Shown: positions 1 through 64,000 of the stretch, one piece after another | How the letters are laid out: each line of letters opens with the position of its first letter | Position numbering within the stretch: the stretch's first letter is position 1 | Assembly: GCA_017473115.1 (NCBI GenBank) | Contig: JAFUNC010000010.1 | Coordinates: 86,911-150,910 of the forward strand | DNA length: 64,000 nucleotides | Direction of reading: 5' to 3' | Source: Lachnospiraceae bacterium | GTDB lineage: Bacteria > Bacillota > Clostridia > Lachnospirales > Lachnospiraceae | Translations under genes and position numbers: made by a program | The notes under the pieces: model-generated | Seen by the model: only the letters and a program-made list of their open reading frames with translations | Database searches by the model: none | What the model was told of the DNA's origin: nothing

Positions 1-2
1 AG

Positions 3-272
3 CAATATTATTGCGAAGATCCGGGCGGTCCCAGTATAGAATGTGATTCCTTTGAGATGACGTTTGAAGTATATCCAAATGGTGAAGTGCGTCAAATATC
101 GGGTATGGAGCCCAATGGACAGATTGAAAGTTGGGAAGATTTTAAAAGAGAGTTGAGTGTAGCGAGGGATTTAACCTACGGAAAATATTTCAAATTTTTT
201 TTATTCGTTTGTATAGTTCTGATAGAATTTTTGTCGGGTGTATTTTACGATATAAAACATTTATTTCGATGA
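3..272 (+). CDS. C-terminal part of hypothetical protein (5' truncated by window edge)
   Basis: The frame is open from base 3 with no stop, so the gene most likely starts left of the window; an in-frame ATG at 57 has no ribosome site. The visible 89 residues hold a short soluble part with the motif EVYPNGEVRQ, like a small beta-strand domain, then a hydrophobic stretch (about residues 63-85) that may be a C-terminal membrane anchor. I do not recognise the family. A strong terminator follows at 292-345, which supports a real gene end here. Confidence 0.55.
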   Translation, partial: QYYCEDPGGPSIECDSFEMTFEVYPNGEVRQISGMEPNGQIESWEDFKRELSVARDLTYGKYFKFFLFVCIVLIEFLSGVFYDIKHLFR

Positions 273-291
273 TTTATGTGAGTGTAAAAAT

Positions 292-345
292 AAAAACTGC
301 ATTCGGAGTACATATCTTATGAAGATTGTACTGAATGCAGTTTTT
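292..345. terminator. Bidirectional intrinsic terminator
   Basis: The arms AAAAACTGCATTC and GAATGCAGTTTTT pair, continue through AGTAC/GTACT with a two-base bulge, and have A/T runs at both ends. It sits between the convergent ends of the truncated + gene and cysK (-), so it can serve both. Confidence 0.85.
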
Positions 346-416
346 GTATTGTTTATCAAATTAAATAAATCAATAGAATATAAAACAAGATAATGTCTAA
401 ATTATTTTAAGATAAA

Positions 417-1319
417 TTAAATCAACGCAGTACTGAAATATCTTTCGACTCTGTCGGGAAGGATAGTGGCAATTACCTTATCCTTACCATATTTCTCCGC
501 CATCTTCTTGGCTGCCCATACATTAGCACCTGCTGAGGTTCCGCAAAGTAAGCCTTGAACCCGTGCTAATTCTCTTGCGGTTTCGATGGCGTCTTCATCG
601 GTTACTTCCACAATGTCGTTGATAATGGATACATCTAAAATATCGGGGATAAAACCGTCGCCGATACCCTGAATCTGGTGAAGACCGGGTTCGTCACCGA
701 GAAGTGCAGATACGTTCTTAGGTTCTACCGCAACAATCTTGGTATTGGGATTCTTTTCCAATAAATACTTGGATACACCCTGTAAAGTTCCGCCGCTACC
801 AATGCCGGAAACATAGATATCAATCTGTTGACCAAGTTGGTCACAAAGTTCGACGGCAGTAGTTTTATAATGAATATCAGGGTTTGCAGGGTTCTGGAAC
901 TGTTGAGGTACAAAATACTGATCGGAAGAAGCAGCAATACGTTCCGCTTCTTCTACAGAACCTCCGATGCTTAATTCGGGAGGGGTTAAAACAAGCTCAG
1001 CGCCCAAAGCACGAATGATTTTCTTGCGTTCCTCGCTCATATTTTCAGGCATAACGATAATTACTTTGTACCCTTTGCGGATACCGCAGAGTGCAAGGCC
1101 AATACCGGTATTGCCGGAAGTGGGTTCGATAATGGTCATGCCGGGTTTTAATTTGCCGGATTTCTCGGCTTCATCCAACATATTCTTGGCAATACGGTCT
1201 TTGATGCTTCCGCCGGGATTTAAAAATTCTGCTTTCGCAAAAATGTTTAATCCGGTAGTTTCTTTTAAGGAAATCAAAGGTGTGTTGCCGATTAAATCTA
1301 AAACATTTGTGTAATACAT
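417..1319 (-). CDS. cysK: Cysteine synthase (O-acetylserine sulfhydrylase)
   Basis: A PLP enzyme that makes L-cysteine from O-acetylserine and sulfide in the cytoplasm. The 300 residues match the family length. Visible motifs are NPGGSIKDR with the Schiff-base lysine K40, the substrate loop TSGNTG (67-72), the phosphate-binding loop GSGGT, and a C-terminal VERYFSTAL close to the usual ERYLST. The start ATG is preceded by an ATGGAG-like ribosome site. The gene stands alone, convergent with the partial gene to the left. A TATAAT about 110 bp upstream suggests its own promoter. Cystathionine beta-synthase-type enzymes are related, but the short single-domain length fits CysK better. Confidence 0.93.
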   Translation of the reverse strand: MYYTNVLDLIGNTPLISLKETTGLNIFAKAEFLNPGGSIKDRIAKNMLDEAEKSGKLKPGMTIIEPTSGNTGIGLALCGIRKGYKVIIVMPENMSEERKKIIRALGAELVLTPPELSIGGSVEEAERIAASSDQYFVPQQFQNPANPDIHYKTTAVELCDQLGQQIDIYVSGIGSGGTLQGVSKYLLEKNPNTKIVAVEPKNVSALLGDEPGLHQIQGIGDGFIPDILDVSIINDIVEVTDEDAIETARELARVQGLLCGTSAGANVWAAKKMAEKYGKDKVIATILPDRVERYFSTALI

Positions 1320-1346
1320 AGTGGCTCCATTTCTTCATAGTGAATT

Positions 1347-1436
1347 CTGTTTGCTTTTTTTATAATGTGCCGGGCAAACAGACATATCTTATATGTATAT
1401 ATAATATGCATGCGTTCGCACACTTTCTATATTATA
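1347..1436 (-). promoter_or_regulatory. cysK leader: candidate -10 box and inverted repeat
   Basis: On the minus strand a TATAAT (1431-1436) lies about 110 bp upstream of cysK; the -35 match is poor. The leader carries an inverted repeat CTGTTTGC/GCAAACAG (1374-1381 with 1347-1354) close to the start codon. No T-box or S-box consensus was recognised, so the hairpin has no assigned role. Confidence 0.35.
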
Positions 1437-1510
1437 GTACATTTCTTTGCGAAAAACCATCGTTTTATTGGATTTTATTGAGGATTCTTTGTAGAACGGT
1501 CCACAACCTA

Positions 1511-1550
1511 AAAAACCTCCCTCACGAATCCGTGAGAGAGGTCTTTTTTA
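1511..1550 (-). terminator. Terminator of the GH94 phosphorylase gene
   Basis: A 12 bp stem ACCTCCCTCACG / CGTGAGAGAGGT with one wobble and a four-base loop, flanked by A and T runs. It begins about 20 bp after the phosphorylase stop on the minus strand. Confidence 0.85.
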
Positions 1551-1569
1551 TAAAAGTATAAAGTTTGGA

Positions 1570-4053
1570 TTAGCCAAGTGTTACAACTACATTGTAAACT
1601 TCTTTGCCCTTTTCGTAAGGGATGATGCATCCGTCTACTTCCTGTCCGTCAACTACCAATGATTTAACGCCCTTGCATACATGAGAAGGGTTCTTAATGG
1701 TGATGTTGTAAACAGCACCTCTAAACTGACGAGTAGCGGTAAGTCCGTCCCAAGCAGCAGGGATGGAAGGATCAATCTTCAAACCATCGAAGTCAGGAGC
1801 GATACCGAGAATGTACTGTGAAATCGCTACCATGTTCCAAGCTGCAGTACCGGTCAACCATGAGTTCTTACCCTGACCAAAGTTCTTGCCGGGTCTGCCG
1901 ATATCGGAACCTGCATCCTTACCACCGATCATCTGGCCGTATACATAAGGCTCAGTCTTGTGGATATCAGAAGTTTCCTCGGTGAAAGCGGGAGCAATCT
2001 TTGAGTAGTACTCAAATGCCTTGTCTCCACGACCTGCGTATGCTTCTGCACAGATAATCCATGCATTGTTGTGAGTGAAGATACCTGCGTTCTCTTTGTA
2101 ACCGCCGGGATAAGTAGAAATCTCACCGTACTGGATATAGTACTTAGTGAATGCGGGGTTGTTAAGTACGAGACCGAAGTCTGTATTCAGGTATTTATCA
2201 ATAGAGTTCAAAGTCTTGATATCAGCGCCTTCTTCTTTACCGATATCAGACATAACTGCGAATCCCTGAGGCTCGATGAAGATCTTACCTTCTTCACATT
2301 CCTTAGAGCCCATCTTAGCGCCTGTTGCATCGTATGCTCTTAAGAACCAGTCACCATCGAATGCATGATCCATAACAGCTTTCTTCATCTTATCGATTTC
2401 AGCCTGAGCTGCAGCTGCTTCTTCGTCCTTGCCTAAGTGCTTCAAAATAGACACATAGTTAGGGCCGGCATAAGTAAAGAGTGTAGCAACGAATACGGAT
2501 TCAGCTACCTTAGAGTAGCCACCTTCTGCTGCAAACTTAGGATTGGTGTAAGTCTGGAAAGATTCACCGGGTGTGTCTGAGTAGCAAGAAAGGTTGATAC
2601 AGTCGTTCCAGTCTGCTCTCATTGCAAGCGGTAAACCATGAGGTCCTAAGTTGTTAACGATATGATAGAAGGAAACCTTCAAGTGATCCAACATAGGCTG
2701 TGCGATAGACATATCGTTGTCATAAGGAACCATCTCATCAAGGATGCCCCAGTCGCCTGTTTCCTTAATATATGCAGAAACAGAAAGGATTAACCATAAA
2801 GGATCATCGGAGAAGTCACCACCGATATCGGAGTTACCCTTCTTGGTAAGAGGCTGATACTGATGGTAGCAACCACCGTCAGGGAACTGAGTAGAAGCGA
2901 TATCAATGATACGTTCTTTTGCTCTGTCAGGAATCTGATGTACAAATCCGAGAACGTCCTGGTTGGAATCACGGAAGCCCATACCACGGCCGATTCCGGA
3001 CTCGAAGTAAGATGCGGAACGTGAAAGGTTGAAAGTAACCATACACTGATACTGGTTCCAGATGTTAACCATTCTGTTAACCTTGTCATCGGGAGTGTCT
3101 ACAGTCAGGATACCAAGGAGTCTATCCCAGTAAGCCTTCAAATCAGCCATACCCTGAGCAAATTTCTCGGGGCTGTTGAACTGTTCGATCATCTTGAGCG
3201 CTTTTACTTTATTAATAGTCTTGCCGTCTGCCTCGAACTTTTCTTCAACGGGCATTTCTACATAACCAAGTACGAATACGAGAGTCTTGGTTTCGCCGGG
3301 AGCAAGGGTAATCTTCTTATAATGAGAAGCGATAGGTGCCCAGCCGTCTGCAAAGGAGTCGGTTGCTTTGTTAGCAATAACTGCCTCAGGATTGTTAAAT
3401 CCATTGTATAAACCGATGAAAGAATCTCTGTCGGTATCATAACCGTCAATGGTATCGTTTACAGAGTAGAATGCGTAATGATTACGACGATCTCTGTACT
3501 CGGTCTTGTGGTAAATTACGGAATCCTTAACTTCTACACGACCGGTAGAGAAGTTACGCTGGAAGTTGTTGCTGTCATCCTGTGCATCCCACAGACACCA
3601 CTCTGCGAAAGAGAACAGGGAGAATGTCTTCTCTGCGCTACCTTCGTTGGTCAAAACTACCTGCTGAACTTCACCATCGTAATCCTGAGGAACGAAGAAA
3701 GTAACTTCTGCCTTCAAATCATTTTTCTTACCGGTAATAACGGTATAACCCATACCATGACGGCATTCGTAAGAGTCTAATTCTGTTTTAACAGGTGACC
3801 AACCGGGATTCCAGATGGTACCACTATCATTGATATAGAAATAACGGCCGCCCATATCAATAGGAACGTTGTTATAACGATATCTGGTAATTCTGCGGAG
3901 ACGAGCATCTTTATAGAAAGAATATCCTCCGGCAGTGTTGGAAATCAACGAAAAGAAACCTTGTGTGCCCAAGTAGTTAATCCAGGGATAAGGTGTTCTC
4001 GGGGTTGTAATGACATACTCTCTGCGAGCGTCATCGAAATAACCAAATTTCAT
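1570..4053 (-). CDS. Cellobiose phosphorylase, glycoside hydrolase family 94
   Basis: Cleaves cellobiose with phosphate into glucose-1-phosphate and glucose, saving ATP. The 827-residue length fits cellobiose phosphorylases; cellodextrin phosphorylases are longer. The N-terminus [18 protein letters not shown] opens the beta-sandwich domain typical of GH94. The catalytic (alpha/alpha)6 domain carries the motif RADWNDC (about 479-485), whose aspartates include the expected general acid, and [12 protein letters not shown] near 355. There is no signal peptide, so it acts in the cytoplasm on imported sugar. It is divergent from a CUT1 ABC transporter, the likely disaccharide importer. The start has a good AAGGAG site. 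Exact specificity (cellobiose or another beta-linked disaccharide) is inferred. Confidence 0.88.
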
Positions 4054-4131
4054 ACTACTTTCTCCTTATTCTGTTTGTATTCTTTTTTATAAGTAGGAAC
4101 GGTCGCGTTCAGACCGCGCCTCATGTCCTAA

Positions 4132-4164
4132 ATTATACAATAACTGTATAGAGAAAAGCAAGCA
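4132..4164 (-). promoter_or_regulatory. Promoter of the phosphorylase gene with dyad over the -10
   Basis: Minus-strand TTGCTT (18 bp spacer) TATAAT. The -10 box (4132-4137) overlaps a perfect dyad TATACA-N5-TGTATA at 4134-4150 that could be a repressor site. The -35 lies inside the decamer TGCTTGCTTT (4155-4164), which recurs at the divergent promoter. Confidence 0.5.
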
Positions 4165-4601
4165 GAATTAGGCGAAAACGGCAAGGATTTCTTCAATATA
4201 ATATAAATAATTATGAATTTTATAAAATAACAGTTTTCACACATGAAATGCATAAAACAGAAGAGGGCTTAATAAAAATGATTAAGGGCGAAATATAAGT
4301 TTATGAAGAGAGACTTCTATAATATATGAAAAGAAAACATCGAGGTGGTTTTTAAAAATAAAATTATAAATGTGAGATGATTTTTTTCTATATAATAATA
4401 GACAATATAAGATGGATTTTTGATAAAATACCGGATGACTTCATATAAAAGCGGATATAAAATACTTTTATAAGAATAGAAAAAGACAGCCAATGACACA
4501 AAAATGAACAAAAAAACAATAAATTGTGAACAAAAAATGAACAAAAAACTATTAATATTCCACAAAAGTATGAATTTTATACAAAAATAACATAAAAATG
4601 C

Positions 4602-4630
4602 TTGCTTTAATGGATAATCTGTTATATACT
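4602..4630 (+). promoter_or_regulatory. Promoter of the sugar ABC transporter operon
   Basis: TTGCTT at 4602-4607, 17 bp spacer, TATACT at 4625-4630; the transcript would start near 4637, giving a leader of about 80 bases with AGAGGAGG just before the GTG start. Confidence 0.65.
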
Positions 4631-4718
4631 AACCTTGCCAGCAAAAAACAGAGCAATCTGTTATTGCCGGTTGTTACTATTAACAACACTATAATAATTA
4701 AGAGGAGGAAAACAAAAA

Positions 4719-6113
4719 GTGAAAAAGAAATTATTGAGTGTATTGTTATCTACAGCAATGGTTGCAGCTCTTTTAGTTGGTTGTAACAATGAAGCAGCAG
4801 CTCCTGCAGATCCTGCAGAACCCGCAGATCCCGCAGCTCCTGTTGAAAGCGACGAACCCGTTGCAGAAGAAGGTAAAGTTCTTAACATTTACTGCTGGAA
4901 CGAAGAATTCAAGTCTCGTGTAACAGATCATTATCCTGGATACGTAGAAGTTGATGGTACTACAGGTACAATCGGTGATGTAACAGTTATGTGGAACATC
5001 ACTCCTTCAGCTGACAACGCTTACCAGAACAACCTTGACGAAACATTACTTGGCCAGGCTGATGCAGCTGCTGACGACAAGATCGATATCTTCTTGGTAG
5101 AAGCTGACTACGCTGGAAAGTATGTTAACACAGATTACTCTTTAGCTCTTTCTGAATTAGGTATTACTGATGCAGATTTAGCTAACCAGTACAAGTATAC
5201 TCAGGACGTTGTAACTGATACAAACGGAAACCTTAAAGGTTCTTCATGGCAGGGATGCCCTGGTGTTCTCATTTACTCTCGTGCAGTAGCAGAAGAAGTA
5301 TTAGGAACTCAGGATCCTGCAGAAGTTCAGGAATACGTTAAGGACTGGGCTACATTCCAGGAAACAGCAGCAACAATGAAGGACGCTGGATACTTTATGA
5401 CAGCATCTGTAAACGACACATATCGTGTATACTCTAACAACGTAACCAGCAAGTGGGTTGAAGACGGTGTTATCAACATCGACGCTAACATCATGAACTG
5501 GGTAGCTGATTCAAAGGCTATGGTTGACGCTGGACAGACAAACACATATGACTTATGGTCAGATGACTGGTCTAAGGGCTTCTATCCCGATGGAAAGGTA
5601 TTCTGCTACTTTGGACCCGCTTGGTTCGTAGACTTCTCTATGGCAGCAGATGCTGAAGGTTCTATCGCTAACGCTGGACAGTGGGGCGCTTGCTCAGGTC
5701 CTCAGGGATTCTTCTGGGGTGGTACATGGATGTGTCCTGCAACTGGAACAGATAACCCTACACTCGTTAAGGATCTCATCTTAACTATGACAGCTAACGA
5801 TGACGTTCTTAAGGAAATCGTTGTTGATGATAACGACTTCACAAACAGCAAGCCCGTTATGGATGCTATGGCAGCTGATACTTCTTACTCAAGCAAGGTA
5901 CTTGGCGGCCAGAACCCTCTTGGTATGTACTGTGCAGGTGTTGAAACTATCGACTTAAGCAACCTCTCAGACTACGATCAGGGATGTAACGAAGAATTCC
6001 AGAAGGCTATGAAGGGATACTTCGAAGGCACATACGCAACAGAAGATGAAGCAATCGCTGCATTCTATGCTGCAGTAGTTGAAAAATATCCTGCATTATC
6101 TGCTCCCCAGTAA
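4719..6113 (+). CDS. Sugar ABC transporter substrate-binding lipoprotein
   Basis: Extracellular solute-binding protein of a CUT1-type carbohydrate importer. The start is GTG, set by AGGAGG ten bases upstream. The 464 residues begin with a lipoprotein signal ending in LLVGC (C22 lipidated), then a Pro/Ala/Glu-rich tether (about 23-45) that spaces the domain from the membrane, then a family 1 binding domain starting VLNIYCWNEEF and rich in aromatic residues suited to sugar stacking. Codon use (AAC, GAC, GCT, GTT) is much more biased than in neighbours, suggesting very high expression. A terminator follows before the permease genes, which would give more binding protein than permease. The substrate is likely cellobiose or a related oligosaccharide, from context only. 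Confidence 0.88.
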   Translation: MKKKLLSVLLSTAMVAALLVGCNNEAAAPADPAEPADPAAPVESDEPVAEEGKVLNIYCWNEEFKSRVTDHYPGYVEVDGTTGTIGDVTVMWNITPSADNAYQNNLDETLLGQADAAADDKIDIFLVEADYAGKYVNTDYSLALSELGITDADLANQYKYTQDVVTDTNGNLKGSSWQGCPGVLIYSRAVAEEVLGTQDPAEVQEYVKDWATFQETAATMKDAGYFMTASVNDTYRVYSNNVTSKWVEDGVINIDANIMNWVADSKAMVDAGQTNTYDLWSDDWSKGFYPDGKVFCYFGPAWFVDFSMAADAEGSIANAGQWGACSGPQGFFWGGTWMCPATGTDNPTLVKDLILTMTANDDVLKEIVVDDNDFTNSKPVMDAMAADTSYSSKVLGGQNPLGMYCAGVETIDLSNLSDYDQGCNEEFQKAMKGYFEGTYATEDEAIAAFYAAVVEKYPALSAPQ

Positions 6114-6146
6114 GTAGAATTTTGTAGTTAGTGCTAAATAAAAGAT

Positions 6147-6183
6147 GTGCCTGCCTATTGTAAAGTGGGCAGGCACGTTTTTA
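6147..6183 (+). terminator. Terminator/attenuator between binding protein and permease genes
   Basis: Stem GTGCCTGCC / GGCAGGCAC (6147-6155, 6168-6176) followed by GTTTTTA. Located 33 bp after the binding-protein stop; partial read-through would explain stoichiometry within one operon. Confidence 0.8.
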
Positions 6184-6309
6184 TGTGATTGAACGGCGAA
6201 GGTGGTTTCTTTATAATTTAGGGGATAACGGAGCCGATGATAAGTTGATTGCGGTGTAAAAACCGCGTAATTATAGCTACAAATTGCACGAAATGGAGGA
6301 CGTTTGTTT

Positions 6310-7233
6310 ATGAGTAAAGCAAAAAAAGGGAAAGTTGTAAGCTATAACAAATGGGGTTACATATTTTTAATACCGTTTATTGTTGTATATGTTACCTTCC
6401 AGCTTGTTCCTTTATTTAATACAATTTATTGGAGTTTCTTTGAATATTACCGTGATGGTATGACACAAATCGGACCTAATGTAGTAGGTCTGAGCAACTA
6501 TATTCAGTTGTTTACAAGTACAGATCCTAATGTACCTACAATTTTTGACTATACATGGAATACATTGATTATGTGGATTATGGGCTTCGTTCCCCAGATT
6601 ATTGTATCCTTGCTTTTAGGTTCTTGGTTCTCAGATAATCGTCTTAGATTAAAATGCCAGGCATTCTTTAAGACAGTTATCTACTTACCGAACTTAATTA
6701 TGGCTTCCGCTATGGCGATGTTATTCTTTACATTGTTCTCAGAAAGCGGTCCTATCAACTCAATGTTGATGCAGATGGGTGTTTTAGACGAACCCTTTAA
6801 GTTCTTATATAATACATTGTCAGTAAGAACCATTGTTGCGTTTATGAACTTCTTAATGTGGTTTGGTAATACAACAATCCTCTTAATGGCAGGTATGATG
6901 GGTATTGATGCTTCACTTTTCGAAGCAGCAGAAGTAGACGGCGCTACACCGACTCAGGTATTCTGGCGCATCACTTTACCTCTGTTAAGACCTATTTTGA
7001 TTTATGTTATGATTACATCCTTAATCGGTGGTTTGCAGATGTTCGACGTACCTCAGATTTTGACAAACGGTACCGGTGAACCTGCTCGTACATCAATGAC
7101 CTTGATTATGTATCTGAATAAGCACTTGTTTAGTAAGAACTATGGCTTGGGTGGTGCCCTTTCCGTAATTCTGTTCATTATTACAGGTATCCTTAGCATG
7201 ATCGTATACAAGTTCTCAAACAATAATGATTAG
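6310..7233 (+). CDS. Sugar ABC transporter permease, MalF/UgpA type
   Basis: One of two inner-membrane subunits of the importer. I prefer the ATG at 6310 (307 residues), nine bases after GGAGGA; an upstream in-frame TTG at 6304 is too close to that site. About six membrane helices are visible, and the cytoplasmic coupling loop has the EAA motif EAAEVDGATPTQVFWRITLP, which docks to the ATPase. Followed 13 bp later by the second permease. No ATPase gene is nearby, as usual for Gram-positive CUT1 systems that share an MsmK/UgpC-like ATPase. Confidence 0.9.
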   Translation: MSKAKKGKVVSYNKWGYIFLIPFIVVYVTFQLVPLFNTIYWSFFEYYRDGMTQIGPNVVGLSNYIQLFTSTDPNVPTIFDYTWNTLIMWIMGFVPQIIVSLLLGSWFSDNRLRLKCQAFFKTVIYLPNLIMASAMAMLFFTLFSESGPINSMLMQMGVLDEPFKFLYNTLSVRTIVAFMNFLMWFGNTTILLMAGMMGIDASLFEAAEVDGATPTQVFWRITLPLLRPILIYVMITSLIGGLQMFDVPQILTNGTGEPARTSMTLIMYLNKHLFSKNYGLGGALSVILFIITGILSMIVYKFSNNND

Positions 7234-7246
7234 GAGGTAATGAAAC

Positions 7247-8149
7247 ATGGCAAGTAATAGTTCAATGTCTCTTCAGATTGAAGATTCAAAGAATACCGGT
7301 GGCGTGAAGGCCAGACGTGTTGTTGCATACATTGTTTTGGTTGCTATCAGTATTTTATGTTTGTTCTGGTTCTATGTTTTGTTCATTAACTCGACCAGAT
7401 CACATTCGGAATTGACTTCTGGTTTCCAGGCGCTTCCGAATTTTAAGAATTTTAAATTTATCACACAGTTCTTTACAAACTTTAAGAACCTTATGGCAGG
7501 TACATTGCCTATTTGGAACGGTTTGTTGAACTCTATCATTGTTGCAGGTTCATGTGCGGTTTTAAGTACATATTTCTCTACAATGACAGCTTATGCGATT
7601 CACGCATATGACTTTAAGTTAAAGAAAGCTATCTTTACTTTCATTCTTATGGTTATGATGATCCCTACACAGGTTACTGCTTTAGGTTTCATTAACTTAA
7701 TTACAGATATGAAATTGGATAATACATTTATCCCCTTGATTATTCCGGCAATTGCTGCACCGGCTACATTCTTCTATATGAAGCAGTATATGGAATCTAC
7801 ATTGCCTTTGGCAATTATCGAAGCTGCTCGTATCGATGGTTCCGGTGAATTCAGAACATTTAATACGATTGTATTGCCTATGATGAAACCTGCTATCGCA
7901 GTTCAGGCTATCTTTACATTCGTACAGAACTGGAATAACTACTTTACACCGGCATTGGTGTTGAAGAAAGACAAATTACAGACACTCCCTATCTTAATCG
8001 CTCGTTTGCGTTCTGCTGACTGGTTGAAGTTCGATATGGGTCAGGTTTATGTAATGATTGCATTCTCAATCTTCCCTGTTATTATCGTATATCTTTGCTT
8101 ATCTAAGTTTATCGTTTCAGGTGTTGCATTGGGTAGCGTTAAGGGTTAA
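7247..8149 (+). CDS. Sugar ABC transporter permease, MalG/UgpE type
   Basis: Second permease subunit (300 residues). The start ATG follows TTAGGAGG. A cytoplasmic N-terminus of about 25 residues is followed by six predicted helices; the coupling loop has EAARIDGSGEFRTFNTIVLP, the EAA motif. It would pair with the MalF-type subunit at 6310 and an ATPase encoded elsewhere. A strong terminator at 8192-8226 ends the operon. Confidence 0.9.
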   Translation: MASNSSMSLQIEDSKNTGGVKARRVVAYIVLVAISILCLFWFYVLFINSTRSHSELTSGFQALPNFKNFKFITQFFTNFKNLMAGTLPIWNGLLNSIIVAGSCAVLSTYFSTMTAYAIHAYDFKLKKAIFTFILMVMMIPTQVTALGFINLITDMKLDNTFIPLIIPAIAAPATFFYMKQYMESTLPLAIIEAARIDGSGEFRTFNTIVLPMMKPAIAVQAIFTFVQNWNNYFTPALVLKKDKLQTLPILIARLRSADWLKFDMGQVYVMIAFSIFPVIIVYLCLSKFIVSGVALGSVKG

Positions 8150-8191
8150 TTTAACCCCATCAAACTTATCAAAAAGCGAATGTTATCGCAC

Positions 8192-8226
8192 AAGGGACAG
8201 CGGATTTCTGCTGTCCCTTTTTTGAA
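8192..8226 (+). terminator. Terminator of the ABC transporter operon
   Basis: Ten-base stem AAGGGACAGC / GCTGTCCCTT with an 8-base loop and a run of T, 43 bp after the last permease gene. Confidence 0.9.
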
Positions 8227-8255
8227 TATATTGGACTTGTATAAATCATTGATAT

Positions 8256-8407
8256 TTCCGCATAGCATATTATAATTCCAACGGAACACGCTCGCGCTCG
8301 TTCGATTACGTAGCAGTACTAAACTCGCAGAGTATTTCATACCTGCTCGTCAAGTGCTGACGCAGTCGAAAACGGTTCTTTATGGAATTATAATATGCCA
8401 TGCGGAA
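8256..8407. repeat. Dispersed hairpin repeat, copy A
   Basis: 152 bp element whose ends are 25-base inverted arms (8256-8280 with 8383-8407, one mismatch) containing TATTATAATTCCA and its complement. The core after the left arm begins ACGGAACACGCTCGCGCTCG and ends GGTTCTTTA before the right arm. The core closely matches copy B at 57318-57456, and copy C at 25821-25957 in the opposite orientation, but the outer arm sequences differ between copies. It lies between a terminator and the DUF1700-like gene. It could be a small non-autonomous mobile element or a structured RNA. Confidence 0.75.
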
Positions 8408-8625
8408 TTTCATAGTGAAAATGTCTTATTCATTTTATATATTTAAGATAAAATAAAAGGAATCTGCTTTTGTATGTTCACAGTTTCTTCACTTGACAGT
8501 AAATGGAGAATTGGTTATGATTTACCCGGTATAAAATATCGAAATAGCATAAAAGATATATACACATGATAAATTATATATGATTATGATTAGTTTTTGA
8601 ATTGATAATACAGTGAAGGGTAATT

Positions 8626-9141
8626 ATGGAAACAAAGCAGGATTTCGTAAATGGACTGAGAAGGTCGTTAACAGGCAAAATTAGCGCAGAAGAGATAGAA
8701 GAGCATATTCGATACTATGAAGAGTATATTACGGCAGAAACGCAAATGAGAGGCTCTGAGAAGGCTGTTTTAGATTTGCTGGGAGACCCTAAACTCATTG
8801 CGATGAGTATTTGTGCTGCTGATGCAGCAGGAGAGTGTTCAGCGGACGGACATCAAGCGAGAAACACAGGTAACAGACAATGTGCAGATGATTATACAGA
8901 TTTTCATAATGGATATAATGCCTATGGTGAATCGCAGGAACATAAAAAGGATGACAGGCCGTTTATATTTAGGCATCCTAAAATTACAATTGCGTTGATT
9001 GTTGCGATTGTAATACTGATTATTGTATTGTTTATTGCTTTGGCGTTTTCGTTGTTGAAACTTTTGTGGCCGGCACTGGTTGCGATTATTGCAGTGGTTT
9101 TGCTGGTGCGTTTGATAACCTATTTGCAAGATCATATATGA
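8626..9141 (+). CDS. DUF1700-like (HAAS) membrane protein
   Basis: 171 residues. The N-terminal 60 residues, with YYEEYI and LLGDPKLIA, match the DUF1700/HAAS helical domain often found with PadR-type regulators or sensor membrane proteins. A polar linker (about 70-110) leads to two closely spaced hydrophobic helices (about 118-140 and 145-165). The cytoplasmic N-terminus may contact a partner protein. No PadR gene is adjacent, which is unusual for the family. Start ATG follows AAGGG. A bidirectional terminator follows. Confidence 0.7.
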   Translation: METKQDFVNGLRRSLTGKISAEEIEEHIRYYEEYITAETQMRGSEKAVLDLLGDPKLIAMSICAADAAGECSADGHQARNTGNRQCADDYTDFHNGYNAYGESQEHKKDDRPFIFRHPKITIALIVAIVILIIVLFIALAFSLLKLLWPALVAIIAVVLLVRLITYLQDHI

Positions 9142-9183
9142 TAACAAGTTTACGAAAAATTTAAAGAACTTTGGATATCTGAC

Positions 9184-9220
9184 AAAAAAGGAGTTTGGCT
9201 GACTGCCAAACTCCTTTTGC
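9184..9220. terminator. Bidirectional terminator between DUF1700-like gene and MCP gene
   Basis: Twelve-base perfect stem AAGGAGTTTGGC / GCCAAACTCCTT (9188-9199, 9205-9216) with A and T runs on either side, between convergent genes. Confidence 0.9.
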
Positions 9221-9248
9221 ATATATTATCACAATAATTATGAAACTT

Positions 9249-11306
9249 TTATGATAACTTGAAGATTTCAAGTTCACGGGTTAAGTCGTCGGACATATTC
9301 TTAAGTTTCTGCGAAGCATCTTCAACAGCCTGCATAGCGTCGTTCATTGTCTGTGCGGCTTCGATTGTTCCGTTAGTAGAAGCTGCATACTGCTGTGATA
9401 CTGCAGAAAGGTCTGAAATAACATCCAAAATAACATCTCGAGACTTTCTTAATTCGTTCATACCATTGGTAATATTTCCGATATTTACAAGGGAGTTATC
9501 CACTCCGTTTGCTACAGCACTGAACTTATCAATTGTCATATCTAATTTTTCGCGCTGTTCGGAAATTTTAACTTTTACATCATCCATGTAACTTACCATT
9601 AAGTTGGACTGGTCTAACAGTGCATTGATAATTTTTTCGATTTCGGTTGCATTGTTACCGGACTGTGCGGCAAGTTTGGAAATCTGTTCTGCTACAACTG
9701 CGAAACCACGTCCTGCATCACCCGCGTGGGCAGCCTCAATACTTGCGTTAATAGAAAGTAAATCGGTTTCGTCTGAAATGGATTGAATCATTGCGATTGC
9801 GGTTCTGATTTCCTGTACGGAAGAGTTTGTAATCTCAATCTGAGTAGCAATCTTTTCGATAGAATCAATCATTTCTTCGTTAGAAGCATTTAATTCGTTA
9901 ATAATGTTTGTAGACGCTTTTTCTGCCTCGGCCATCTGTGAAGCGGCTTCTGTTAAGGAAGTAACATCTTCTGAAATACTGTCAATCTGGTCACCGATGT
10001 TGGAAACCTGAATTGCTGCTACGGATGTTTGATCTGCCTGATCTGCAGCGCCCTTTGAAATAAATTCCACGGAATCATATAAGCCGGATACGTTTTCTAC
10101 GGTATCCTGTGATAAATGCATCAAATCTTCGGAAGAAAGTGCGAGGTCATCAGCAGATGCCTTGATGTTAGTAACAATACCTTTTAATTCTTCCTGCAAT
10201 GAATAGGAGATTGCATACATATCACCTAATTCATCGTCGCGCTTGAGATATTTTAATTTGGCACGTTGTCTTAAATCACCGGTAGAAACAATTTCAAGGA
10301 AGTTCTTGGTTCTAACCATATTCTTTGACATGCTGTTGGAAATCACGACGATTAAAACAACACATGCTACGGAAATTAAAAGTGCCCATAATGTAATCTT
10401 ACTTGTTTCTGCTTTAATCTGTGCTTCGACTTCGGCTGCGGGTTTTCCGGAGAAAATACAACCAACGATTGTTCCGTCTGAGTTAATCAGGGGCTTGAAA
10501 TATCCATAATACTGTACTTCCTGAAGCATGAAGTCTGTACGGAATACTTCGTTTCCTGCCATTACTTCGTTTAAGATGTCTTCGGGCATATGTTTGTTAC
10601 CGGTAATACGTCCGCCGGCTAATTCGCCGTTTAACATTCTTTTCACCGAAGTGATAATAACGCGGTCGCCAAAGTAGTAAGAACTGTCGAAACCGGTATT
10701 ATCTTTAAGTGAGTCGAACAAAGCAGTATCATTAAGAACTGTGCCACCTTTGTAAAGTTTACCGTCCTGACCCATTGTGTAGTCGCCTTCGTACAAAGTG
10801 GAGTAGGTTTCCTCCAAGGAAGTTGCAACGATTTTTAAGGAACCTTCAATTTCTTTCTCTAAGTTTGAAGTTAAGATGTTCGAACTTATGGAAGAAATAA
10901 CGATTACCAAAACAATGAGAGGAATGATACACATTACTGCCAAACGTCTCGAGAAGTTCATAAAGTGGAATTTCTTACGCTTGCCAAGGATTGATTTGGC
11001 TTTCTCGTCGTCGCTCATGGCAACTTTAGGAGTCTTTTCTTTCTTCTGTTTCGGTGTTTTCTCCTTCTTTTCTTTGGAAGCCTTTTCTTTCTTAGGTTTT
11101 TTAGCCTTTTTTCCTTTCTTCTCTGTCTGAAGTTCCGGAAGATTTTCTGAGATATCTGATGAAACAGTGTATTCTTCTGCAAGAGCAACTGCTTCTTCGG
11201 CACTGTCAACATAACCCTCTTCTGTGACAGCATTTTCTGATGCGGCGAATTCGTTTAATACAACTTCTTCGACATCAGGAGTTAAGTTTTCATAATTATT
11301 GTCCAT
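9249..11306 (-). CDS. Methyl-accepting chemotaxis protein with long cytoplasmic N-terminus
   Basis: 685-residue transmembrane chemoreceptor. The signalling domain has the conserved tip SISDETDLLSINASIEAA (about 509-526) and AGDAGRGFAVVAEQI, which contact CheA/CheW. Membrane helices are near 122-143 and 304-323; between them lies an extracellular single-Cache-like sensor domain with YYFGDRVIITS and YYGYFKPL. Unusually, the first helix is preceded by about 115 cytoplasmic residues: an acidic part (1-60) and a lysine-rich tract of KKEK/KKAKK repeats (62-94). Most chemoreceptors begin only a few residues before the first helix. The start ATG has an AGGAG site. It is a single gene; the ligand is unknown. 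Confidence 0.9.
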   Translation of the reverse strand: MDNNYENLTPDVEEVVLNEFAASENAVTEEGYVDSAEEAVALAEEYTVSSDISENLPELQTEKKGKKAKKPKKEKASKEKKEKTPKQKKEKTPKVAMSDDEKAKSILGKRKKFHFMNFSRRLAVMCIIPLIVLVIVISSISSNILTSNLEKEIEGSLKIVATSLEETYSTLYEGDYTMGQDGKLYKGGTVLNDTALFDSLKDNTGFDSSYYFGDRVIITSVKRMLNGELAGGRITGNKHMPEDILNEVMAGNEVFRTDFMLQEVQYYGYFKPLINSDGTIVGCIFSGKPAAEVEAQIKAETSKITLWALLISVACVVLIVVISNSMSKNMVRTKNFLEIVSTGDLRQRAKLKYLKRDDELGDMYAISYSLQEELKGIVTNIKASADDLALSSEDLMHLSQDTVENVSGLYDSVEFISKGAADQADQTSVAAIQVSNIGDQIDSISEDVTSLTEAASQMAEAEKASTNIINELNASNEEMIDSIEKIATQIEITNSSVQEIRTAIAMIQSISDETDLLSINASIEAAHAGDAGRGFAVVAEQISKLAAQSGNNATEIEKIINALLDQSNLMVSYMDDVKVKISEQREKLDMTIDKFSAVANGVDNSLVNIGNITNGMNELRKSRDVILDVISDLSAVSQQYAASTNGTIEAAQTMNDAMQAVEDASQKLKNMSDDLTRELEIFKLS

Positions 11307-11485
11307 ATGGTGTCTCCTGTCCTATATGTATTCCCTTTTTGTAATAAAAGCGTATAAAAAACGCACATTACATCAACCATTTTCATCATACCACAATTCG
11401 ACAATATTTGCTAGAAAAATATACAAAAAATGTACGGAAATTATAAAAAAATTATACAAATAGACAAAAATGAAAGTTCGCCTTA

Positions 11486-11514
11486 TTGACACTATGAAAA
11501 AGTGCGGATAAGAT
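11486..11514 (+). promoter_or_regulatory. Promoter of the rRNA methyltransferase gene
   Basis: TTGACA at 11486-11491, 17 bp spacer, TAAGAT at 11509-11514, 32 bp before the start codon. Confidence 0.7.
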
Positions 11515-11546
11515 GTATAAGGAATTAGAAGGAAAAGGTATTTTTT

Positions 11547-12710
11547 ATGAAAAATTACAGTCGTTTTGAATTGATTGCGCCCTGCCATTTCGGTTTGGAA
11601 GCAGTATTAAAAAGAGAGATTACGGATTTGGGATATGAGATTGCTGAGGTAATGGACGGCAGGGTCACTTTTTATGGTGATGAGCAAGCCATTTGCTACG
11701 GCAATGTCTTTTTGCGCACTGCAGAGCGTATTTTGATTAAAGTAGGTAGTTTCCATGCGGAAACCTTTGAGGAGTTATTTGAGGGCACTAAAAATCTGCC
11801 CTGGGAAGAATACATTCCGAAAGACGGTAAGTTTGGCGTGGCTAAGGCTGCCAGTGTAAAGAGCAAACTGTTCAGCCCTTCCGATATACAGTCCATTATG
11901 AAAAAAGCCATGGTGGAGCGAATGAAAGAAAGGTACCGCTTAGAGTGGTTTCCGGAGACCGGGGATAACTTTCCGGTGAGAGTTTTTATCCTGAAAGATG
12001 AAGTGACGGTGGGATTGGATACTACCGGTGAATCGCTTCATAAAAGAGGATACCGTAAATTGACTGCAAAGGCACCTATCGCTGAGAATCTTGCTGCATC
12101 TTTAATTATGCTGACACCGTGGAAAAAGGACAGAATCCTTGTGGATCCGTTTTGCGGAAGCGGCACCATTCCCATTGAGGCGGCATTGATGGCGGCTAAT
12201 GTGGCTCCGGGTATGAATCGGGAGTTTTTAGCGGAGAATTGGAGCCATTTAATACCGAAAAAGCATTGGTATGACTGTCTGGATGAAGCCAATGAACTGG
12301 TTGATTACAATGTGGAAACCGATATCCAGGGATATGATATTGATGAAAAAATGACTAAAACTGCAAGAGAAAATGCAAAATTGGCGGGAGTGGACAAATT
12401 GATTCACTTCCAGACCAGGGCAGTGAAGGATTTGAGTCATCCGAAAAAGTACGGTTTTATCATTACCAATCCGCCTTACGGAGAACGTTTGGAAGAAAAA
12501 GCAGATTTGCCGCCTATTTATGAGGCTCTTGGCGAAAGATACAAAGCGTTGGATGCCTGGTCTATGTATTTGATTACTTCCTATGAGAATGCGGAACGTG
12601 ATTTGGGTAAAAAAGCGGATAAAAACCGTAAAATCTATAACGGTATGATGAAAACTTATTTTTTACAGTATATGGGTCCGAAACCACCGAAAAGAACGGA
12701 CGGAAATTAA
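11547..12710 (+). CDS. THUMP-domain class I RNA methyltransferase (RlmL/YpsC family)
   Basis: 387-residue SAM-dependent methyltransferase, probably making N2-methylguanosine in 23S rRNA like the N-terminal half of RlmL. The N-terminal part (about 5-160) is a ferredoxin-like/THUMP RNA-binding region. The catalytic domain has motif I VDPFCGSGTIPIE (about 197-209), GYDIDEKM, and the NPPYGERL motif IV that positions the target base amine. The start ATG follows GAAGGAAAAGG and its own promoter. rdgB and a phosphodiesterase gene follow on the same strand. Assignment to RlmL rather than a tRNA-modifying relative is inferred. Confidence 0.85.
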   Translation: MKNYSRFELIAPCHFGLEAVLKREITDLGYEIAEVMDGRVTFYGDEQAICYGNVFLRTAERILIKVGSFHAETFEELFEGTKNLPWEEYIPKDGKFGVAKAASVKSKLFSPSDIQSIMKKAMVERMKERYRLEWFPETGDNFPVRVFILKDEVTVGLDTTGESLHKRGYRKLTAKAPIAENLAASLIMLTPWKKDRILVDPFCGSGTIPIEAALMAANVAPGMNREFLAENWSHLIPKKHWYDCLDEANELVDYNVETDIQGYDIDEKMTKTARENAKLAGVDKLIHFQTRAVKDLSHPKKYGFIITNPPYGERLEEKADLPPIYEALGERYKALDAWSMYLITSYENAERDLGKKADKNRKIYNGMMKTYFLQYMGPKPPKRTDGN

Positions 12711-12800
12711 GAGTAGCCTTATAACGTCATAAAATGACACTGTAGTTATGATCGGGATACAAGCGAAAAGAATATTGATAAGAAAGAATGAGTATAAGAG

Positions 12801-13388
12801 ATGAAAATTATAATTGCTACCGGAAATGCCGGAAAGATGAAAGAAATTAAATCTATATTTAATAATTCTGAATATGAAGTGGTATCCATGAAGGAAGAAG
12901 GCATTATTGCGGATGTGGACGAGAATGGTACTACTTTTGAGGAAAATGCTTTGATTAAGGCAAGAGAGATTGCGAAGTTAAGCGGTCATATTGTACTTGC
13001 CGATGATTCCGGATTGGAAGTGGATTATTTGAACAAAGAACCCGGAATTTATTCTGCAAGATATATGGGCGAAGATACACCGTATTCTGTCAAAAATGCA
13101 AGTTTAATTGCAAGATTGGATGGCGTAGACTTTGAAAAACGTACTGCACGATTTGTATGTGCGGTGGCAGCGGTTTATCCGGACGGAAAAGAGTTGGTGG
13201 TTCGTGAGACGATGGAAGGCTATATCGGATATGAAGAAAAGGGAAGCAATGGTTTTGGCTATGATCCTATCTTTTATTTAAAAGAGTTTGATAAAACCAG
13301 TGCGGAAATTTCATTGGAAGAGAAAAACCAAATCAGTCACCGTGGTAAGGCTTTTCGCGCAATTAAGGCTTTGATGGAAGAAGCATAA
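12801..13388 (+). CDS. rdgB: Non-canonical purine NTP pyrophosphatase (XTP/dITP diphosphatase)
   Basis: Removes deaminated nucleotides such as ITP, dITP and XTP from the pool by releasing pyrophosphate. The 195 residues match the Ham1/RdgB family from end to end: IATGNAGKMKEI at the N-terminus for nucleotide binding, LADDSGLEVDYLN with catalytic acidic residues, PGIYSARYMGE, GFGYDPIFY, and SHRGKAFRA at the C-terminus. The ribosome site is weak. The next gene, 74 bp on, is a YfcE-type phosphodiesterase, a pairing also seen in Bacillus (ysnA-ysnB). Confidence 0.95.
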   Translation: MKIIIATGNAGKMKEIKSIFNNSEYEVVSMKEEGIIADVDENGTTFEENALIKAREIAKLSGHIVLADDSGLEVDYLNKEPGIYSARYMGEDTPYSVKNASLIARLDGVDFEKRTARFVCAVAAVYPDGKELVVRETMEGYIGYEEKGSNGFGYDPIFYLKEFDKTSAEISLEEKNQISHRGKAFRAIKALMEEA

Positions 13389-13462
13389 AACATTGATTTA
13401 TAAGGGGCTGTGCGGTTTTTAAGTTGTTTTAAAATGACCGCGCTGCTTGAAAAGGTGATAAT

Positions 13463-13954
13463 GTGAAGATTTTGATATGTAGTGATACTCATCGGGTCAA
13501 TGACAACTTTTATACGGTTTTGGAGCAGGAAGTTCCCTTGGATTTGATTATTCATTGCGGAGATGCGGAAGGTACCGAGTGCGAAATGGAAGCGATAGCA
13601 GGGTGCGATTTCGAAGTGGTCAGCGGAAATAATGATTTCTTTACCATTTTACCGAAAGAACGCGTTCTGGATATTGCCGGAAATAAAATTCTGGTGACAC
13701 ACGGGCATTATTACAGTGTGTCTGCAGGATATGAGCGTTTGGCGGAAGAGGCGGCATCAAGAGGCTGTAATATGGCGTTTTTCGGCCATACGCATTTGCC
13801 ATATATGGGTGAAATGAACGGCGTATTTCTGGTGAATCCGGGCAGTCTTACTTATCCGAGACAGTTTGGGCGGATTCCTACCTATGTTATTATGGAAGTA
13901 GACGAGAAGGGCGAGGTTCATTTTACGCAGCGTAGCGTAGGAGGAGACGAGTAA
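13463..13954 (+). CDS. YfcE/YsnB-type metallophosphoesterase
   Basis: 163-residue calcineurin-like phosphodiesterase with a full set of metal-binding motifs: SDTH (8-11), HCGD, GNND, THGH and GHTH. The start is GTG, seven bases after AAAGGTG. Family members hydrolyse phosphodiesters in vitro; the cellular substrate is not known. Lying just downstream of rdgB, it probably shares its transcript. Confidence 0.9.
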   Translation: MKILICSDTHRVNDNFYTVLEQEVPLDLIIHCGDAEGTECEMEAIAGCDFEVVSGNNDFFTILPKERVLDIAGNKILVTHGHYYSVSAGYERLAEEAASRGCNMAFFGHTHLPYMGEMNGVFLVNPGSLTYPRQFGRIPTYVIMEVDEKGEVHFTQRSVGGDE

Positions 13955-14007
13955 AAGCGAATTTTTGGCAAAGTGGCCAAAACCGTCAAATCGAAGGGGA
14001 ATGAAGA

Positions 14008-14838
14008 ATGTCCAAATTATATGAAAAATTATCAAGTATCATCGAATACGAACCGGATAAAGAGGAAGAGATTAAAACAGATAAACTCTGTAATAATTTG
14101 CGGGTAACAGCAAATGTTCTTCGTGTTGTTATTAATCTGTTGGGAATTGCGACAATTTGCTGTATATTCGCAGATATCATATGGGTCTTTTGGGTATTTA
14201 TGATTTTTACTGTCACAAGTCTTGTCCTTTTTGCGCGGTATCGGAAAAAGAGTGTCTTTCAAATTACCAATCTGCTTAACGAATGTGAAATAAACAAGGC
14301 GCTGACGGCATATATGGTATTAGCGAAATATGATAAGGGTGAAATTAAAAAAGCAGCATCTCTCTTGACAAATGTGGCATTTATGCTTTTTTACCTGGGA
14401 AAAAGGCAAGAGGCAAAGGATGTAGCGGCGGTAATCGGTAAATATTGTGATACGCCGGACGGAAACGGTGGCCGCATTTCTGTATTGGCAATGATCGCAG
14501 GTTATGAAAAAGACTTAGAGACGGTTAAGAACTGCATAAGTGAAATGGAGGCGCTCAGAGCCGGTAAAAAGACACCTTATACCACTATGGCATATGAGAT
14601 TATATCTCAATACCCTTTGATTATTGATGCGGAAGAGCGGGGCGATTATGCCAAGGCGCTGGAACTTCTGCCCATAAAAGAAGAATATTCTACGCTTAAG
14701 CAAGTAAATATAAACTATCGTTTGCATAAAATTGCCGCAGCTGCCGGTATGGAAGAAGAAGCTACCAAGCATCGCGAATATGTAGTGGAAAACGGCGGAG
14801 ATACTTTCTATAAAAGCGAGTTGGAAGATTTTAATTAA
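14008..14838 (+). CDS. Hypothetical membrane protein with helical-repeat tail
   Basis: 276 residues; family not recognised. Two hydrophobic helices (about 38-57 and 59-75) follow a charged cytoplasmic N-terminus, and the rest is a soluble alpha-helical region with TPR-like pairs such as AFMLFYLGKRQEA and AEERGDYAKALELL. This suggests a membrane-anchored protein-interaction scaffold. AAGGGG precedes the start. It lies 53 bp after the phosphodiesterase gene and may be co-transcribed. A GC-rich hairpin without a T run follows at 14853-14879. Confidence 0.7.
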   Translation: MSKLYEKLSSIIEYEPDKEEEIKTDKLCNNLRVTANVLRVVINLLGIATICCIFADIIWVFWVFMIFTVTSLVLFARYRKKSVFQITNLLNECEINKALTAYMVLAKYDKGEIKKAASLLTNVAFMLFYLGKRQEAKDVAAVIGKYCDTPDGNGGRISVLAMIAGYEKDLETVKNCISEMEALRAGKKTPYTTMAYEIISQYPLIIDAEERGDYAKALELLPIKEEYSTLKQVNINYRLHKIAAAAGMEEEATKHREYVVENGGDTFYKSELEDFN

Positions 14839-14910
14839 GCTGTGAACTGTGAGCGTTGCCCCGATTAAACGGGGCACGCAGAATTAAAATAAAAAAATTA
14901 AAAAAAGATG

Positions 14911-14939
14911 TTGACAATTTAATCAACATTGCATATAAT
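14911..14939 (+). promoter_or_regulatory. Consensus promoter of the tRNA genes
   Basis: Exact TTGACA (14911-14916), 17 bp spacer, exact TATAAT (14934-14939), ending 42 bp before tRNA-Pro. A perfect match to the housekeeping sigma consensus, as expected for stable RNA genes. Confidence 0.92.
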
Positions 14940-14981
14940 AACACTTGCGTCAAGACGAAGCGCACTGGTCGATACAGACTA

Positions 14982-15055
14982 CGGGGTGTGGCTCAGTTTG
15001 GTAGAGCACCTGGTTTGGGACCAGGGGGTCGCAGGTTCGAATCCTGTCACCCCGA
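14982..15055 (+). tRNA. tRNA-Pro (anticodon TGG)
   Basis: Acceptor stem CGGGGTG / CACCCCG, D arm GCTCAGTTTGGTAGAGC, anticodon stem CCTGG/CCAGG with loop TTTGGGA giving TGG, and T arm GCAGG-TTCGAAT-CCTGT. The 3' CCA is not encoded. Cotranscribed with tRNA-Gly 22 bp downstream. Confidence 0.96.
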
Positions 15056-15077
15056 GTACAATTTCATATTTTTACAT

Positions 15078-15148
15078 GCGGGTGTAGTTCAATGGTAGAA
15101 CATCAGCCTTCCAAGCTGAATACGTGGGTTCGATTCCCATCACCCGCT
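15078..15148 (+). tRNA. tRNA-Gly (anticodon TCC)
   Basis: Acceptor GCGGGTG / CACCCGC, anticodon stem TCAGC/GCTGA with loop CTTCCAA giving TCC, T arm GTGGG-TTCGATT-CCCAT. No CCA encoded. Its 3' end lies about 105 bp from the end of an integrase gene, so it is a candidate attachment site. Confidence 0.95.
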
Positions 15149-15159
15149 TTTTTATTTTG

Positions 15160-15197
15160 TTAGGGAAGTCTTTAAATTGAGGCTTCCCTAAATTTTT
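15160..15197 (+). terminator. Terminator of the tRNA operon
   Basis: Stem TTAGGGAAG / CTTCCCTAA (15160-15168, 15183-15191) followed by ATTTTTT. Confidence 0.85.
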
Positions 15198-15254
15198 TGC
15201 AATTATTATTTTTGTGGTACGTTTTGGTACGAAAAAGTTTTAAACTTATAAAAG

Positions 15255-16634
15255 TTAGAGTTGCAAGGCTTTATCGATTGCTAATGCCTGTTCTTCTTTG
15301 GTTCTTCTTTCAAAGGAATAGAAGGTAAAAGTTGTTGAAATATCTTTATGTCCTGCAAATCTTTGAACGGTTCGGTTATTAATATCGGGACAGTCTAATA
15401 AAGTTGAGATACATGTTTTTCTGCATTTATGTGGACTCTTTGTTATGATATCAAGCCGTGCACACAATTTCCGGAGTTTTCTGTCTGCTGCGTTGTAACT
15501 TAATCTGTAACCATAGTCAGGATTCGAACTCTGAAAAATCCATTCTGCCTCTAATCCGTGTTCTTCATTGTAGGATTTTACCTTATCTAAAATTTTATTT
15601 GCTTCGGTTGTTAAAGGGATGTCCCTATAACCGGCATTGGACTTTGTCCATTCTTTCACCATTTCGTTATTTGCCTGTCTCCGAATGTAAAGGCGATTAT
15701 GTCTGATATCGGTCCATTTTAGACCGCAACATTCGCCGATTCGCAAGCCTGTTTCAAAGAGAAACAGTATTTGTAAGCCTGCACTGGTTGGATGTTTTGT
15801 ATAACGAATCAGATCCTTTTCTACCATATCTTTAATTAGTTTTCGTTCGGTGTCAGTAAATACTTGTTCTTCATCAGCCGGCACCGGATTTGATACGATA
15901 AGACACTTATTGATTTTCTTCTTGGCTCTTTGCCAAGTATTACATTCAAGAATGTGAATATCTTCATCGGTAGCATACTCAAAGCATTGATTTACAATGG
16001 AGAATATGCGATAAAACTTCTTTTTGTCGACCGGGTAGTGTTTTTTTAAGAGTGCTTCAGCCCATTCTCGTAGTTCCAAGGAGGTAATTTGAGCAATCGG
16101 CTTTGCTATAATGGTTTTGCTTATTGGTTCTTCTTGATAATAAGCCTTCCATGCAGCCTTGATGCGCTTGATATTGTCGTAGTTTGCCGGAGTTTCCTTC
16201 CATTGAAGCCATTTAGGAAAAATGTCTCTGAGTGATATTATTTTGTCTTTGTCAATGTACCAGTTGACTAGTGCATTCCATAAACTCTCTTCACTACAAC
16301 GCCGGAATTTACGTTTGCCGTTTGGGGAAGCAATATCATCCACAACCGTAAACCATCCGCTTTTTGTTGTGTGGTAGACCGGATAAGGATGTATACACTT
16401 TACATGCTGTATTTTTTTTGCAATAGAAATTATATTTATCGTTTCTACATCAATCATACGCTGTAGAAAATTTTCGCAAAGCATGTGATTGTAAATGTTT
16501 AGATATTCATAGTTATCGATAAATTTTTCTGTTGCGAAGTTAATTTGAAAATAATTTTTGTTCTTTTCCTTTGAGATTATTTCAGGAACAGAAGTTGTTC
16601 TTTCGGGGGAAAAGAACGTTGTGAGATCATTCAT
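15255..16634 (-). CDS. Tyrosine recombinase/integrase
   Basis: 459 residues. The C-terminal catalytic domain has all expected residues: R298 in ETGLRIGECC, K331 in TKSNAGYRDIP, H402/R405 in PHKCRK, H429 in AGHKD and the nucleophile Y439 in FTFYSF. The middle (about 133-235) is the helical core-binding domain, and the N-terminal 130 residues probably bind arm sites. The start has GGAGACA-type spacing after AAAGGAG. It ends next to tRNA-Gly, the usual place for a site-specific integrase. I found no copy of the tRNA 3' end further right, so element borders are uncertain. Confidence 0.92.
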   Translation of the reverse strand: MNDLTTFFSPERTTSVPEIISKEKNKNYFQINFATEKFIDNYEYLNIYNHMLCENFLQRMIDVETINIISIAKKIQHVKCIHPYPVYHTTKSGWFTVVDDIASPNGKRKFRRCSEESLWNALVNWYIDKDKIISLRDIFPKWLQWKETPANYDNIKRIKAAWKAYYQEEPISKTIIAKPIAQITSLELREWAEALLKKHYPVDKKKFYRIFSIVNQCFEYATDEDIHILECNTWQRAKKKINKCLIVSNPVPADEEQVFTDTERKLIKDMVEKDLIRYTKHPTSAGLQILFLFETGLRIGECCGLKWTDIRHNRLYIRRQANNEMVKEWTKSNAGYRDIPLTTEANKILDKVKSYNEEHGLEAEWIFQSSNPDYGYRLSYNAADRKLRKLCARLDIITKSPHKCRKTCISTLLDCPDINNRTVQRFAGHKDISTTFTFYSFERRTKEEQALAIDKALQL

Positions 16635-16672
16635 GTTTTGTCTCCTTTCGAAATAACATATTTTGTTGTATT

Positions 16673-16723
16673 AAAAAAAGTGCCAAAAGAAGACCATATA
16701 AAAATGATTTTTCTTTGACACTT
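16673..16723 (-). terminator. Terminator of the HNH nuclease gene
   Basis: On the minus strand AAGTGTCAAAGAA pairs with TTCTTTTGGCACTT (one bulge, one wobble) and is followed by seven T. It sits between the nuclease stop and the integrase start, so these two genes have separate transcripts. Confidence 0.75.
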
Positions 16724-16791
16724 ATTTCAAACATAAATTGTATGTGTGATATAAATCTGAATTGGCAAAAGGGTCAATTAAAAGTTAGCAA

Positions 16792-17676
16792 TTAATCATC
16801 CGATTCAACATTAGCATTATATATTTGCTTTAACCATAGTAAAACATCTTCAGAAACGAATTTGTTAATTTGCTTTTCTTTTAGAAAGTCTTTTTTGATT
16901 TTATATATTTCCTCGAGCATAAAAGCAATTTCTTCTGATGTGCCTAAATGAATTTTTCTATGGCAATAAGGGCATAAGTGTATAAAATTTTCGGCATTAT
17001 CAATTATATCTGCATATTTTTGATTGCCGGGAAAGTATTTCTTGGTGTGTTCAGGAACAAAATGGTGTTTTTCATAGTATTTCAGATTATTACTTCTTCT
17101 ATAAAATGAAAGTGGATCTTTGTTTGGATGTAAAATATCTTGAAAAAAACAAGGTGCTTCAAAATATTTAATTAAATCATCAAAATCTCCATTTTTATTA
17201 TTAGCAATTGAGTCTTCAATGTCATAATATAGTTGCTTTTTGTCCTCGTACAGAATCATAACATTTCCCCATCTTGCAGGAAAATTGTAATGAAGCATTA
17301 AACTTTCACGGTTGAACTTTTTGTAATCATTCAGTTCGATGGTCTGCAAATTATTAATAGCAAACGCATCTACGATTGTTTTCCTGTCGTCCCTATATAC
17401 TTTGCCTTCTTCCATCTTCTTTGTTTCTTCACAGACAGTACCTTTCAATAAGATACGTCTTTCTAATTTTGATGTGGCGGAGGGGAGATTAAAGTAATAG
17501 AAATAAATTATATCTCCAACTTTACAACCCTTATTTCCTTTGGTGCCGGTTTTCCATAGTATGCGTTTGTTTTCCTTGTATTCATCTTGCATTCTTTTAA
17601 AATCACATGTTAAAAAATCAGCATTTATAATATATACATTGTTGTTTGTTTCGGTTTTAAATTCATGTAGAATCAT
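16792..17676 (-). CDS. HNH endonuclease with possible PUA/EVE-like N-terminal domain
   Basis: 294 residues. The HNH module spans about 203-243: HHFVPEH, then NFIHLCPYCHRKIH, with a zinc CxxC (C235, C238) and catalytic histidines. The N-terminal part contains GCKVGDIIYFYYF and ILLKGTV (about 50-80), which resembles the EVE/PUA-like fold used to sense modified bases in type IV-like restriction proteins; this fold assignment is my inference. A good GGAGG site fixes the start. It lies beside an integrase, without a visible methyltransferase partner, which fits defence against phage carrying modified DNA. It could also be an intron-less homing-type nuclease. Confidence 0.75.
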   Translation of the reverse strand: MILHEFKTETNNNVYIINADFLTCDFKRMQDEYKENKRILWKTGTKGNKGCKVGDIIYFYYFNLPSATSKLERRILLKGTVCEETKKMEEGKVYRDDRKTIVDAFAINNLQTIELNDYKKFNRESLMLHYNFPARWGNVMILYEDKKQLYYDIEDSIANNKNGDFDDLIKYFEAPCFFQDILHPNKDPLSFYRRSNNLKYYEKHHFVPEHTKKYFPGNQKYADIIDNAENFIHLCPYCHRKIHLGTSEEIAFMLEEIYKIKKDFLKEKQINKFVSEDVLLWLKQIYNANVESDD

Positions 17677-18117
17677 TTTTTTTATCCTCCGTGTATCATA
17701 ATAATTTTTAAGTCTTGCTACCTGATGATATCTTCATTGCATCGCTTTCGCGACCGAACCATTCTGATTGTATTTCTTATTTCATTAACCGCATTGTAGC
17801 ATACCCTTTCTCTAAAAACTATATTTTTCAAAGAAATTATACGTGACAAAAGGAATTATTGCGTGTCGACGTATTCGGCTGGCAACTGTAAAAAATGTTG
17901 TTGAAAGTATACACAGATTATTGAAATGCATATGCGGATTGTTAAAAACACATCTAAATTATTAAAAACCATAAAACTTTTACAGAGATTACATTTCTTT
18001 TTGATTCCCCCGAGCGTAAAATGCAGGCTAACACAAATTCGGAAGTGTAAAAATCGGAAATGGTTTTTATACGGTATGCCGTATTAAATTGTGAGAAACA
18101 AAAAAGGAGGAACGAAG
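17677..18117. other. Intergenic region with dyad upstream of the paralogue pair
   Basis: 441 bp, AT-rich, between the divergent HNH gene and the paralogue pair. No gene supported. It contains minus-strand TATAAT (17836-17841) and TACAAT candidates without good -35 boxes, and a dyad ATACGG-N4-CCGTAT at 18069-18084 just upstream of the 18118 gene that could be an operator. Confidence 0.4.
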
Positions 18118-18999
18118 ATGTTGGTAAGAAAAAAAGACGTAACAACGGAAAAGAAAGAGGTGAAGGCATTAACACTTTTAAGTTTAGTGGAGAGTTTGGA
18201 AGAATTTCGCAAACTGGGATATTTTTATTTCAATCAGTTGGTTGTTTGCTCGGATGAAGCGGGTATTACGATGGGAAAAGAAAGGGAAAAGTTATGTTTG
18301 CCACCGGAGTGGAACGCAAAGAACATAAAAGAAAAAAATATCGCAGTAGTAGGAATTTGTTTTAAACACATTCTTACGAATAAGGAAAAGTACTTGTTTA
18401 TACAGGATGAAATGTTTGAGGGCGAGATGCAAACGGTAATATGGACGGGGGATGGTTTTGCTGACGAATATCAAAAAAACGGAAGAATTGATTATGCAAA
18501 AGATATGCCTGTACTATTTGAAGAAATTTTACAAAGATGTGAAATGAAAATTGTTCCCGGAAAAATTTATCAGTTAGATTTAGAGTGTTTTAAAGACACA
18601 ATCCAAGATTCTTTATTTGCATTTCTGTACCGGCACCATTATAGGCAAAGAAAAGAGGGAAAAGTAGCAATGAAAGAAGAGAAAAAGGCAGCAAACAGTT
18701 TTGCCTGGGCCGGTGAATTTCTTGCTCCGTATAAGTGCTGGGATAATTGTATGTACGCAGAAATTATGATATATCACCGTGAATCTAAAGAATGGGAATA
18801 TTTTGATGATAACTTGAAACGGGTCTGGAGTGAAGAAATGACGGATGTTTATGTGGCGCGATGTGAGGAGAGCCTTACGGAAGTGGGACCGTTTGATGAA
18901 ATAAAAATACCGCTGAAACTGCTTAGTGCCGGAAGTGAAATGGATCAGTATCTGGAAGGATACCGGTTTTTAGATTTTAAACTTAAGTGTTGCGAATAA
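18118..18999 (+). CDS. Unrecognised protein, first of two tandem paralogues
   Basis: 293 residues from the ATG at 18118, seven bases after AAAAAGGAGG; a GTG 27 bases upstream is in frame but lacks a site. No signal peptide or membrane helix is seen. The sequence is rich in aromatic and charged residues and alternates strand-like segments. Segments such as EEFRKLGYFYF, FKHILTNKEKYLFI and SFAWAGEFL line up with IRELRDYGFFYHYEW, FVHFLSGEKKYLHV and KCWVGEFI in the next gene, so the two are paralogues. The function is unknown. The A+T-rich codon use (AAA, GAA, ATA) and nearby integrase suggest an acquired cassette. Confidence 0.7.
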   Translation: MLVRKKDVTTEKKEVKALTLLSLVESLEEFRKLGYFYFNQLVVCSDEAGITMGKEREKLCLPPEWNAKNIKEKNIAVVGICFKHILTNKEKYLFIQDEMFEGEMQTVIWTGDGFADEYQKNGRIDYAKDMPVLFEEILQRCEMKIVPGKIYQLDLECFKDTIQDSLFAFLYRHHYRQRKEGKVAMKEEKKAANSFAWAGEFLAPYKCWDNCMYAEIMIYHRESKEWEYFDDNLKRVWSEEMTDVYVARCEESLTEVGPFDEIKIPLKLLSAGSEMDQYLEGYRFLDFKLKCCE

Positions 19000-19032
19000 A
19001 AGTGCAGGATGAGAAAGGAAGGAATTTATAAA

Positions 19033-20553
19033 ATGGCATTGACACGGTTAAGACAAAGAAGAAATTGGAATGAAATGGATAGCGAAAGATTCAGTTATGG
19101 TAATTTAATAAGAAAAATCAGGGAATTAAGAGACTATGGATTTTTTTATCATTATGAATGGTATCGGGACAGTGAAAACGGTGAGCAGGATCAGTTGTGG
19201 AAGTATGATAAGGTATGGCTTGAGCGCGTTATTACAAAAAAGTGGTTACAAAAAAACATGACAGAGATTTCTATGGAATTTGTGCATTTTCTCTCCGGAG
19301 AAAAGAAGTATCTGCACGTGGTTTGGAAAAATTACGGGTGCAGAGACGCAAAGCGGGCTTTTTTATATATGGACAGAAGAAAAGCCGTTGAGGAAGAAAG
19401 TGCAATGAAGCAAAATGCCGGGACGGCATGCTTTGATAAGATAATTTTAGATTGCGATGCATATATGGCGAAAGAGAAAGTTTATGAAATTTTTGAATAT
19501 GGTATAAGATGCAGGGATGAAAACTTTTTGGCTGTGTTAAGCAAGAATAGATATAAGCAGACAAAAGTTTCAATGAAAACTTTTGATACGGTAGAAAAGG
19601 AATATAAATGCTGGGTGGGAGAGTTTATACAGGAGAATGTAACGGAGAAAAAGAATGCAGAGTATCTGTATCTGTTAAAAGTGCAAAAGTACGAGATATA
19701 TGGTGATAAGCCTCCTTATGGAAAGGGTAAGATAAGTGTTAAGTATTTTATGCAAAAGACGGAGAATAGAAAAGAGGAAATTGAGATCGATAATATTGGA
19801 AAATTATGTTTACGTGATATGCAGTGGACTGAGTGCTTTTTGGGGAATTATTATGATTTGCCCGAGGAAGAATGTGTGATTCAGAAAACTGTTGTCCGCG
19901 ATGTACAATATTGTCATGATACAAAAGATGTATTGGCGTTATGGTTTGGGGAAATCAAAGAAAAAGGATATATGTATCGTCGTGAGCAAGTTTGGCTTGC
20001 AGAGGATGAGAGCAGGGAAAAGGAAGAGGTGATAAAAGGCGTAAGCGGTTTAAACTCGAAGTTTCTGAAATGTGGTCTTTCCGGAGTTTTAATCGAATTT
20101 GCCAATTCGCAGACGGGAGAAAATCTGTGCATAGAGATAGAACCGGAACGGATGCAGTATTATATCAGTAATGGAGCAAATGGAGGAAGATGTAAAAAAA
20201 TGCATACAGATTTTTTTCGGCAAGATCGTTCGCCGTTGGCAATTTTTTACGGGGAGAAAAAAACGTCGCCTTTTGAAGAAGAAATTATTTTGCCGGAACC
20301 GATTTGCCTGAAATTACTTAAAATGAATGATTTAATTGAGAAAGATCAGATTGATTTGAGTTATTTGTCGGGGCAGAAAGCGTTTCAGGAGTGGTTCGGA
20401 CAGAAGTATTTTTCGGTAAGCGATTTGGAACGCTTAAATGATGAAAAATCGTTTCGGCGAGAGGAGTTGGAAAGAATGGCCAGGGCAAGACGTATTGCTC
20501 GGAGATTAAGGTATTCTATTGTTAAAACCCGGGAAACGGCGGCCGGAAGATAG
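19033..20553 (+). CDS. Unrecognised modular protein, second tandem paralogue
   Basis: 506 residues from the ATG at 19033, preceded by AAGGAAGGA; another ATG at 19009 is possible. Residues about 25-210 match the upstream gene in arrangement, and a second similar unit seems to begin near LWFGEIKEKGYMYRREQVW, followed by LIEFANSQTGENLCIEIE, so the protein looks like two modules. The C-terminus is a basic helix with ARRIARRLRYS. No catalytic motif or membrane segment is recognised. It lies 33 bp after its paralogue and is very likely in one operon with it. An out-of-frame coding-like stretch follows its stop. Confidence 0.68.
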   Translation: MALTRLRQRRNWNEMDSERFSYGNLIRKIRELRDYGFFYHYEWYRDSENGEQDQLWKYDKVWLERVITKKWLQKNMTEISMEFVHFLSGEKKYLHVVWKNYGCRDAKRAFLYMDRRKAVEEESAMKQNAGTACFDKIILDCDAYMAKEKVYEIFEYGIRCRDENFLAVLSKNRYKQTKVSMKTFDTVEKEYKCWVGEFIQENVTEKKNAEYLYLLKVQKYEIYGDKPPYGKGKISVKYFMQKTENRKEEIEIDNIGKLCLRDMQWTECFLGNYYDLPEEECVIQKTVVRDVQYCHDTKDVLALWFGEIKEKGYMYRREQVWLAEDESREKEEVIKGVSGLNSKFLKCGLSGVLIEFANSQTGENLCIEIEPERMQYYISNGANGGRCKKMHTDFFRQDRSPLAIFYGEKKTSPFEEEIILPEPICLKLLKMNDLIEKDQIDLSYLSGQKAFQEWFGQKYFSVSDLERLNDEKSFRREELERMARARRIARRLRYSIVKTRETAAGR

Positions 20554-20705
20554 AAGTGTATGCAAATGAGCAGAGAGACAGAGCTATATGTATATATGAT
20601 AAAGGGGATGTGGCAGATATTCGGTTTGTGGATAGATATATGAATGTGAATGAAGCGTTGTGCGGAAAGCGGATGCAGGTATGTGTTGATTTTGACGCTT
20701 TTTAA
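20526..20705 (+). pseudogene. Possible remnant of a third related module
   Basis: After the stop of the preceding gene, another frame stays open to a TAA at 20703-20705 with coding-like content including DIRFVDRYMNVNEAL and KRMQVCVDFDAF. It has no start codon with a ribosome site, and resembles in pattern the DCDAY region of the upstream paralogue. It may be a decayed module or a frameshifted C-terminal extension. Short length makes this tentative. Confidence 0.3.
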
Positions 20706-20813
20706 AAATATATTTCTCTTCGGAATTGTCAAAATATACCTCAAACCTCTTCCAATTTGTGCGACAATTTGATACAATAATACTATGTATTGGAATACAG
20801 GGGAGGGACTTAC

Positions 20814-22418
20814 ATGAAACTTACTTTTGTGGGCGCTACACATGAGGTTACGGGCAGTTGTCATTATCTGCATGCCTGTGGGAAACATATCCTTGTGGAT
20901 TGTGGTATGGAACAGGGCATTAATGTATATGAGAACGTGGAAATTCCCGTAGAACCGGCGTTGATTGATTATGTTTTGTTGACACATGCGCATGTTGACC
21001 ATTCGGGTCATTTGCCTCTTTTGTACGCAAGAGGATTCCGAGGACAGGTCATTACAACGGATGCGACGGCGGATTTGTGCAGTATTATGTTACGTGACTG
21101 TGCACATATCCAGATGCAGGAAGCAGAATGGAAGAGTCGTAAGGCAAAACGTCACTCTGACCATGAAAAACCGGAACCGCTCTACACCATGGAAGATGCC
21201 GACGGCATTATTAAAAGAATTATTCCCTATCATTATGACCATAAATTTGAATTGTGTCCGGGTATTGAACTCCGTTTTACCGATGTGGGACATTTGCTTG
21301 GTTCTGCCAGCATTGAAGTATGGATTTGTGAAAACGGCGTAAATAAAAAGATTGTATTTTCCGGAGACATCGGTAATACGGATCAGCCTCTGCTCCGCGA
21401 TCCGCAGTTTATCAAAGAAGCGGATTATGTGGTTATGGAATCTACTTACGGTACCCGTATTCATTCCAACGAGAAGCCTGATTATGTAAGAGATTTGACT
21501 GAAATTCTGCAGGAAACCTTTGACAGAGGCGGTAATGTGGTCATTCCTTCTTTTGCAGTAGGCAGAACGCAGGAAATGCTTTATTTCTTACGCCAGATTA
21601 AGAATCAGGGCCTCGTAAAAGGTCACGAGAATTTTAAGGTATTTGTGGATAGTCCTCTTGCGGTGGAAGCAACCGGTATTTTCCAGATGAATGTGCAGTA
21701 TTGTTATGATGAAGAAGCGCTTGCTTTGGTAAAGGCCGGAATTAATCCCATTGCATTTCCGGGATTAAATCTTTCCATTACCAGTGAAGAATCCAAGGCA
21801 ATTAACTTTGATGATGACCCTAAGGTTATTCTTTCTGCTTCCGGTATGTGTGAAGCCGGTCGTATCCGCCATCACTTGAAGCATAACTTATGGCGTCCCG
21901 AGTCTACGATTTTGTTCGTAGGTTATCAGTCTGTAGGAACCTTAGGACGTATTCTCGTTGAAGGTGTGGATGAAGTAAGGTTGTTTGGTGAGCCTATTGA
22001 GGTTCGCGCACAGATTCGTACACTTGCCGGAATGAGCGGTCATGCCGATAAGAACGGTTTGATTCAGTGGTTACAGGCGATTGAAACCAATCCGGAACGT
22101 GTATTCGTTGTACACGGTGAAGATATGACCTGTAATGCATTTACGGATTGCTTGAAGCATGAATACGGCTACAATGCTTATGCGCCTTTTAGCGGTACCA
22201 GAGTAAATCTTGTCACCAACGAAATTGAGTACGAAGCATATCCCGTTCCTGTTAAGAAGAAAGAAACCCAAAAGAGAGTTACCGAAGTCTTTGCGCGCCT
22301 CCTGGCAGCAGGAAATCGTTTGCTTGCAGTTATTGCCAAGAACGAAGGCGGAGCAAACAAAGACTTGGCAAAGTTTGCTGACCAAATTAATTCCCTTTGT
22401 GATAAATGGGACAGATAG
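20814..22418 (+). CDS. MBL-fold/beta-CASP metallohydrolase (RNA-processing-like)
   Basis: 534 residues from the ATG at 20814 after GGGGAGGG. It has a metallo-beta-lactamase core with GATHEVTGSCH and the zinc motif THAHVDHSGHLP, further ligands in DVGHLLGSAS and FSGDIGN, then a beta-CASP insert and the GMSGHADKNGL motif near the end. This layout matches bacterial and archaeal CPSF-like enzymes related to RNA nucleases. The product is predicted cytoplasmic and probably cuts RNA, though the substrate is unknown. A tail of about 70 residues follows the conserved core. It is a single-gene unit with its own terminator, and with it the ordinary chromosome seems to resume after the accessory stretch. 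Confidence 0.87.
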   Translation: MKLTFVGATHEVTGSCHYLHACGKHILVDCGMEQGINVYENVEIPVEPALIDYVLLTHAHVDHSGHLPLLYARGFRGQVITTDATADLCSIMLRDCAHIQMQEAEWKSRKAKRHSDHEKPEPLYTMEDADGIIKRIIPYHYDHKFELCPGIELRFTDVGHLLGSASIEVWICENGVNKKIVFSGDIGNTDQPLLRDPQFIKEADYVVMESTYGTRIHSNEKPDYVRDLTEILQETFDRGGNVVIPSFAVGRTQEMLYFLRQIKNQGLVKGHENFKVFVDSPLAVEATGIFQMNVQYCYDEEALALVKAGINPIAFPGLNLSITSEESKAINFDDDPKVILSASGMCEAGRIRHHLKHNLWRPESTILFVGYQSVGTLGRILVEGVDEVRLFGEPIEVRAQIRTLAGMSGHADKNGLIQWLQAIETNPERVFVVHGEDMTCNAFTDCLKHEYGYNAYAPFSGTRVNLVTNEIEYEAYPVPVKKKETQKRVTEVFARLLAAGNRLLAVIAKNEGGANKDLAKFADQINSLCDKWDR

Positions 22419-22432
22419 AATGAATGTGATAA

Positions 22433-22466
22433 AAGGAACAGTTGCTGTGGCGACTGTTCCTTTTTT
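22433..22466 (+). terminator. Terminator of the MBL gene
   Basis: Stem AAGGAACAGT / ACTGTTCCTT (22433-22442, 22453-22462), then TTTTTT; lies just after the gene and before the convergent MocR gene end. Confidence 0.9.
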
Positions 22467-22518
22467 GTGTTTTTTATTTGGGGCGGATTGTTATTTTACA
22501 GCAGGACAAATGATATAA

Positions 22519-23919
22519 TTATGCAAATATCCCCCGGAAAAGTCTGTCGACCGCTTCTTCTATTTTGGCAGGTTCCATACCGGAGTAATTAATAATCAGA
22601 GTATGTTTTTTTGCATCTTTTTTATCATAAAAATATTCGCTGAGGCAGGATGCGCGGATTCCTTTGTCAGCAATTCGCTTAATTAATTCTTCGTCAGAAT
22701 ATTTGGTATCTGCTTCCAACAGAAAATGCAGACCGGCATGCTCTTCTTTGATTTTAACTTTGTTATAGTGTACCTGTTTTTTGATGCAGGAGAGAATGGT
22801 ATCTCTTTGCATACGATAATAATTGCGCATACGGTTAATGTGTTTCTCGAGATACCCTTTTTCGATGAACTGGTAGAGGGTATATTGGTCAAAATTAGAA
22901 ACGGTACATGCATAAAAGTTGAGTGTTTGGTGATAGGTTTCGGCCAGTGCTTTCGGCAGTACCATATAACTGATACGTATGGTAGAACTCAAACTCTTGG
23001 AAAAAGTATTCATATAAATTACTTTGCCGGCGGAATCGATACTTTGCAGGGTGGGAATCGGTTTACCGGTCAGTCGAAATTCACTGTCGTAATCATCTTC
23101 GATGATATAGCGGCTGGAATTTTGCATTGCCCACTGCAGCAATTCGTATCTTCGCCGGATTGGTGTGACAATACCCGTAGGAAAATGGTGGGAAGGGGAT
23201 ATGTGCAGAATATCAGCCTCCGTTTTTTCTAACGAAGCAACGTTAACGCCGTTTTTATCCATGGGAACGTGAACGCAGGAGACGTCGTTGGCTTCGTATA
23301 CGTGGGTAATTTTTTGATAGCCGGGATCTTCCACGGCATAAATTTTATCACGGCCCAGCAACTGGATTAAAATATTATACAGATACTCTGTTCCGGCGCC
23401 TACGAGAATCTGCTCCGGTTCCACAAGAATACCGCGGAACTGATAGAGGTAGTCGGCGATGGCTTCGCGGAGGGGCAGAATACCGCCGGAAGGAGAACGT
23501 TGCATCAGTTCATTGGCATAATCTGCCATAGTCAGTCGGGTTAATTTGTTCCAGGTGGCGAAAGGAAATGTATCGGCTAACGTGGAATTGTTTGCAAAAT
23601 CTTCAAAAAAAGTCTGCGAAGTCTCCGGTAAACTTCGAACTCTCTCCGGACGTATGGTTACCAAGGGCTTTTGCGAACTGATGTCACTGACATAAAAACC
23701 GCTTTTGGGTACGGAATACAAATAACCCTCCGCCATTAACTGGTTGTAACTGTTTTCTACCGTAATGACACTGATGTTTAAATGTTTGGCAAGTGCCCGC
23801 TTGGAAGGTAGTTTTTCGCCTGCTTTCAGTATGCCTGATAAAATGTCTTCCTTGATTTTATTATATAAAAATTCATACAGGCTCTCATTGCCTTTGTGTT
23901 CGAAAGAGTATGTCAGCAT
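22519..23919 (-). CDS. MocR/PdxR-type GntR regulator with aminotransferase domain
   Basis: 466 residues from the ATG at 23919, supported by an AGGGAG site; the open frame extends upstream but without one. The N-terminus is a GntR winged helix (GEKLPSKRALAKHLNISVITVENSYNQL, split here only as a description of residues about 40-70), joined to a fold-type I aminotransferase domain with the PLP lysine in NTFSKSLSS. Such regulators sense PLP or an amino acid. It is divergent from a pyridoxal kinase gene, strongly suggesting a PdxR role in vitamin B6 salvage. A perfect inverted repeat TGACCTTA/TAAGGTCA lies between the genes. Confidence 0.9.
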   Translation of the reverse strand: MLTYSFEHKGNESLYEFLYNKIKEDILSGILKAGEKLPSKRALAKHLNISVITVENSYNQLMAEGYLYSVPKSGFYVSDISSQKPLVTIRPERVRSLPETSQTFFEDFANNSTLADTFPFATWNKLTRLTMADYANELMQRSPSGGILPLREAIADYLYQFRGILVEPEQILVGAGTEYLYNILIQLLGRDKIYAVEDPGYQKITHVYEANDVSCVHVPMDKNGVNVASLEKTEADILHISPSHHFPTGIVTPIRRRYELLQWAMQNSSRYIIEDDYDSEFRLTGKPIPTLQSIDSAGKVIYMNTFSKSLSSTIRISYMVLPKALAETYHQTLNFYACTVSNFDQYTLYQFIEKGYLEKHINRMRNYYRMQRDTILSCIKKQVHYNKVKIKEEHAGLHFLLEADTKYSDEELIKRIADKGIRASCLSEYFYDKKDAKKHTLIINYSGMEPAKIEEAVDRLFRGIFA

Positions 23920-23948
23920 AAAAATTCTCCCTTTTAAAGTCCAAAAAC

Positions 23949-24006
23949 TGACCTTAAAGAAAAGTTTTGAATTGAACATTTTAATAAGGTCAAATAAAAG
24001 TATAAT
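23949..24006 (+). promoter_or_regulatory. Candidate PdxR-type operator and kinase promoter
   Basis: TGACCTTA (23949-23956) and its exact complement TAAGGTCA (23985-23992) are centred 36 bp apart. The right half ends eight bases before TATAAT (24001-24006). No -35 box lies at 16-18 bp from it, which fits activation by the bound MocR protein. Confidence 0.55.
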
Positions 24007-24115
24007 GTACAGTGTAGCAAATGTAAAGTACGATGATGAAATTTGTGAGGCACCGGGCAGAAGTTTGCTTGGGAAGTATACATAGAGCATTGATGGAAAA
24101 GGAGAGTAACAGAAT

Positions 24116-24949
24116 ATGAAAAGAATTGTAACCGTTCAGGATATTTCATGTGTGGGAAAATGTTCCCTTACCGTGGCATTGCCCATTATTTCGGCTATGG
24201 GTGTAGAGACGGCAATCATACCGACGGCGGTTTTATCCACCCATACCATGTTCAGTGAATTTACCTGTAAGGATTTGACCGATCAGGTGGAACCGATCAC
24301 AGCGCATTGGAAGAGAGAAAAATTAGATTTTGATGCAATTTATACCGGATATCTTGCATCGGAAGAGCAGATTGCACTTTTAAAAAAGATGTTTTCCGAT
24401 TTTAAGACGGAGAAGAATTTGATTGTAGTGGACCCGGCAATGGCGGACAACGGTAAGTTGTATCCGGCGTTTGATGAAAAGTTTGCAAAGAAGATGGCAG
24501 AACTTTGCGGATGTGCAGATATGATCTTGCCGAATATCACGGAAGCCTCTTTTATGACGGGCATTGAATACAGGGAAAATTATGATGAGGCTTATGTCAA
24601 AGAGATGTTGCTTGCCTTGGCAAAACTGGGTGCGAAGACCGTGATTCTGACCGGCGTAAGTTTTAAGGAAGGAACTACCGGTGTTATGGGGTACGACAGT
24701 GCGTCGGGAGAATTCCATTATTACTGTCATACCAAACATGCGCAGTCATATCACGGAACCGGTGATATTTTCTCCAGCACATTTGTGGGAGCGATGATGA
24801 ACGGCCTTACCTGGCAGGAAGCAATCAAAGTGGCAGCAGACTATACTGCGGAATGCATTCGTATTACTATGGAAGATGAAGAAGGATGCTGGTATGGTGT
24901 AAACTTTGAGACTGCAATCCCCGGGCTTTTGAAGGCACTTGGGAAGTAG
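24116..24949 (+). CDS. pdxK: Pyridoxal/pyridoxamine kinase
   Basis: Phosphorylates pyridoxal, pyridoxamine or pyridoxine to the active cofactor form. 277 residues of the PfkB/ribokinase-like fold, starting KRIVTVQDISCVGKCSLT, with PTAVLSTHT substrate residues, DPAMADNGKLY, the ATP-site region LPNITEA, and the catalytic GTGD near residue 217. The start follows AAGGAGAG. It is divergent from a MocR regulator that probably controls it. Whether it should be called PdxK or PdxY cannot be settled from sequence. A terminator follows at 25003. Confidence 0.92.
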   Translation: MKRIVTVQDISCVGKCSLTVALPIISAMGVETAIIPTAVLSTHTMFSEFTCKDLTDQVEPITAHWKREKLDFDAIYTGYLASEEQIALLKKMFSDFKTEKNLIVVDPAMADNGKLYPAFDEKFAKKMAELCGCADMILPNITEASFMTGIEYRENYDEAYVKEMLLALAKLGAKTVILTGVSFKEGTTGVMGYDSASGEFHYYCHTKHAQSYHGTGDIFSSTFVGAMMNGLTWQEAIKVAADYTAECIRITMEDEEGCWYGVNFETAIPGLLKALGK

Positions 24950-25002
24950 GAACTTTACAAAATGAATCATATAATGAACGGAAAAATATCATAGACTGAA
25001 TC

Positions 25003-25046
25003 AGGTTGCAAAATTTTTTGAAAATTTTTGCAACCTTTTCATTTTT
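25003..25046 (+). terminator. Terminator of the pyridoxal kinase gene
   Basis: Inverted repeat AGGTTGCAAAATTTT / AAAATTTTTGCAACCT followed by TTTTCATTTTT. Confidence 0.75.
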
Positions 25047-25105
25047 GACACAGTGTTATAGGCAAAGGGGCTGAAATATATTTATAAAAAAAGGAGATTG
25101 AAAAA

Positions 25106-25426
25106 ATGAAGAAAGTAGTATCCTGTATATTATCATTTTTACCTTTGTTAATGATTTTTTTAACGATGATTGTTTTCTTTCTGTCGTACTTTATTATTGG
25201 GGAAGGAACTATGACTGCCGGCGAAACAATTTTCATGTTGGGACTGGTGTTATTCACGCTGATTGCTGTTGTATTGACATTTGCCCTGATGATATGGTAT
25301 ATGATAAAGGCATGTAAGAATCCGGAGTTTTCTGTGGGAATGAAGGTCCTTTGGTGTGTGCTGTTATATTGCTTCAATATTATGGCATTTCCGGTTTATT
25401 GGATTCTGTATATTCGAAAAGAATAA
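25106..25426 (+). CDS. Small membrane protein, first of a tandem pair
   Basis: 106 residues with three hydrophobic segments (about 8-32, 40-70, 83-101). It shares its first residues (MKKxxSCILSFLP), the middle FSVGMKVLWC, and the end PVYWxxxxRKE with the next gene, so they arose by duplication. Even the ribosome site AAAAGGAGATT is shared. Family and function not recognised; no enzymatic motif. Confidence 0.7.
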   Translation: MKKVVSCILSFLPLLMIFLTMIVFFLSYFIIGEGTMTAGETIFMLGLVLFTLIAVVLTFALMIWYMIKACKNPEFSVGMKVLWCVLLYCFNIMAFPVYWILYIRKE

Positions 25427-25456
25427 AATAGTTTGTACATAAAAGGAGATTCTAAA

Positions 25457-25789
25457 ATGAAAAAAACAATGTCTTGTATCTTAAGTTTTTTACCCACTGT
25501 TTTGATTGTGTTGGGTATGATTACATTAATTATTATTACCGGTTTCCAGAACAGCGGATTTGAAACCGGCGTGTTTGTAACCATTTTGCAGATTTTAGCG
25601 TTGATGGTTGAAATGGCAGGTTGGATTATGGGATTTGTAATGATGATTATTTACATTGTCAAAACCATCAAAAACAAAAATTTCAGCGTGGGAATCAAAA
25701 TTCTCTGGTGCGCATTGCTCTTTTATCTGAGCGTATTCTTATTCGCGATTCTGCCTGTTTACTGGTTTGTGGTAGTGCGCAAGGAATAG
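25457..25789 (+). CDS. Small membrane protein, second of a tandem pair
   Basis: 110 residues starting at the ATG after AAAAGGAGA; an earlier in-frame ATG at 25433 lacks a site. Membrane segments at about 9-30, 38-66 and 80-105. The end PVYWFVVVRKE matches the upstream gene's PVYWILYIRKE, and FSVGIKILWC matches FSVGMKVLWC. It is 30 bp after its paralogue, certainly the same transcript. A hairpin repeat (copy C) lies 31 bp downstream in place of an ordinary terminator. Confidence 0.7.
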   Translation: MKKTMSCILSFLPTVLIVLGMITLIIITGFQNSGFETGVFVTILQILALMVEMAGWIMGFVMMIIYIVKTIKNKNFSVGIKILWCALLFYLSVFLFAILPVYWFVVVRKE

Positions 25790-25820
25790 GTTTCATCCCT
25801 TACACATAATACAAAAACAA

Positions 25821-25957
25821 GGTGAGGAAGATATCTGTATTTCGAAGGGCGTTTTGGCTCCGTCGGTGCTTGGATTGCGTATTTTGCAATCCTATGCACC
25901 GCTACGTTGAGACAAGCGAGCGGGAGCGTCCCTGAGAAAACAGATATCTTCCTCACC
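25821..25957. repeat. Dispersed hairpin repeat, copy C (reverse orientation)
   Basis: 137 bp element with perfect 18-base inverted arms: GGTGAGGAAGATATCTGT at 25821-25838 and its complement at 25940-25957. Inside, reading the minus strand, GGACGCTCCCGCTCG corresponds to GGAACACGCTCGCGCTCG of copies A and B; on the plus strand GCGTTTTGGC and GTGCTTG and GCTACGT match the reverse complement of copy A. The arms share no sequence with those of A or B. It sits between convergent genes and may act as a terminator. Confidence 0.65.
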
Positions 25958-25975
25958 GTATTATTTATAAAAAAC

Positions 25976-26740
25976 CTATTTCTTCTGTTGATATACCGGG
26001 TCGGCAGGATAGCCGCCTTTTAATTTCTGCATGCCGCGTTGGATGGCGTCTCTGGAATTCTTCCAGTCTGCATCTTTGTTGCGGTAGTCAAATTTCTCTA
26101 CCAGCCAGGAAACGTCTTCCTGTAAACGGTCCATATGCTTGGTCTGTAACTCAAACATAGCCGGATAAAACTCTGCCTTTTGTTTATCGTTCAACTTACT
26201 TTCACCTGCTTCGCACAAATCGCCGAAGTGGTGGAGGCAGAAGCCTTTGCTGTTTTTTACTTTTTCTACGAATTCAGGGTCTCTTTTATACATAACGAAA
26301 AAGGTATCCAAATAACGCTCGTAGGTGTCTGCAAATCGTTTGCAGATATAGCAGGAAGCATCTTTCTCTTTTATCCAGGCTGCTACGGAATTCTTGCATT
26401 CCGGACCGGATTTGGCAAATTTGGAACGGAAGGTGGTTTTCTCGGGCTGATACTTCTTCATCACGTCCGCCATCTGCTTACGCATTTCCATATAATGTGT
26501 TTTCAAAATCCATGCATTACCCAATGTGTTGCCATAGTCGAACATCTTTTTGAAATGTGCACGGCAGAACCCCGCTTTGTCGGTGGCTTCACGGACATCG
26601 CTTTCCATGTAGGAAGAACCGGAGCCTAAGGCGAAGTCCAAAAGATCCTGTTCCACTTCGCGTTCCACAAAGCAAAACGGACATTCATCGTGGGCATTCA
26701 TTGCATCGTTTAAAGGTATGGTATATAACTGTTCTTTCAT
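25976..26740 (-). CDS. DUF6062-like protein with duplicated cysteine motifs
   Basis: 254 residues, no membrane segment. Two similar blocks occur: CPFC followed by GFCRAHF (about 21-63) and CYIC followed by GFCLHHF (about 131-172), suggesting an internal duplication with two metal- or cluster-binding sites (each CxxC plus CxxH). It resembles the DUF6062 family of Clostridia, of unknown role; that name is from memory of the pattern. The start is close to a dyad ATACAGCC/GGCTGTAT upstream. Probably in one operon with the gene at 26821-27528, 80 bp upstream. Confidence 0.7.
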   Translation of the reverse strand: MKEQLYTIPLNDAMNAHDECPFCFVEREVEQDLLDFALGSGSSYMESDVREATDKAGFCRAHFKKMFDYGNTLGNAWILKTHYMEMRKQMADVMKKYQPEKTTFRSKFAKSGPECKNSVAAWIKEKDASCYICKRFADTYERYLDTFFVMYKRDPEFVEKVKNSKGFCLHHFGDLCEAGESKLNDKQKAEFYPAMFELQTKHMDRLQEDVSWLVEKFDYRNKDADWKNSRDAIQRGMQKLKGGYPADPVYQQKK

Positions 26741-26750
26741 AAGTGTACCG

Positions 26751-26768
26751 ATACAGCCAAGGCTGTAT
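26751..26768. promoter_or_regulatory. Small perfect dyad upstream of the DUF6062-like gene
   Basis: ATACAGCC-AA-GGCTGTAT, an 18-base dyad with no T run on either side, directly upstream of the gene start on the minus strand. It could be an operator or a leader hairpin covering the ribosome site region. Confidence 0.35.
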
Positions 26769-26820
26769 GTTATCCTTTCGTTTCTTGTGTATAAAAGTAT
26801 TTGGTGTTTCTTAATTCTTT

Positions 26821-27528
26821 TTACGGGGTTTCAAAAATATACTCTACAAATTTCACGGCAGTATCCGTCCGATCCGAAAGGCTGACGATGGCAAGCATCA
26901 CTTCCGCATCCTCTTCGTACAGTCCGATTTCCGTAAAGAGGGGGGCGTCGCCGACATAGATGCCGATAGGATATTCCTTATCGGATGCTTCATCATAATA
27001 ATAGTAGATTAAGCCGGCATCATCCAATGCTTGGAAATGGTCCGGCGGAAGCAGGATATCCAGAGTGTCCGCATAAAAACCGTTTACCACATAAAAGTCA
27101 ATCTGTTTTTGAGAACCGATGAGAATATCTAAGTTGCCATCCTGTCCTGCTTTGACAATGTTCATATCAATGGCCATATCCAACATATCACTGGAGTCGG
27201 GATTTACGGCGTTGGACACATCAAAAACCACCTGATACTCCTCCGTATTGATTCCCTGTTCGTTCGCAAACTCTTGTATCATGGCATCTACGGCGCTTGT
27301 GTCTTCACTCAGGTAATAATTGGAACTTAAGGCGTAGGCACAGAACCCGAAGGGCTTCGGAGCCAGAACCGTTTGCAATAAAATAATATAAGTCACAAAA
27401 GCAATCAACACAATTGCTACAATGGTATGAATTTTATAATAATGCCAAAAGTGTTTTATTTTTTTATCAAGGGGCATTTCCTTAAAGTTTTTGCGGTTTT
27501 CCGCCCGGATTTCATCTCTGATGGACAT
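26821..27528 (-). CDS. Hypothetical single-pass membrane protein with extracellular domain
   Basis: 235 residues. A basic cytoplasmic N-terminus (MSIRDEIRAENRKNF), one membrane helix (about 36-56), then an extracellular domain of about 175 residues. That domain has alternating strands and the segments NLDILIGSQKQIDFYV and GIYVGDAPLFTEIGL, loosely like a periplasmic-binding-type domain. I do not recognise a named family. The start follows GAGG. It likely heads a two-gene unit with the DUF6062-like gene. Confidence 0.65.
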   Translation of the reverse strand: MSIRDEIRAENRKNFKEMPLDKKIKHFWHYYKIHTIVAIVLIAFVTYIILLQTVLAPKPFGFCAYALSSNYYLSEDTSAVDAMIQEFANEQGINTEEYQVVFDVSNAVNPDSSDMLDMAIDMNIVKAGQDGNLDILIGSQKQIDFYVVNGFYADTLDILLPPDHFQALDDAGLIYYYYDEASDKEYPIGIYVGDAPLFTEIGLYEEDAEVMLAIVSLSDRTDTAVKFVEYIFETP

Positions 27529-27681
27529 AAAAGTGCCTCGTTTCGTTGTTTTTTGATTTCACACTAAAAATATCATAATATTTTTGTTGTACAGCGGTCA
27601 AGTTGATTTCTATATTTTGCCTCTTGATTATGTCCTTTTTATGAAAATAAAATAAAAAAAGAAATAAGTCTGTTTTTTGCC

Positions 27682-27710
27682 TTGCAACTTTTCGCGGAAT
27701 GTACTATTAT
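27682..27710 (+). promoter_or_regulatory. Promoter of the DUF6106-like gene and guaB
   Basis: TTGCAA at 27682-27687, 17 bp spacer, TATTAT at 27705-27710; leader about 65 bases. Confidence 0.65.
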
Positions 27711-27782
27711 GTTAGAAATCGTATTTTTTCTTGTACGGTTTTCGTATAAATGGGGGACAAAGTTTAACATCAGGAGTGGAAC

Positions 27783-28286
27783 ATGAGCGTAGCTTTTAAG
27801 GAACTTTTGATTAAGCAGAGAGAGAACAAGAAGGATAAGATGTTAGGTACCGTAATGGTGGTGGCAGCAGTCCTTTCTCTAATCAGCGGATTAATTTTGC
27901 ATCCCTTATTTCTTTTGGGGGCAGTGGCTTTCGGAATTTTGTCCTATGTTGTATACTTCCGTAAAATGAAAGTGGAATATGAGTACACTTACATGGACAA
28001 GGAGTTACGCATTGATCGTATCTACAATGAATCCAAACGTAAAAGTATAGTTGTTTTAGATTTAAATAAGATGGAAATTCTTGCCAAAGAGAATTCATAT
28101 CATTTGGACAGTTATAAAAATCGCGCCGTGAAAGAGTGGGATTTTTCTACAGGGTTGGAAGATGATGAGGAACTGGCAACTTATATTATGTATTATGCAG
28201 GCTCGGACAAGTACTATTTGTCCTTGAGCGAAGATTTTATGAAAACAATACGCCAAACCATGCCACATAAGGTGAAGGCGGATTGA
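27783..28286 (+). CDS. DUF6106-like membrane protein
   Basis: 167 residues: a short basic start, a hydrophobic hairpin of two helices (about 21-39 and 42-58), then a soluble cytoplasmic domain beginning KVEYEYTYMDKELRIDRIY. The pattern resembles DUF6106, a small Clostridia family of unknown role; the name is tentative. Starts after CAGGAG and lies 37 bp upstream of guaB, likely in one transcript. Confidence 0.65.
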   Translation: MSVAFKELLIKQRENKKDKMLGTVMVVAAVLSLISGLILHPLFLLGAVAFGILSYVVYFRKMKVEYEYTYMDKELRIDRIYNESKRKSIVVLDLNKMEILAKENSYHLDSYKNRAVKEWDFSTGLEDDEELATYIMYYAGSDKYYLSLSEDFMKTIRQTMPHKVKAD

Positions 28287-28299
28287 TATACAACACTAA

Positions 28300-29778
<1,479 letters not shown>

Positions 29779-29786
29779 TAAATGCG

Positions 29787-29824
29787 AGCCGGATGAATCG
29801 GTGACTTGGCCGATTGATCCGGCT
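29787..29824. other. Long hairpin between guaB and the BlaI gene
   Basis: AGCCGGAT-G-AATCGG pairs with CCGATT-G-ATCCGGCT, 14 pairs around one symmetric mismatch and an eight-base loop. No T run follows, so it is not a standard terminator; it may protect the guaB mRNA end or act in processing. Confidence 0.5.
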
Positions 29825-29874
29825 GCTTAAGTCAAGACGAATTTGTTAAAAATAAAATATTGGAGGTTTTACTG

Positions 29875-30243
29875 ATGAGAGCGCAGCATGCGACAGAATG
29901 TGAGTTGCTGGTTATGAAGTGCGTGTGGATGAATCCTGATAAGGAGTTGTCTATGCCTGCCATTAATGAACTGGTAAACAAGACCTATGACAAAGATTGG
30001 GCTCCGCAGACAGTTTCTACATTTTTGAAGAGACTGCGTAACCGAGGATTCTTAGAGGCTGAACGCCGTGGACGTTCTTTTGTGTATCATAGTTTAATTG
30101 ATGCAGAAGAGTATAAGGCCGCGACTGTTATGGACTGCTGTGAATTCTGGTGCAACGGTGATGCAGCAAAGATGATTGAAATTGTAAAAAACGACAGAGG
30201 TCTCTCTCAAGAAGAGGTCAAAAAAATAAAAGAACTTTTATAA
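29875..30243 (+). CDS. BlaI/MecI-family transcriptional regulator (orphan)
   Basis: 122 residues from the ATG at 29875, nine bases after GGAGG; a TTG start 15 bases earlier overlaps that site. The winged-helix region includes CELLVMKCVWM, PQTVSTFLKRLRNRGFL and RGRSFVYHSL, typical of BlaI/MecI repressors. The C-terminus carries MDCCEFWC, three cysteines not seen in the second BlaI at 31930. No M56 sensor is next to it. A terminator follows directly. Confidence 0.88.
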   Translation: MRAQHATECELLVMKCVWMNPDKELSMPAINELVNKTYDKDWAPQTVSTFLKRLRNRGFLEAERRGRSFVYHSLIDAEEYKAATVMDCCEFWCNGDAAKMIEIVKNDRGLSQEEVKKIKELL

Positions 30244-30254
30244 GTTCCTTTATG

Positions 30255-30300
30255 AAAAAAGAGGTTCGTCCCCAGGGTAGAGGATGGACCTCTTTTTTTA
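30255..30300 (+). terminator. Terminator of the orphan BlaI gene
   Basis: Stem GAGGTTCGTCC / GGATGGACCTC with A run before and TTTTTTT after; directly follows the gene. Confidence 0.8.
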
Positions 30301-30613
30301 GTATGTGAATAAACTGTCGAAATTTGTCGACGTGTGGGGACTTGATTTTTTACTTTATGCAGTTTACACATTATGTAGGTTTTGTTCCTCTGTCTTAAGA
30401 GGTTCACGTCTAATAAAATATCTAAAACCAATCGGTCCATACAGGACTTAAATCTGTTAGATTTCTATTTGTTCGGTGAGATAATCAAAACTCCTGAAAA
30501 TGCAGAATATATTGCGTAAATCATTATTGAAAGAACCCCGAAGTATAAAATGAAGAAAATATTGTCTATGCAGGCTTTTCGTAATTGTGAAGTCGTTTTT
30601 TTGATATTAGGTT
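30301..30613. other. Intergenic region, no gene supported
   Basis: About 310 bp, AT-rich. A near-repeat TGTCGAAATTTGTCGACG lies near 30316. No promoter of good quality and no reading frame with a ribosome site were found. Confidence 0.4.
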
Positions 30614-31659
30614 ATGAATGAAATGTGGGGTGGTCTTATGGAGAAGAATAGAGAGGTGTTTTTGATAACGGAGCAATTGTTACAGGATAAAATATACTAC
30701 GTTCGAGGGCACAAAGTTATGTTGAATTTTGACTTGGCGGCAATATATGGATATACTACGAAGACGTTTAATCAACAAGTAAAAATAATGAAAATCGCTT
30801 TGATGATGATTTTAGATTTAAACTTACCAGAGAAGAAGTTGAGAACTTGAGGTCAAAAAAATTGACCTCAAATTGGGGTGGTTCAAGATATTTACCATTT
30901 GCTTTTACCGAGCAAGGGATATATATGTTGATGACAGTTCTTCGAGGAGAACTTGCGATAAAGCAGAGCAAGGCTTTAATTCGAACATTCAAAAAAATGA
31001 AAGATTATATCATGGATAATCGTGAACTGATGGGACAAAGAGAGTATATACAACTTTCTTTGCAGACTGCTGAAAATATACGTGATATTTCAAAACTGAA
31101 ATCAGATATAGGTTTTGTCGAAAAACAAATGTCCGATGTTATGGATCAACTGGGAGATGTTGTCACCAAATCAGACCTTGCTGAAATGATGAATAGTTTT
31201 GTAGATAATGAGGACAATGGTTGGCTTATGTTTAATGCAAAGTATTGTACGGCTGATTTGGCCTATTCGGAAGTCTATGGGCAAGCAAAGAAGACCATTT
31301 TTGTAGTAGATAATTATATCGGATTGCGTACTTTGGTGTTGCTAAAGAATGCACCGAAAGGTGTGTCGATAACGATTTTTAGTGATAATGTGGGTAATAA
31401 ATTACACCGCATTAAGTATAATGATTTTTGTAGTGAATATCCTTGTGTAAGTATTGACTTGAAAAAGACAGGAGGAATTTACCACGATAGATTTATTGTA
31501 CTTGATTATGGTACAAATGATGAAAGAATATTTTTATGTGGAGCATCATCAAAAGATGCCGGCGCCAGAATAACATGCATCGTAGAAGATTTCGGAATAG
31601 AGAAATATAAGGAGTTGATTGGAAGATTACTTGGCAATCCTACTTTACAACTTACATAA
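30614..31659 (+). pseudogene. ORF6N-domain protein with PLD-like C-terminus, frameshifted
   Basis: Two overlapping reading frames together give one ORF6N/KilA-N-type protein. The first part (YYVRGHKVMLNFDLAAIYGY) runs until NQQVK at 30780; the family sequence (ENRFDDDFRFKLTREEVE) then continues in another frame, after an A5 run at 30781-30785, and on to 31659. One extra A there would restore the frame. The C-terminal part has HDRFIVLD and FLCGASSKDAG, like a degenerate phospholipase-D/HKD motif. Such proteins are phage-related. It may be inactive, a sequencing error, or rescued by slippage. Confidence 0.8.
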
Positions 31660-31822
31660 TTTGTGAACGTATGTTAAATACATTCGGTTAATACCGGACT
31701 GTTAACTTATTTAATATGGGAGGCGCGTTATTACGTGCCTCTATTTTGATTGTAAAAAGATAAAATGCAGGTGTTTGTATAAAGGACTATTTATGTGAAA
31801 ATACTGCAAGGATAAAATATCC

Positions 31823-31851
31823 TTGACATGAATATTCGGCAGATGTAGAAT
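31823..31851 (+). promoter_or_regulatory. Promoter of the BlaI-M56 operon
   Basis: TTGACA (31823-31828), 17 bp spacer, TAGAAT (31846-31851). The downstream part is covered by the operator-like repeat at 31834-31851, indicating direct repression. Confidence 0.75.
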
Positions 31852-31877
31852 GAAAATATATTCGGCAAATGCCGAAT
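31834..31877. promoter_or_regulatory. Two BlaI-type operator candidates
   Basis: ATTCGGCAGATGTAGAAT at 31834-31851 and the dyad ATTCGGCAAATGCCGAAT at 31860-31877, starting 26 bp apart. The first overlaps the spacer and -10 box, the second the transcription start. They lie 53 bp before the BlaI start, as expected for autoregulation. The half-site differs from the classical TACA/TGTA of staphylococcal BlaI. Confidence 0.65.
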
Positions 31878-31929
31878 GATAAAACAGAAAGATATGTTTA
31901 TATACTTGGAAGGATTTTAGGAGAGAAAT

Positions 31930-32307
31930 ATGAAACGTTTACCGGATTCCGAACTTGAAATTATGATGATTATTTGGGAACTGAATAAGCCCGTTACAAG
32001 ATTTGAAATCGAAGAGAAGATGGAGGGTGAGAGAAAATTATCGCCTACTACGATTTTATCTTTTTTATCAAGGTTACAGGAAAAAGGCTTCCTTGCGGTT
32101 GAGAAGGAGGGCAAGAATAATATCTACGTAGCGCTGGTGGAGAAAGAAGTTTACATACAGCGGGAGAGCCGGAACATATTAAAGCGCTTGTATCAGAATT
32201 CGGTGAAGCATTTCTTGGCGGCGTTATATGACGGAGACGGATTGTCGGACGAAGAGTTAGAGGAACTGGAAGAGTTTATTCGAAATAAGAGGAATAGCGA
32301 TGACTAA
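31930..32307 (+). CDS. BlaI/MecI-family repressor of the M56 operon
   Basis: 125 residues. Winged helix with LPDSELEIMMIIWEL, SPTTILSFLSRLQEKGFL and a wing KEGKNNIYVALV; the C-terminal helix dimerises. In the family, cleavage by the M56 sensor protease relieves repression. The start follows AGGAGAG. The next gene overlaps it by eight bases, and the sensor gene is third in the operon. It likely binds the two dyads upstream of its own gene. Confidence 0.9.
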   Translation: MKRLPDSELEIMMIIWELNKPVTRFEIEEKMEGERKLSPTTILSFLSRLQEKGFLAVEKEGKNNIYVALVEKEVYIQRESRNILKRLYQNSVKHFLAALYDGDGLSDEELEELEEFIRNKRNSDD

Positions 32308-33856
32308 AAAGATATTAATTACAATCGGAGTAATATTAGCTGCAGTGGTGCTGATTGTGGTTCTGCTGGTAGTGGCGTTACTTTGGGGCTTATATTACAT
32401 TACGGAATTGGAAGAAACGAAAGTAAATGAATTTTACAGTGATGACGGGAAGTATACGTTAACCATGTATGAGGTGGGAGACGCTGATTTTCCTTTTGGT
32501 TCCGTAAACGGCAAATTCGTATTAAAAGATAATACCCAGGCTGTTATCAATACCTGTAAATTCTCGGTAGCAGATGACGGCGCCGGCTTAAAGGGCAATG
32601 TTCCTGCGATTCGCTGGACAGATAATTCTGTTATGGCCATTGTCAGCGGAAGCGAGCAAAAGGACCAACTCTATATTATGTATTATGACGGCACATTGGA
32701 GGATAGGCAGAGCAGTGGCTGGTATACCACGGAAGAACTGACCGCTTTGGTGAAAGATGCTTACGGTGAGAATGCAGAGTATGTGAGGACGGTAGAACCA
32801 AGCAATCAAATCTATACCGGAAACGGGCCTTATATTGAACCGACAGAAGGGTATCACGTGTTCCGGATAAAAGTGGATATGCCGGAAGAAGGAACCTTTA
32901 AATTCCGCGTAAGTGAGGATAAGGGCGTATTGGTGAGTAATTATGTTTCGGAATATTTTAAATATACGACTGATTGTTTTGTGGCGCAGAATGATGTGTT
33001 GATGGAATGGGAAAAGTATGGGAGTGATTCAAAAGTACGCTATATTCCGGAATTCCATGCACAAATCGAAAATGATCGTCAGCAGATGGAATTTAGCGGT
33101 ATGATTTGTGATTATGTAGAATATTGTAAGGCTGTTGACGCGTTGGCAACGGAGAATGAGTGGTTTGAACAATTTGATTTTCTAATCAGTGGTAAACCCG
33201 GTACGCTTAAGCCGACGATTACCATTGACCGGTATGACAGAACCTTGTTTTATAATGAAGTGTATCAGAAGATTGATGACGTGTTAAGAAACAATCATAA
33301 CATAGTAGGGCAGGAAGCGAACACAGACGCGCCAAGCGAGGAAGTTTTGGCAGATTGGCTAAGCAGGGAGCCTGCGTGTACGTTTACGATGGAAGATGGT
33401 ATGGAATTGCGCTTGGTAGCCGTGGACAGGGTGACCGGAAATGATTACTATGCTTTAATTGGTACTTATGATGGAGAGAACTGTGCATTTTACAATACGG
33501 ATCCCTATAACAACAGGGGCGGTTTGGCAACCGGAATGTTGTTTGTAGACGAGAATGTCGGCTTTATTACCATAAGCTGGGGTGGTGAAGAAGAGGGTGC
33601 TGTTTATCGTACGGAGGACGGCGGTAAAACCTTTGAACTTTCCCATATTCCTTCGCCGATGATTGAGGCGGGGAACGGTACCTTTTATAATCCCTATGTT
33701 TTGCCGGAGAAGATTTATGAAAAAGAGGGCCTTCTGTATCTGGAAGTCAGTCAGGGTGCTAATAAAACATACGAGAGTGAGCAGGGATATTGTAAGGGCT
33801 TATACAGTTCGGACGATTTAGGCCTGCATTGGGACTATGTAAGAGAAGTCTATTAA
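32300..33856 (+). CDS. Single-pass membrane protein with BNR-like extracellular domain
   Basis: 518 residues. A hydrophobic helix (about 6-32) anchors a large extracellular part. Near the C-terminus are two Asp-box-like (BNR) repeats, RTEDGGKTFE and SSDDLGLHWD, typical of beta-propeller turns, suggesting a propeller-type domain. The remainder is not recognised. The gene overlaps the BlaI gene by eight bases and precedes the M56 gene by 18 bp, so all three are translated from one message. It could be a co-sensor or target of the M56 protease; this is inference from position only. Confidence 0.65.
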   Translation: MTKKILITIGVILAAVVLIVVLLVVALLWGLYYITELEETKVNEFYSDDGKYTLTMYEVGDADFPFGSVNGKFVLKDNTQAVINTCKFSVADDGAGLKGNVPAIRWTDNSVMAIVSGSEQKDQLYIMYYDGTLEDRQSSGWYTTEELTALVKDAYGENAEYVRTVEPSNQIYTGNGPYIEPTEGYHVFRIKVDMPEEGTFKFRVSEDKGVLVSNYVSEYFKYTTDCFVAQNDVLMEWEKYGSDSKVRYIPEFHAQIENDRQQMEFSGMICDYVEYCKAVDALATENEWFEQFDFLISGKPGTLKPTITIDRYDRTLFYNEVYQKIDDVLRNNHNIVGQEANTDAPSEEVLADWLSREPACTFTMEDGMELRLVAVDRVTGNDYYALIGTYDGENCAFYNTDPYNNRGGLATGMLFVDENVGFITISWGGEEEGAVYRTEDGGKTFELSHIPSPMIEAGNGTFYNPYVLPEKIYEKEGLLYLEVSQGANKTYESEQGYCKGLYSSDDLGLHWDYVREVY

Positions 33857-33874
33857 ATATTGGAGATGGCAGTT

Positions 33875-36799
33875 ATGAGAAACATTTTATTTGATGTTCT
33901 TGAAATTAATATTGTAATGACTTTGGTTATCGTATTATTGTGCCTTTTTGCAGGAAAAATCCGTAAAAGATACGGCGCGATATGGCTGAAACTGATGTGG
34001 ATTGTGCTTATGGTGCGTCTGTTGATTCCTTACAATTTCTCGCTGCCGGCTACGGAGTTTCGCCTTTTTAATGTGCCCGGATTCGAGCAGGAGATTGCGG
34101 AGAATGAAGAGGATCAGGTATTAAATAATTATGCGCAGAATGTTTGGCCGGAGTTGAATGGCGATGCTATACAGTCAGACGGCGTTTCTCAGAAGGTGCC
34201 TGCTGATAATGCGGACCCTTATGTGCAGGGGGATAAATTCGGTAGCGAAGAGAGTCAAACGAATTCAAACGGTATTGCCGGAGATGCTGTTGTGGCGAAG
34301 CCTGAGAATGCAGAAGGTAATGCCGGTGGAGTGAATTCTGAAAATGCAGAAGGTAATACCGGCGGAATGAATTCCGAGAATCCGGGTAGTAACGCAGAAA
34401 ACGTAGGATATTCTGATGTAGGAAGTATGAATAATATTGTGACAGATGTTGCGGACACTGTTGAAGATGTGCATACGCCGGGTGTATTCCGCTATACGGA
34501 TATTCTTTTATACATATGGCTTATCGGGATTGGAGGCAGTGCGGTATATCACGTAGTGGTTTATTTAATGATGCGTCGTACTTACATGAAAGATTTAGAG
34601 CCTGTTCAAAATGCATCTTTGCAGGAAGAAATTGACAAACTGCAAAACAAATATCTTGGACAAAAAAGGCTTACCGTTTATGAGAGCAAGCGGGTGCAAA
34701 GTCCGCTTATTACAGGCATTTTACACCCTAAATTAATCATTCCGTCCTATGAAGGCGATTGGAATGCAAAGGAGCTGGAATTGATTACTGCCCACGAATT
34801 GTGCCACTATCGTAAAAAAGACTTGTGGCTTAAAATGCTTATGCTGGCAGTGACTTGTTTTAACTGGTTTAACCCAGCTGTTTATATGATGAAAAAGCAG
34901 TTTTACTATGATATGGAATTGGTCTGCGATGAAAGCGTAATGCGTGGCAGAAGCAAGGAAGAGAAGGAAACTTATGCCAAAATCCTTATGTCTTATGCGG
35001 GTAAAGGGCGTAGAAACTATACTTTTATGTCAGGATTGGCAGCAGGCAGTAAATTTACCAAAAACAGGATTTATCACATCTGGGAAGATGGCAAAAAGAA
35101 AAAAGGTGTGATTGTTTTTGCAACGATTTTGGCGGGATTTATAGGTATTGGTTTGTTTGTGTCCTGTGGATATAAGCCGGGAGAGGTTAAGAGCTTGGGG
35201 GCAAATAGTACCATAAGATATGAGAATGCGGATCAGAATAAGGAACATTTCGTATATGGTAGTGAATTAGGGAGATATGTGCCGGGAGAAACGGAAGGAA
35301 GCGATCGTGTTAGTGATGAGAGTGTGTCGTTTGCCTGGAAAGATGTAGAAGGCCTTTGTTTTCAATGTCCCGGTTTGAATGGTGATTATCCAACATGGTT
35401 ATACGTGTCTTCGGACGGAAGTTTTTCGGGAAGTTATAAGGATCTAAATCTGGAAAATACCGGTGAAGAATATCCAAATGGAACAATCGATTTGTGTAAC
35501 TTTGAAGGTAAATTTGCAGAGCCAAAGAAGATTAATTCATATACATATTCTTTGGAAGTGTCAACGATGACATATGAGGAGCATATCGGAAGCCACATTA
35601 AAAAAGATGACTTGTATTATTATTATGTATGGCCGGCGGGTCTGTATGATTTGGAAGAACTTGTTCTTTATACGCCCGGTGCGCCTTTGCGTGAATTGCC
35701 TGTGGCATTTTTAGAAAGTGTAGGGTATCAGGCGTTGTCATTGGAAAAAGATGCAACATTGCCTTTTTATGCTATCTATAATGTGAAAGAAGAAAAGGGA
35801 TTTTGCAGTTTTTACCTGATGGAGGAAGTTTGGGATGTAATACATGATGCAGATGGCTTTGAACTGGAATATGAAGATAAGCTTGCAAATGATACAGTGA
35901 CAGAGGCGGAGTGTTTGGAATATTCCAAAGCAATTTGGGAACAGTGGGAATTGGCGCTGGATTCTTTAATACATACCTTGAATATGCAGTTAGACGGCAA
36001 GGAAATTGTTATTTTAAAAGAGCAGAATGAAGAATGGATTACAGCAAGAGCGCAGGAAGTGGAGGCGTATATCAGCACTTCTTATACCAACGATCCGCTG
36101 GAATCTATGTATACGAATCTGAAAATGGCAGAGATAACGCGGGAACGCGTATATGAACTTTGGAATGTGGCGGAAGGGATTTATTGCGGATCTGTTAATC
36201 CGGAAGAGATATTTGTAGATCCAAGTGTTGTAGAGACTGATGAGAGCGGAAATGTGCTTTTATATGCGATGCAATATGAAGTGCAGCCCGGTGAGTTATG
36301 TCAGATCAAATTATATGGGAAAATGCTTAATGAATATAACTATGGAATCAGTTATGTTGAAATTACATCGGAAGACGGTGAGGACTACAGTTTTTCAACA
36401 GAGGAAGCGATGACTGAAATGTGGGGGCAGAAGACGGTGTATACCGAATGCTGGTCAAAAGACGGCGGAATAAAATTAGAGGATATTAATTTTGATGGCT
36501 ATGTGGATATTGGGCTGATAGCACAAATTCCGGCATACAATCTTCCGTACATTTATTATGTGTTTGATGCTGATAATGGAAAATATGAATATTATGATGA
36601 TTTTATGTGTTATTTAAAAGTGGATACAGAGGCGGAAACCTGTTTGGAAGAGTATCACGTGGGAACCGCCTATTATAAAGATGTGTGGGCCAAAGATAAT
36701 GAAGGCGGTCTGTATCTTATGCAACGAACCATAAGGGATTATGATTTTGCGACCGAGGAATTTACGGATACTACGGAGTATTATTCGTTGGATGGATAA
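33875..36799 (+). CDS. M56-family (BlaR1/MecR1-like) membrane metalloprotease sensor
   Basis: 974 residues from the ATG at 33875 (GGAG nine bases upstream). Two N-terminal helices (about 10-55) are followed by an acidic extracellular loop with the tandem unit NAEGNxGGxNSE repeated (about 144-170), a helix near 210-235, and the zinc protease motif AHELCH (H307, E308, H311) with a further acidic ligand near DMELVCDE. A last helix (about 413-431) leads to over 500 extracellular residues. BlaR1 has only a penicillin-binding domain of about 260 there; no SxxK serine motif is recognised in this one, so the signal is probably not a beta-lactam. It should cut the BlaI protein of the same operon. Confidence 0.82.
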   Translation: MRNILFDVLEINIVMTLVIVLLCLFAGKIRKRYGAIWLKLMWIVLMVRLLIPYNFSLPATEFRLFNVPGFEQEIAENEEDQVLNNYAQNVWPELNGDAIQSDGVSQKVPADNADPYVQGDKFGSEESQTNSNGIAGDAVVAKPENAEGNAGGVNSENAEGNTGGMNSENPGSNAENVGYSDVGSMNNIVTDVADTVEDVHTPGVFRYTDILLYIWLIGIGGSAVYHVVVYLMMRRTYMKDLEPVQNASLQEEIDKLQNKYLGQKRLTVYESKRVQSPLITGILHPKLIIPSYEGDWNAKELELITAHELCHYRKKDLWLKMLMLAVTCFNWFNPAVYMMKKQFYYDMELVCDESVMRGRSKEEKETYAKILMSYAGKGRRNYTFMSGLAAGSKFTKNRIYHIWEDGKKKKGVIVFATILAGFIGIGLFVSCGYKPGEVKSLGANSTIRYENADQNKEHFVYGSELGRYVPGETEGSDRVSDESVSFAWKDVEGLCFQCPGLNGDYPTWLYVSSDGSFSGSYKDLNLENTGEEYPNGTIDLCNFEGKFAEPKKINSYTYSLEVSTMTYEEHIGSHIKKDDLYYYYVWPAGLYDLEELVLYTPGAPLRELPVAFLESVGYQALSLEKDATLPFYAIYNVKEEKGFCSFYLMEEVWDVIHDADGFELEYEDKLANDTVTEAECLEYSKAIWEQWELALDSLIHTLNMQLDGKEIVILKEQNEEWITARAQEVEAYISTSYTNDPLESMYTNLKMAEITRERVYELWNVAEGIYCGSVNPEEIFVDPSVVETDESGNVLLYAMQYEVQPGELCQIKLYGKMLNEYNYGISYVEITSEDGEDYSFSTEEAMTEMWGQKTVYTECWSKDGGIKLEDINFDGYVDIGLIAQIPAYNLPYIYYVFDADNGKYEYYDDFMCYLKVDTEAETCLEEYHVGTAYYKDVWAKDNEGGLYLMQRTIRDYDFATEEFTDTTEYYSLDG

Positions 36800-36850
36800 A
36801 GGGTTTGCGGCTATATGCGAGAAGTATTTTATGATTGTGGAGTGAGTTGG

Positions 36851-37702
36851 ATGAAAAGAGGAGTATTAATTTGCATTGCGGTCTTGATGCTAGTTTTTTG
36901 TGCATGTGATACTGCAGATAATACGAATGTTGATGGTGCAAGTATTGTGCATGAAGCGGAGTCGGTAAGTTCCGAAATGCAAAAGTTGTCTTCAGAAGTT
37001 GTGGTGGAACAGATGGCGTCAGAAGTTGTATGTGAAGAAAGTTCTTGTTTGACCCAAGTAGAAGATCCTGTATATAGGGACTTAATCACCGAAATGTTGG
37101 ATACCGGCAAATTTCCTGCCGGAGGAAGTGAGTGGTATGGAAATCCGTATGATAATTATTATGCGATAGCGGATGTGGATATGGATGGGCAGGATGAATT
37201 AATTATTGATTATCCTAATGGTATTTCTATGGCAGATAGTGTGTGTTATATCTATGATTATGACAGAACCACAGGGGAACCGTATATTCAGTGCTTAGGA
37301 TACCCCAGTTTTATCATATATGATAATGGATATATTATTGAAATGGCATCCCATAATCATGGACGTTCTAATTTGGATGATTTTTGGCCTTACAGTGTTC
37401 TCAAATACAATGAGCAAACAGATACTTATGAGTGCATTGCCCATATGGATGCGTGGCAGGAGGAGTACAATAGCGGTAATTTGGAATTCCCGGAAGAAAA
37501 GGATGCGGACGGTGACGGAGTCGTGTACTATAACTGGACGGCAGAAGAATGGGATAATCCGTCTCTTGTAATGGATAATGCAGAGTATGAAATGTGGTAT
37601 CAGGAAATAACGGAGGGGGACGTAATACAAATTACGAGGTATCCGATTATTTCGGAAGATGAGTATTATGAGTTGTATCCGCAACCGGAGGCGAATGGAT
37701 AA
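36851..37702 (+). CDS. Lipoprotein with acidic calcium-loop-like motifs
   Basis: 283 residues from the ATG at 36851 (GGAG upstream); an ATG at 36815 is in frame but would bury the signal peptide. The signal ends FCAC with C19 as probable lipidated residue. After a Ser/Glu-rich spacer the mature domain has DVDMDGQDELIID and DADGDGVV, like calcium-binding repeats. Family not recognised. It lies 51 bp after the M56 gene, in the same direction with no terminator between, so it is probably regulated by BlaI. Confidence 0.7.
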   Translation: MKRGVLICIAVLMLVFCACDTADNTNVDGASIVHEAESVSSEMQKLSSEVVVEQMASEVVCEESSCLTQVEDPVYRDLITEMLDTGKFPAGGSEWYGNPYDNYYAIADVDMDGQDELIIDYPNGISMADSVCYIYDYDRTTGEPYIQCLGYPSFIIYDNGYIIEMASHNHGRSNLDDFWPYSVLKYNEQTDTYECIAHMDAWQEEYNSGNLEFPEEKDADGDGVVYYNWTAEEWDNPSLVMDNAEYEMWYQEITEGDVIQITRYPIISEDEYYELYPQPEANG

Positions 37703-37773
37703 TGTCAGGGCTGAACTTTAAGTTACTTTTTGTGTATACAAAATGGTAAATCAGAATTTTAGGAGGGGATCTT

Positions 37774-38637
37774 GTGAGGAAAATAAAAATATCTGCTTTG
37801 ATACTTATTTGTATGTTCGGATTAGTAGCTTGCACAGCGTCAGAACAGGAGATTACAGAAGAGAATTCTGTTGTTGAAGAAGAGAGTGTTGGTGATAGTG
37901 AAGACAATATTTCCGAAGATATAGCGGATGATAGCGGTGAGAATAATGGAGTAGTTGAATCTTCAGAAATACTTTTACAAGATGAAGATGTCCGAAGCAT
38001 TACGATAGATTTGTCTGACGTGAAAGAAACATATGCAGAAGGCGATGCTGTTACGCCATTAAATCTTAAAATTATATCTGAAGAGGAAAATGGTATTACT
38101 TGGGCAGACGATTGGTATAATGAAATGAATTTGTCGTTACCGATGGTTGATGGTGCTTGGAAACGTTTTTACGATGCAACGTATGAATATTTATGGATTG
38201 ACGAATGCCTTAAAATCTATGAAAGAGAAACAGGAAAACATTTGTATACATTAGAATATCCAACTGACCGGTGGTATGTAAACGGCAATAATGCGTATAT
38301 TAAAGATGGTATATTCTATGGAGCAAGTATTGCCAACGGCTACGCAGACTCGGATACCTGCTTTATGTTTGCGTATGATTTGAATAACGAGAAAATACTT
38401 TGGAGAAGTGCCAGTCAGTCATATAATACGATGAATTTTATTGTAATAGACGATGTAATAATATGTGGCTATGGTTTTACGGAAGAGAAGGATTATTTAT
38501 ATCAGATAAATATGAATACGGGAGAAGTCATTGATAAACTTGAACTTAAGAAGATGCCTGATCTGCTTGTGGAACAAGATGGTAAAATTTATGTTCATAC
38601 CTATAGTTATGATTATGTAATAGAAATAGATTCATAA
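37774..38637 (+). CDS. Lipoprotein with propeller-like repeats
   Basis: 287 residues, GTG start seven bases after AGGAGGGG. Lipobox LVAC (C20), then an acidic spacer (about 22-70). The C-terminal half has three loosely repeated units ending KIYERETGKHLYTL, FAYDLNNEKILW and YQINMNTGEVIDKL, as in PQQ-type beta-propellers. Exact role unknown. It is the last gene of the presumed BlaI-M56 operon, 71 bp after the other lipoprotein; no terminator was found between them. Confidence 0.7.
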   Translation: MRKIKISALILICMFGLVACTASEQEITEENSVVEEESVGDSEDNISEDIADDSGENNGVVESSEILLQDEDVRSITIDLSDVKETYAEGDAVTPLNLKIISEEENGITWADDWYNEMNLSLPMVDGAWKRFYDATYEYLWIDECLKIYERETGKHLYTLEYPTDRWYVNGNNAYIKDGIFYGASIANGYADSDTCFMFAYDLNNEKILWRSASQSYNTMNFIVIDDVIICGYGFTEEKDYLYQINMNTGEVIDKLELKKMPDLLVEQDGKIYVHTYSYDYVIEIDS

Positions 38638-38720
38638 ATTTTCGTCAAAATGATTGTATCTTTCGTACAATAGGAATAAAGTAGTAAATAAGAAAAGATG
38701 AAAAAAAACGAGGTGAAAAC

Positions 38721-39350
38721 ATGAAAGTTTTATTGGTATGCGGAAGTCCCCACAAAGAGGGATGCACACACACTGCATTGGCGGAAGTGGCCAAAACATT
38801 GCAGGAAGAAGGTATTGAAACCAAAGAAGTATGGATTGGAAATAAGCCGGTGGGCGGTTGTACGGCTTGCGGTGCCTGCAGTAAACTTGGCAAATGTATG
38901 TATGATGATGTGGTAAACGAAGTGTTGGCAGAAATCGATACATATGACGGTTTTATTTTTGGTACGCCGGTATATTATGCATCGCCCAACGGAAGTATGT
39001 TGGGATTTATGGATCGCCTTTTTTATGCGGGTGCGGCGAAAATGGCTTACAAGCCTGCGGCAGCAGTGGCATCTGCAAGACGTGGCGGTACTACGGCGAC
39101 TTTTGATGCCATGAATAAGTATTTTACCATTAATAATATGCCTGTGGTATCTTCGCGCTACTGGAATATGGTGCATGGTGCCAATAATAAGGGCGAGGAT
39201 GTTTTACAGGACGCAGAAGGTTTACAGACAATGCGCTATTTGGGGCGCAATATGGCTTGGCTTTTAAAATGCATTGAGGCCGGTAAAAAGGCGGGCATTG
39301 ATGCACCGAAGCCGGAAGAAACCAAGATTTTTACAAATTTTATCCGATAA
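38721..39350 (+). CDS. Flavodoxin-like NAD(P)H-dependent oxidoreductase
   Basis: 209 residues of the FMN-reductase/iron-sulfur-flavoprotein type: KVLLVCGSPHKEGCTHTAL for the FMN phosphate, GCTACGACSKLGKC with the spacing CxxCxxC-x5-C that could hold a 4Fe-4S cluster, and FGTPVYYASPNG for the flavin ring. The start follows ACGAGGTG. It stands apart from the preceding operon by about 80 bp. The electron partner is unknown. Confidence 0.85.
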   Translation: MKVLLVCGSPHKEGCTHTALAEVAKTLQEEGIETKEVWIGNKPVGGCTACGACSKLGKCMYDDVVNEVLAEIDTYDGFIFGTPVYYASPNGSMLGFMDRLFYAGAAKMAYKPAAAVASARRGGTTATFDAMNKYFTINNMPVVSSRYWNMVHGANNKGEDVLQDAEGLQTMRYLGRNMAWLLKCIEAGKKAGIDAPKPEETKIFTNFIR

Positions 39351-39454
39351 AATCAGGTGTATAAAAAGGAAAGCGGCAGAATGATTTTAGAAGGCCGGTT
39401 GGTGTTTTTGGGTATCATAAGATACGGTGACGTTGAAAAGATAAGGTGAGCGGT

Positions 39455-40525
39455 ATGTACGGTGAAGAACATAAATCCAAGGGCTTGGATTTGGAAGAAA
39501 TTGAGTATGAAGACATCTCGGAAGCATATGAGACGGAAGAGTTTTCGGAAGAACCTGATAATGAAGGTTGGGAAGAAACGGTATCTGTTGATTTGGAAGC
39601 GTCGGATGAAGCAGAGTATGAAGATTTTATGGAATTGGCCGATGATGACGATGCGGACGAAGATTTTATGGAATTGCTCGGCGATGACGATGCGGATGAA
39701 ACGGAATATGAAGATACTGAGGATACAGACAAAGCAGAATATGCAGATTTCGAGGATGATAAAGCATCATCCGCCGTTCACATTATTTTTATCACGCTGA
39801 CAGCCTTGGGTGCGTTGGCGGTGTTGGTAGTGTTTGGGGTGTGGTTTTATCAGGAAACTGACAAGGGAGAACCTGTTGTTGCGCTTATTCATCAGTATGT
39901 AGTATCAGAGAATGAGGGAATCGGCCAAAATGTAATGGAAGCAGATAAAAAACTGCAGGAAGAAAAACGTGCGGCCGAAGAAGCGGCAAGGCTGGAAGCG
40001 GAAGCCGCGGCTGCGGCTGCCAAGGAGGCCCAAAAGGAACTTGGAATGGTGTTTTCTCCGGTGGAAGAAACGGTCACAGCCAAAGAGGCTACCAACTTGC
40101 GCGATATGCCGAGCCAGGGAGATGAAAGTACGGTTGTGTTGACGTTGCAAAACGGTCAAACGGCAACACGAATCGGCATCAGCGAACAGGGATGGTCTAA
40201 ATTGCAATATGATGGCCAAATTTATTATGCAGTATCCAATTATCTTACTACGGATTTGACGGTAAAGCCTCAGGAGGTTGTGCCGGAAGATGACGGTATT
40301 AAGACGGTTTTTACGGCGTGCAATGATATGGTAACTCCCAAGATTGAGGTCAACCTGCGTGCACTTCCCAGTGTGACCAATCCGGATGCGACGGTGGTTG
40401 TTACCATTCAAGCCGGAGAAGTGGTGCAGCGAACCGGTATCAATACAGACGTAGGCTGGTCACGTGTCGTATATAACGGTCAGACCTTGTATTGTGTCAG
40501 CAGTTATGTATATGTTGTGGAGTGA
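39455..40525 (+). CDS. Membrane-anchored protein with tandem SH3b-like domains
   Basis: 356 residues; ATG at 39455 after AAGGTG, with a GTG at 39446 as alternative. The first about 105 residues are cytoplasmic and extremely acidic, with a near-repeat of DFMELxxDDDADE. Then a membrane helix (about 111-133), a charged helical stretch rich in Glu and Ala (about 165-195) that could be a coiled coil, and two SH3b-like units, each with LR-x-P-S and QGWSKLQYDGQIYY or VGWSRVVYNGQTLY. SH3b units bind cell wall or peptides, so the protein may link wall to cytoplasm. Confidence 0.75.
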   Translation: MYGEEHKSKGLDLEEIEYEDISEAYETEEFSEEPDNEGWEETVSVDLEASDEAEYEDFMELADDDDADEDFMELLGDDDADETEYEDTEDTDKAEYADFEDDKASSAVHIIFITLTALGALAVLVVFGVWFYQETDKGEPVVALIHQYVVSENEGIGQNVMEADKKLQEEKRAAEEAARLEAEAAAAAAKEAQKELGMVFSPVEETVTAKEATNLRDMPSQGDESTVVLTLQNGQTATRIGISEQGWSKLQYDGQIYYAVSNYLTTDLTVKPQEVVPEDDGIKTVFTACNDMVTPKIEVNLRALPSVTNPDATVVVTIQAGEVVQRTGINTDVGWSRVVYNGQTLYCVSSYVYVVE

Positions 40526-40594
40526 TATGTGATATCATCGTTGCAGTAAAAATAACCTATAGATTAAGTGAAAATGTATCAAAGCAAGAATAAC

Positions 40595-40653
40595 TAACCT
40601 TTTGGTAGTGGAAAGTGTGTGTCGGACTTTTTTCTGCCAAAAGGTTATTTTAT
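40595..40653 (+). terminator. Terminator after the SH3b protein gene
   Basis: Fourteen-base stem TAACCTTTTGGTAG / CTGCCAAAAGGTTA (40595-40608, 40634-40647) followed by TTTTATT. Confidence 0.8.
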
Positions 40654-40715
40654 TATAATTAGCAGATAAAATGTGAAAGCGACGAAAAAAGCACCTAAAA
40701 ATGATAATTTTAGAG

Positions 40716-40743
40716 TTGACAAAACAAAAATAACTGTTATAGT
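40716..40743 (+). promoter_or_regulatory. Promoter of clpB
   Basis: TTGACA (40716-40721), 16 bp spacer, TATAGT (40738-40743). No CIRCE or clear CtsR site was found. The leader holds an inverted repeat AAAATGAGT / ACTCATTTT (40795-40803, 40833-40841) just before AAAGGAGGAG. Confidence 0.65.
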
Positions 40744-40864
40744 AATAATAGAACAAACAAAACAAATCGAACAAGATAAGAATAGAGAAGTAAAAAAATG
40801 AGTGCGCAAATAAATCGGTTCTAATGATACGAACTCATTTTGAAGATAAAAGGAGGAGACAATT

Positions 40865-43447
40865 ATGGATGGTTCTAAATTTACACAGAAGTCATTAGAG
40901 GCGTTGGAACAATGCCAGAAAATCGCGGATGAGTACGGCAATCAGGAAATTGCCCAGGAGCATCTCTTATATGCTCTTTTAAGCATTGATGACAGTTTGA
41001 TTGTCAAGTTGATAGAACGTATGGATATTAACAAGGAGCATTTTTGCAATCGCATTCTTGGCATGATAGAGAAGCGTCCTAAGGTGTCCGGCGGGCAACC
41101 CTATGTGGGGAATGACCTGCGTAAAGCGCTGGGCAAGGCGGAAGATGTTGCGAAACAAATGGGCGATGAATTTGTTTCCGTGGAACATCTTTTTCTGGCA
41201 ATGCTGGAGATTCCTTCGCCTGACATGAAAGCGGTTTGGAAGGAATATGGCATTGGAAAAGAACGCTTTTTACAGGCATTGGCAACTGTACGCGGCAATC
41301 AAAGAGTCACCGGCGATAATCCGGAAGCGACCTATGATACGTTGAACAAATATGGCCAGGATTTGGTCGAGAAGGCAAGAGAGCAGAAACTGGACCCTGT
41401 AATTGGCCGTGATAATGAAATCCGCAACGTCATTCGTATTTTATCCCGTAAAACCAAGAATAATCCGGTATTAATCGGAGAACCGGGTGTTGGTAAGACT
41501 GCCGTAGTAGAAGGGCTTGCCCAGCGTATTGTCCGCGGGGATGTGCCCCTTGGGCTTAAGGATAAAAAGATTTTTGCCCTGGATATGGGAGCGCTGGTGG
41601 CAGGTGCCAAATATCGCGGAGAATTCGAAGAACGTTTGAAAGCAGTCTTGGATGAAGTGCGTCAGTCGGAAGGCGAAATTATTCTTTTTATTGACGAGTT
41701 GCATACCATTGTAGGCGCCGGGAAAACCGATGGCGCCCTTGATGCGGGAAATATGTTAAAACCTATGCTCGCCAGAGGTGAACTGCATTGTATCGGTGCC
41801 ACCACATTGGATGAGTATCGCAAATATATTGAAAAAGATGCGGCGTTGGAACGTCGTTTTCAGCCTGTTCTGGTGGATGAACCTACCGTGGAGGACACCA
41901 TATCGATTTTACGCGGAATTAAGGAGCGTTACGAGGTGTTCCACGGGGTTAAAATTATGGACAATGCCCTGGTGAGTGCGGCTATGTTGTCACATCGCTA
42001 TATTACGGACCGTTTCCTGCCGGATAAGGCCATTGACCTGGTAGATGAAGCCTGTGCGTTGATTAAAACCGAGTTGGATTCCATGCCTACCGAGTTGGAT
42101 GAATTACAGCGTAAAATTATGCAGATGGAGATTGAAGAAGCGGCATTGAAAAAAGAAGATGACCGTTTGAGCCGTGAACGCCTGGAAGTTTTACAGAAGG
42201 AACTTGCAGAAGAGAAGGCTGAATTCCTGAATCGTAAGGCACAGTGGGAGAATGAAAAAACTTCCGTTGACCGTTTAAGTGCTATGCGAGAAGAAATTGA
42301 GGCGGTGAACGGTCAGATTCAGATGGCACAGCGGGAAGGTAATCTTGAAAAGGCGGCGGAATTAAGTTACGGAAAATTACCGGAATTAAAGAAAGCATTG
42401 GAGGAAGAGGAAGAGAAACTGCGTCAGGGCGGTTTACAACTTCTCCATGAGAGCGTTTCGGAAGAGGAAATTGCACGTATTATTTCTCGCTGGACCGGAA
42501 TTCCCGTGGCAAAACTGACCGAATCCGAGCGTAATAAAACGTTACATTTGGAAGAAGAACTTCATAAAAGAGTTGTGGGACAGGATGAAGGTGTTGCGAT
42601 GGTAACAGAAGCAATCATCCGTTCCAAAGCAGGAATCAAAGATCCGACCAAACCCATTGGCTCTTTCCTGTTCTTGGGCCCTACCGGTGTGGGTAAAACA
42701 GAACTTGCCAAAACATTGGCAGAGTCTTTGTTTGATGATGAAAGCAATATGGTTCGCCTTGATATGAGCGAATATATGGAGAAACACTCCGTATCCAGAC
42801 TGATTGGAGCACCTCCGGGGTATGTTGGATATGACGAGGGCGGGCAATTGACTGAAGCAGTCAGACGCAAACCGTATGCAGTAGTGCTCTTTGATGAAGT
42901 AGAGAAAGCACATCCTGATGTATACAATGTACTCTTACAGGTATTGGATGATGGCCGTATTACGGATTCGCAGGGTAGAACCGTAGATTTTAAAAATACA
43001 ATTCTGATTATGACTTCCAATATCGGTGCGGATGACCTTTTGGAAAGTATGGAAGAAAACGGTGACATCAGCGAAGAAGCACTGGAACGGGTTCAGGGAA
43101 AACTTCGTATGAACTTCCGCCCGGAGTTTTTAAACCGACTTGATGAGATTGTTATGTTTAAACCGTTAACCAAAGACAATATTGCCGGAATTGTGGATTT
43201 GATTATTGCAGACTTAAATAAACGAATTGCAGACAAGGAAATCAGCATTACAGTAACGGCAGAAGCAAAGAATTATATTGTGGAAAACGGCTATGACCCT
43301 ACTTACGGTGCACGTCCCTTAAAACGTTATGTGCAGAAAAACGTGGAAACACTGCTTGCCCGTAAAATTCTTGCCGGTGAGGTACAGATGGGTGATGTGG
43401 TAACCATCGATGTGGCAGGGGAAGGAATGATTGCGAAAACCCTTTAA
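40865..43447 (+). CDS. clpB: ClpB-type AAA+ disaggregase
   Basis: 860-residue chaperone that, with DnaK, resolubilises aggregates after heat stress. Layout: Clp_N repeats (about 5-145), first AAA domain with Walker [10 protein letters not shown] and [10 protein letters not shown], the coiled-coil middle domain (about 400-530) that marks ClpB rather than ClpC/E, and second AAA domain with GPTGVGKTE and [13 protein letters not shown]. The C-terminal small domain ends with [12 protein letters not shown]. Start follows AAAGGAGGAG. Its own promoter and terminator make it a single-gene unit. Confidence 0.96.
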
Positions 43448-43489
43448 TTGCGGTTGATTTCCGCGAGCAGATATTTTATAATTTAGCAT

Positions 43490-43521
43490 AAGGGCGGTGG
43501 AGAGTGCTCCATCGCCTTTTG
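43490..43521 (+). terminator. Terminator of clpB
   Basis: Stem AAGGGCGGTGGAG / CTCCATCGCCTT with one wobble, then TTTTG. A second small dyad ATTGCAT-GAA-ATGCAAT lies at 43529-43545. Confidence 0.75.
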
Positions 43522-43609
43522 TTATGGTATTGCATGAAATGCAATCATGATCCGCGGCGCGGGAATGATGCATGCAATGTTTCTGATACTGTGTTGTAAG
43601 GAGTTTGAT

Positions 43610-43783
43610 ATGATACCCAAAGACCCTGTGATGTTATTGAGTTTTTTGAATCTGAAGTTACGTGATTTTTATAAAAGTGATGAAGAATTGTATGATGATT
43701 TAGACCTGGACCGCAAGGAGATTGAAGAGAAACTTGCGGGTATCGGTTATTTTTATGATAAGGAGCGAAATCAATTTGTCTGA
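43610..43783 (+). CDS. DUF4250 small protein
   Basis: 57 residues from the ATG at 43610 after AAGGAG; upstream in-frame codons lack a site. The sequence (IPKDPVMLLSFLNLKLRD, then DDLDLDRKEIEEKLA and YDKERNQFV) matches the compact DUF4250 family of Clostridia almost end to end. Its function is unknown; the middle resembles a helix-turn-helix. Its last eight bases overlap the start of the next gene, so the two are translationally coupled. Confidence 0.85.
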   Translation: MIPKDPVMLLSFLNLKLRDFYKSDEELYDDLDLDRKEIEEKLAGIGYFYDKERNQFV

Positions 43784-45038
43784 GAATATATCTGTGAATT
43801 TTGCAAGCGGCGGTTGTGTGGATTGCAGCAACTGCGGACTTTGCGGTAAAGGTAAAAAAGAAGCAAGTGTCATAACGGACAGTTTGAATGCGCCGAAAAC
43901 GGCAGACGTGTCGGTGCAACAGGATGAAATCCCTACCGTTGTAGCAGTGGATTTAGGTACTACAACAATTGGAATGTATTTAATCAATGCGTTGACCGGT
44001 GAACAGATGGGGGTATTTGTGTCATTAAATCCTCAACAACTACATGGCACAGATGTCATTTCAAGAATATCCAACGCCAATGCGGGCAAACGGGAGGAAT
44101 TGCAGGCATTGGTTGCGGAAGCCGTTGAGAATGGTGTGAAGAAGTTGATTAAGGAACGTACACCGAAATTGATTGTGATTTCCGGGAATACGGTAATGGG
44201 ACATCTTTTGATGGGGTATGATGTGTCTGCATTGGGAGTCTATCCGTTTAAGGCGGAAAAAACCGGGCAGGCGGAGACTGTCATTTGTGGTGTAAAAACC
44301 ATTTTAATGCCGGGAGTTTCGGCTTTTATCGGCGGGGATATCGTATCGGGTCTGTATACACTTGGATTTAAAGAGCGGAGAGAAGTTTCACTGTTGATTG
44401 ATTTGGGTACCAATGCGGAGATGGTAATCGGTAACTGTGACAGAATGTTGGCACTTTCGGCGGCAGCAGGCCCTGCATTTGATCAAAAAGTATATGGTAG
44501 CCAGTTGATTAAGGCTGTAGCGCAGATTCTCAGAGAAGAAAAAGCAGACCGCACCGGATGTTTGGCAGAAGAGTATTTTGAATTGGGGTGTATTGTCGGC
44601 AGAACCCTTGTAAAGCAGGAAGAAATCCGCGAACTGCAAAAGGCGAAAGCGGCAGTGGCGGTTGGTATTTCCATGTTGGCAAGAGAATACGGAGTTGCTT
44701 TGGCTGATATTGATAAGATATATATTGCCGGAGGTTTGGGCTTTTATTTGGATTTGGATGCGGCAATGGAAATCGGTTTGTTCCCCGGGGAATTTGCGGG
44801 TAAAATGGAAGCCGTAGGCAATACTTCTTTGGAAGGTGCGTACCGGTATGCGCTGGCCTTAGAGCGCAGTGCCGAAACAACAGAAGCGGAAAATGCATCT
44901 AAGGGAGGAACGACGGATGCTGCATCTGCAGAAGGACCTGTTGGAGAATTGACCCGGTTATTGTCTAAGGTGCAGGAGTTAAATCTTGCGGAATTGCCGG
45001 GATTTGAAGAGGAATATATTAACGCTTTGAATTTTTAG
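43776..45038 (+). CDS. RACo-like ASKHA protein with N-terminal cysteine cluster
   Basis: 420 residues from a TTG at 43776 that follows AAGGAG and overlaps the upstream stop. An N-terminal C14-x2-C17-x2-C20-x2-C23 resembles half of a ferredoxin and could hold a 4Fe-4S cluster. The rest is the ASKHA ATPase domain of corrinoid-activating proteins (DUF4445): AVDLGTTTIGMYL, ISGNTVMGHLL, LIDLGTNAEMVIG and AGGLGFYLDLDAA. In known RACo proteins this drives reductive activation of corrinoid methyltransferases. No methyltransferase or corrinoid protein lies nearby, so its partner is unknown. Confidence 0.82.
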   Translation: MSENISVNFASGGCVDCSNCGLCGKGKKEASVITDSLNAPKTADVSVQQDEIPTVVAVDLGTTTIGMYLINALTGEQMGVFVSLNPQQLHGTDVISRISNANAGKREELQALVAEAVENGVKKLIKERTPKLIVISGNTVMGHLLMGYDVSALGVYPFKAEKTGQAETVICGVKTILMPGVSAFIGGDIVSGLYTLGFKERREVSLLIDLGTNAEMVIGNCDRMLALSAAAGPAFDQKVYGSQLIKAVAQILREEKADRTGCLAEEYFELGCIVGRTLVKQEEIRELQKAKAAVAVGISMLAREYGVALADIDKIYIAGGLGFYLDLDAAMEIGLFPGEFAGKMEAVGNTSLEGAYRYALALERSAETTEAENASKGGTTDAASAEGPVGELTRLLSKVQELNLAELPGFEEEYINALNF

Positions 45039-45053
45039 AGGGAAGGAATCAAA

Positions 45054-46403
45054 ATGGATTTGTTTTCGTATATGCGTGAAAATAAAATGAAGCAGGAGTC
45101 GCCGCTGGCGGCAAGGATGCGTCCGAAGACTTTGGATGAAGTGGTTGGGCAGCAGCATATTATCGGTGAGGATAAGTTGCTTTATCGTGCCATTAAAGCG
45201 GACAAACTGCAGTCAGTTATTTTTTACGGACCGCCGGGGACCGGTAAGACCACCCTGGCAAAAGTAATTGCCAATACTACCAGTTCGGAATTTACACAGA
45301 TTAATGCTACCATTTCCGGGAAAAAGGATATGGAAGAGGTGGTGGAGCAGGCTAAGAATACCCTTGGTATGTATGGGAAGAAAACCATTCTGTTTGTGGA
45401 CGAGATTCACCGTTTCAACAAGGCACAGCAGGATTTTTTGCTTCCGTTTGTTGAGGACGGAACTGTAATTCTCATTGGTGCCACTACGGAGAATCCTTAT
45501 TTTGAAGTAAATGGGGCTTTGATTTCCCGTTCGGCAATTTTTGAATTAAAACCTCTTGCAAAAGAAGATATTTGTAAGTTGATTCAACGGGCGGTATATG
45601 ATACGGATTGCGGTATGGGCTCTTACGATGCCGTAATTGATGAGGATGCTGTTGATTTTCTGGCAGATATGTCAGGCGGTGATGCAAGACATGCGTTAAA
45701 TGCCATCGAATTGGGGATTATGACCACGCCCAGAGGCGATGACGGTAAAATACATATTACCTTGGAAGTAGCGGGAGAATGTATCCAGAAAAAGTTACTT
45801 CGTTATGATAAGGGCGGTAATAATCATTATGACACCATTTCTGCTTTTATTAAGAGTATGAGAGGTTCTGATCCTGACGCGGCAGTCTATTATCTGGCGA
45901 AAATGTTGTCCGCGGGAGAAAGCGTCACTTTTATTGCAAGAAGAATTATGATATGTGCGTCGGAAGATGTTGGGAATGCAGACCCGAATGCAATTCAGGT
46001 GGCTGTAAATGCATCTTTGGCAGTAGAACGTATCGGTATGCCGGAGGCGCAGATTATTCTTGCTCAGGCGGCCGCTTATGTTGCCTGCGCACCGAAGAGC
46101 AATGCTTCCGTTAATGCGATTCAGTCTGCCATGGCATGTGTGGAGCAAACCGGAGATTTGCCGGTACCTCCTCATTTGATGGATGCCCATTATAAGGGGG
46201 CGGCCAAATTAGGACACGGATTGGATTATAAATATGCCCACAATTATCCTAATCATTATGTGGAGCAACAGTATCTCCCTTATGAACTGACCGGAACAAA
46301 GTTTTATGTGCCTTCCGATCAGGGATACGAGAAAAAAATTGATGAACACATGAAGCGGATCCGCGAAGAAGAGAAAGCGCGTCAGTCCGATAAGAATGCA
46401 TAA
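45054..46403 (+). CDS. rarA: Replication-associated recombination protein A (MgsA/RarA)
   Basis: 449-residue AAA+ clamp-loader-like ATPase acting at stalled forks. SPLAARMRPKTLDEVVGQ opens the domain; Walker A is GPPGTGKTT, Walker B FVDEIHRFN, sensor 1 GATTENPYFE; the C-terminal tetramer region has VAVNASLAVERIGMPEAQ and HLMDAHYKGA. Start follows GGGAAGG. It lies 15 bp after the RACo-like gene, probably on one transcript, though the functions seem unrelated. Confidence 0.95.
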   Translation: MDLFSYMRENKMKQESPLAARMRPKTLDEVVGQQHIIGEDKLLYRAIKADKLQSVIFYGPPGTGKTTLAKVIANTTSSEFTQINATISGKKDMEEVVEQAKNTLGMYGKKTILFVDEIHRFNKAQQDFLLPFVEDGTVILIGATTENPYFEVNGALISRSAIFELKPLAKEDICKLIQRAVYDTDCGMGSYDAVIDEDAVDFLADMSGGDARHALNAIELGIMTTPRGDDGKIHITLEVAGECIQKKLLRYDKGGNNHYDTISAFIKSMRGSDPDAAVYYLAKMLSAGESVTFIARRIMICASEDVGNADPNAIQVAVNASLAVERIGMPEAQIILAQAAAYVACAPKSNASVNAIQSAMACVEQTGDLPVPPHLMDAHYKGAAKLGHGLDYKYAHNYPNHYVEQQYLPYELTGTKFYVPSDQGYEKKIDEHMKRIREEEKARQSDKNA

Positions 46404-46405
46404 AG

Positions 46406-46435
46406 AAAGAGAATGTGCTTGCACATTCTCTTTTT
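46406..46435. terminator. Bidirectional terminator between rarA and DUF4364 gene
   Basis: Perfect 13-base stem AAAGAGAATGTGC / GCACATTCTCTTT with a two-base loop; ends two convergent genes. Confidence 0.9.
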
Positions 46436-46440
46436 GTGGT

Positions 46441-46956
46441 TTAAAACAACTGCGCTGTTAAGTATTGGTAAATTTGCTGGCTTTTATCCTGCCATTTGGT
46501 GCAGATGGAAGCGGCGATTTCCTCTGTGGGGACGGTTAATTTGATGCTGACCAGTTCGCTGTCCCTGTCTTTTGCCCAGAGATGCGCTTCGTATTCTCCG
46601 CCGGTGGATTTATAATAATCGGCAAGAACGGAGACTTCGTTACGAAGTTCCATTTCATTCTGTCGAAGATATTCAATGATATCTTTTTTGATGGCATCGC
46701 TGATTCTGTTTTGGAAGTAGGATAAGGTACTCATACCTTCTTCCGTGATGGAGAACAGGGTACGGTTTCTTACGGTTTTGGATGCAATCAGATTGTTTTC
46801 TTTTAAATCCGAGAAAACCTGCTGTAACGTAAGAAAGTTTGTATAATCTTTTTCTAAAATAAAGTCTCCGATTTGTGAACTGCTCAAAGGAAAACTGACT
46901 TTGTTGAGCATGTATAATACAATCAATTTATATAATGTAAGCGGATCTTGAAACAT
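46441..46956 (-). CDS. DUF4364 family protein (winged-helix-like)
   Basis: 171 residues from the ATG at 46956, preceded by AGAGAGG; the frame is open further upstream but runs into the neighbour gene. FQDPLTLYKLIVLYMLNKV starts a DUF4364 domain: a winged-helix-like half (about 5-75, with RTLFSITEEGMSTLSYF) and a C-terminal alpha/beta half. It probably binds DNA or another protein; no target known. It lies five bases after the stop of the membrane protein gene, so the pair is co-translated. Confidence 0.8.
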   Translation of the reverse strand: MFQDPLTLYKLIVLYMLNKVSFPLSSSQIGDFILEKDYTNFLTLQQVFSDLKENNLIASKTVRNRTLFSITEEGMSTLSYFQNRISDAIKKDIIEYLRQNEMELRNEVSVLADYYKSTGGEYEAHLWAKDRDSELVSIKLTVPTEEIAASICTKWQDKSQQIYQYLTAQLF

Positions 46957-46961
46957 TCTGT

Positions 46962-48749
46962 TTACCTCTCTTCTTTTACCTGCATGATGTAGAATTCCAA
47001 GCCGTTGGGTGCGCATACGGTGTCGCACTGTTCAAAATAAGTGTTTGGATATTTACTCTGATAATATTCTTCCAAATAATAATGATCGGTATTGTCCCCT
47101 TTTAAAAAGACAAAATAGATATCGTCCCTTGTAATGGCATCGGTTTCGTAGGAATCAATGTTAAACTGTTCTGCAATGCTGTCGGTCCAGGGACTGTTTG
47201 CAGTCCAGGAACCAAGCAATACGAAATTTGCCTTGGATGGCATGGTCGGAAGAAATGCATCTTCCGTAAAATAGGTGAATGCATTGGTATCTACCAAATA
47301 CAGGTTTTCTTCGTGTTCATAAAAGTAGGTTCGCATTTCCCGGTATGCACAGGCGAAATCGACACGTTCACGGCTGTAGCGCATAATCAGGTCAATATGA
47401 GGAAGTCCCCATCGGATGCCTGCAAAAACACTGATTGCGCAGAATAATACCAGAAGACTGCGTTGCAATAGGAAACGTTTCTTTTTTAACAGTGCGCGGA
47501 ACATGGCGCGGCTGATTTTTCTTTTTTTCTCCGTTTTGATTCCCGGACCAAAAAGGTTATTGGCAAAAAGGACAGCAACCAAAAGTAGGAATTCCACAAT
47601 ATAGATTCCCTGGGTCACTCTGGCTTCCGGGCGATTTACAAATAGGAGGTAAGCCCATATAATCATACGTCCGCCAAACAGGGCGACAATGTCCCACAGA
47701 GCCTTTTTGTTTTTACAACACAAAGCGGTCAAAAGAGCAAAAAAGTAAAGGATGTAAACGATAATATTCAGCGGGCGGTCCATATAATCCGTGGTATGGC
47801 GATTGAGAAAAGAAGTTGCCATCTGCTGTATATCCAATGAATGATGATTGGATAATTCCTCCATCCGCAGCATAAAATCGGTATTGATGTTTTCGTCTAA
47901 AAGCAACTGGTAGCGGGAAGATGCGGCAACATATGAGTCATAAGTAATGCCCAATGCCTCGTAATCTTCCCGGTGGGCTTCATAGTCAGGATAACCGTTA
48001 TAATCCACCACATTTTCACGGGCGGTGTTGTAGGCGTCAAAAGAGGCCCAATCCGGGTCGGAATAGGCGAAGAAATTGATTCCGTAAACAAGAGCCGTCA
48101 TCAGCAAAAGAACAACGCCGCAGGCAAAAACGGATTTGAACATGTTTCGTTTGCGGATGCATTTTACCGCCCCAATCAGAAAAATCAGGGGAAAGAACAT
48201 GATGCAAGCCTTGTCCCTTAATTCCAAAGCGAGAAAAAAGAAGAGCAAAGCGGGCAAATTTGCTTTGAGGTATTCTTTCGGATTCTGGCGGTCTTCGGAC
48301 AAATAAAAGCATACAATCCCGCACCCGCAGATGATTGCGGTAACGGTGGTGTACTGTAATTCCACGAGGTGAAGCCACAGAAACGCAAAACTGATAAATG
48401 TCCAAAAACAAAAGTAAAGAATCCGATGCCGCTGCTTTCTGATTTTGGCAGAGACCAAATACAAAGAAAGATATATTCCGAGATATCCATAGGTAAAAAG
48501 CAAAAGGCCGTACCAGGGCATGGAAGGAGCAACGGTATAAAGTCCTTGCAAAAGAAGCCCTGTCAGATAACCGACATGTACCAGGTGCGCCTGGGGTACA
48601 CCGGTAAATTCGCCGGAGGCAATTGTTTTCAGATACAAGTCATCAATATTGTAAAGCGTCACGGTAATGTCCTGCATCCAAATCAAAAGAAGGGGCAGGA
48701 ACAGAAACGGGACAAGCATGAAATCAAATTTTTTACCAAAAGCGCGCAT
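46962..48749 (-). CDS. Large multi-pass membrane protein, glycosyltransferase-like
   Basis: 595 residues with about ten to eleven membrane helices in the first 460 residues, then an extracellular C-terminal domain of about 140. The short early extracellular loop NIDDLYLKTIASGEF holds an acidic pair in the place where GT-C transferases carry catalytic aspartates, and the overall plan fits GT-C or related lipid-linked sugar transferases. That assignment is inferred; no diagnostic motif was matched. The start follows GGGAGAG. Directly followed by DUF4364. Confidence 0.65.
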   Translation of the reverse strand: MRAFGKKFDFMLVPFLFLPLLLIWMQDITVTLYNIDDLYLKTIASGEFTGVPQAHLVHVGYLTGLLLQGLYTVAPSMPWYGLLLFTYGYLGIYLSLYLVSAKIRKQRHRILYFCFWTFISFAFLWLHLVELQYTTVTAIICGCGIVCFYLSEDRQNPKEYLKANLPALLFFFLALELRDKACIMFFPLIFLIGAVKCIRKRNMFKSVFACGVVLLLMTALVYGINFFAYSDPDWASFDAYNTARENVVDYNGYPDYEAHREDYEALGITYDSYVAASSRYQLLLDENINTDFMLRMEELSNHHSLDIQQMATSFLNRHTTDYMDRPLNIIVYILYFFALLTALCCKNKKALWDIVALFGGRMIIWAYLLFVNRPEARVTQGIYIVEFLLLVAVLFANNLFGPGIKTEKKRKISRAMFRALLKKKRFLLQRSLLVLFCAISVFAGIRWGLPHIDLIMRYSRERVDFACAYREMRTYFYEHEENLYLVDTNAFTYFTEDAFLPTMPSKANFVLLGSWTANSPWTDSIAEQFNIDSYETDAITRDDIYFVFLKGDNTDHYYLEEYYQSKYPNTYFEQCDTVCAPNGLEFYIMQVKEER

Positions 48750-49043
48750 TTTGCGTTCTCTCCCATATTATTGTAGTTTCGCATCCGTCGGATTGCGTCC
48801 TGTTTTTATAATCTGTATTATATATATGAATAGTAACATTATATCATAGAAATATCTGTAAAAAACTCTTTTCTTTTCAAAAAAATTGAAGTATAATGAA
48901 GTCGCCAGTCAGAATGACATATCTTAAAAGATTTCCCGACAGATAAAATTGAAAACACAAAGACGGAAGAAAAAATCCCAACTAACAATAGATATTTGAA
49001 CAGCAGAGTATTAAGAGACCATGGAAAAAGGAGGAATATTCAT

Positions 49044-50438
49044 TTGAGAGAAAAGTTTGAATCGTTATCACTGACCGTGTTGCGTGATCTTGCCAAAAGC
49101 ATTGGTGTTAAGGGTGTAACCACAATGAAAAAAGAGCAACTGGTGGATCTTTTGGTAGAAAAGGAAGCGGAGCAGAACAAAGAAAATGATAAAAAAGAAC
49201 CTGTAAGTAAACCGGTTAAGGCGGAAGAGAAGGTCGCGTCTTCGGAAGCAGACGCTGAAAGTGAAAAAGCAAAAAGTGATGATAAATCCGAAATGAATAT
49301 GGCGGAACTGGACAGCGGTATTACCACAAGCGGTATTTTGGAAGTTATGCCGGATGGTTTTGGTTTTATCCGGTGCGAGAACTTTTTACCCGGTGAAAAC
49401 GATGTGTATGTGGCACCCAGCCAGATTCGTCGTTTCGGATTAAAAACCGGTGATATTATTGAAGGTAATACCAGAATTAAAACCCAGAATGAAAAGTTTG
49501 CGGCACTTTTATATATAAGAAGAATTAACGGCTATACACCTGAAGTGGCGCAGAAGCGCGGTAATTTTGAAGATATGACGCCGATTTTTCCGGATGATAA
49601 AATCAAACTGGATATCCCCGGTGCGCCGGTTTCCATGCGTATTATGGATTTAATCAGCCCGGTTGGTAAGGGACAGCGCGGTATGATTGTATCGCCGCCC
49701 AAGGCAGGTAAAACCACACTTTTAAAATCCGTGGCAAAATGCGTCAAGCATTCCAATCCGGATATGCATATGATTATTCTTTTGATTGATGAACGTCCGG
49801 AAGAAGTTACGGATATCCGTGAGGCAATTGAGGGCGATAATGTGGAAGTCATTTATTCCACCTTTGATGAGACGCCGGAACATCATAAAAGAGTATCCGA
49901 AATGGTGATCGAGCGTGCAAAACGTTTGGTAGAACATAAGCAGGATGTTATTATTCTCCTTGACAGCATTACCCGTTTGACAAGAGCATACAATCAGGTT
50001 ATTCCGCCCAGCGGAAGAACTTTGTCCGGCGGTTTGGATCCGGCCGCATTACATATGCCGAAGCGTTTCTTTGGTGCGGCAAGAAACATGCGTGAAGGCG
50101 GAAGCCTTACCATCCTGGCAACGGCTTTGGTGGAAACCGGAAGTAAAATGGACGATGTGGTATACGAGGAATTCAAGGGTACCGGTAATATGGAAATGGT
50201 ACTGGATCGTAAATTGTCCGAAAAGAGAGTGTTCCCGGCAATTGACATTCCTAAGTCCGGAACAAGAAGAGAAGATTTGCTTCTTACTCCGGAAGAAATG
50301 GAAGCAATCAATTCCATGCGGAAAGCCTTTAACGGAATGAAGGCGGAAGATGCCGTGGATAAGGTAATCGATTTGTTCTCAAAGACCCGAAATAATAAGG
50401 AATTTGTGGAAATGATGAAAAAAATTCATTGGGTATAA
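49044..50438 (+). CDS. rho: Transcription termination factor Rho
   Basis: Hexameric RNA helicase that ends transcription. 464 residues from TTG at 49044, about nine bases after AAAAGGAGG; the open frame begins earlier but without a site. N-terminal helical domain (LREKFESLSLTVLRDLAKSIG), a charged Lys/Glu/Ser-rich linker (about 48-90), the RNA-binding cold-shock fold (GILEVMPDGFGFIRCENFLPG), Walker A PPKAGKTTL, and the Q-loop/R-loop region SGGLDPAALHMPKRFFGAARN. It starts the rho-rpmE-DUF1385-prmC-prfA cluster common in Firmicutes. Confidence 0.95.
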   Translation: MREKFESLSLTVLRDLAKSIGVKGVTTMKKEQLVDLLVEKEAEQNKENDKKEPVSKPVKAEEKVASSEADAESEKAKSDDKSEMNMAELDSGITTSGILEVMPDGFGFIRCENFLPGENDVYVAPSQIRRFGLKTGDIIEGNTRIKTQNEKFAALLYIRRINGYTPEVAQKRGNFEDMTPIFPDDKIKLDIPGAPVSMRIMDLISPVGKGQRGMIVSPPKAGKTTLLKSVAKCVKHSNPDMHMIILLIDERPEEVTDIREAIEGDNVEVIYSTFDETPEHHKRVSEMVIERAKRLVEHKQDVIILLDSITRLTRAYNQVIPPSGRTLSGGLDPAALHMPKRFFGAARNMREGGSLTILATALVETGSKMDDVVYEEFKGTGNMEMVLDRKLSEKRVFPAIDIPKSGTRREDLLLTPEEMEAINSMRKAFNGMKAEDAVDKVIDLFSKTRNNKEFVEMMKKIHWV

Positions 50439-50445
50439 AAAATGC

Positions 50446-50474
50446 TTGCATTCCCGATAAACGCGTGTTATAAT
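50446..50474 (+). promoter_or_regulatory. Promoter of rpmE
   Basis: TTGCAT (50446-50451), 17 bp spacer, TATAAT (50469-50474), between rho and rpmE; it gives the ribosomal protein its own transcription. Confidence 0.75.
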
Positions 50475-50533
50475 GAACAAGCTGTTGAAAAAAAGCAAAA
50501 AAGGTTATTTTTAATATAGAGAGGTGAGAAATA

Positions 50534-50737
50534 ATGAGAGAAGGAATTCATCCTGAATACTATCAGGCAACCGTAACCTGTAACTGTGGCAACACTTTTG
50601 TAACCGGTTCTACAAAGAAGGATATCCACGTAGAAGTATGTTCTAAGTGCCATTCTTTCTACACAGGTCAGCAGAAGGCTGCACAGGCTCGTGGACGTAT
50701 TGATAAGTTCAACAAGAAGTACGGTGTGGAAAGCTAA
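50534..50737 (+). CDS. rpmE: Ribosomal protein L31, zinc-binding type
   Basis: 67-residue protein of the large subunit. It begins MREGIHPEY and has the zinc ligands C16 and C18 in TCNCGNTF and C36/C39 in [11 protein letters not shown], so it is the C+ form rather than the zinc-independent paralogue; under zinc starvation it could be replaced. Start follows GAGGTGAG. A terminator follows at 50752. Confidence 0.97.
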
Positions 50738-50751
50738 TAAGCGACATGATG

Positions 50752-50787
50752 GGTTGAGGTATCTAGGTATCTCAACCTTAATTTTTA
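50752..50787 (+). terminator. Terminator of rpmE
   Basis: Stem GGTTGAG / CTCAACC (50752-50758, 50771-50777) with an internal GTATCTAGGTAT loop, followed by TTAATTTTT. Confidence 0.7.
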
Positions 50788-50850
50788 CTTCGAAGACGTT
50801 GTTTGTGAAGTGAAATGATATATGCACCTCGCAAAGAGGAAGGAGTATCA

Positions 50851-51831
50851 ATGAGTAAAAAGAAGAAATCATGTTATTCCGGCATTGGCGGACAGGCTGT
50901 GATGGAAGGCATTATGATGCGTAATAAGAATCGTTATGCCGTAGCGGTACGTAAGCCGAATAAAGAAATAGAACTTCATGTGGCAAATTGCGAACAGTCA
51001 GAGAGTTGGACAAGAAAAGTACCTTTTATCAGAGGTGTTTTTAATTTTATCGACTCGTTGATGCTGGGAATGGAGACCCTGACCTACTCCGCAAGTTTTT
51101 ATGAGGAGGAAGAGGAAGAAACCGGTTTTGACCGTTTTATGGGTAAAATTTTCGGCGCGAAGGCTGAAAAGGCAATGATGGGTATGACTATGGTTATTTC
51201 GCTGGTGATTGCAGTGGCAATTTTTATGGTGTTGCCTTATTTTGTTGCGTCATTTTTGGAGAAATATTTGAGCAATCCTTCCCTGATTGCCATTATAGAA
51301 GGTGTATTACGCGTGATTATTTTTGTGGTATATGTTCTTTTGATTTCATTGATGAAGGACATCCGCAGAGTTTTTATGTATCACGGCGCAGAGCATAAAT
51401 GTATTAACTGTATCGAAAGCGGTAAGCCGTTAAATACCAGAAATATTATGAAAAGTTCCAGATTTCACAGAAGATGCGGAACCAGTTTTCTTCTGATTGT
51501 AATGGTAATCAGTATTATCTGTTTCTTTTTTATCCGAGTAGATAATATGGCGTTGAGACTGGTGCTTCGAATTGCATTGGTGCCCGTAATTGCAGGTATT
51601 TCTTATGAAGTATTACGATTGGCAGGAAAGTTTGATAACTGGTTTATCCGTTTGATTTCTGCACCCGGTATGTGGTTACAGCGTGTTACCACCAAGGAAC
51701 CGGACAAAGATATGGTAGAAGTGGCAATTAAGGCTGTGGAAGCGGTATTTGACTGGAAAGAGTATCTGAAAGAAAACTTCGACTATGAAGAAGCAGAAGA
51801 CGACTGGTTGGATGAAGATGATGACGTATAA
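50851..51831 (+). CDS. DUF1385 membrane protein (YqhQ-like)
   Basis: 326 residues from the ATG at 50851 after AAGGAG. YSGIGGQAVMEGIMMRNKN is the family signature. Three to four helices lie at about 108-132, 145-168 and 205-250, with conserved HGAEHKCI and RCGTSFL between. The product may be an inner-membrane metal-dependent enzyme, but no activity is established. It is followed by prmC with a 14-base overlap; this neighbourhood is conserved in Firmicutes. Confidence 0.88.
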   Translation: MSKKKKSCYSGIGGQAVMEGIMMRNKNRYAVAVRKPNKEIELHVANCEQSESWTRKVPFIRGVFNFIDSLMLGMETLTYSASFYEEEEEETGFDRFMGKIFGAKAEKAMMGMTMVISLVIAVAIFMVLPYFVASFLEKYLSNPSLIAIIEGVLRVIIFVVYVLLISLMKDIRRVFMYHGAEHKCINCIESGKPLNTRNIMKSSRFHRRCGTSFLLIVMVISIICFFFIRVDNMALRLVLRIALVPVIAGISYEVLRLAGKFDNWFIRLISAPGMWLQRVTTKEPDKDMVEVAIKAVEAVFDWKEYLKENFDYEEAEDDWLDEDDDV

Positions 51832-52657
51832 AGAAGTATATGAATCCGGAGTGAATTGTCTGAAAGATAATAATTGTAAAGAAGCCGTGCTGGATGCCAG
51901 GCTTCTTTTAGAGTTTGTATGCCACACCAACCGTAATGATTTGCTGGCCCATGGAGACCGGGAAGTGTCGGAGGTTGAATGCAAACAGTATGAGGCTTTT
52001 ATCAGGCGCAGGGCGTTAGGTGAACCTTTGCAGTATATTACCGGCGAACAGGATTTTATGGGACTGACGTTTAAAACCCATGAAAGTACATTGATTCCCA
52101 GACAGGATACGGAGTGTCTGGTAGAAGAAGCGATGATGCATCTGCATGACGGAATGCGGATTTTGGATATGTGCAGCGGTTCCGGATGTATACTTTTGAG
52201 TCTTTTGAAGTACAGTAATGACTGTATCGGTGTTGGAGCGGAACTGAAGCCGCAAGCCGTGGCCTTGGCAAGAGAAAATGCCGAAAAACTTGGGATTGAG
52301 GCGACTTTTATCGAAAGTGACTTGTTTGGTCAAGTGGAAGGTAAGTATGATTTAATCGTATCAAATCCGCCTTATATTGAAAGCGAAGTTATTGAAACCC
52401 TGGACCGGGAAGTGCGGGAGCATGAACCGATGAGCGCACTGGATGGCGGTCCGGACGGCTTGGTTTTTTACCGCCGTATTATCGATGAGGCGAGAGGATA
52501 TTTAAGCCGCGGCGGTATGTTATTTTTTGAAATCGGATATAATCAGGCGGAAGCGGTCAGTGAACTCTTGCGTTTGAACGGATATATTGATATTGTAGTA
52601 AAGAAAGATCTGGCAGGATTAGAGAGGGTGGTGTATGCCACCTACGTGGAGGATTAA
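51818..52657 (+). CDS. prmC: Release factor glutamine methyltransferase
   Basis: Methylates the glutamine of the GGQ motif in release factors. 279 residues: N-terminal helical substrate domain, SAM motif [10 protein letters not shown], and the NPPY motif [14 protein letters not shown] followed by [17 protein letters not shown], which defines PrmC. The start (ATG 51818 or 51821) overlaps the end of the DUF1385 gene and lacks a clear site, suggesting coupling. Its substrate gene prfA starts one base after its stop. Confidence 0.94.
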
Positions 52658-52658
52658 A

Positions 52659-53732
52659 ATGTTCGACAGATTAGAGGATTTATTGATTCGTTTTGAAGAA
52701 ATTATGGGCGAGTTGCAGGAACCGGGCGTAACGGATAACCAGCAGCGTTTTCGCCAGTTAATGAAGGAACAGAGCGATTTAACTCCTATTGTAGACGCTT
52801 ATAAGGAATATAAGCAGTCTAAACAGGATATTGAAGACAGTATCGCCATGTTGGAGGAAGAAAGTGACGAAGACATGCGTGAAATGTTAAAAGAAGAACT
52901 TACAGATGCTAAAAAGCGTGTGGAAGAATTGGAGCAGACTCTTAAAATTCTTCTTTTGCCCAAGGATCCTAACGATGATAAAAACGTTATCGTGGAAATC
53001 CGTGCGGGTGCCGGTGGTGACGAGGCTGCTTTGTTTGCGGCGGAAATGTATCGTTTGTACGTGCATTATGCGGAAAGCCAGCGTTGGAAAATTGAAACCA
53101 TTAACGTGGATGAAATCGGTATCGGCGGTATGAAGGAAGTTGAATTCATGATTTCCGGACAGGGTGCATATTCTAAGTTAAAATATGAAAGTGGTGTACA
53201 TCGTGTACAACGTGTGCCTGAAACGGAGTCGGGCGGACGTATCCATACTTCTACCATTACCGTGGCAGTTATGCCTGAAGTAGAAGAAGTAGATGTCGTA
53301 ATCAATGATAATGATATTCGAATCGACGTAATGCGTGCGTCCGGTTGTGGCGGACAGTGTGTCAATACCACTGACTCTGCGGTGCGATTAACACATATGC
53401 CTACCGGTATTGTAATTTACAGCCAGACAGAGAAATCACAGATTCAGAATAAAGCGAAGGCATTTGCCTTGTTGCGTGCGAAATTATACGATTTGGAAAT
53501 GCAGAAGCAACATGATGCGGAAGCAGAACTCCGTCGTAGCCAGGTTGGTACCGGTGACCGCTCCGAGAAGATTCGTACTTATAACTTCCCGCAGGGTCGT
53601 GTGACCGACCATAGAATCGGTTTGACATTATATAAACTCGAGAAAATTATGAACGGTGACATTCAGGAGATTATTGATGCCTGCATCGCAGCCGACCAGG
53701 CGGCGAAGTTGGCAAAGATGAACGATAACTAA
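52659..53732 (+). CDS. prfA: Peptide chain release factor 1
   Basis: Reads UAA and UAG and triggers peptide release. 357 residues from the ATG after GTGGAGG. The codon-reading tripeptide is PET (187-189) in [10 protein letters not shown], the PxT form of RF1 rather than the SPF of RF2. The catalytic GGQ is at 231-233 in [14 protein letters not shown]; its Gln is the target of PrmC from the gene just upstream. Confidence 0.97.
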
Positions 53733-53976
53733 AAGATTCGGTTAGATAGTGATATTTATTGTTCAGAAGATGAGTGTTAATGTTTGAATATTAAGGCACT
53801 ATGTTGGTATTATTTCTGATGTAGGGCACTTTTTGTTTGAAAGGGACGGATTGTGAGATGCCTAATGCCAAATAACCCGGCACCGAACTGCCGTCTGTTA
53901 AAAGGAAATAAAATTAAAACTAGATTTAATATATAATGCAAGTATAGAATTACAGCCATTGGAGAAAAATATAAGC
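53733..53976. other. Intergenic region after prfA
   Basis: About 240 bp. A possible weak terminator-like segment ends GGGCACTTTTTG near 53825, but no convincing stem was found. No gene or clear promoter seen. Confidence 0.3.
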
Positions 53977-54861
53977 ATGGATATTATATGGAAAGAAATC
54001 ACATTTGAAGACAAAGAAGTCTTTGAACAATTTTATAAGTATAAAACCAGTCGTGGCTGCGAATTGTCTTTTTCAAACAATTATCTCTGGGTTGCGCATT
54101 ACGGAACCAAATGGAGTATTGTAGAGAATTGCCTTGTTTTTTATAATCCTCATCGTGACAGCGTGTCATTGCCGATAGGGGAAAATCCTTACGGAGCATT
54201 GGAAGCATTGCTGAAGTATTATGAAGAACAAAATAAGCCTTTTATAATGCATTTGGTTACGGCAGGGCAGTTCGCGGAATTGGAGAAGAAATATCCGGGA
54301 AAATTTGCCATAGAATATGTTCGTGATGTGGCGGATTATATTTATGAGGCAGAGAGTCTTGGGACTTTGGCGGGAAAAAAATTACATGCCAAGAGAACTC
54401 ATATTAATCGTTTTGTTGAGAATTATCCGGAGTGGTCTTATGAAAAGATTACCGATGAAAATATAGAAGAATGCCTGGAAATGGCGCAAAAATGGCGCGA
54501 ACAGAACAAATGTGATGAAGACAAGGAAAAGAGTGCAGAATTCTGCGTTACTTTGCGTGCCTTAAAAGAACGGGAGAAAATCGGTCTGACCGGTGGCGCG
54601 ATTCGTACAAAAGACGGAATCGTGGCATTTTCTTTGGGGGCTCACCTGACAGAAGATACTTTTGTGGTTCATATTGAAAAGGCTTTTTCGGATGTGCAGG
54701 GGGCATATCCCATCATAAATCGCGAATTTGTATTGAATGCCGCCAAGGGATTTCGATATATTAACCGAGAGGAAGATATGGGAGAAGAAGGCCTGAGAAA
54801 GGCTAAAATGTCTTATAATCCCGCGATTTTACTGGAAAAAGGCAATGTGCGACTGATATAG
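53977..54861 (+). CDS. DUF2156 family protein
   Basis: 294 residues; ATG at 53977 chosen after TTGGAG (a TTG at 53959 overlaps that site). It matches the DUF2156/phosphatidylglycerol-lysyltransferase C-terminal type with two GNAT-like halves: FEQFYKYKTSRGCELSFSN, YIYEAESLGTLAGKKLHAKR and the end NREEDMGEEGLRKAKMSYNP. It lacks membrane helices, so it is a soluble member, perhaps an aminoacyl- or acyl-transferase. Substrate unknown. Confidence 0.8.
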   Translation: MDIIWKEITFEDKEVFEQFYKYKTSRGCELSFSNNYLWVAHYGTKWSIVENCLVFYNPHRDSVSLPIGENPYGALEALLKYYEEQNKPFIMHLVTAGQFAELEKKYPGKFAIEYVRDVADYIYEAESLGTLAGKKLHAKRTHINRFVENYPEWSYEKITDENIEECLEMAQKWREQNKCDEDKEKSAEFCVTLRALKEREKIGLTGGAIRTKDGIVAFSLGAHLTEDTFVVHIEKAFSDVQGAYPIINREFVLNAAKGFRYINREEDMGEEGLRKAKMSYNPAILLEKGNVRLI

Positions 54862-54950
54862 TCAATTTGCAAGAGAACTTGCAAAAAATGCAAAAAAGAG
54901 AAAAAACATATAAACAATACAGTTGAAATGTTTCGACTTGGAAAAAAAAT

Positions 54951-54985
54951 AAAACCGGCCTGCAAGAAATGCAAGTCGGTTTTTT
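54951..54985. terminator. Terminator between DUF2156 and AraC genes
   Basis: Stem AAAACCGGCCTGCA / TGCAAGTCGGTTTT, 12 of 14 pairs, with A before and T after; lies between convergent genes and overlaps the AraC gene's stop codon. Confidence 0.7.
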
Positions 54986-55952
54986 ATATGTGTGTTAATG
55001 ATAGGCCGAAAGGACTTAGTTTGTCTCGATGTTCGGTCTTGCTCATTTTGCGGTATTCCGTAGGTGTGCAATCGAAATATTTTTTAAACAGTTTGTTAAA
55101 ATAACTGGTATTGTTAAAGCCAACGGACGTTGCCAATTCCGAAATAGATGTGGTTTCGCGGTCGTTTTGCAGAATTTTATCTGCAGCCTGGAGAATACGA
55201 TAGCGCATCAAATATTCAAAAGGCGTTAAACTCACCGCTCGTTTAAAACAACGACAACATTCGCTTTTGCTTACATGGATAGAACCGGCGATATCCTCCA
55301 AGGTTATGGACTCGGCATAATGCTGTTGGATAAAGGATATTGCATCTTTGATGCGGGATTCGTCCAAGGAATATGTCGTGTTTGCTTCTTTTGTGCGGGT
55401 ATACAAGGTAGTATTATTGTTGTATTTTTTCAAAAAATGCACCCAAAGTTGGCAAAGATACGCTTTGGTGGTTAATTCATACCCGAACTCCTGAGAAAAA
55501 TTAGCATCAAAAATATCATTTAAATATGCCATGGCACTACGTCCCCACATATCTTTACGGTCAAAAATGACATAGCGATGCTCATTCCCGTTGATAATCG
55601 GGCTTAAATATGCGGTCGCCAGAGAAGTGGTATGATCCTTGAAAAGGATGTAAGGATGAAAGAGGAGTGAAATCAGGACACAGTCATTGCCGGAAACAGA
55701 GCGTATGGCATGAAACACATTGCAATTCAGAACAATGGCCTGACCTTCGGTCAAAGTAATCTTTTCTTCGCCAATGGTAAATTCGGCAGAACCGGATTTG
55801 ATTAGATTGATTTCCATTTCTTCATGCCAGTGCCAACGAACGTAGCCCATGTACATTTTGCTTGGTTCCACGTAATATACCCCAACAGGATAATCCTCGT
55901 CGGCGTGTGCAATTACCTTGTGCAGATTCTGTTCTGTGTTGGAATTTGACAT
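54984..55952 (-). CDS. AraC-family transcriptional regulator with cupin domain
   Basis: 322 residues from the ATG at 55952 after AAAGGAGG. N-terminal cupin sensor (about 10-100) with HWHEEMEINLIKSG and EGQAIVLNCNVFHAI, then a linker, and two helix-turn-helix units with ITLEDIAGSIHVSKSEC and SISELATSVGFNNTSYFNKLF. Such proteins often respond to sugars. The target operon is not adjacent in a clear way; the next gene on the right (diguanylate cyclase) is divergent from it. Confidence 0.9.
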   Translation of the reverse strand: MSNSNTEQNLHKVIAHADEDYPVGVYYVEPSKMYMGYVRWHWHEEMEINLIKSGSAEFTIGEEKITLTEGQAIVLNCNVFHAIRSVSGNDCVLISLLFHPYILFKDHTTSLATAYLSPIINGNEHRYVIFDRKDMWGRSAMAYLNDIFDANFSQEFGYELTTKAYLCQLWVHFLKKYNNNTTLYTRTKEANTTYSLDESRIKDAISFIQQHYAESITLEDIAGSIHVSKSECCRCFKRAVSLTPFEYLMRYRILQAADKILQNDRETTSISELATSVGFNNTSYFNKLFKKYFDCTPTEYRKMSKTEHRDKLSPFGLSLTHI

Positions 55953-56068
55953 GATGCTCCTCCTTTCCTTGAAAATTCGGATATGTTTCTTTGTAAAAAG
56001 CATTTATGCGTAACTTTTCTTATACTTTACCAATTTGCATAATAAAAGACAAGATTTTTTTATTATTC

Positions 56069-56096
56069 TTGCAAAATGATATAAAAGCAGTATAAT
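56069..56096 (+). promoter_or_regulatory. Promoter of the diguanylate cyclase gene
   Basis: TTGCAA (56069-56074), 16 bp spacer, TATAAT (56091-56096), leader about 60 bases. Confidence 0.6.
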
Positions 56097-56160
56097 GTAA
56101 CTAAGTATGTCGATATGTTGTATATCGGCGTTGGGGTAAACACGAAATAGTGGGGTTCTT

Positions 56161-57255
56161 ATGGGAAATCTGAAGCATTATTATGAAGCGCTGAAAAACG
56201 GCGACATATTCTTTGATGAATACCGTAAATCTGCATTAATTATGAATGCGGTAACGATTATGCATGCTATTTTTGCAGTCTTTTTCTGGGTAACCGGCGT
56301 TGCGGTTATGGGAGTATATAATATTGCGATTATGGTCGCATATCAGGGGATACTTTTGTTAATTAAAAAGAAAAAAACATATCTGGCATATATTCTTACT
56401 TGCACTGAAGTTGTACTCCATGCGGTACTGGCGACGATTTTTGTGGGTTTTGCCAGCGGATTTCAGGTGTATTGCATCGCAATGATAGCCGTTTCCTGTT
56501 ATATCACCTTTGTTTGGGAATGTTTTAAAAAGGGAACCCGGGAAACTGTATTATTTTCATTGTTTTCGATGTTCGGATATTTTGTCTGTTATATATTATC
56601 CAAGTACTTTGAACCTTTGATTCCTATCGATGAATTGGCACAAACCATTATGTATATTATTAATGCGTTGCTGATGTTTTTGATTATCTTTTCTTTTATG
56701 ATGTTGTTGTTTTGGGATATTAATCATCGAAGCGACAGATTGGCGGCCAAGAACAGCCAGTTGGATGAAATGTCCAAGAAGGATCCGTTGACTAAGTTGT
56801 ATAACCGCCGTTATATGAATTATGAATTGAATCGCAGAATGTCCTATTTGATTGGAGAAGGACGTATTTTCGGGCTGATTATGGCTGATATTGACGATTT
56901 TAAGAAGGTGAATGACACCTATGGACATGATGCCGGAGATGATGTTTTGATTGCGGTAGCAAATGAGATTACCGGTGCCTTGCGTGGGGATGACTGTGTT
57001 TGCCGTTGGGGCGGAGAAGAGTTTTTGGTGGTTGTCAGCGGGAATCATCAGGTAACATCGGATGTTGCCGAGCGAATCCGTAAGCGTATTGAGAACTTAA
57101 CCATTGATACCAACGGACATCAGTTAAAAGTAACAATGACTTTCGGTGTCAGCGAATCCATACCGGGATTCCGAATTGAAAGATTGATTCAGATTGCCGA
57201 TGAACGCTTGTATAAAGGTAAACAAAACGGTAAAAACTGTGTTGTGAAAGAATAA
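56161..57255 (+). CDS. Membrane-bound diguanylate cyclase (GGEEF)
   Basis: Makes cyclic di-GMP. 364 residues: about six membrane helices in residues 28-186, a short linker, and the GGDEF domain (about 200-364). The active site is GGEEF (284-288). RGDD (275-278) lies five residues before it, the product-inhibition I-site. MADIDDFKKVNDTYGHDAGD carries the metal and substrate residues. All are intact, so the enzyme should be active and feedback controlled. The membrane part has no recognised sensor signature. Confidence 0.92.
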   Translation: MGNLKHYYEALKNGDIFFDEYRKSALIMNAVTIMHAIFAVFFWVTGVAVMGVYNIAIMVAYQGILLLIKKKKTYLAYILTCTEVVLHAVLATIFVGFASGFQVYCIAMIAVSCYITFVWECFKKGTRETVLFSLFSMFGYFVCYILSKYFEPLIPIDELAQTIMYIINALLMFLIIFSFMMLLFWDINHRSDRLAAKNSQLDEMSKKDPLTKLYNRRYMNYELNRRMSYLIGEGRIFGLIMADIDDFKKVNDTYGHDAGDDVLIAVANEITGALRGDDCVCRWGGEEFLVVVSGNHQVTSDVAERIRKRIENLTIDTNGHQLKVTMTFGVSESIPGFRIERLIQIADERLYKGKQNGKNCVVKE

Positions 57256-57279
57256 AAACGGTATATTGTGTCAATAATG

Positions 57280-57309
57280 GGAGTGTCGCTTGTGCGATGC
57301 TCCTTTTTT
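57280..57309 (+). terminator. Terminator of the diguanylate cyclase gene
   Basis: Stem GGAGTGTCGC / GCGATGCTCC with wobble pairs, loop TTGT, then TTTTTT. Confidence 0.75.
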
Positions 57310-57317
57310 GTTGAGGG

Positions 57318-57456
57318 GCGGATGTTTTATATTCCAACGGAACACGCTTGCGCTCGTGCGAAAACGTAACGGATACTAAATTTGTACTGCATTTCATTTG
57401 TACTCATTAAGTACCGACGTTTTCACAGGGTTCCTTATGGAATATAAAACATCCGC
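57318..57456. repeat. Dispersed hairpin repeat, copy B
   Basis: 139 bp element with perfect 19-base inverted arms: GCGGATGTTTTATATTCCA (57318-57336) and its complement (57438-57456). The core begins ACGGAACACGCTTGCGCTCG and ends GGTTCCTTA, nearly the same as in copy A (8256-8407), while the middle has diverged. It lies directly after a terminator and upstream of spoVAA. Confidence 0.75.
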
Positions 57457-57508
57457 AAGTGACGCAACATAGTAAAAAGCAAGACAGGAAGAATGCGGTG
57501 GGTAAAAT

Positions 57509-58189
57509 ATGAAACGTAATATCGTTTATCTTAAGGCGAATCAGAATGTGAAAGTCACAAGCGACAAAGTGTATCTCAAAGATGTTTTTAAAATCACTTG
57601 CGCAGATTCTTTATTGTTGACAAAGTTAAAACTGGTTTTAATTTATGATTTTGCCAATAAAAGCGCTAATTTGTCTTTGGATACTGCAAAAAAGGTACAA
57701 CAAAACCCGTTTAACGGCGACAGGGCTGTCATCAGTATATTAAAAGTAATTGAAATTATACAAAACATCGGCGTAGATGCGGAAATTGTGTCGCTGGGAG
57801 AAAATGATATCGTTCTGGAAAAAATAAAACCACAAAAAGAAAGTAATCTCCAAATTTCATTAAAAGTGATATTTGTGTCGCTGATTTGTTTCTTTGGAAC
57901 GGCATTTACTATTATGGCTTTTCATAACGACATTAATGTCATAGGTTTGTTTGAGCAAATTTATGGTTTGTTTGGAACTGAGTATCCGGGTGGAGCGGGT
58001 GCGCTTGAAATTGGGTATTCCATCGGTCTCGGAGTAGGGATTATCGTCTTTTATAATCATCTCGGAAAACGCAGAATTACGAAAGATCCTACACCGCTTG
58101 AGGTGGAGATGCGAATTTATGAAGATGATGTAAATCAGACGTTGATTGATAATGCGGAGCGTGAGCAGATTGAGGTAGATGTTTCATAG
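57509..58189 (+). CDS. spoVAA: Stage V sporulation protein AA
   Basis: 226 residues. The N-terminal half is soluble (VYLKDVFKITCADS near the start), followed by two membrane helices (about 116-135 and 166-186) and the family end PTPLEVEMRIYEDDVNQTLID. SpoVA proteins move dipicolinic acid into the forespore and out at germination; SpoVAA is a membrane member expressed late in the forespore. The gene overlaps the spoVAB reading frame region but the chosen spoVAB start lies 34 bases after its stop. spoVAC, D and E are not here. Confidence 0.88.
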   Translation: MKRNIVYLKANQNVKVTSDKVYLKDVFKITCADSLLLTKLKLVLIYDFANKSANLSLDTAKKVQQNPFNGDRAVISILKVIEIIQNIGVDAEIVSLGENDIVLEKIKPQKESNLQISLKVIFVSLICFFGTAFTIMAFHNDINVIGLFEQIYGLFGTEYPGGAGALEIGYSIGLGVGIIVFYNHLGKRRITKDPTPLEVEMRIYEDDVNQTLIDNAEREQIEVDVS

Positions 58190-58223
58190 CATCGGTATAC
58201 GTAAAAGGAGTTTAGAAAAGCGT

Positions 58224-58703
58224 ATGACACAATTTGGAATGGGTATTTTAGGGGTATTTGGCGGCTTAATGGTATCGGGCGGTGTTTTTACTGCATTGTT
58301 GGCTTTGGGACTGGTGCCAAGATTTGCAGGAAAAACCCATACGGCCAACCATATTTTAACCTATGAAAGTGCGGTGGTAAGCGGTTGTACCGTGGGAGGA
58401 ATCCTGAGTGCCCTTCCGATTCACGTTTATTTGGAGCGGTTTCTGTATCGGTATGAGGTGTTTCAAACCGGCGTATGGAATGCTGTTTCGGATGTGTTGA
58501 TGTCCGGCGGCGGATTTTTTGCCGGCTGTTTTGTGGGATGCGTAGCGTTGGCAATCGCGGAGCTGCTGGATAGTATCCCAATTTTTGCAAGACGTATCCA
58601 ATTCAAAAAAGGAGTAGGGATAGCAGTTCTTGCAGTGGCTGTGGGTAAGACCGTAGGGAGTCTTGTGTATTTCGGTATGCGGGTCTACGAGAGTATGGGA
58701 TGA
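58224..58703 (+). CDS. spoVAB: Stage V sporulation protein AB
   Basis: 159 residues from the ATG at 58224; AAAAGGAG lies a little far upstream (13 bases). Four to five membrane helices and the family motifs GGVFTALLALGLVPR, TYESAVVSGCTVGGI and VGKTVGSLVYFG. It forms a pair with spoVAA as in other spore formers. No terminator was recognised after it. Confidence 0.87.
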   Translation: MTQFGMGILGVFGGLMVSGGVFTALLALGLVPRFAGKTHTANHILTYESAVVSGCTVGGILSALPIHVYLERFLYRYEVFQTGVWNAVSDVLMSGGGFFAGCFVGCVALAIAELLDSIPIFARRIQFKKGVGIAVLAVAVGKTVGSLVYFGMRVYESMG

Positions 58704-58761
58704 GGGAAGTGTGTTTTCCTTTTCCTGAGCCTCCTTTTTTACATAAAATTTGCGGTTTTCT

Positions 58762-58790
58762 TTGATATTTTAGTTCTATTATGTTATAGT
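58762..58790 (+). promoter_or_regulatory. Promoter of the exopolysaccharide gene cluster
   Basis: TTGATA (58762-58767), 17 bp spacer, TATAGT (58785-58790), with a leader of about 120 bases before the first gene. No known leader motif recognised. Confidence 0.6.
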
Positions 58791-58920
58791 TAATCTGTAT
58801 ATGTGTGCGTATTTTATGACAGGTATGGGAATAGCCTGCATTGAATAAGATATGACGATGAAGTAACGTAAATGCTGAATGTTGGTATTTTGCATAAGAC
58901 ATAGCAGGGCGGAGGCTTGT

Positions 58921-59526
58921 ATGTACGTATATTTGAAACGTGTAATTGATTTTTGTATGGCGTTGATGGGATTGATTCTTTTGTCGCCTCTTTTTTTGGT
59001 GCTTGTGATTGCTATTAAAATCGATTCCAGAGGCCCCGTACTTTTTAAGCAGAAGCGTGTCGGGATACATAAGAGTCATTTTATGATCTTAAAATTCAGA
59101 ACAATGCGGATTGATACGCCGAAGGATACCCCCACACATCTGCTTGCGAATCCGGAGCAATACATTACGAAAGTCGGTAAGTTTCTGCGTAAAACGAGTT
59201 TGGATGAATTGCCGCAGATTTTTAATATTATCAAAGGCGATATGGCCATTGTGGGTCCGAGACCCGCATTGTGGAACCAGTATGATTTGATTGAAGAAAG
59301 AGACAAATACGGTGCAAACGACGTGCGTCCCGGTTTGACCGGATGGGCGCAGATTAACGGAAGGGATGAACTGGAAATTCCGGTGAAAGCCAAATTGGAC
59401 GGCGAATATATTGCCCAAATGGGACCGGCAATGGATTTGAAGTGTTTCTTTGGTACTTTTAGCAGTGTGCTTCGAAGTGACGGCGTGGTAGAAGGCGGTA
59501 CCGGAAGTATGAAGAAGGAAGAATAG
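58921..59526 (+). CDS. Polyprenyl-phosphate sugar phosphotransferase (initiating transferase)
   Basis: Transfers a sugar phosphate from a nucleotide sugar to undecaprenyl phosphate, the first step of exopolysaccharide or glycan assembly. 201 residues from the ATG at 58921 after GGCGGAGG. It is a small, PglC-like single-domain member: one membrane hairpin (about 11-35), KQKRVGIHKSHFMILKFRTM, the catalytic DELPQ in TSLDELPQIFN, and VGPRPALWNQ and RPGLTGWAQINGRD. It heads the cluster with the epimerase and glycosyltransferases. Confidence 0.92.
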   Translation: MYVYLKRVIDFCMALMGLILLSPLFLVLVIAIKIDSRGPVLFKQKRVGIHKSHFMILKFRTMRIDTPKDTPTHLLANPEQYITKVGKFLRKTSLDELPQIFNIIKGDMAIVGPRPALWNQYDLIEERDKYGANDVRPGLTGWAQINGRDELEIPVKAKLDGEYIAQMGPAMDLKCFFGTFSSVLRSDGVVEGGTGSMKKEE

Positions 59527-59530
59527 AAGG

Positions 59531-60493
59531 ATGAAGCGAATTCTCATAACGGGTCTTCACAGTTATGTGGGGAATGCCGTGGAAGCGTATCTGGAACAAT
59601 ATAATCAAAGCGCCGGCGAGACTTTGTATCAGACGGATAAAATATCTCTGCGGGACGGGAATTGGAAAAATAATTCCTGGGAAGGATACGACTGCGTGTT
59701 GCATGTGGCCGGTCTTGCCCATGCGGATGTTTCGAAACTTTCGGAAGAAGAACAAAAACTTTATTATGAGATTAATGCCGATTTGACAGGTGAAGCGGTA
59801 GCAAAGGCTGCGGCTGACGGAGTCGGTCAATTTATCTATTGCAGTAGTGTGATTATATACGGCGAAAGCGCCGGAGTAGGCAAAGAAAAGGTAATTGGTA
59901 AAGATACCAAGCCGGAGCCGGCAAATTTTTACGGTGACAGTAAATTAAAAGGCGAGCAGGCGGCGGTGGCAAATAGCGGAATTGACAGAACTCCGCAGGG
60001 TGCCGCGGGCGGTTTTGCCGCAAAGAGGGGCGATGCCGGTCAGATGCAGGTCGCAATTCTTCGCCTGCCCATGATATACGGAAAAGGCAGTAAGGGAAAT
60101 TTCCCTGTGCTGGTCAAACTGGCAGAGAAAATGCCGGTCTTTCCGAGTGTAAAAAATCAAAGAAGCATGCTGTATATCGAAAATCTTGCAGAATTTATCA
60201 GGCAATTGATTGAACTGGGAAAAGGCGGTGTTTTTTATCCGCAGAATGAAGAATACGTAACGACGACCGATGTGGTCAAAATGGTTGCAAAGGCCCGAAA
60301 TAAAAGGATTGCAACCTGGGGCATCTTAAATCCCTTTGTAAAATTGGCGTCACTTATGCCGGGGCGCATCGGCAAACTTGCCAATAAGGCGTTTGGCTCC
60401 TTAACCATTGATCAAACCCTTAGTTTTAACGAAATCAGTCGGTATCAGGTCTGCAACTTTGAAGAAAGTATTAAAAGAAGTGTGAGTGAATAA
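59531..60493 (+). CDS. NAD-dependent epimerase/dehydratase family protein
   Basis: 320 residues, extended SDR fold: the glycine motif ITGLHSYVG, HVAGLAHAD, and the catalytic Y-x3-K in FYGDSKLKGE. An insert of about 25 residues rich in Gly/Ala (near GAAGGFAAKRGDAG) interrupts the usual spacing before VAILRLPMIYG, which is odd. It probably modifies a nucleotide or lipid-linked sugar for the glycan. Starts four bases after the transferase stop; tightly coupled. Confidence 0.87.
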   Translation: MKRILITGLHSYVGNAVEAYLEQYNQSAGETLYQTDKISLRDGNWKNNSWEGYDCVLHVAGLAHADVSKLSEEEQKLYYEINADLTGEAVAKAAADGVGQFIYCSSVIIYGESAGVGKEKVIGKDTKPEPANFYGDSKLKGEQAAVANSGIDRTPQGAAGGFAAKRGDAGQMQVAILRLPMIYGKGSKGNFPVLVKLAEKMPVFPSVKNQRSMLYIENLAEFIRQLIELGKGGVFYPQNEEYVTTTDVVKMVAKARNKRIATWGILNPFVKLASLMPGRIGKLANKAFGSLTIDQTLSFNEISRYQVCNFEESIKRSVSE

Positions 60494-60494
60494 A

Positions 60495-61229
60495 ATGGTC
60501 AGCATTATTACCGTGGCGTACAACAGCGAGAATTGCATAGAAAGAACGATTGAGTCTGTTTTGGCTCAGACATACAGTGATATAGAGTATATCATTATTG
60601 ACGGCGCCAGCGGTGACCGAACGGTGGAACTTGCGGAAGGGTATCGCGGTGCATTGGAAGAGAAAGGGATTACGTATCGCATCATCAGTGAGCCGGACGG
60701 AGGCATCTATGATGCAATGAACAAGGGAATTCGTCTGGCGACGGGAGAGATTATCGGATTGTTGAACAGCGATGATACCTATGAGGCTGACGCGGTGGAA
60801 ACAGTGGTGGATACATTTGCCAAAGAAAACTGCGATTTGATGTTTGCCAATATCCGCATCCACAAGCAGGACGGAAGAAGTTTTATCAAGAAGGCAAGAC
60901 TTCGCAAACCGGAAACCTCCAGGGACTGGAATCATCCTACGACTTTTGTAAAAGCGGAATTGTATAAGGAGTATCCGTTCCGCAATCTGGGAATTCATGA
61001 TGATTACGGTTTTTTTCTGCAGATGAAGAAGCAGGGGCGTAAGATTGTAACCGTGGGCAAGGTGCTGGCGAATTTTCGTCTGGGCGGTGCCAGCAATAAG
61101 AAGAGTTTTAAGGCGGCAAAAAAGAGAATTCGGGACAGATACCGGTATTGTTATAGGATTAACGGATATAGCAGGTTGTATATTATAGAGTGCGTTGCGA
61201 TTGAAGCGGCGAAGATGGTGTTGGGGTAG
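60495..61229 (+). CDS. Glycosyltransferase family 2
   Basis: 244 residues from ATG 60495; a GTG at 60486 overlapping the upstream gene is possible. GT-A fold: VSIITVAYNSENCIERTIES, the nucleotide-sugar residues DGASGDRTVE, the DxD-like LLNSDDTYEADA, and WNHPTTFVK. It resembles WcaA-like transferases that add a sugar to a lipid-linked chain at the cytoplasmic membrane face. The donor is unknown. Starts one base after the epimerase stop. Confidence 0.92.
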   Translation: MVSIITVAYNSENCIERTIESVLAQTYSDIEYIIIDGASGDRTVELAEGYRGALEEKGITYRIISEPDGGIYDAMNKGIRLATGEIIGLLNSDDTYEADAVETVVDTFAKENCDLMFANIRIHKQDGRSFIKKARLRKPETSRDWNHPTTFVKAELYKEYPFRNLGIHDDYGFFLQMKKQGRKIVTVGKVLANFRLGGASNKKSFKAAKKRIRDRYRYCYRINGYSRLYIIECVAIEAAKMVLG

Positions 61230-61295
61230 AAGGAGTATTTTTAGGATAAATTTTAATTGTCCTGTGTCGGTGTAATAAAACAAGGAGAATGATTT

Positions 61296-62393
61296 ATGCA
61301 TATTGGGATTGATTTATTATGGGTCAGACCCGGCATTTGCGGCGGAACGGAATCGTTCATTCGGAATTTGATGACCGGTTTTGCTCTATATGATAAACAA
61401 AACAAATATACATTGTTCGTTGCAGAGGATAATGCAGACAGTTTCAAACAATATAAAGAAAATGCCAATATGGATTTGTTTGTATGTAAAACAAAGAGCG
61501 CAAGTCAGCCGAAACGCATTTTGTGGGAAAATATGCATTTGGATAAAACGGCACAAAGGCAGGGTATAGAGGTTATGTTTATTCCTGTGTACAGTAAGCC
61601 ACATTCTAATGGAAAAATCCCTTATGTAAGCGTTATCCATGATTTGCAGGCATTGCATTATCCGCAGTATTTTTCTTGGGCAAGGAGATGCTTTCTTAAG
61701 TATTCGTGGAAGAGAACGTGTAAAAGTTCAAAACTGGTACTGACGGATTCTGATTTTTGCAGGGATGATTTGATTAAAAACTATCCGGATGCAAAAGATA
61801 AAATCCGAACGCAGTATGTTCCGATTGTATCGTGCGATACAAGCACGGATTTTGCTGAAATAGAAAAGGATTTGAAAATAGAGCAGGGGAAATATTTCTA
61901 TTGCGTCAGTTCCTTGCTTCCGCACAAGAATCTTGATACCGTATTGCAAGTAATGAAACAATGGAACGGGCAGGAGAAACTGGTCTTAAGCGGTGTCGGA
62001 CAGGATGAAAGTGAATTCGTTGAAAAATTAAGAAAATATGATGTGGAAGATAAAGTAATCCTGACCGGATTTGTGTCAGATGACTGGCGAGATTGCCTGT
62101 ACGAACATTGTAAACTTTTTTTGTTTCCCAGTGTGTTTGAAGGTTTTGGGATGCCGCCGATTGAGGCAATGCGAAGAGGCAAGCGGGTTGTTATGACAAA
62201 GAAATCCTGTTTGTTCGAGGTGACGCAGGGAAAAGCGGTTTATGTGGACGACCCGTATGATGCGGATGAGTGGATTATGAAGATGCAGAGTGCGATGGGG
62301 ATGGAAGAGGAAGAAGTGGAATTTACGGACTATCATATAGAGAACATAGTAGAAGACTATGTGAATAATTTTGAGAACGTTATGAAGAGGTAA
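61296..62393 (+). CDS. Glycosyltransferase family 4 (GT-B)
   Basis: 365 residues after an AAGGAGAA site. HIGIDLLWVRPGICGGTESF opens the first Rossmann half; the second half has YFYCVSSLLPHKNLDTVL, LVLSGVG, and the donor-site motif FLFPSVFEGFGMPPIEAM with the E-x7-E pattern. Likely extends the polysaccharide or glycoprotein sugar chain started by the transferase at 58921. 66 bp after the GT2 gene. Confidence 0.93.
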   Translation: MHIGIDLLWVRPGICGGTESFIRNLMTGFALYDKQNKYTLFVAEDNADSFKQYKENANMDLFVCKTKSASQPKRILWENMHLDKTAQRQGIEVMFIPVYSKPHSNGKIPYVSVIHDLQALHYPQYFSWARRCFLKYSWKRTCKSSKLVLTDSDFCRDDLIKNYPDAKDKIRTQYVPIVSCDTSTDFAEIEKDLKIEQGKYFYCVSSLLPHKNLDTVLQVMKQWNGQEKLVLSGVGQDESEFVEKLRKYDVEDKVILTGFVSDDWRDCLYEHCKLFLFPSVFEGFGMPPIEAMRRGKRVVMTKKSCLFEVTQGKAVYVDDPYDADEWIMKMQSAMGMEEEEVEFTDYHIENIVEDYVNNFENVMKR

Positions 62394-62440
62394 AAAAGTA
62401 ACATATAATAATATAATACACAAGATATGGGGGTATCAAT

Positions 62441-64000
62441 ATGACAAAAACGAAAAAACGTAAGCAACGTATTTTGGCACTGATTGTAGCAAGTGTTATG
62501 ATTGTGTTGAGCGTCTTTTATTTGGATGTAAAAGATGTTCATGCGCAGGGGACGCCTATGTCAAGCACTAATGCGCATTATCAGAGTTATTGGTATAACT
62601 GGGCGGATCCGGTTTATTCGTATTTGATGGATAATGGTAACGGAACATTAAGCAGAGTAGAATATATTGCCGGCACGATTGTGGTCGAAGATTATAATGC
62701 AAAAATGGAATTTACCGGTTCCAGGGAAATTCCTATGGAATTGACAACTTTTGGCGGTTTTTTTAGTGGGAAGGATGCGAATTATTTTGTGTTTGGGCAG
62801 AATAATCCGGATGAAGATAATAATAAAGAAGTGGTTCGTGTCGTGAAATATAGTAAGACATGGAAACGTTTGGGGCATGCAAGTATTTATGGTGCAAGAA
62901 CAACAGTTCCGTTTCGTGCAGCCAGTTTGCGTATGTGTGAGAGCGATAAGTATTTGTTTGTACGAACCGGACACGAAATGTATGCATCATCGGATGGACT
63001 AAACCATCAGGCAAATATGACAATATGTGTTGAAAAGAGTTCGATGACGGTTACATTGTGTGATTATGGAGTGTCGTATGCCAATTTGGGATATTGCAGC
63101 CATTCCTTTAACCAGTTTATAAAAGTGGTAGACGGACATTTGGTGGCAGTAGATCATGGAGATGCATACCCCAGAAGTATTATGTTGTCATATTCAGAAA
63201 GTGATGCTGTTACAAAGGGTACCTGGTGGGGTAGTGATGGGGAATATTCATTGATGGATTTTCCGGGAGAAATAGGAAATAATTATACCGGTGCGATGGT
63301 AGGTGGATTTGAGGCATCGAATACGCATTATTTGGTAAGCGGTGCTTCTGTTGCACAGGATAGCAACTACTTGGACAATAAGGTAATGAATGTTTTTGTT
63401 TCAGCGTTACCGCGTGATGGTTCTACGGGAGTTAAAACGATATTTTTGACCGATTATAAAGAAAGCGGAGATTACAGAGTGACCAACACTCAAATGGTGG
63501 AAATTGATAAAGACCACTATTTGGTTATGTGGGAAAGAGATGCAAGAACCAGTGCAGGCAATTTCAATTATTTTTATATCTATCCGGAAAACGGCGTGTA
63601 TGTAGCAATGATAAACGGCAAAGGAGAACAGTTGGGACAGACCACATTTGTGGATGCACAATTATCTGACTGTAAACCGATTGTGGCCAATAATAAGGTT
63701 ATTTGGTATGTTACCAGTGGTTCGGCTCCGGTATTTTATTCTTTCAGTGCGGATGTTGCTAATGTAGAAGGTTTTGTAGAGCGTATGTATACCGTAGCGC
63801 TCAATCGTGCTTCCGATCCTTCCGGAAAGGCTCATTGGACGAACCAATTGATAATGAACGTGGCTGACGGAGCATCCATTGCAAATGACTTTATTATGAG
63901 TGAAGAGTTTATTGGACGCAATTTAAGCAATGAAAAGTATCTGGATGTATTGTATGAGACGTTCTTTGGCCGTCCGGCAGATGCAGCAGGTAAGGCGCAT
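62441..64000 (+). CDS. Secreted protein with C-terminal DUF4214 region (3' truncated)
   Basis: Open from the ATG at 62441 (after ATGGGGGT) to the window end: 520 codons with no stop. A signal peptide (KKRKQRILALIVASVMIVLS... ending near VHAQG) is followed by about 420 residues that look like a beta-propeller or sialidase-like fold (repeated strand units, WWGSDGEYSLMDF). The last part has a DUF4214 unit FVERMYTVALNRASDPSGKA, then a second beginning FFGRPADAAGKAH at the edge. DUF4214 proteins are commonly surface proteins near glycan loci. It may be exported and glycosylated; function unknown. Confidence 0.82.
   Translation, partial: MTKTKKRKQRILALIVASVMIVLSVFYLDVKDVHAQGTPMSSTNAHYQSYWYNWADPVYSYLMDNGNGTLSRVEYIAGTIVVEDYNAKMEFTGSREIPMELTTFGGFFSGKDANYFVFGQNNPDEDNNKEVVRVVKYSKTWKRLGHASIYGARTTVPFRAASLRMCESDKYLFVRTGHEMYASSDGLNHQANMTICVEKSSMTVTLCDYGVSYANLGYCSHSFNQFIKVVDGHLVAVDHGDAYPRSIMLSYSESDAVTKGTWWGSDGEYSLMDFPGEIGNNYTGAMVGGFEASNTHYLVSGASVAQDSNYLDNKVMNVFVSALPRDGSTGVKTIFLTDYKESGDYRVTNTQMVEIDKDHYLVMWERDARTSAGNFNYFYIYPENGVYVAMINGKGEQLGQTTFVDAQLSDCKPIVANNKVIWYVTSGSAPVFYSFSADVANVEGFVERMYTVALNRASDPSGKAHWTNQLIMNVADGASIANDFIMSEEFIGRNLSNEKYLDVLYETFFGRPADAAGKAH

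Follow-up and report, generated by a model that had tools for sequence, protein, structure and literature searches.

What kind of element is the hairpin repeat near the start of the window (the whole stretch of 64,000 nucleotides analysed here), and how do its copies spread and change? Small palindromic repeats are common in bacteria, and their spread and per-site evolution are poorly known. The initial annotation described three copies (A, B and C), all intergenic and with a shared core, and proposed a MITE-like element or a structured RNA. All three are present where they had been placed, each between reading frames, and are recovered by a covariance model (Table 1). The model was built from 26 copies in the source genome (G000, a draft of 2.23 Mb in 23 contigs, 85% complete), with A and B included and C excluded. 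A search of that genome, as the annotation had suggested, gave 59 matches, 14 of which were weaker antisense matches at the same places, leaving 45 distinct places. With A alone as the blastn query, 25 further places were found in the genome; the idea that there are no more copies, or that the likeness of the core is due to chance, clearly fails. The claim of a shared core was confirmed for A and B, which are close relatives in sequence and carry the core as described. C lacks the GGTTCYTTA junction; it keeps the fold plus the GAGCGGGAGCGT/CTACGT parts, scores only 49 bits and is located between the ends of the convergent ORFs 25433–25789 (+) and 25976–26740 (-). Eight low-scoring copies (window 25820–25958 and L134–L140) form a C-type subfamily with a shorter apical stem devoid of the tandem G.A.

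Table 1 Positions of the repeat copies and associated features in the window.
Feature	Position	Strand	Basis
Copy A, core and mid arms	8259–8404	(-), sense strand	cmsearch 140.1 bits; same place as blastn self match
Copy B, core and mid arms	57316–57458	(-)	cmsearch 133.2 bits
Copy C, diverged subfamily	25820–25958	(+)	cmsearch 49.1 bits, E 3.6e-11
GNRA hairpin (sense strand GC-GCGA-GC) in copy A	8290–8297	(-)	Position read from sequence
Terminator second stem half and T-tract, with A inserted at its end	8210–8223	(+)	Read in sequence and empty-site alignment
Stretch of ~250 bp in the window that the orthologous site of G001 lacks	8223–8472	(.)	Boundaries exact to within a few bases; abuts the T-tract of the intrinsic terminator

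The family was present in 37 of the 99 genomes searched (G000 counted) under stricter filters, with which weak matches were lost. All 37 belong to one family, apparently Lachnospiraceae: 27 of 31 genomes of the genus (G000 included) and 10 of 30 from other genera of the family carried it, and none of 38 from other families of the order did. Genome G046 holds at least 150 matches to the covariance model (150 candidates scored, all of them matches). Five further genomes gave 139, 144, 102, 57 and 25 matches (150 candidates scored in each), and matches in these totals beyond those listed may include antisense ones. A pattern scan of named genomes detected at least 117 stretches; among the 80 loci listed, most are in one bin labelled uncultured Eubacteriaceae (CANRVK01) and the remainder are mostly in Lachnospiraceae-labelled bins. 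Two copies, with 56 and 58 bits, lie in contigs labelled Muribaculum sp. (JAMPGV; L234 5168–5303 and L282 4316–4451). That label would mean another phylum, and a mislabelled bin, contamination or transfer are the candidate explanations. No match was found in viral contigs searched with one exact pattern or in plasmids searched with one copy as the query. The element fits no Rfam family at curated scores. At the gathering thresholds no family covered any copy in the window, and searches of 14 loci at E values up to 5 and 2 gave only two overlaps, both at L003 and far below gathering (bicoid_3, 20.3 of 91 bits; BTnc005, 19.4 of 174.8 bits). The only Rfam matches at gathering in the window are the tRNA genes for Pro (tgg) and Gly (tcc) at 14982–15148.

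The strand that folds best is opposite to the one on which A was read (140.1 vs 24.5 bits). The consensus is a branched hairpin of 148 positions, and RNAalifold predicted 44 pairs from the 26 copies, 24 of them with compensatory changes on both sides. From the outside inward, each copy would consist of an outer arm (often self-complementary and locus-specific), a loop of ~15–18 nt per side, then the mid arm and, innermost, a ~80-nt core predicted to form a small side hairpin with a GNRA loop and an apical stem interrupted by U.U and tandem G.A mismatches. We tested a named structure including this side hairpin, with 43 pairs, one of which (a deliberately included A.G) never pairs. Its cells were paired in 95.5% of cases, compared with 28.7–42.7% when the structure was slid by one to three columns. 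Doubly changed cells numbered 127 vs 33 in shuffles and the covariation was 0.366 vs 0.169, while further pair types were not above shuffles (45 vs 43.6; 176 of 500). The GNRA loop and the U.U mismatch are constant among the 26 copies (26/26 each) and the tandem GA/GA is found in 25/26, the remaining copy having GA/AA. The consensus pairs contain 56 G.U vs 5 A.C, where 42 of the 56 G.U are at two nearly fixed G.U columns; between orthologues, the excess of G.U over A.C is small (99 vs 77). The covariation, together with the strand-specific non-Watson–Crick motifs, supports a single-strand fold. One strand matters in this fold, and the signal does not separate RNA from single-stranded DNA.

The arm sequences vary from the GTCCCAATTTG type, a terminal repeat common to a subset of copies, to wholly unrelated ones. 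In four genomes, the complementarity of a copy's own flanks exceeded the 99th percentile of the cross-copy values for 36 of 70 copies, with 34 below this threshold, and for 32 of the 70 the own 3' flank paired better than the 3' flank of every other copy. A search of G000 with the pattern of the commonest arm gave 14 sites, 11 beside known copies and 3 elsewhere. Nineteen orthologous copy pairs were compared over 1542 aligned paired positions, in counts that mix arms with swapped cores (see below): 95 double changes kept pairing vs 35 that did not, and single changes left 61 positions pairing and 141 broken. At the 12 loci common to G000 and its sister genome G001, the arms alone (546 pairs) showed 27 of 32 double changes still pairing, and single changes with 17 pairing and 48 broken. 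The arms therefore change together while remaining bound to the locus, owing either to selection or to correction inside the palindrome. Some outer arms resemble terminator-type hairpins, as at L107 (1025–1174) and L123/L145 (GCATCC..GGATGC; CCCGCCC..GGGCGGG).

Orthologous sites, a comparison that had been recommended at the outset, are occupied here and empty in relatives for both A and B. The A site of G001 consists of the terminator stem and T-tract followed directly by the next sequence, and is ~250 bp shorter; pieces 1–524 and 768–1133 of the blastn query adjoin there. Against G019, pieces 23–460 and 928–1374 are separated by 231 bases instead of 467 (~236 bases shorter), while the downstream sequence at the G027 locus is not alike. 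B is missing at the orthologous sites of G001, G019 and G027, and the covariance model found no match at E values up to 1 in the six loci of the relatives (three for A, three for B). The alignments with empty sites make insertion the probable origin of A and B. Inspection by eye showed no target duplication at the arm ends or at the empty site of A. The annotation had also placed each copy close to a gene end or terminator. Terminators do lie at A and B, but the association is only weakly general: among 70 copies, 17 had a detected terminator reading towards the copy and 10 one reading away, with a detector that missed the imperfect stem beside B. Targeting of terminators as a general rule was accordingly considered weak.

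The outer arms are bound to their loci, and the cores largely are not. This was examined at the 12 loci common to G000 and G001, with both flanks homologous, by comparison against 17 parsed G001 copies. The comparison excludes fifteen copies that the pattern failed to parse, namely six ordinary ones, seven C-type ones and two belonging to a further diverged type, and a slightly wider pattern gave the identical 31 and 17 copies. The orthologue was the best match for the outer arm at 10 of 12 loci, for the mid arm at 5 and for the core at 2; the ranks of the orthologous core among the 17 were 3, 15, 1, 8, 1, 16, 6, 5, 10, 2, 9 and 7. The identity of orthologues exceeded that of non-orthologues by 0.14–0.36 in the flanks; in the mid arms, the excess was 0.26 and 0.13 on the 5' side and 0.13 and 0.24 on the 3' side. 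At positions 32–110 the excess was -0.01 to 0.10; some core segments are too conserved for much excess, but the variable ones (50–71% between non-orthologues) also gave -0.01 to 0.10. Random pairing of the 12 loci (permutation) yielded z values of 9.1 for the outer arms, 5.1 for the mid arms and 1.8 for the cores. The core identity of orthologues was slightly above permutation (p 0.04), which indicates that some cores were inherited.

Comparison within the genome agrees with this pattern. Among 10 G000 copies, 25 pairs have cores at least 93% alike and outer arms 47% alike, vs 45% for all pairs. Specifically, the core of L003 is 99% like that of L009 and 70% like its own orthologue, while its outer arm is 77% like the orthologue and 48% like L009. 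At seven of the 12 loci, the core is 91–99% like another G000 copy in unrelated arms and 59–79% like the orthologue, although the paralogue, as the best of 30, is favoured in this comparison. With equal pool sizes, the nearest core for G000 copies was at 0.88 in the own genome vs 0.79 in G001 (own closer in 22/31); for G001 copies the values were 0.86 in the own genome vs 0.84 in the other (own closer in 8/17), and clustering is hardly visible. Of five further parsed comparisons involving G019 or G027, the two without G000 had similar cores (0.89 and 0.92). In the three pairs of G000 with G019 or G027 the core values were 0.76–0.78; the L142 locus supplied two of these pairs, in which the arms were hardly conserved either (0.53–0.54). 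L123/L145 are 0.98 identical across the whole element.

Judged from one genome pair, 12 loci and draft assemblies, resident copies seem to exchange cores while each locus keeps its outer arms. The exchange does not extend to all copies compared, and a burst in the G000 lineage may account for it. Between orthologues, the special motif positions (GNRA ends, A.G, U.U, GA/GA and UAC) changed in 2 of 234 cases vs 344 of 1420 elsewhere in the core. We dropped an interpretation of this constancy as selection in place, since swapped cores would give the same constancy; if cores are swapped, it tells us no more than that the special motifs are retained in the cores now in use.

Mosaics of arm and core could in principle arise from misassembly of repeats, as G000 and G001 (about 150 contigs) are both drafts and repeats of 100–150 bp are risky for short reads. 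Every mosaic, however, returns to its own locus on both sides, whereas an error in assembly would more likely lead into a different locus. The cores are self-paired and most of them differ in sequence. Alignment with the orthologue extends at least 470 bp into each flank at 11 of the 12 loci; at the remaining locus, it covers 205 bp on one side. An assembly artefact is therefore highly improbable.

The reading that we favour, and regard as reasonably probable, is that of a non-autonomous REPIN/MITE-like mobile hairpin element of ~190–250 bp, the cores of which spread by conversion-like exchange. The sense strand would fold as one long hairpin, and new copies would be inserted in trans by some enzyme recognising the folded single strand, in the manner of RAYTs with REPINs. 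Resident cores would be overwritten by conversion-like copying from other copies, and the conserved borders between mid arm and core may serve as the homology for this copying. Both alternatives of the initial annotation survive in part: the occupied and empty sites speak for mobility and the covarying fold for a structured single strand, but three hallmarks of MITEs, namely a terminal repeat conserved in all copies, a target duplication (by eye) and a related transposase, were not found.

A plain MITE would be inserted by the transposase of a DNA transposon, its arms decaying afterwards, and would exchange no cores; the differences between orthologous cores would then be fast compensatory drift. 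The size, the inverted arms, the intergenic positions with empty sites and the GTCCCAATTTG-type repeat of the subset are what such an element should show. Drift, however, fails to explain the seven cores that match a paralogue in unrelated arms far better than the orthologue, and this explanation was already strained by the core ranks, the identity profile along the element and the permutation results. Considering also that neither a transposase (neighbours and Y1 search) nor a target duplication (by eye) was found, we regard a plain MITE as unlikely. A somewhat better, still minor, chance is given to a third scheme, in which the core is the spreading unit itself: a dedicated single-strand or RNA-templated process would replace resident cores, so that the arms would be fixed addresses and the cores competing modules sweeping the sites of a genome. 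If cores do move between fixed sites, the sequence of a copy does not record its insertion history, and a process of short-tract exchange over ~80 nt remains to be found. Matched loci with different cores offer a ready test of whether the core sequence matters for neighbouring genes.

Close copies of the family are arranged mostly as divergent (-+) pairs. In the stretches fetched from G046, 31 of the 35 neighbours less than 2 kb apart were -+ and none was +- or ++; of 24 gaps over 2 kb, 18 were +-. A set of 17 stretches chosen for holding copies contained 67 matches in 257 kb. Among the 150 matches listed for G046, 14 of 16 pairs within 2 kb were -+. Among the 150 listed of 467 matches in the five other genomes, pairs within 2 kb were -+ in 9 of 11 cases and ++ in 2, and the orientation was mixed beyond 20 kb. 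All five close pairs in the named loci are -+, although these may overlap with the five-genome pairs. Most G000 copies are single. The spacers between the -+ pairs of G046 are mostly unique, with ~27–78 bp at the ends taken as element arm and two internal similarities of 52–129 bp; some hold genes (GNAT, DUF4291, flavin reductase and PTS EIIC). A divergent pair as one transposon with cargo was rejected because the spacer DNA is mostly unique and only some spacers contain genes. Three spacers of ~190 bp that are alike by eye were noticed across two other genomes (L246 1009–1200, L280 6564–6752 and L228 3566–3757), suggesting that a divergent pair may sometimes be moved or duplicated as a whole.

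REPINs and REP doublets are intergenic, non-autonomous and hairpin-forming, reach hundreds of copies and favour inverted doublets; their REP units are 20–40 bp long with a GTAG or CGTC tag (PMC3116915, PMC3733652). The present family is likewise intergenic, hairpin-forming and high in copy number, with inverted doublets (31/35 in G046 and 9/11 among the matches listed elsewhere). It differs from these descriptions in its unit of ~140–250 bp, its branched core, its variable arms, the core exchange and the absence of a detected RAYT, and CGTC occurs at the base of the inner stem, not at the terminus. No transposase family recurs beside the copies in the survey of neighbour genes, where only ABC ATPases, housekeeping genes and shared loci were recurrent. 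A Y1 transposase (PF01797) was found in none of the carriers G000, G018, G019 and G027 and once in G001, all being drafts in which loss is possible; as a mobiliser it was rejected since its presence does not follow the copies. A REPIN-like element moved by a RAYT (Y1 HUH transposase) that was lost or missed in the drafts would account for the long hairpins in inverted doublets, the intergenic spread and the copy number, in line with the REPIN features reported (PMC3116915). Against the missing Y1 enzyme, the lack of a short tagged repeat unit and the longer, branched units, it is very unlikely.

ERIC, Correia, BOX and RUP are small, palindromic elements. According to a review, these bacterial MITEs are intergenic, often in 3' regions, and vary in copy number between genomes (PMC10969869), and the present family resembles that description as a small structured intergenic repeat whose copy number differs among genomes. 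The traits of MITEs found here are a short non-coding element with terminal inverted repeats (the self-complementary outer arms of 36/70 copies) and insertion polymorphism (the empty sites of A and B). The family differs in its terminal arms, which are not shared by every copy, in the strand-specific GNRA and G.A motifs and in the apparent movement of cores among resident copies; no target duplication (by eye) or parent transposon was found. MRSC candidates such as MRSC-65-2 are described as having a covarying long stem, dozens of copies per genome and an inconsistent orientation to genes (PMC11109978). The present family shares these three features; by that description, the UYCCGG repeat of MRSC-65-2 is absent from our consensus (PMC11109978).

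The attC sites of integrons are single-strand hairpins of variable sequence in which pairing is kept. The family is similar in this respect, but its close copies are divergent while attC sites are arranged head to tail. A literature search, largely outside subscription journals, gave no recognisable description of elements of this sort in Lachnospiraceae, and none of core exchange. Overall, the family works like REPINs and other bacterial MITEs but departs from, or leaves open, the features that define each of them; what sets it apart is its variable self-complementary arms and the apparent core exchange.

The gene context bears on another explanation, that the copies are cis-acting structured RNAs (e.g., intercistronic or 3'-end elements that stabilise, end or process transcripts), multiplied by duplication and kept as useful place by place. 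The strand-specific fold and motifs are consistent with such a role, as are the arm double changes that keep pairing at shared loci (27/32). In the ten G046 stretches inspected, the elements bracket gene blocks whatever the gene direction, and seven of the eight C-type copies are downstream of a same-strand gene according to a rough ORF table; these placements, with the positions between transcription units, leave room for a 3'-end or insulating role. However, 44 G000 copies showed no consistent gene orientation: 17 were opposite/opposite, 10 same/same, 8 and 6 mixed, and 3 had one side missing (rough ORF table, with A and B counted once). The presence is also patchy among genomes and orthologous sites. 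A cis-acting RNA as the explanation of the family is thus improbable, at about the level of the plain MITE. Under the favoured reading of a mobile hairpin with exchanging cores, the location of copies between transcription units is consistent with an element that the cell tolerates, or that is of slight use to it at 3' ends, as an insulator or for topology. The density of about one match per 4 kb in the G046 parts inspected, which were chosen for holding copies, could shape the borders of transcription units and could spoil short-read assembly in these bacteria.

Two stretches contain further RNA features beside the copies. In L087 of G046, a T-box leader (1229–1447; 123 bits, above gathering) is located directly downstream of a sense-oriented copy (985–1122), with a promoter-like sequence, identified by eye, between them. 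In L267, the spacer of a divergent pair (4163–4559) contains an apparent tRNA gene (by eye), and inverted repeats of ~95 bp run inward from both copies.
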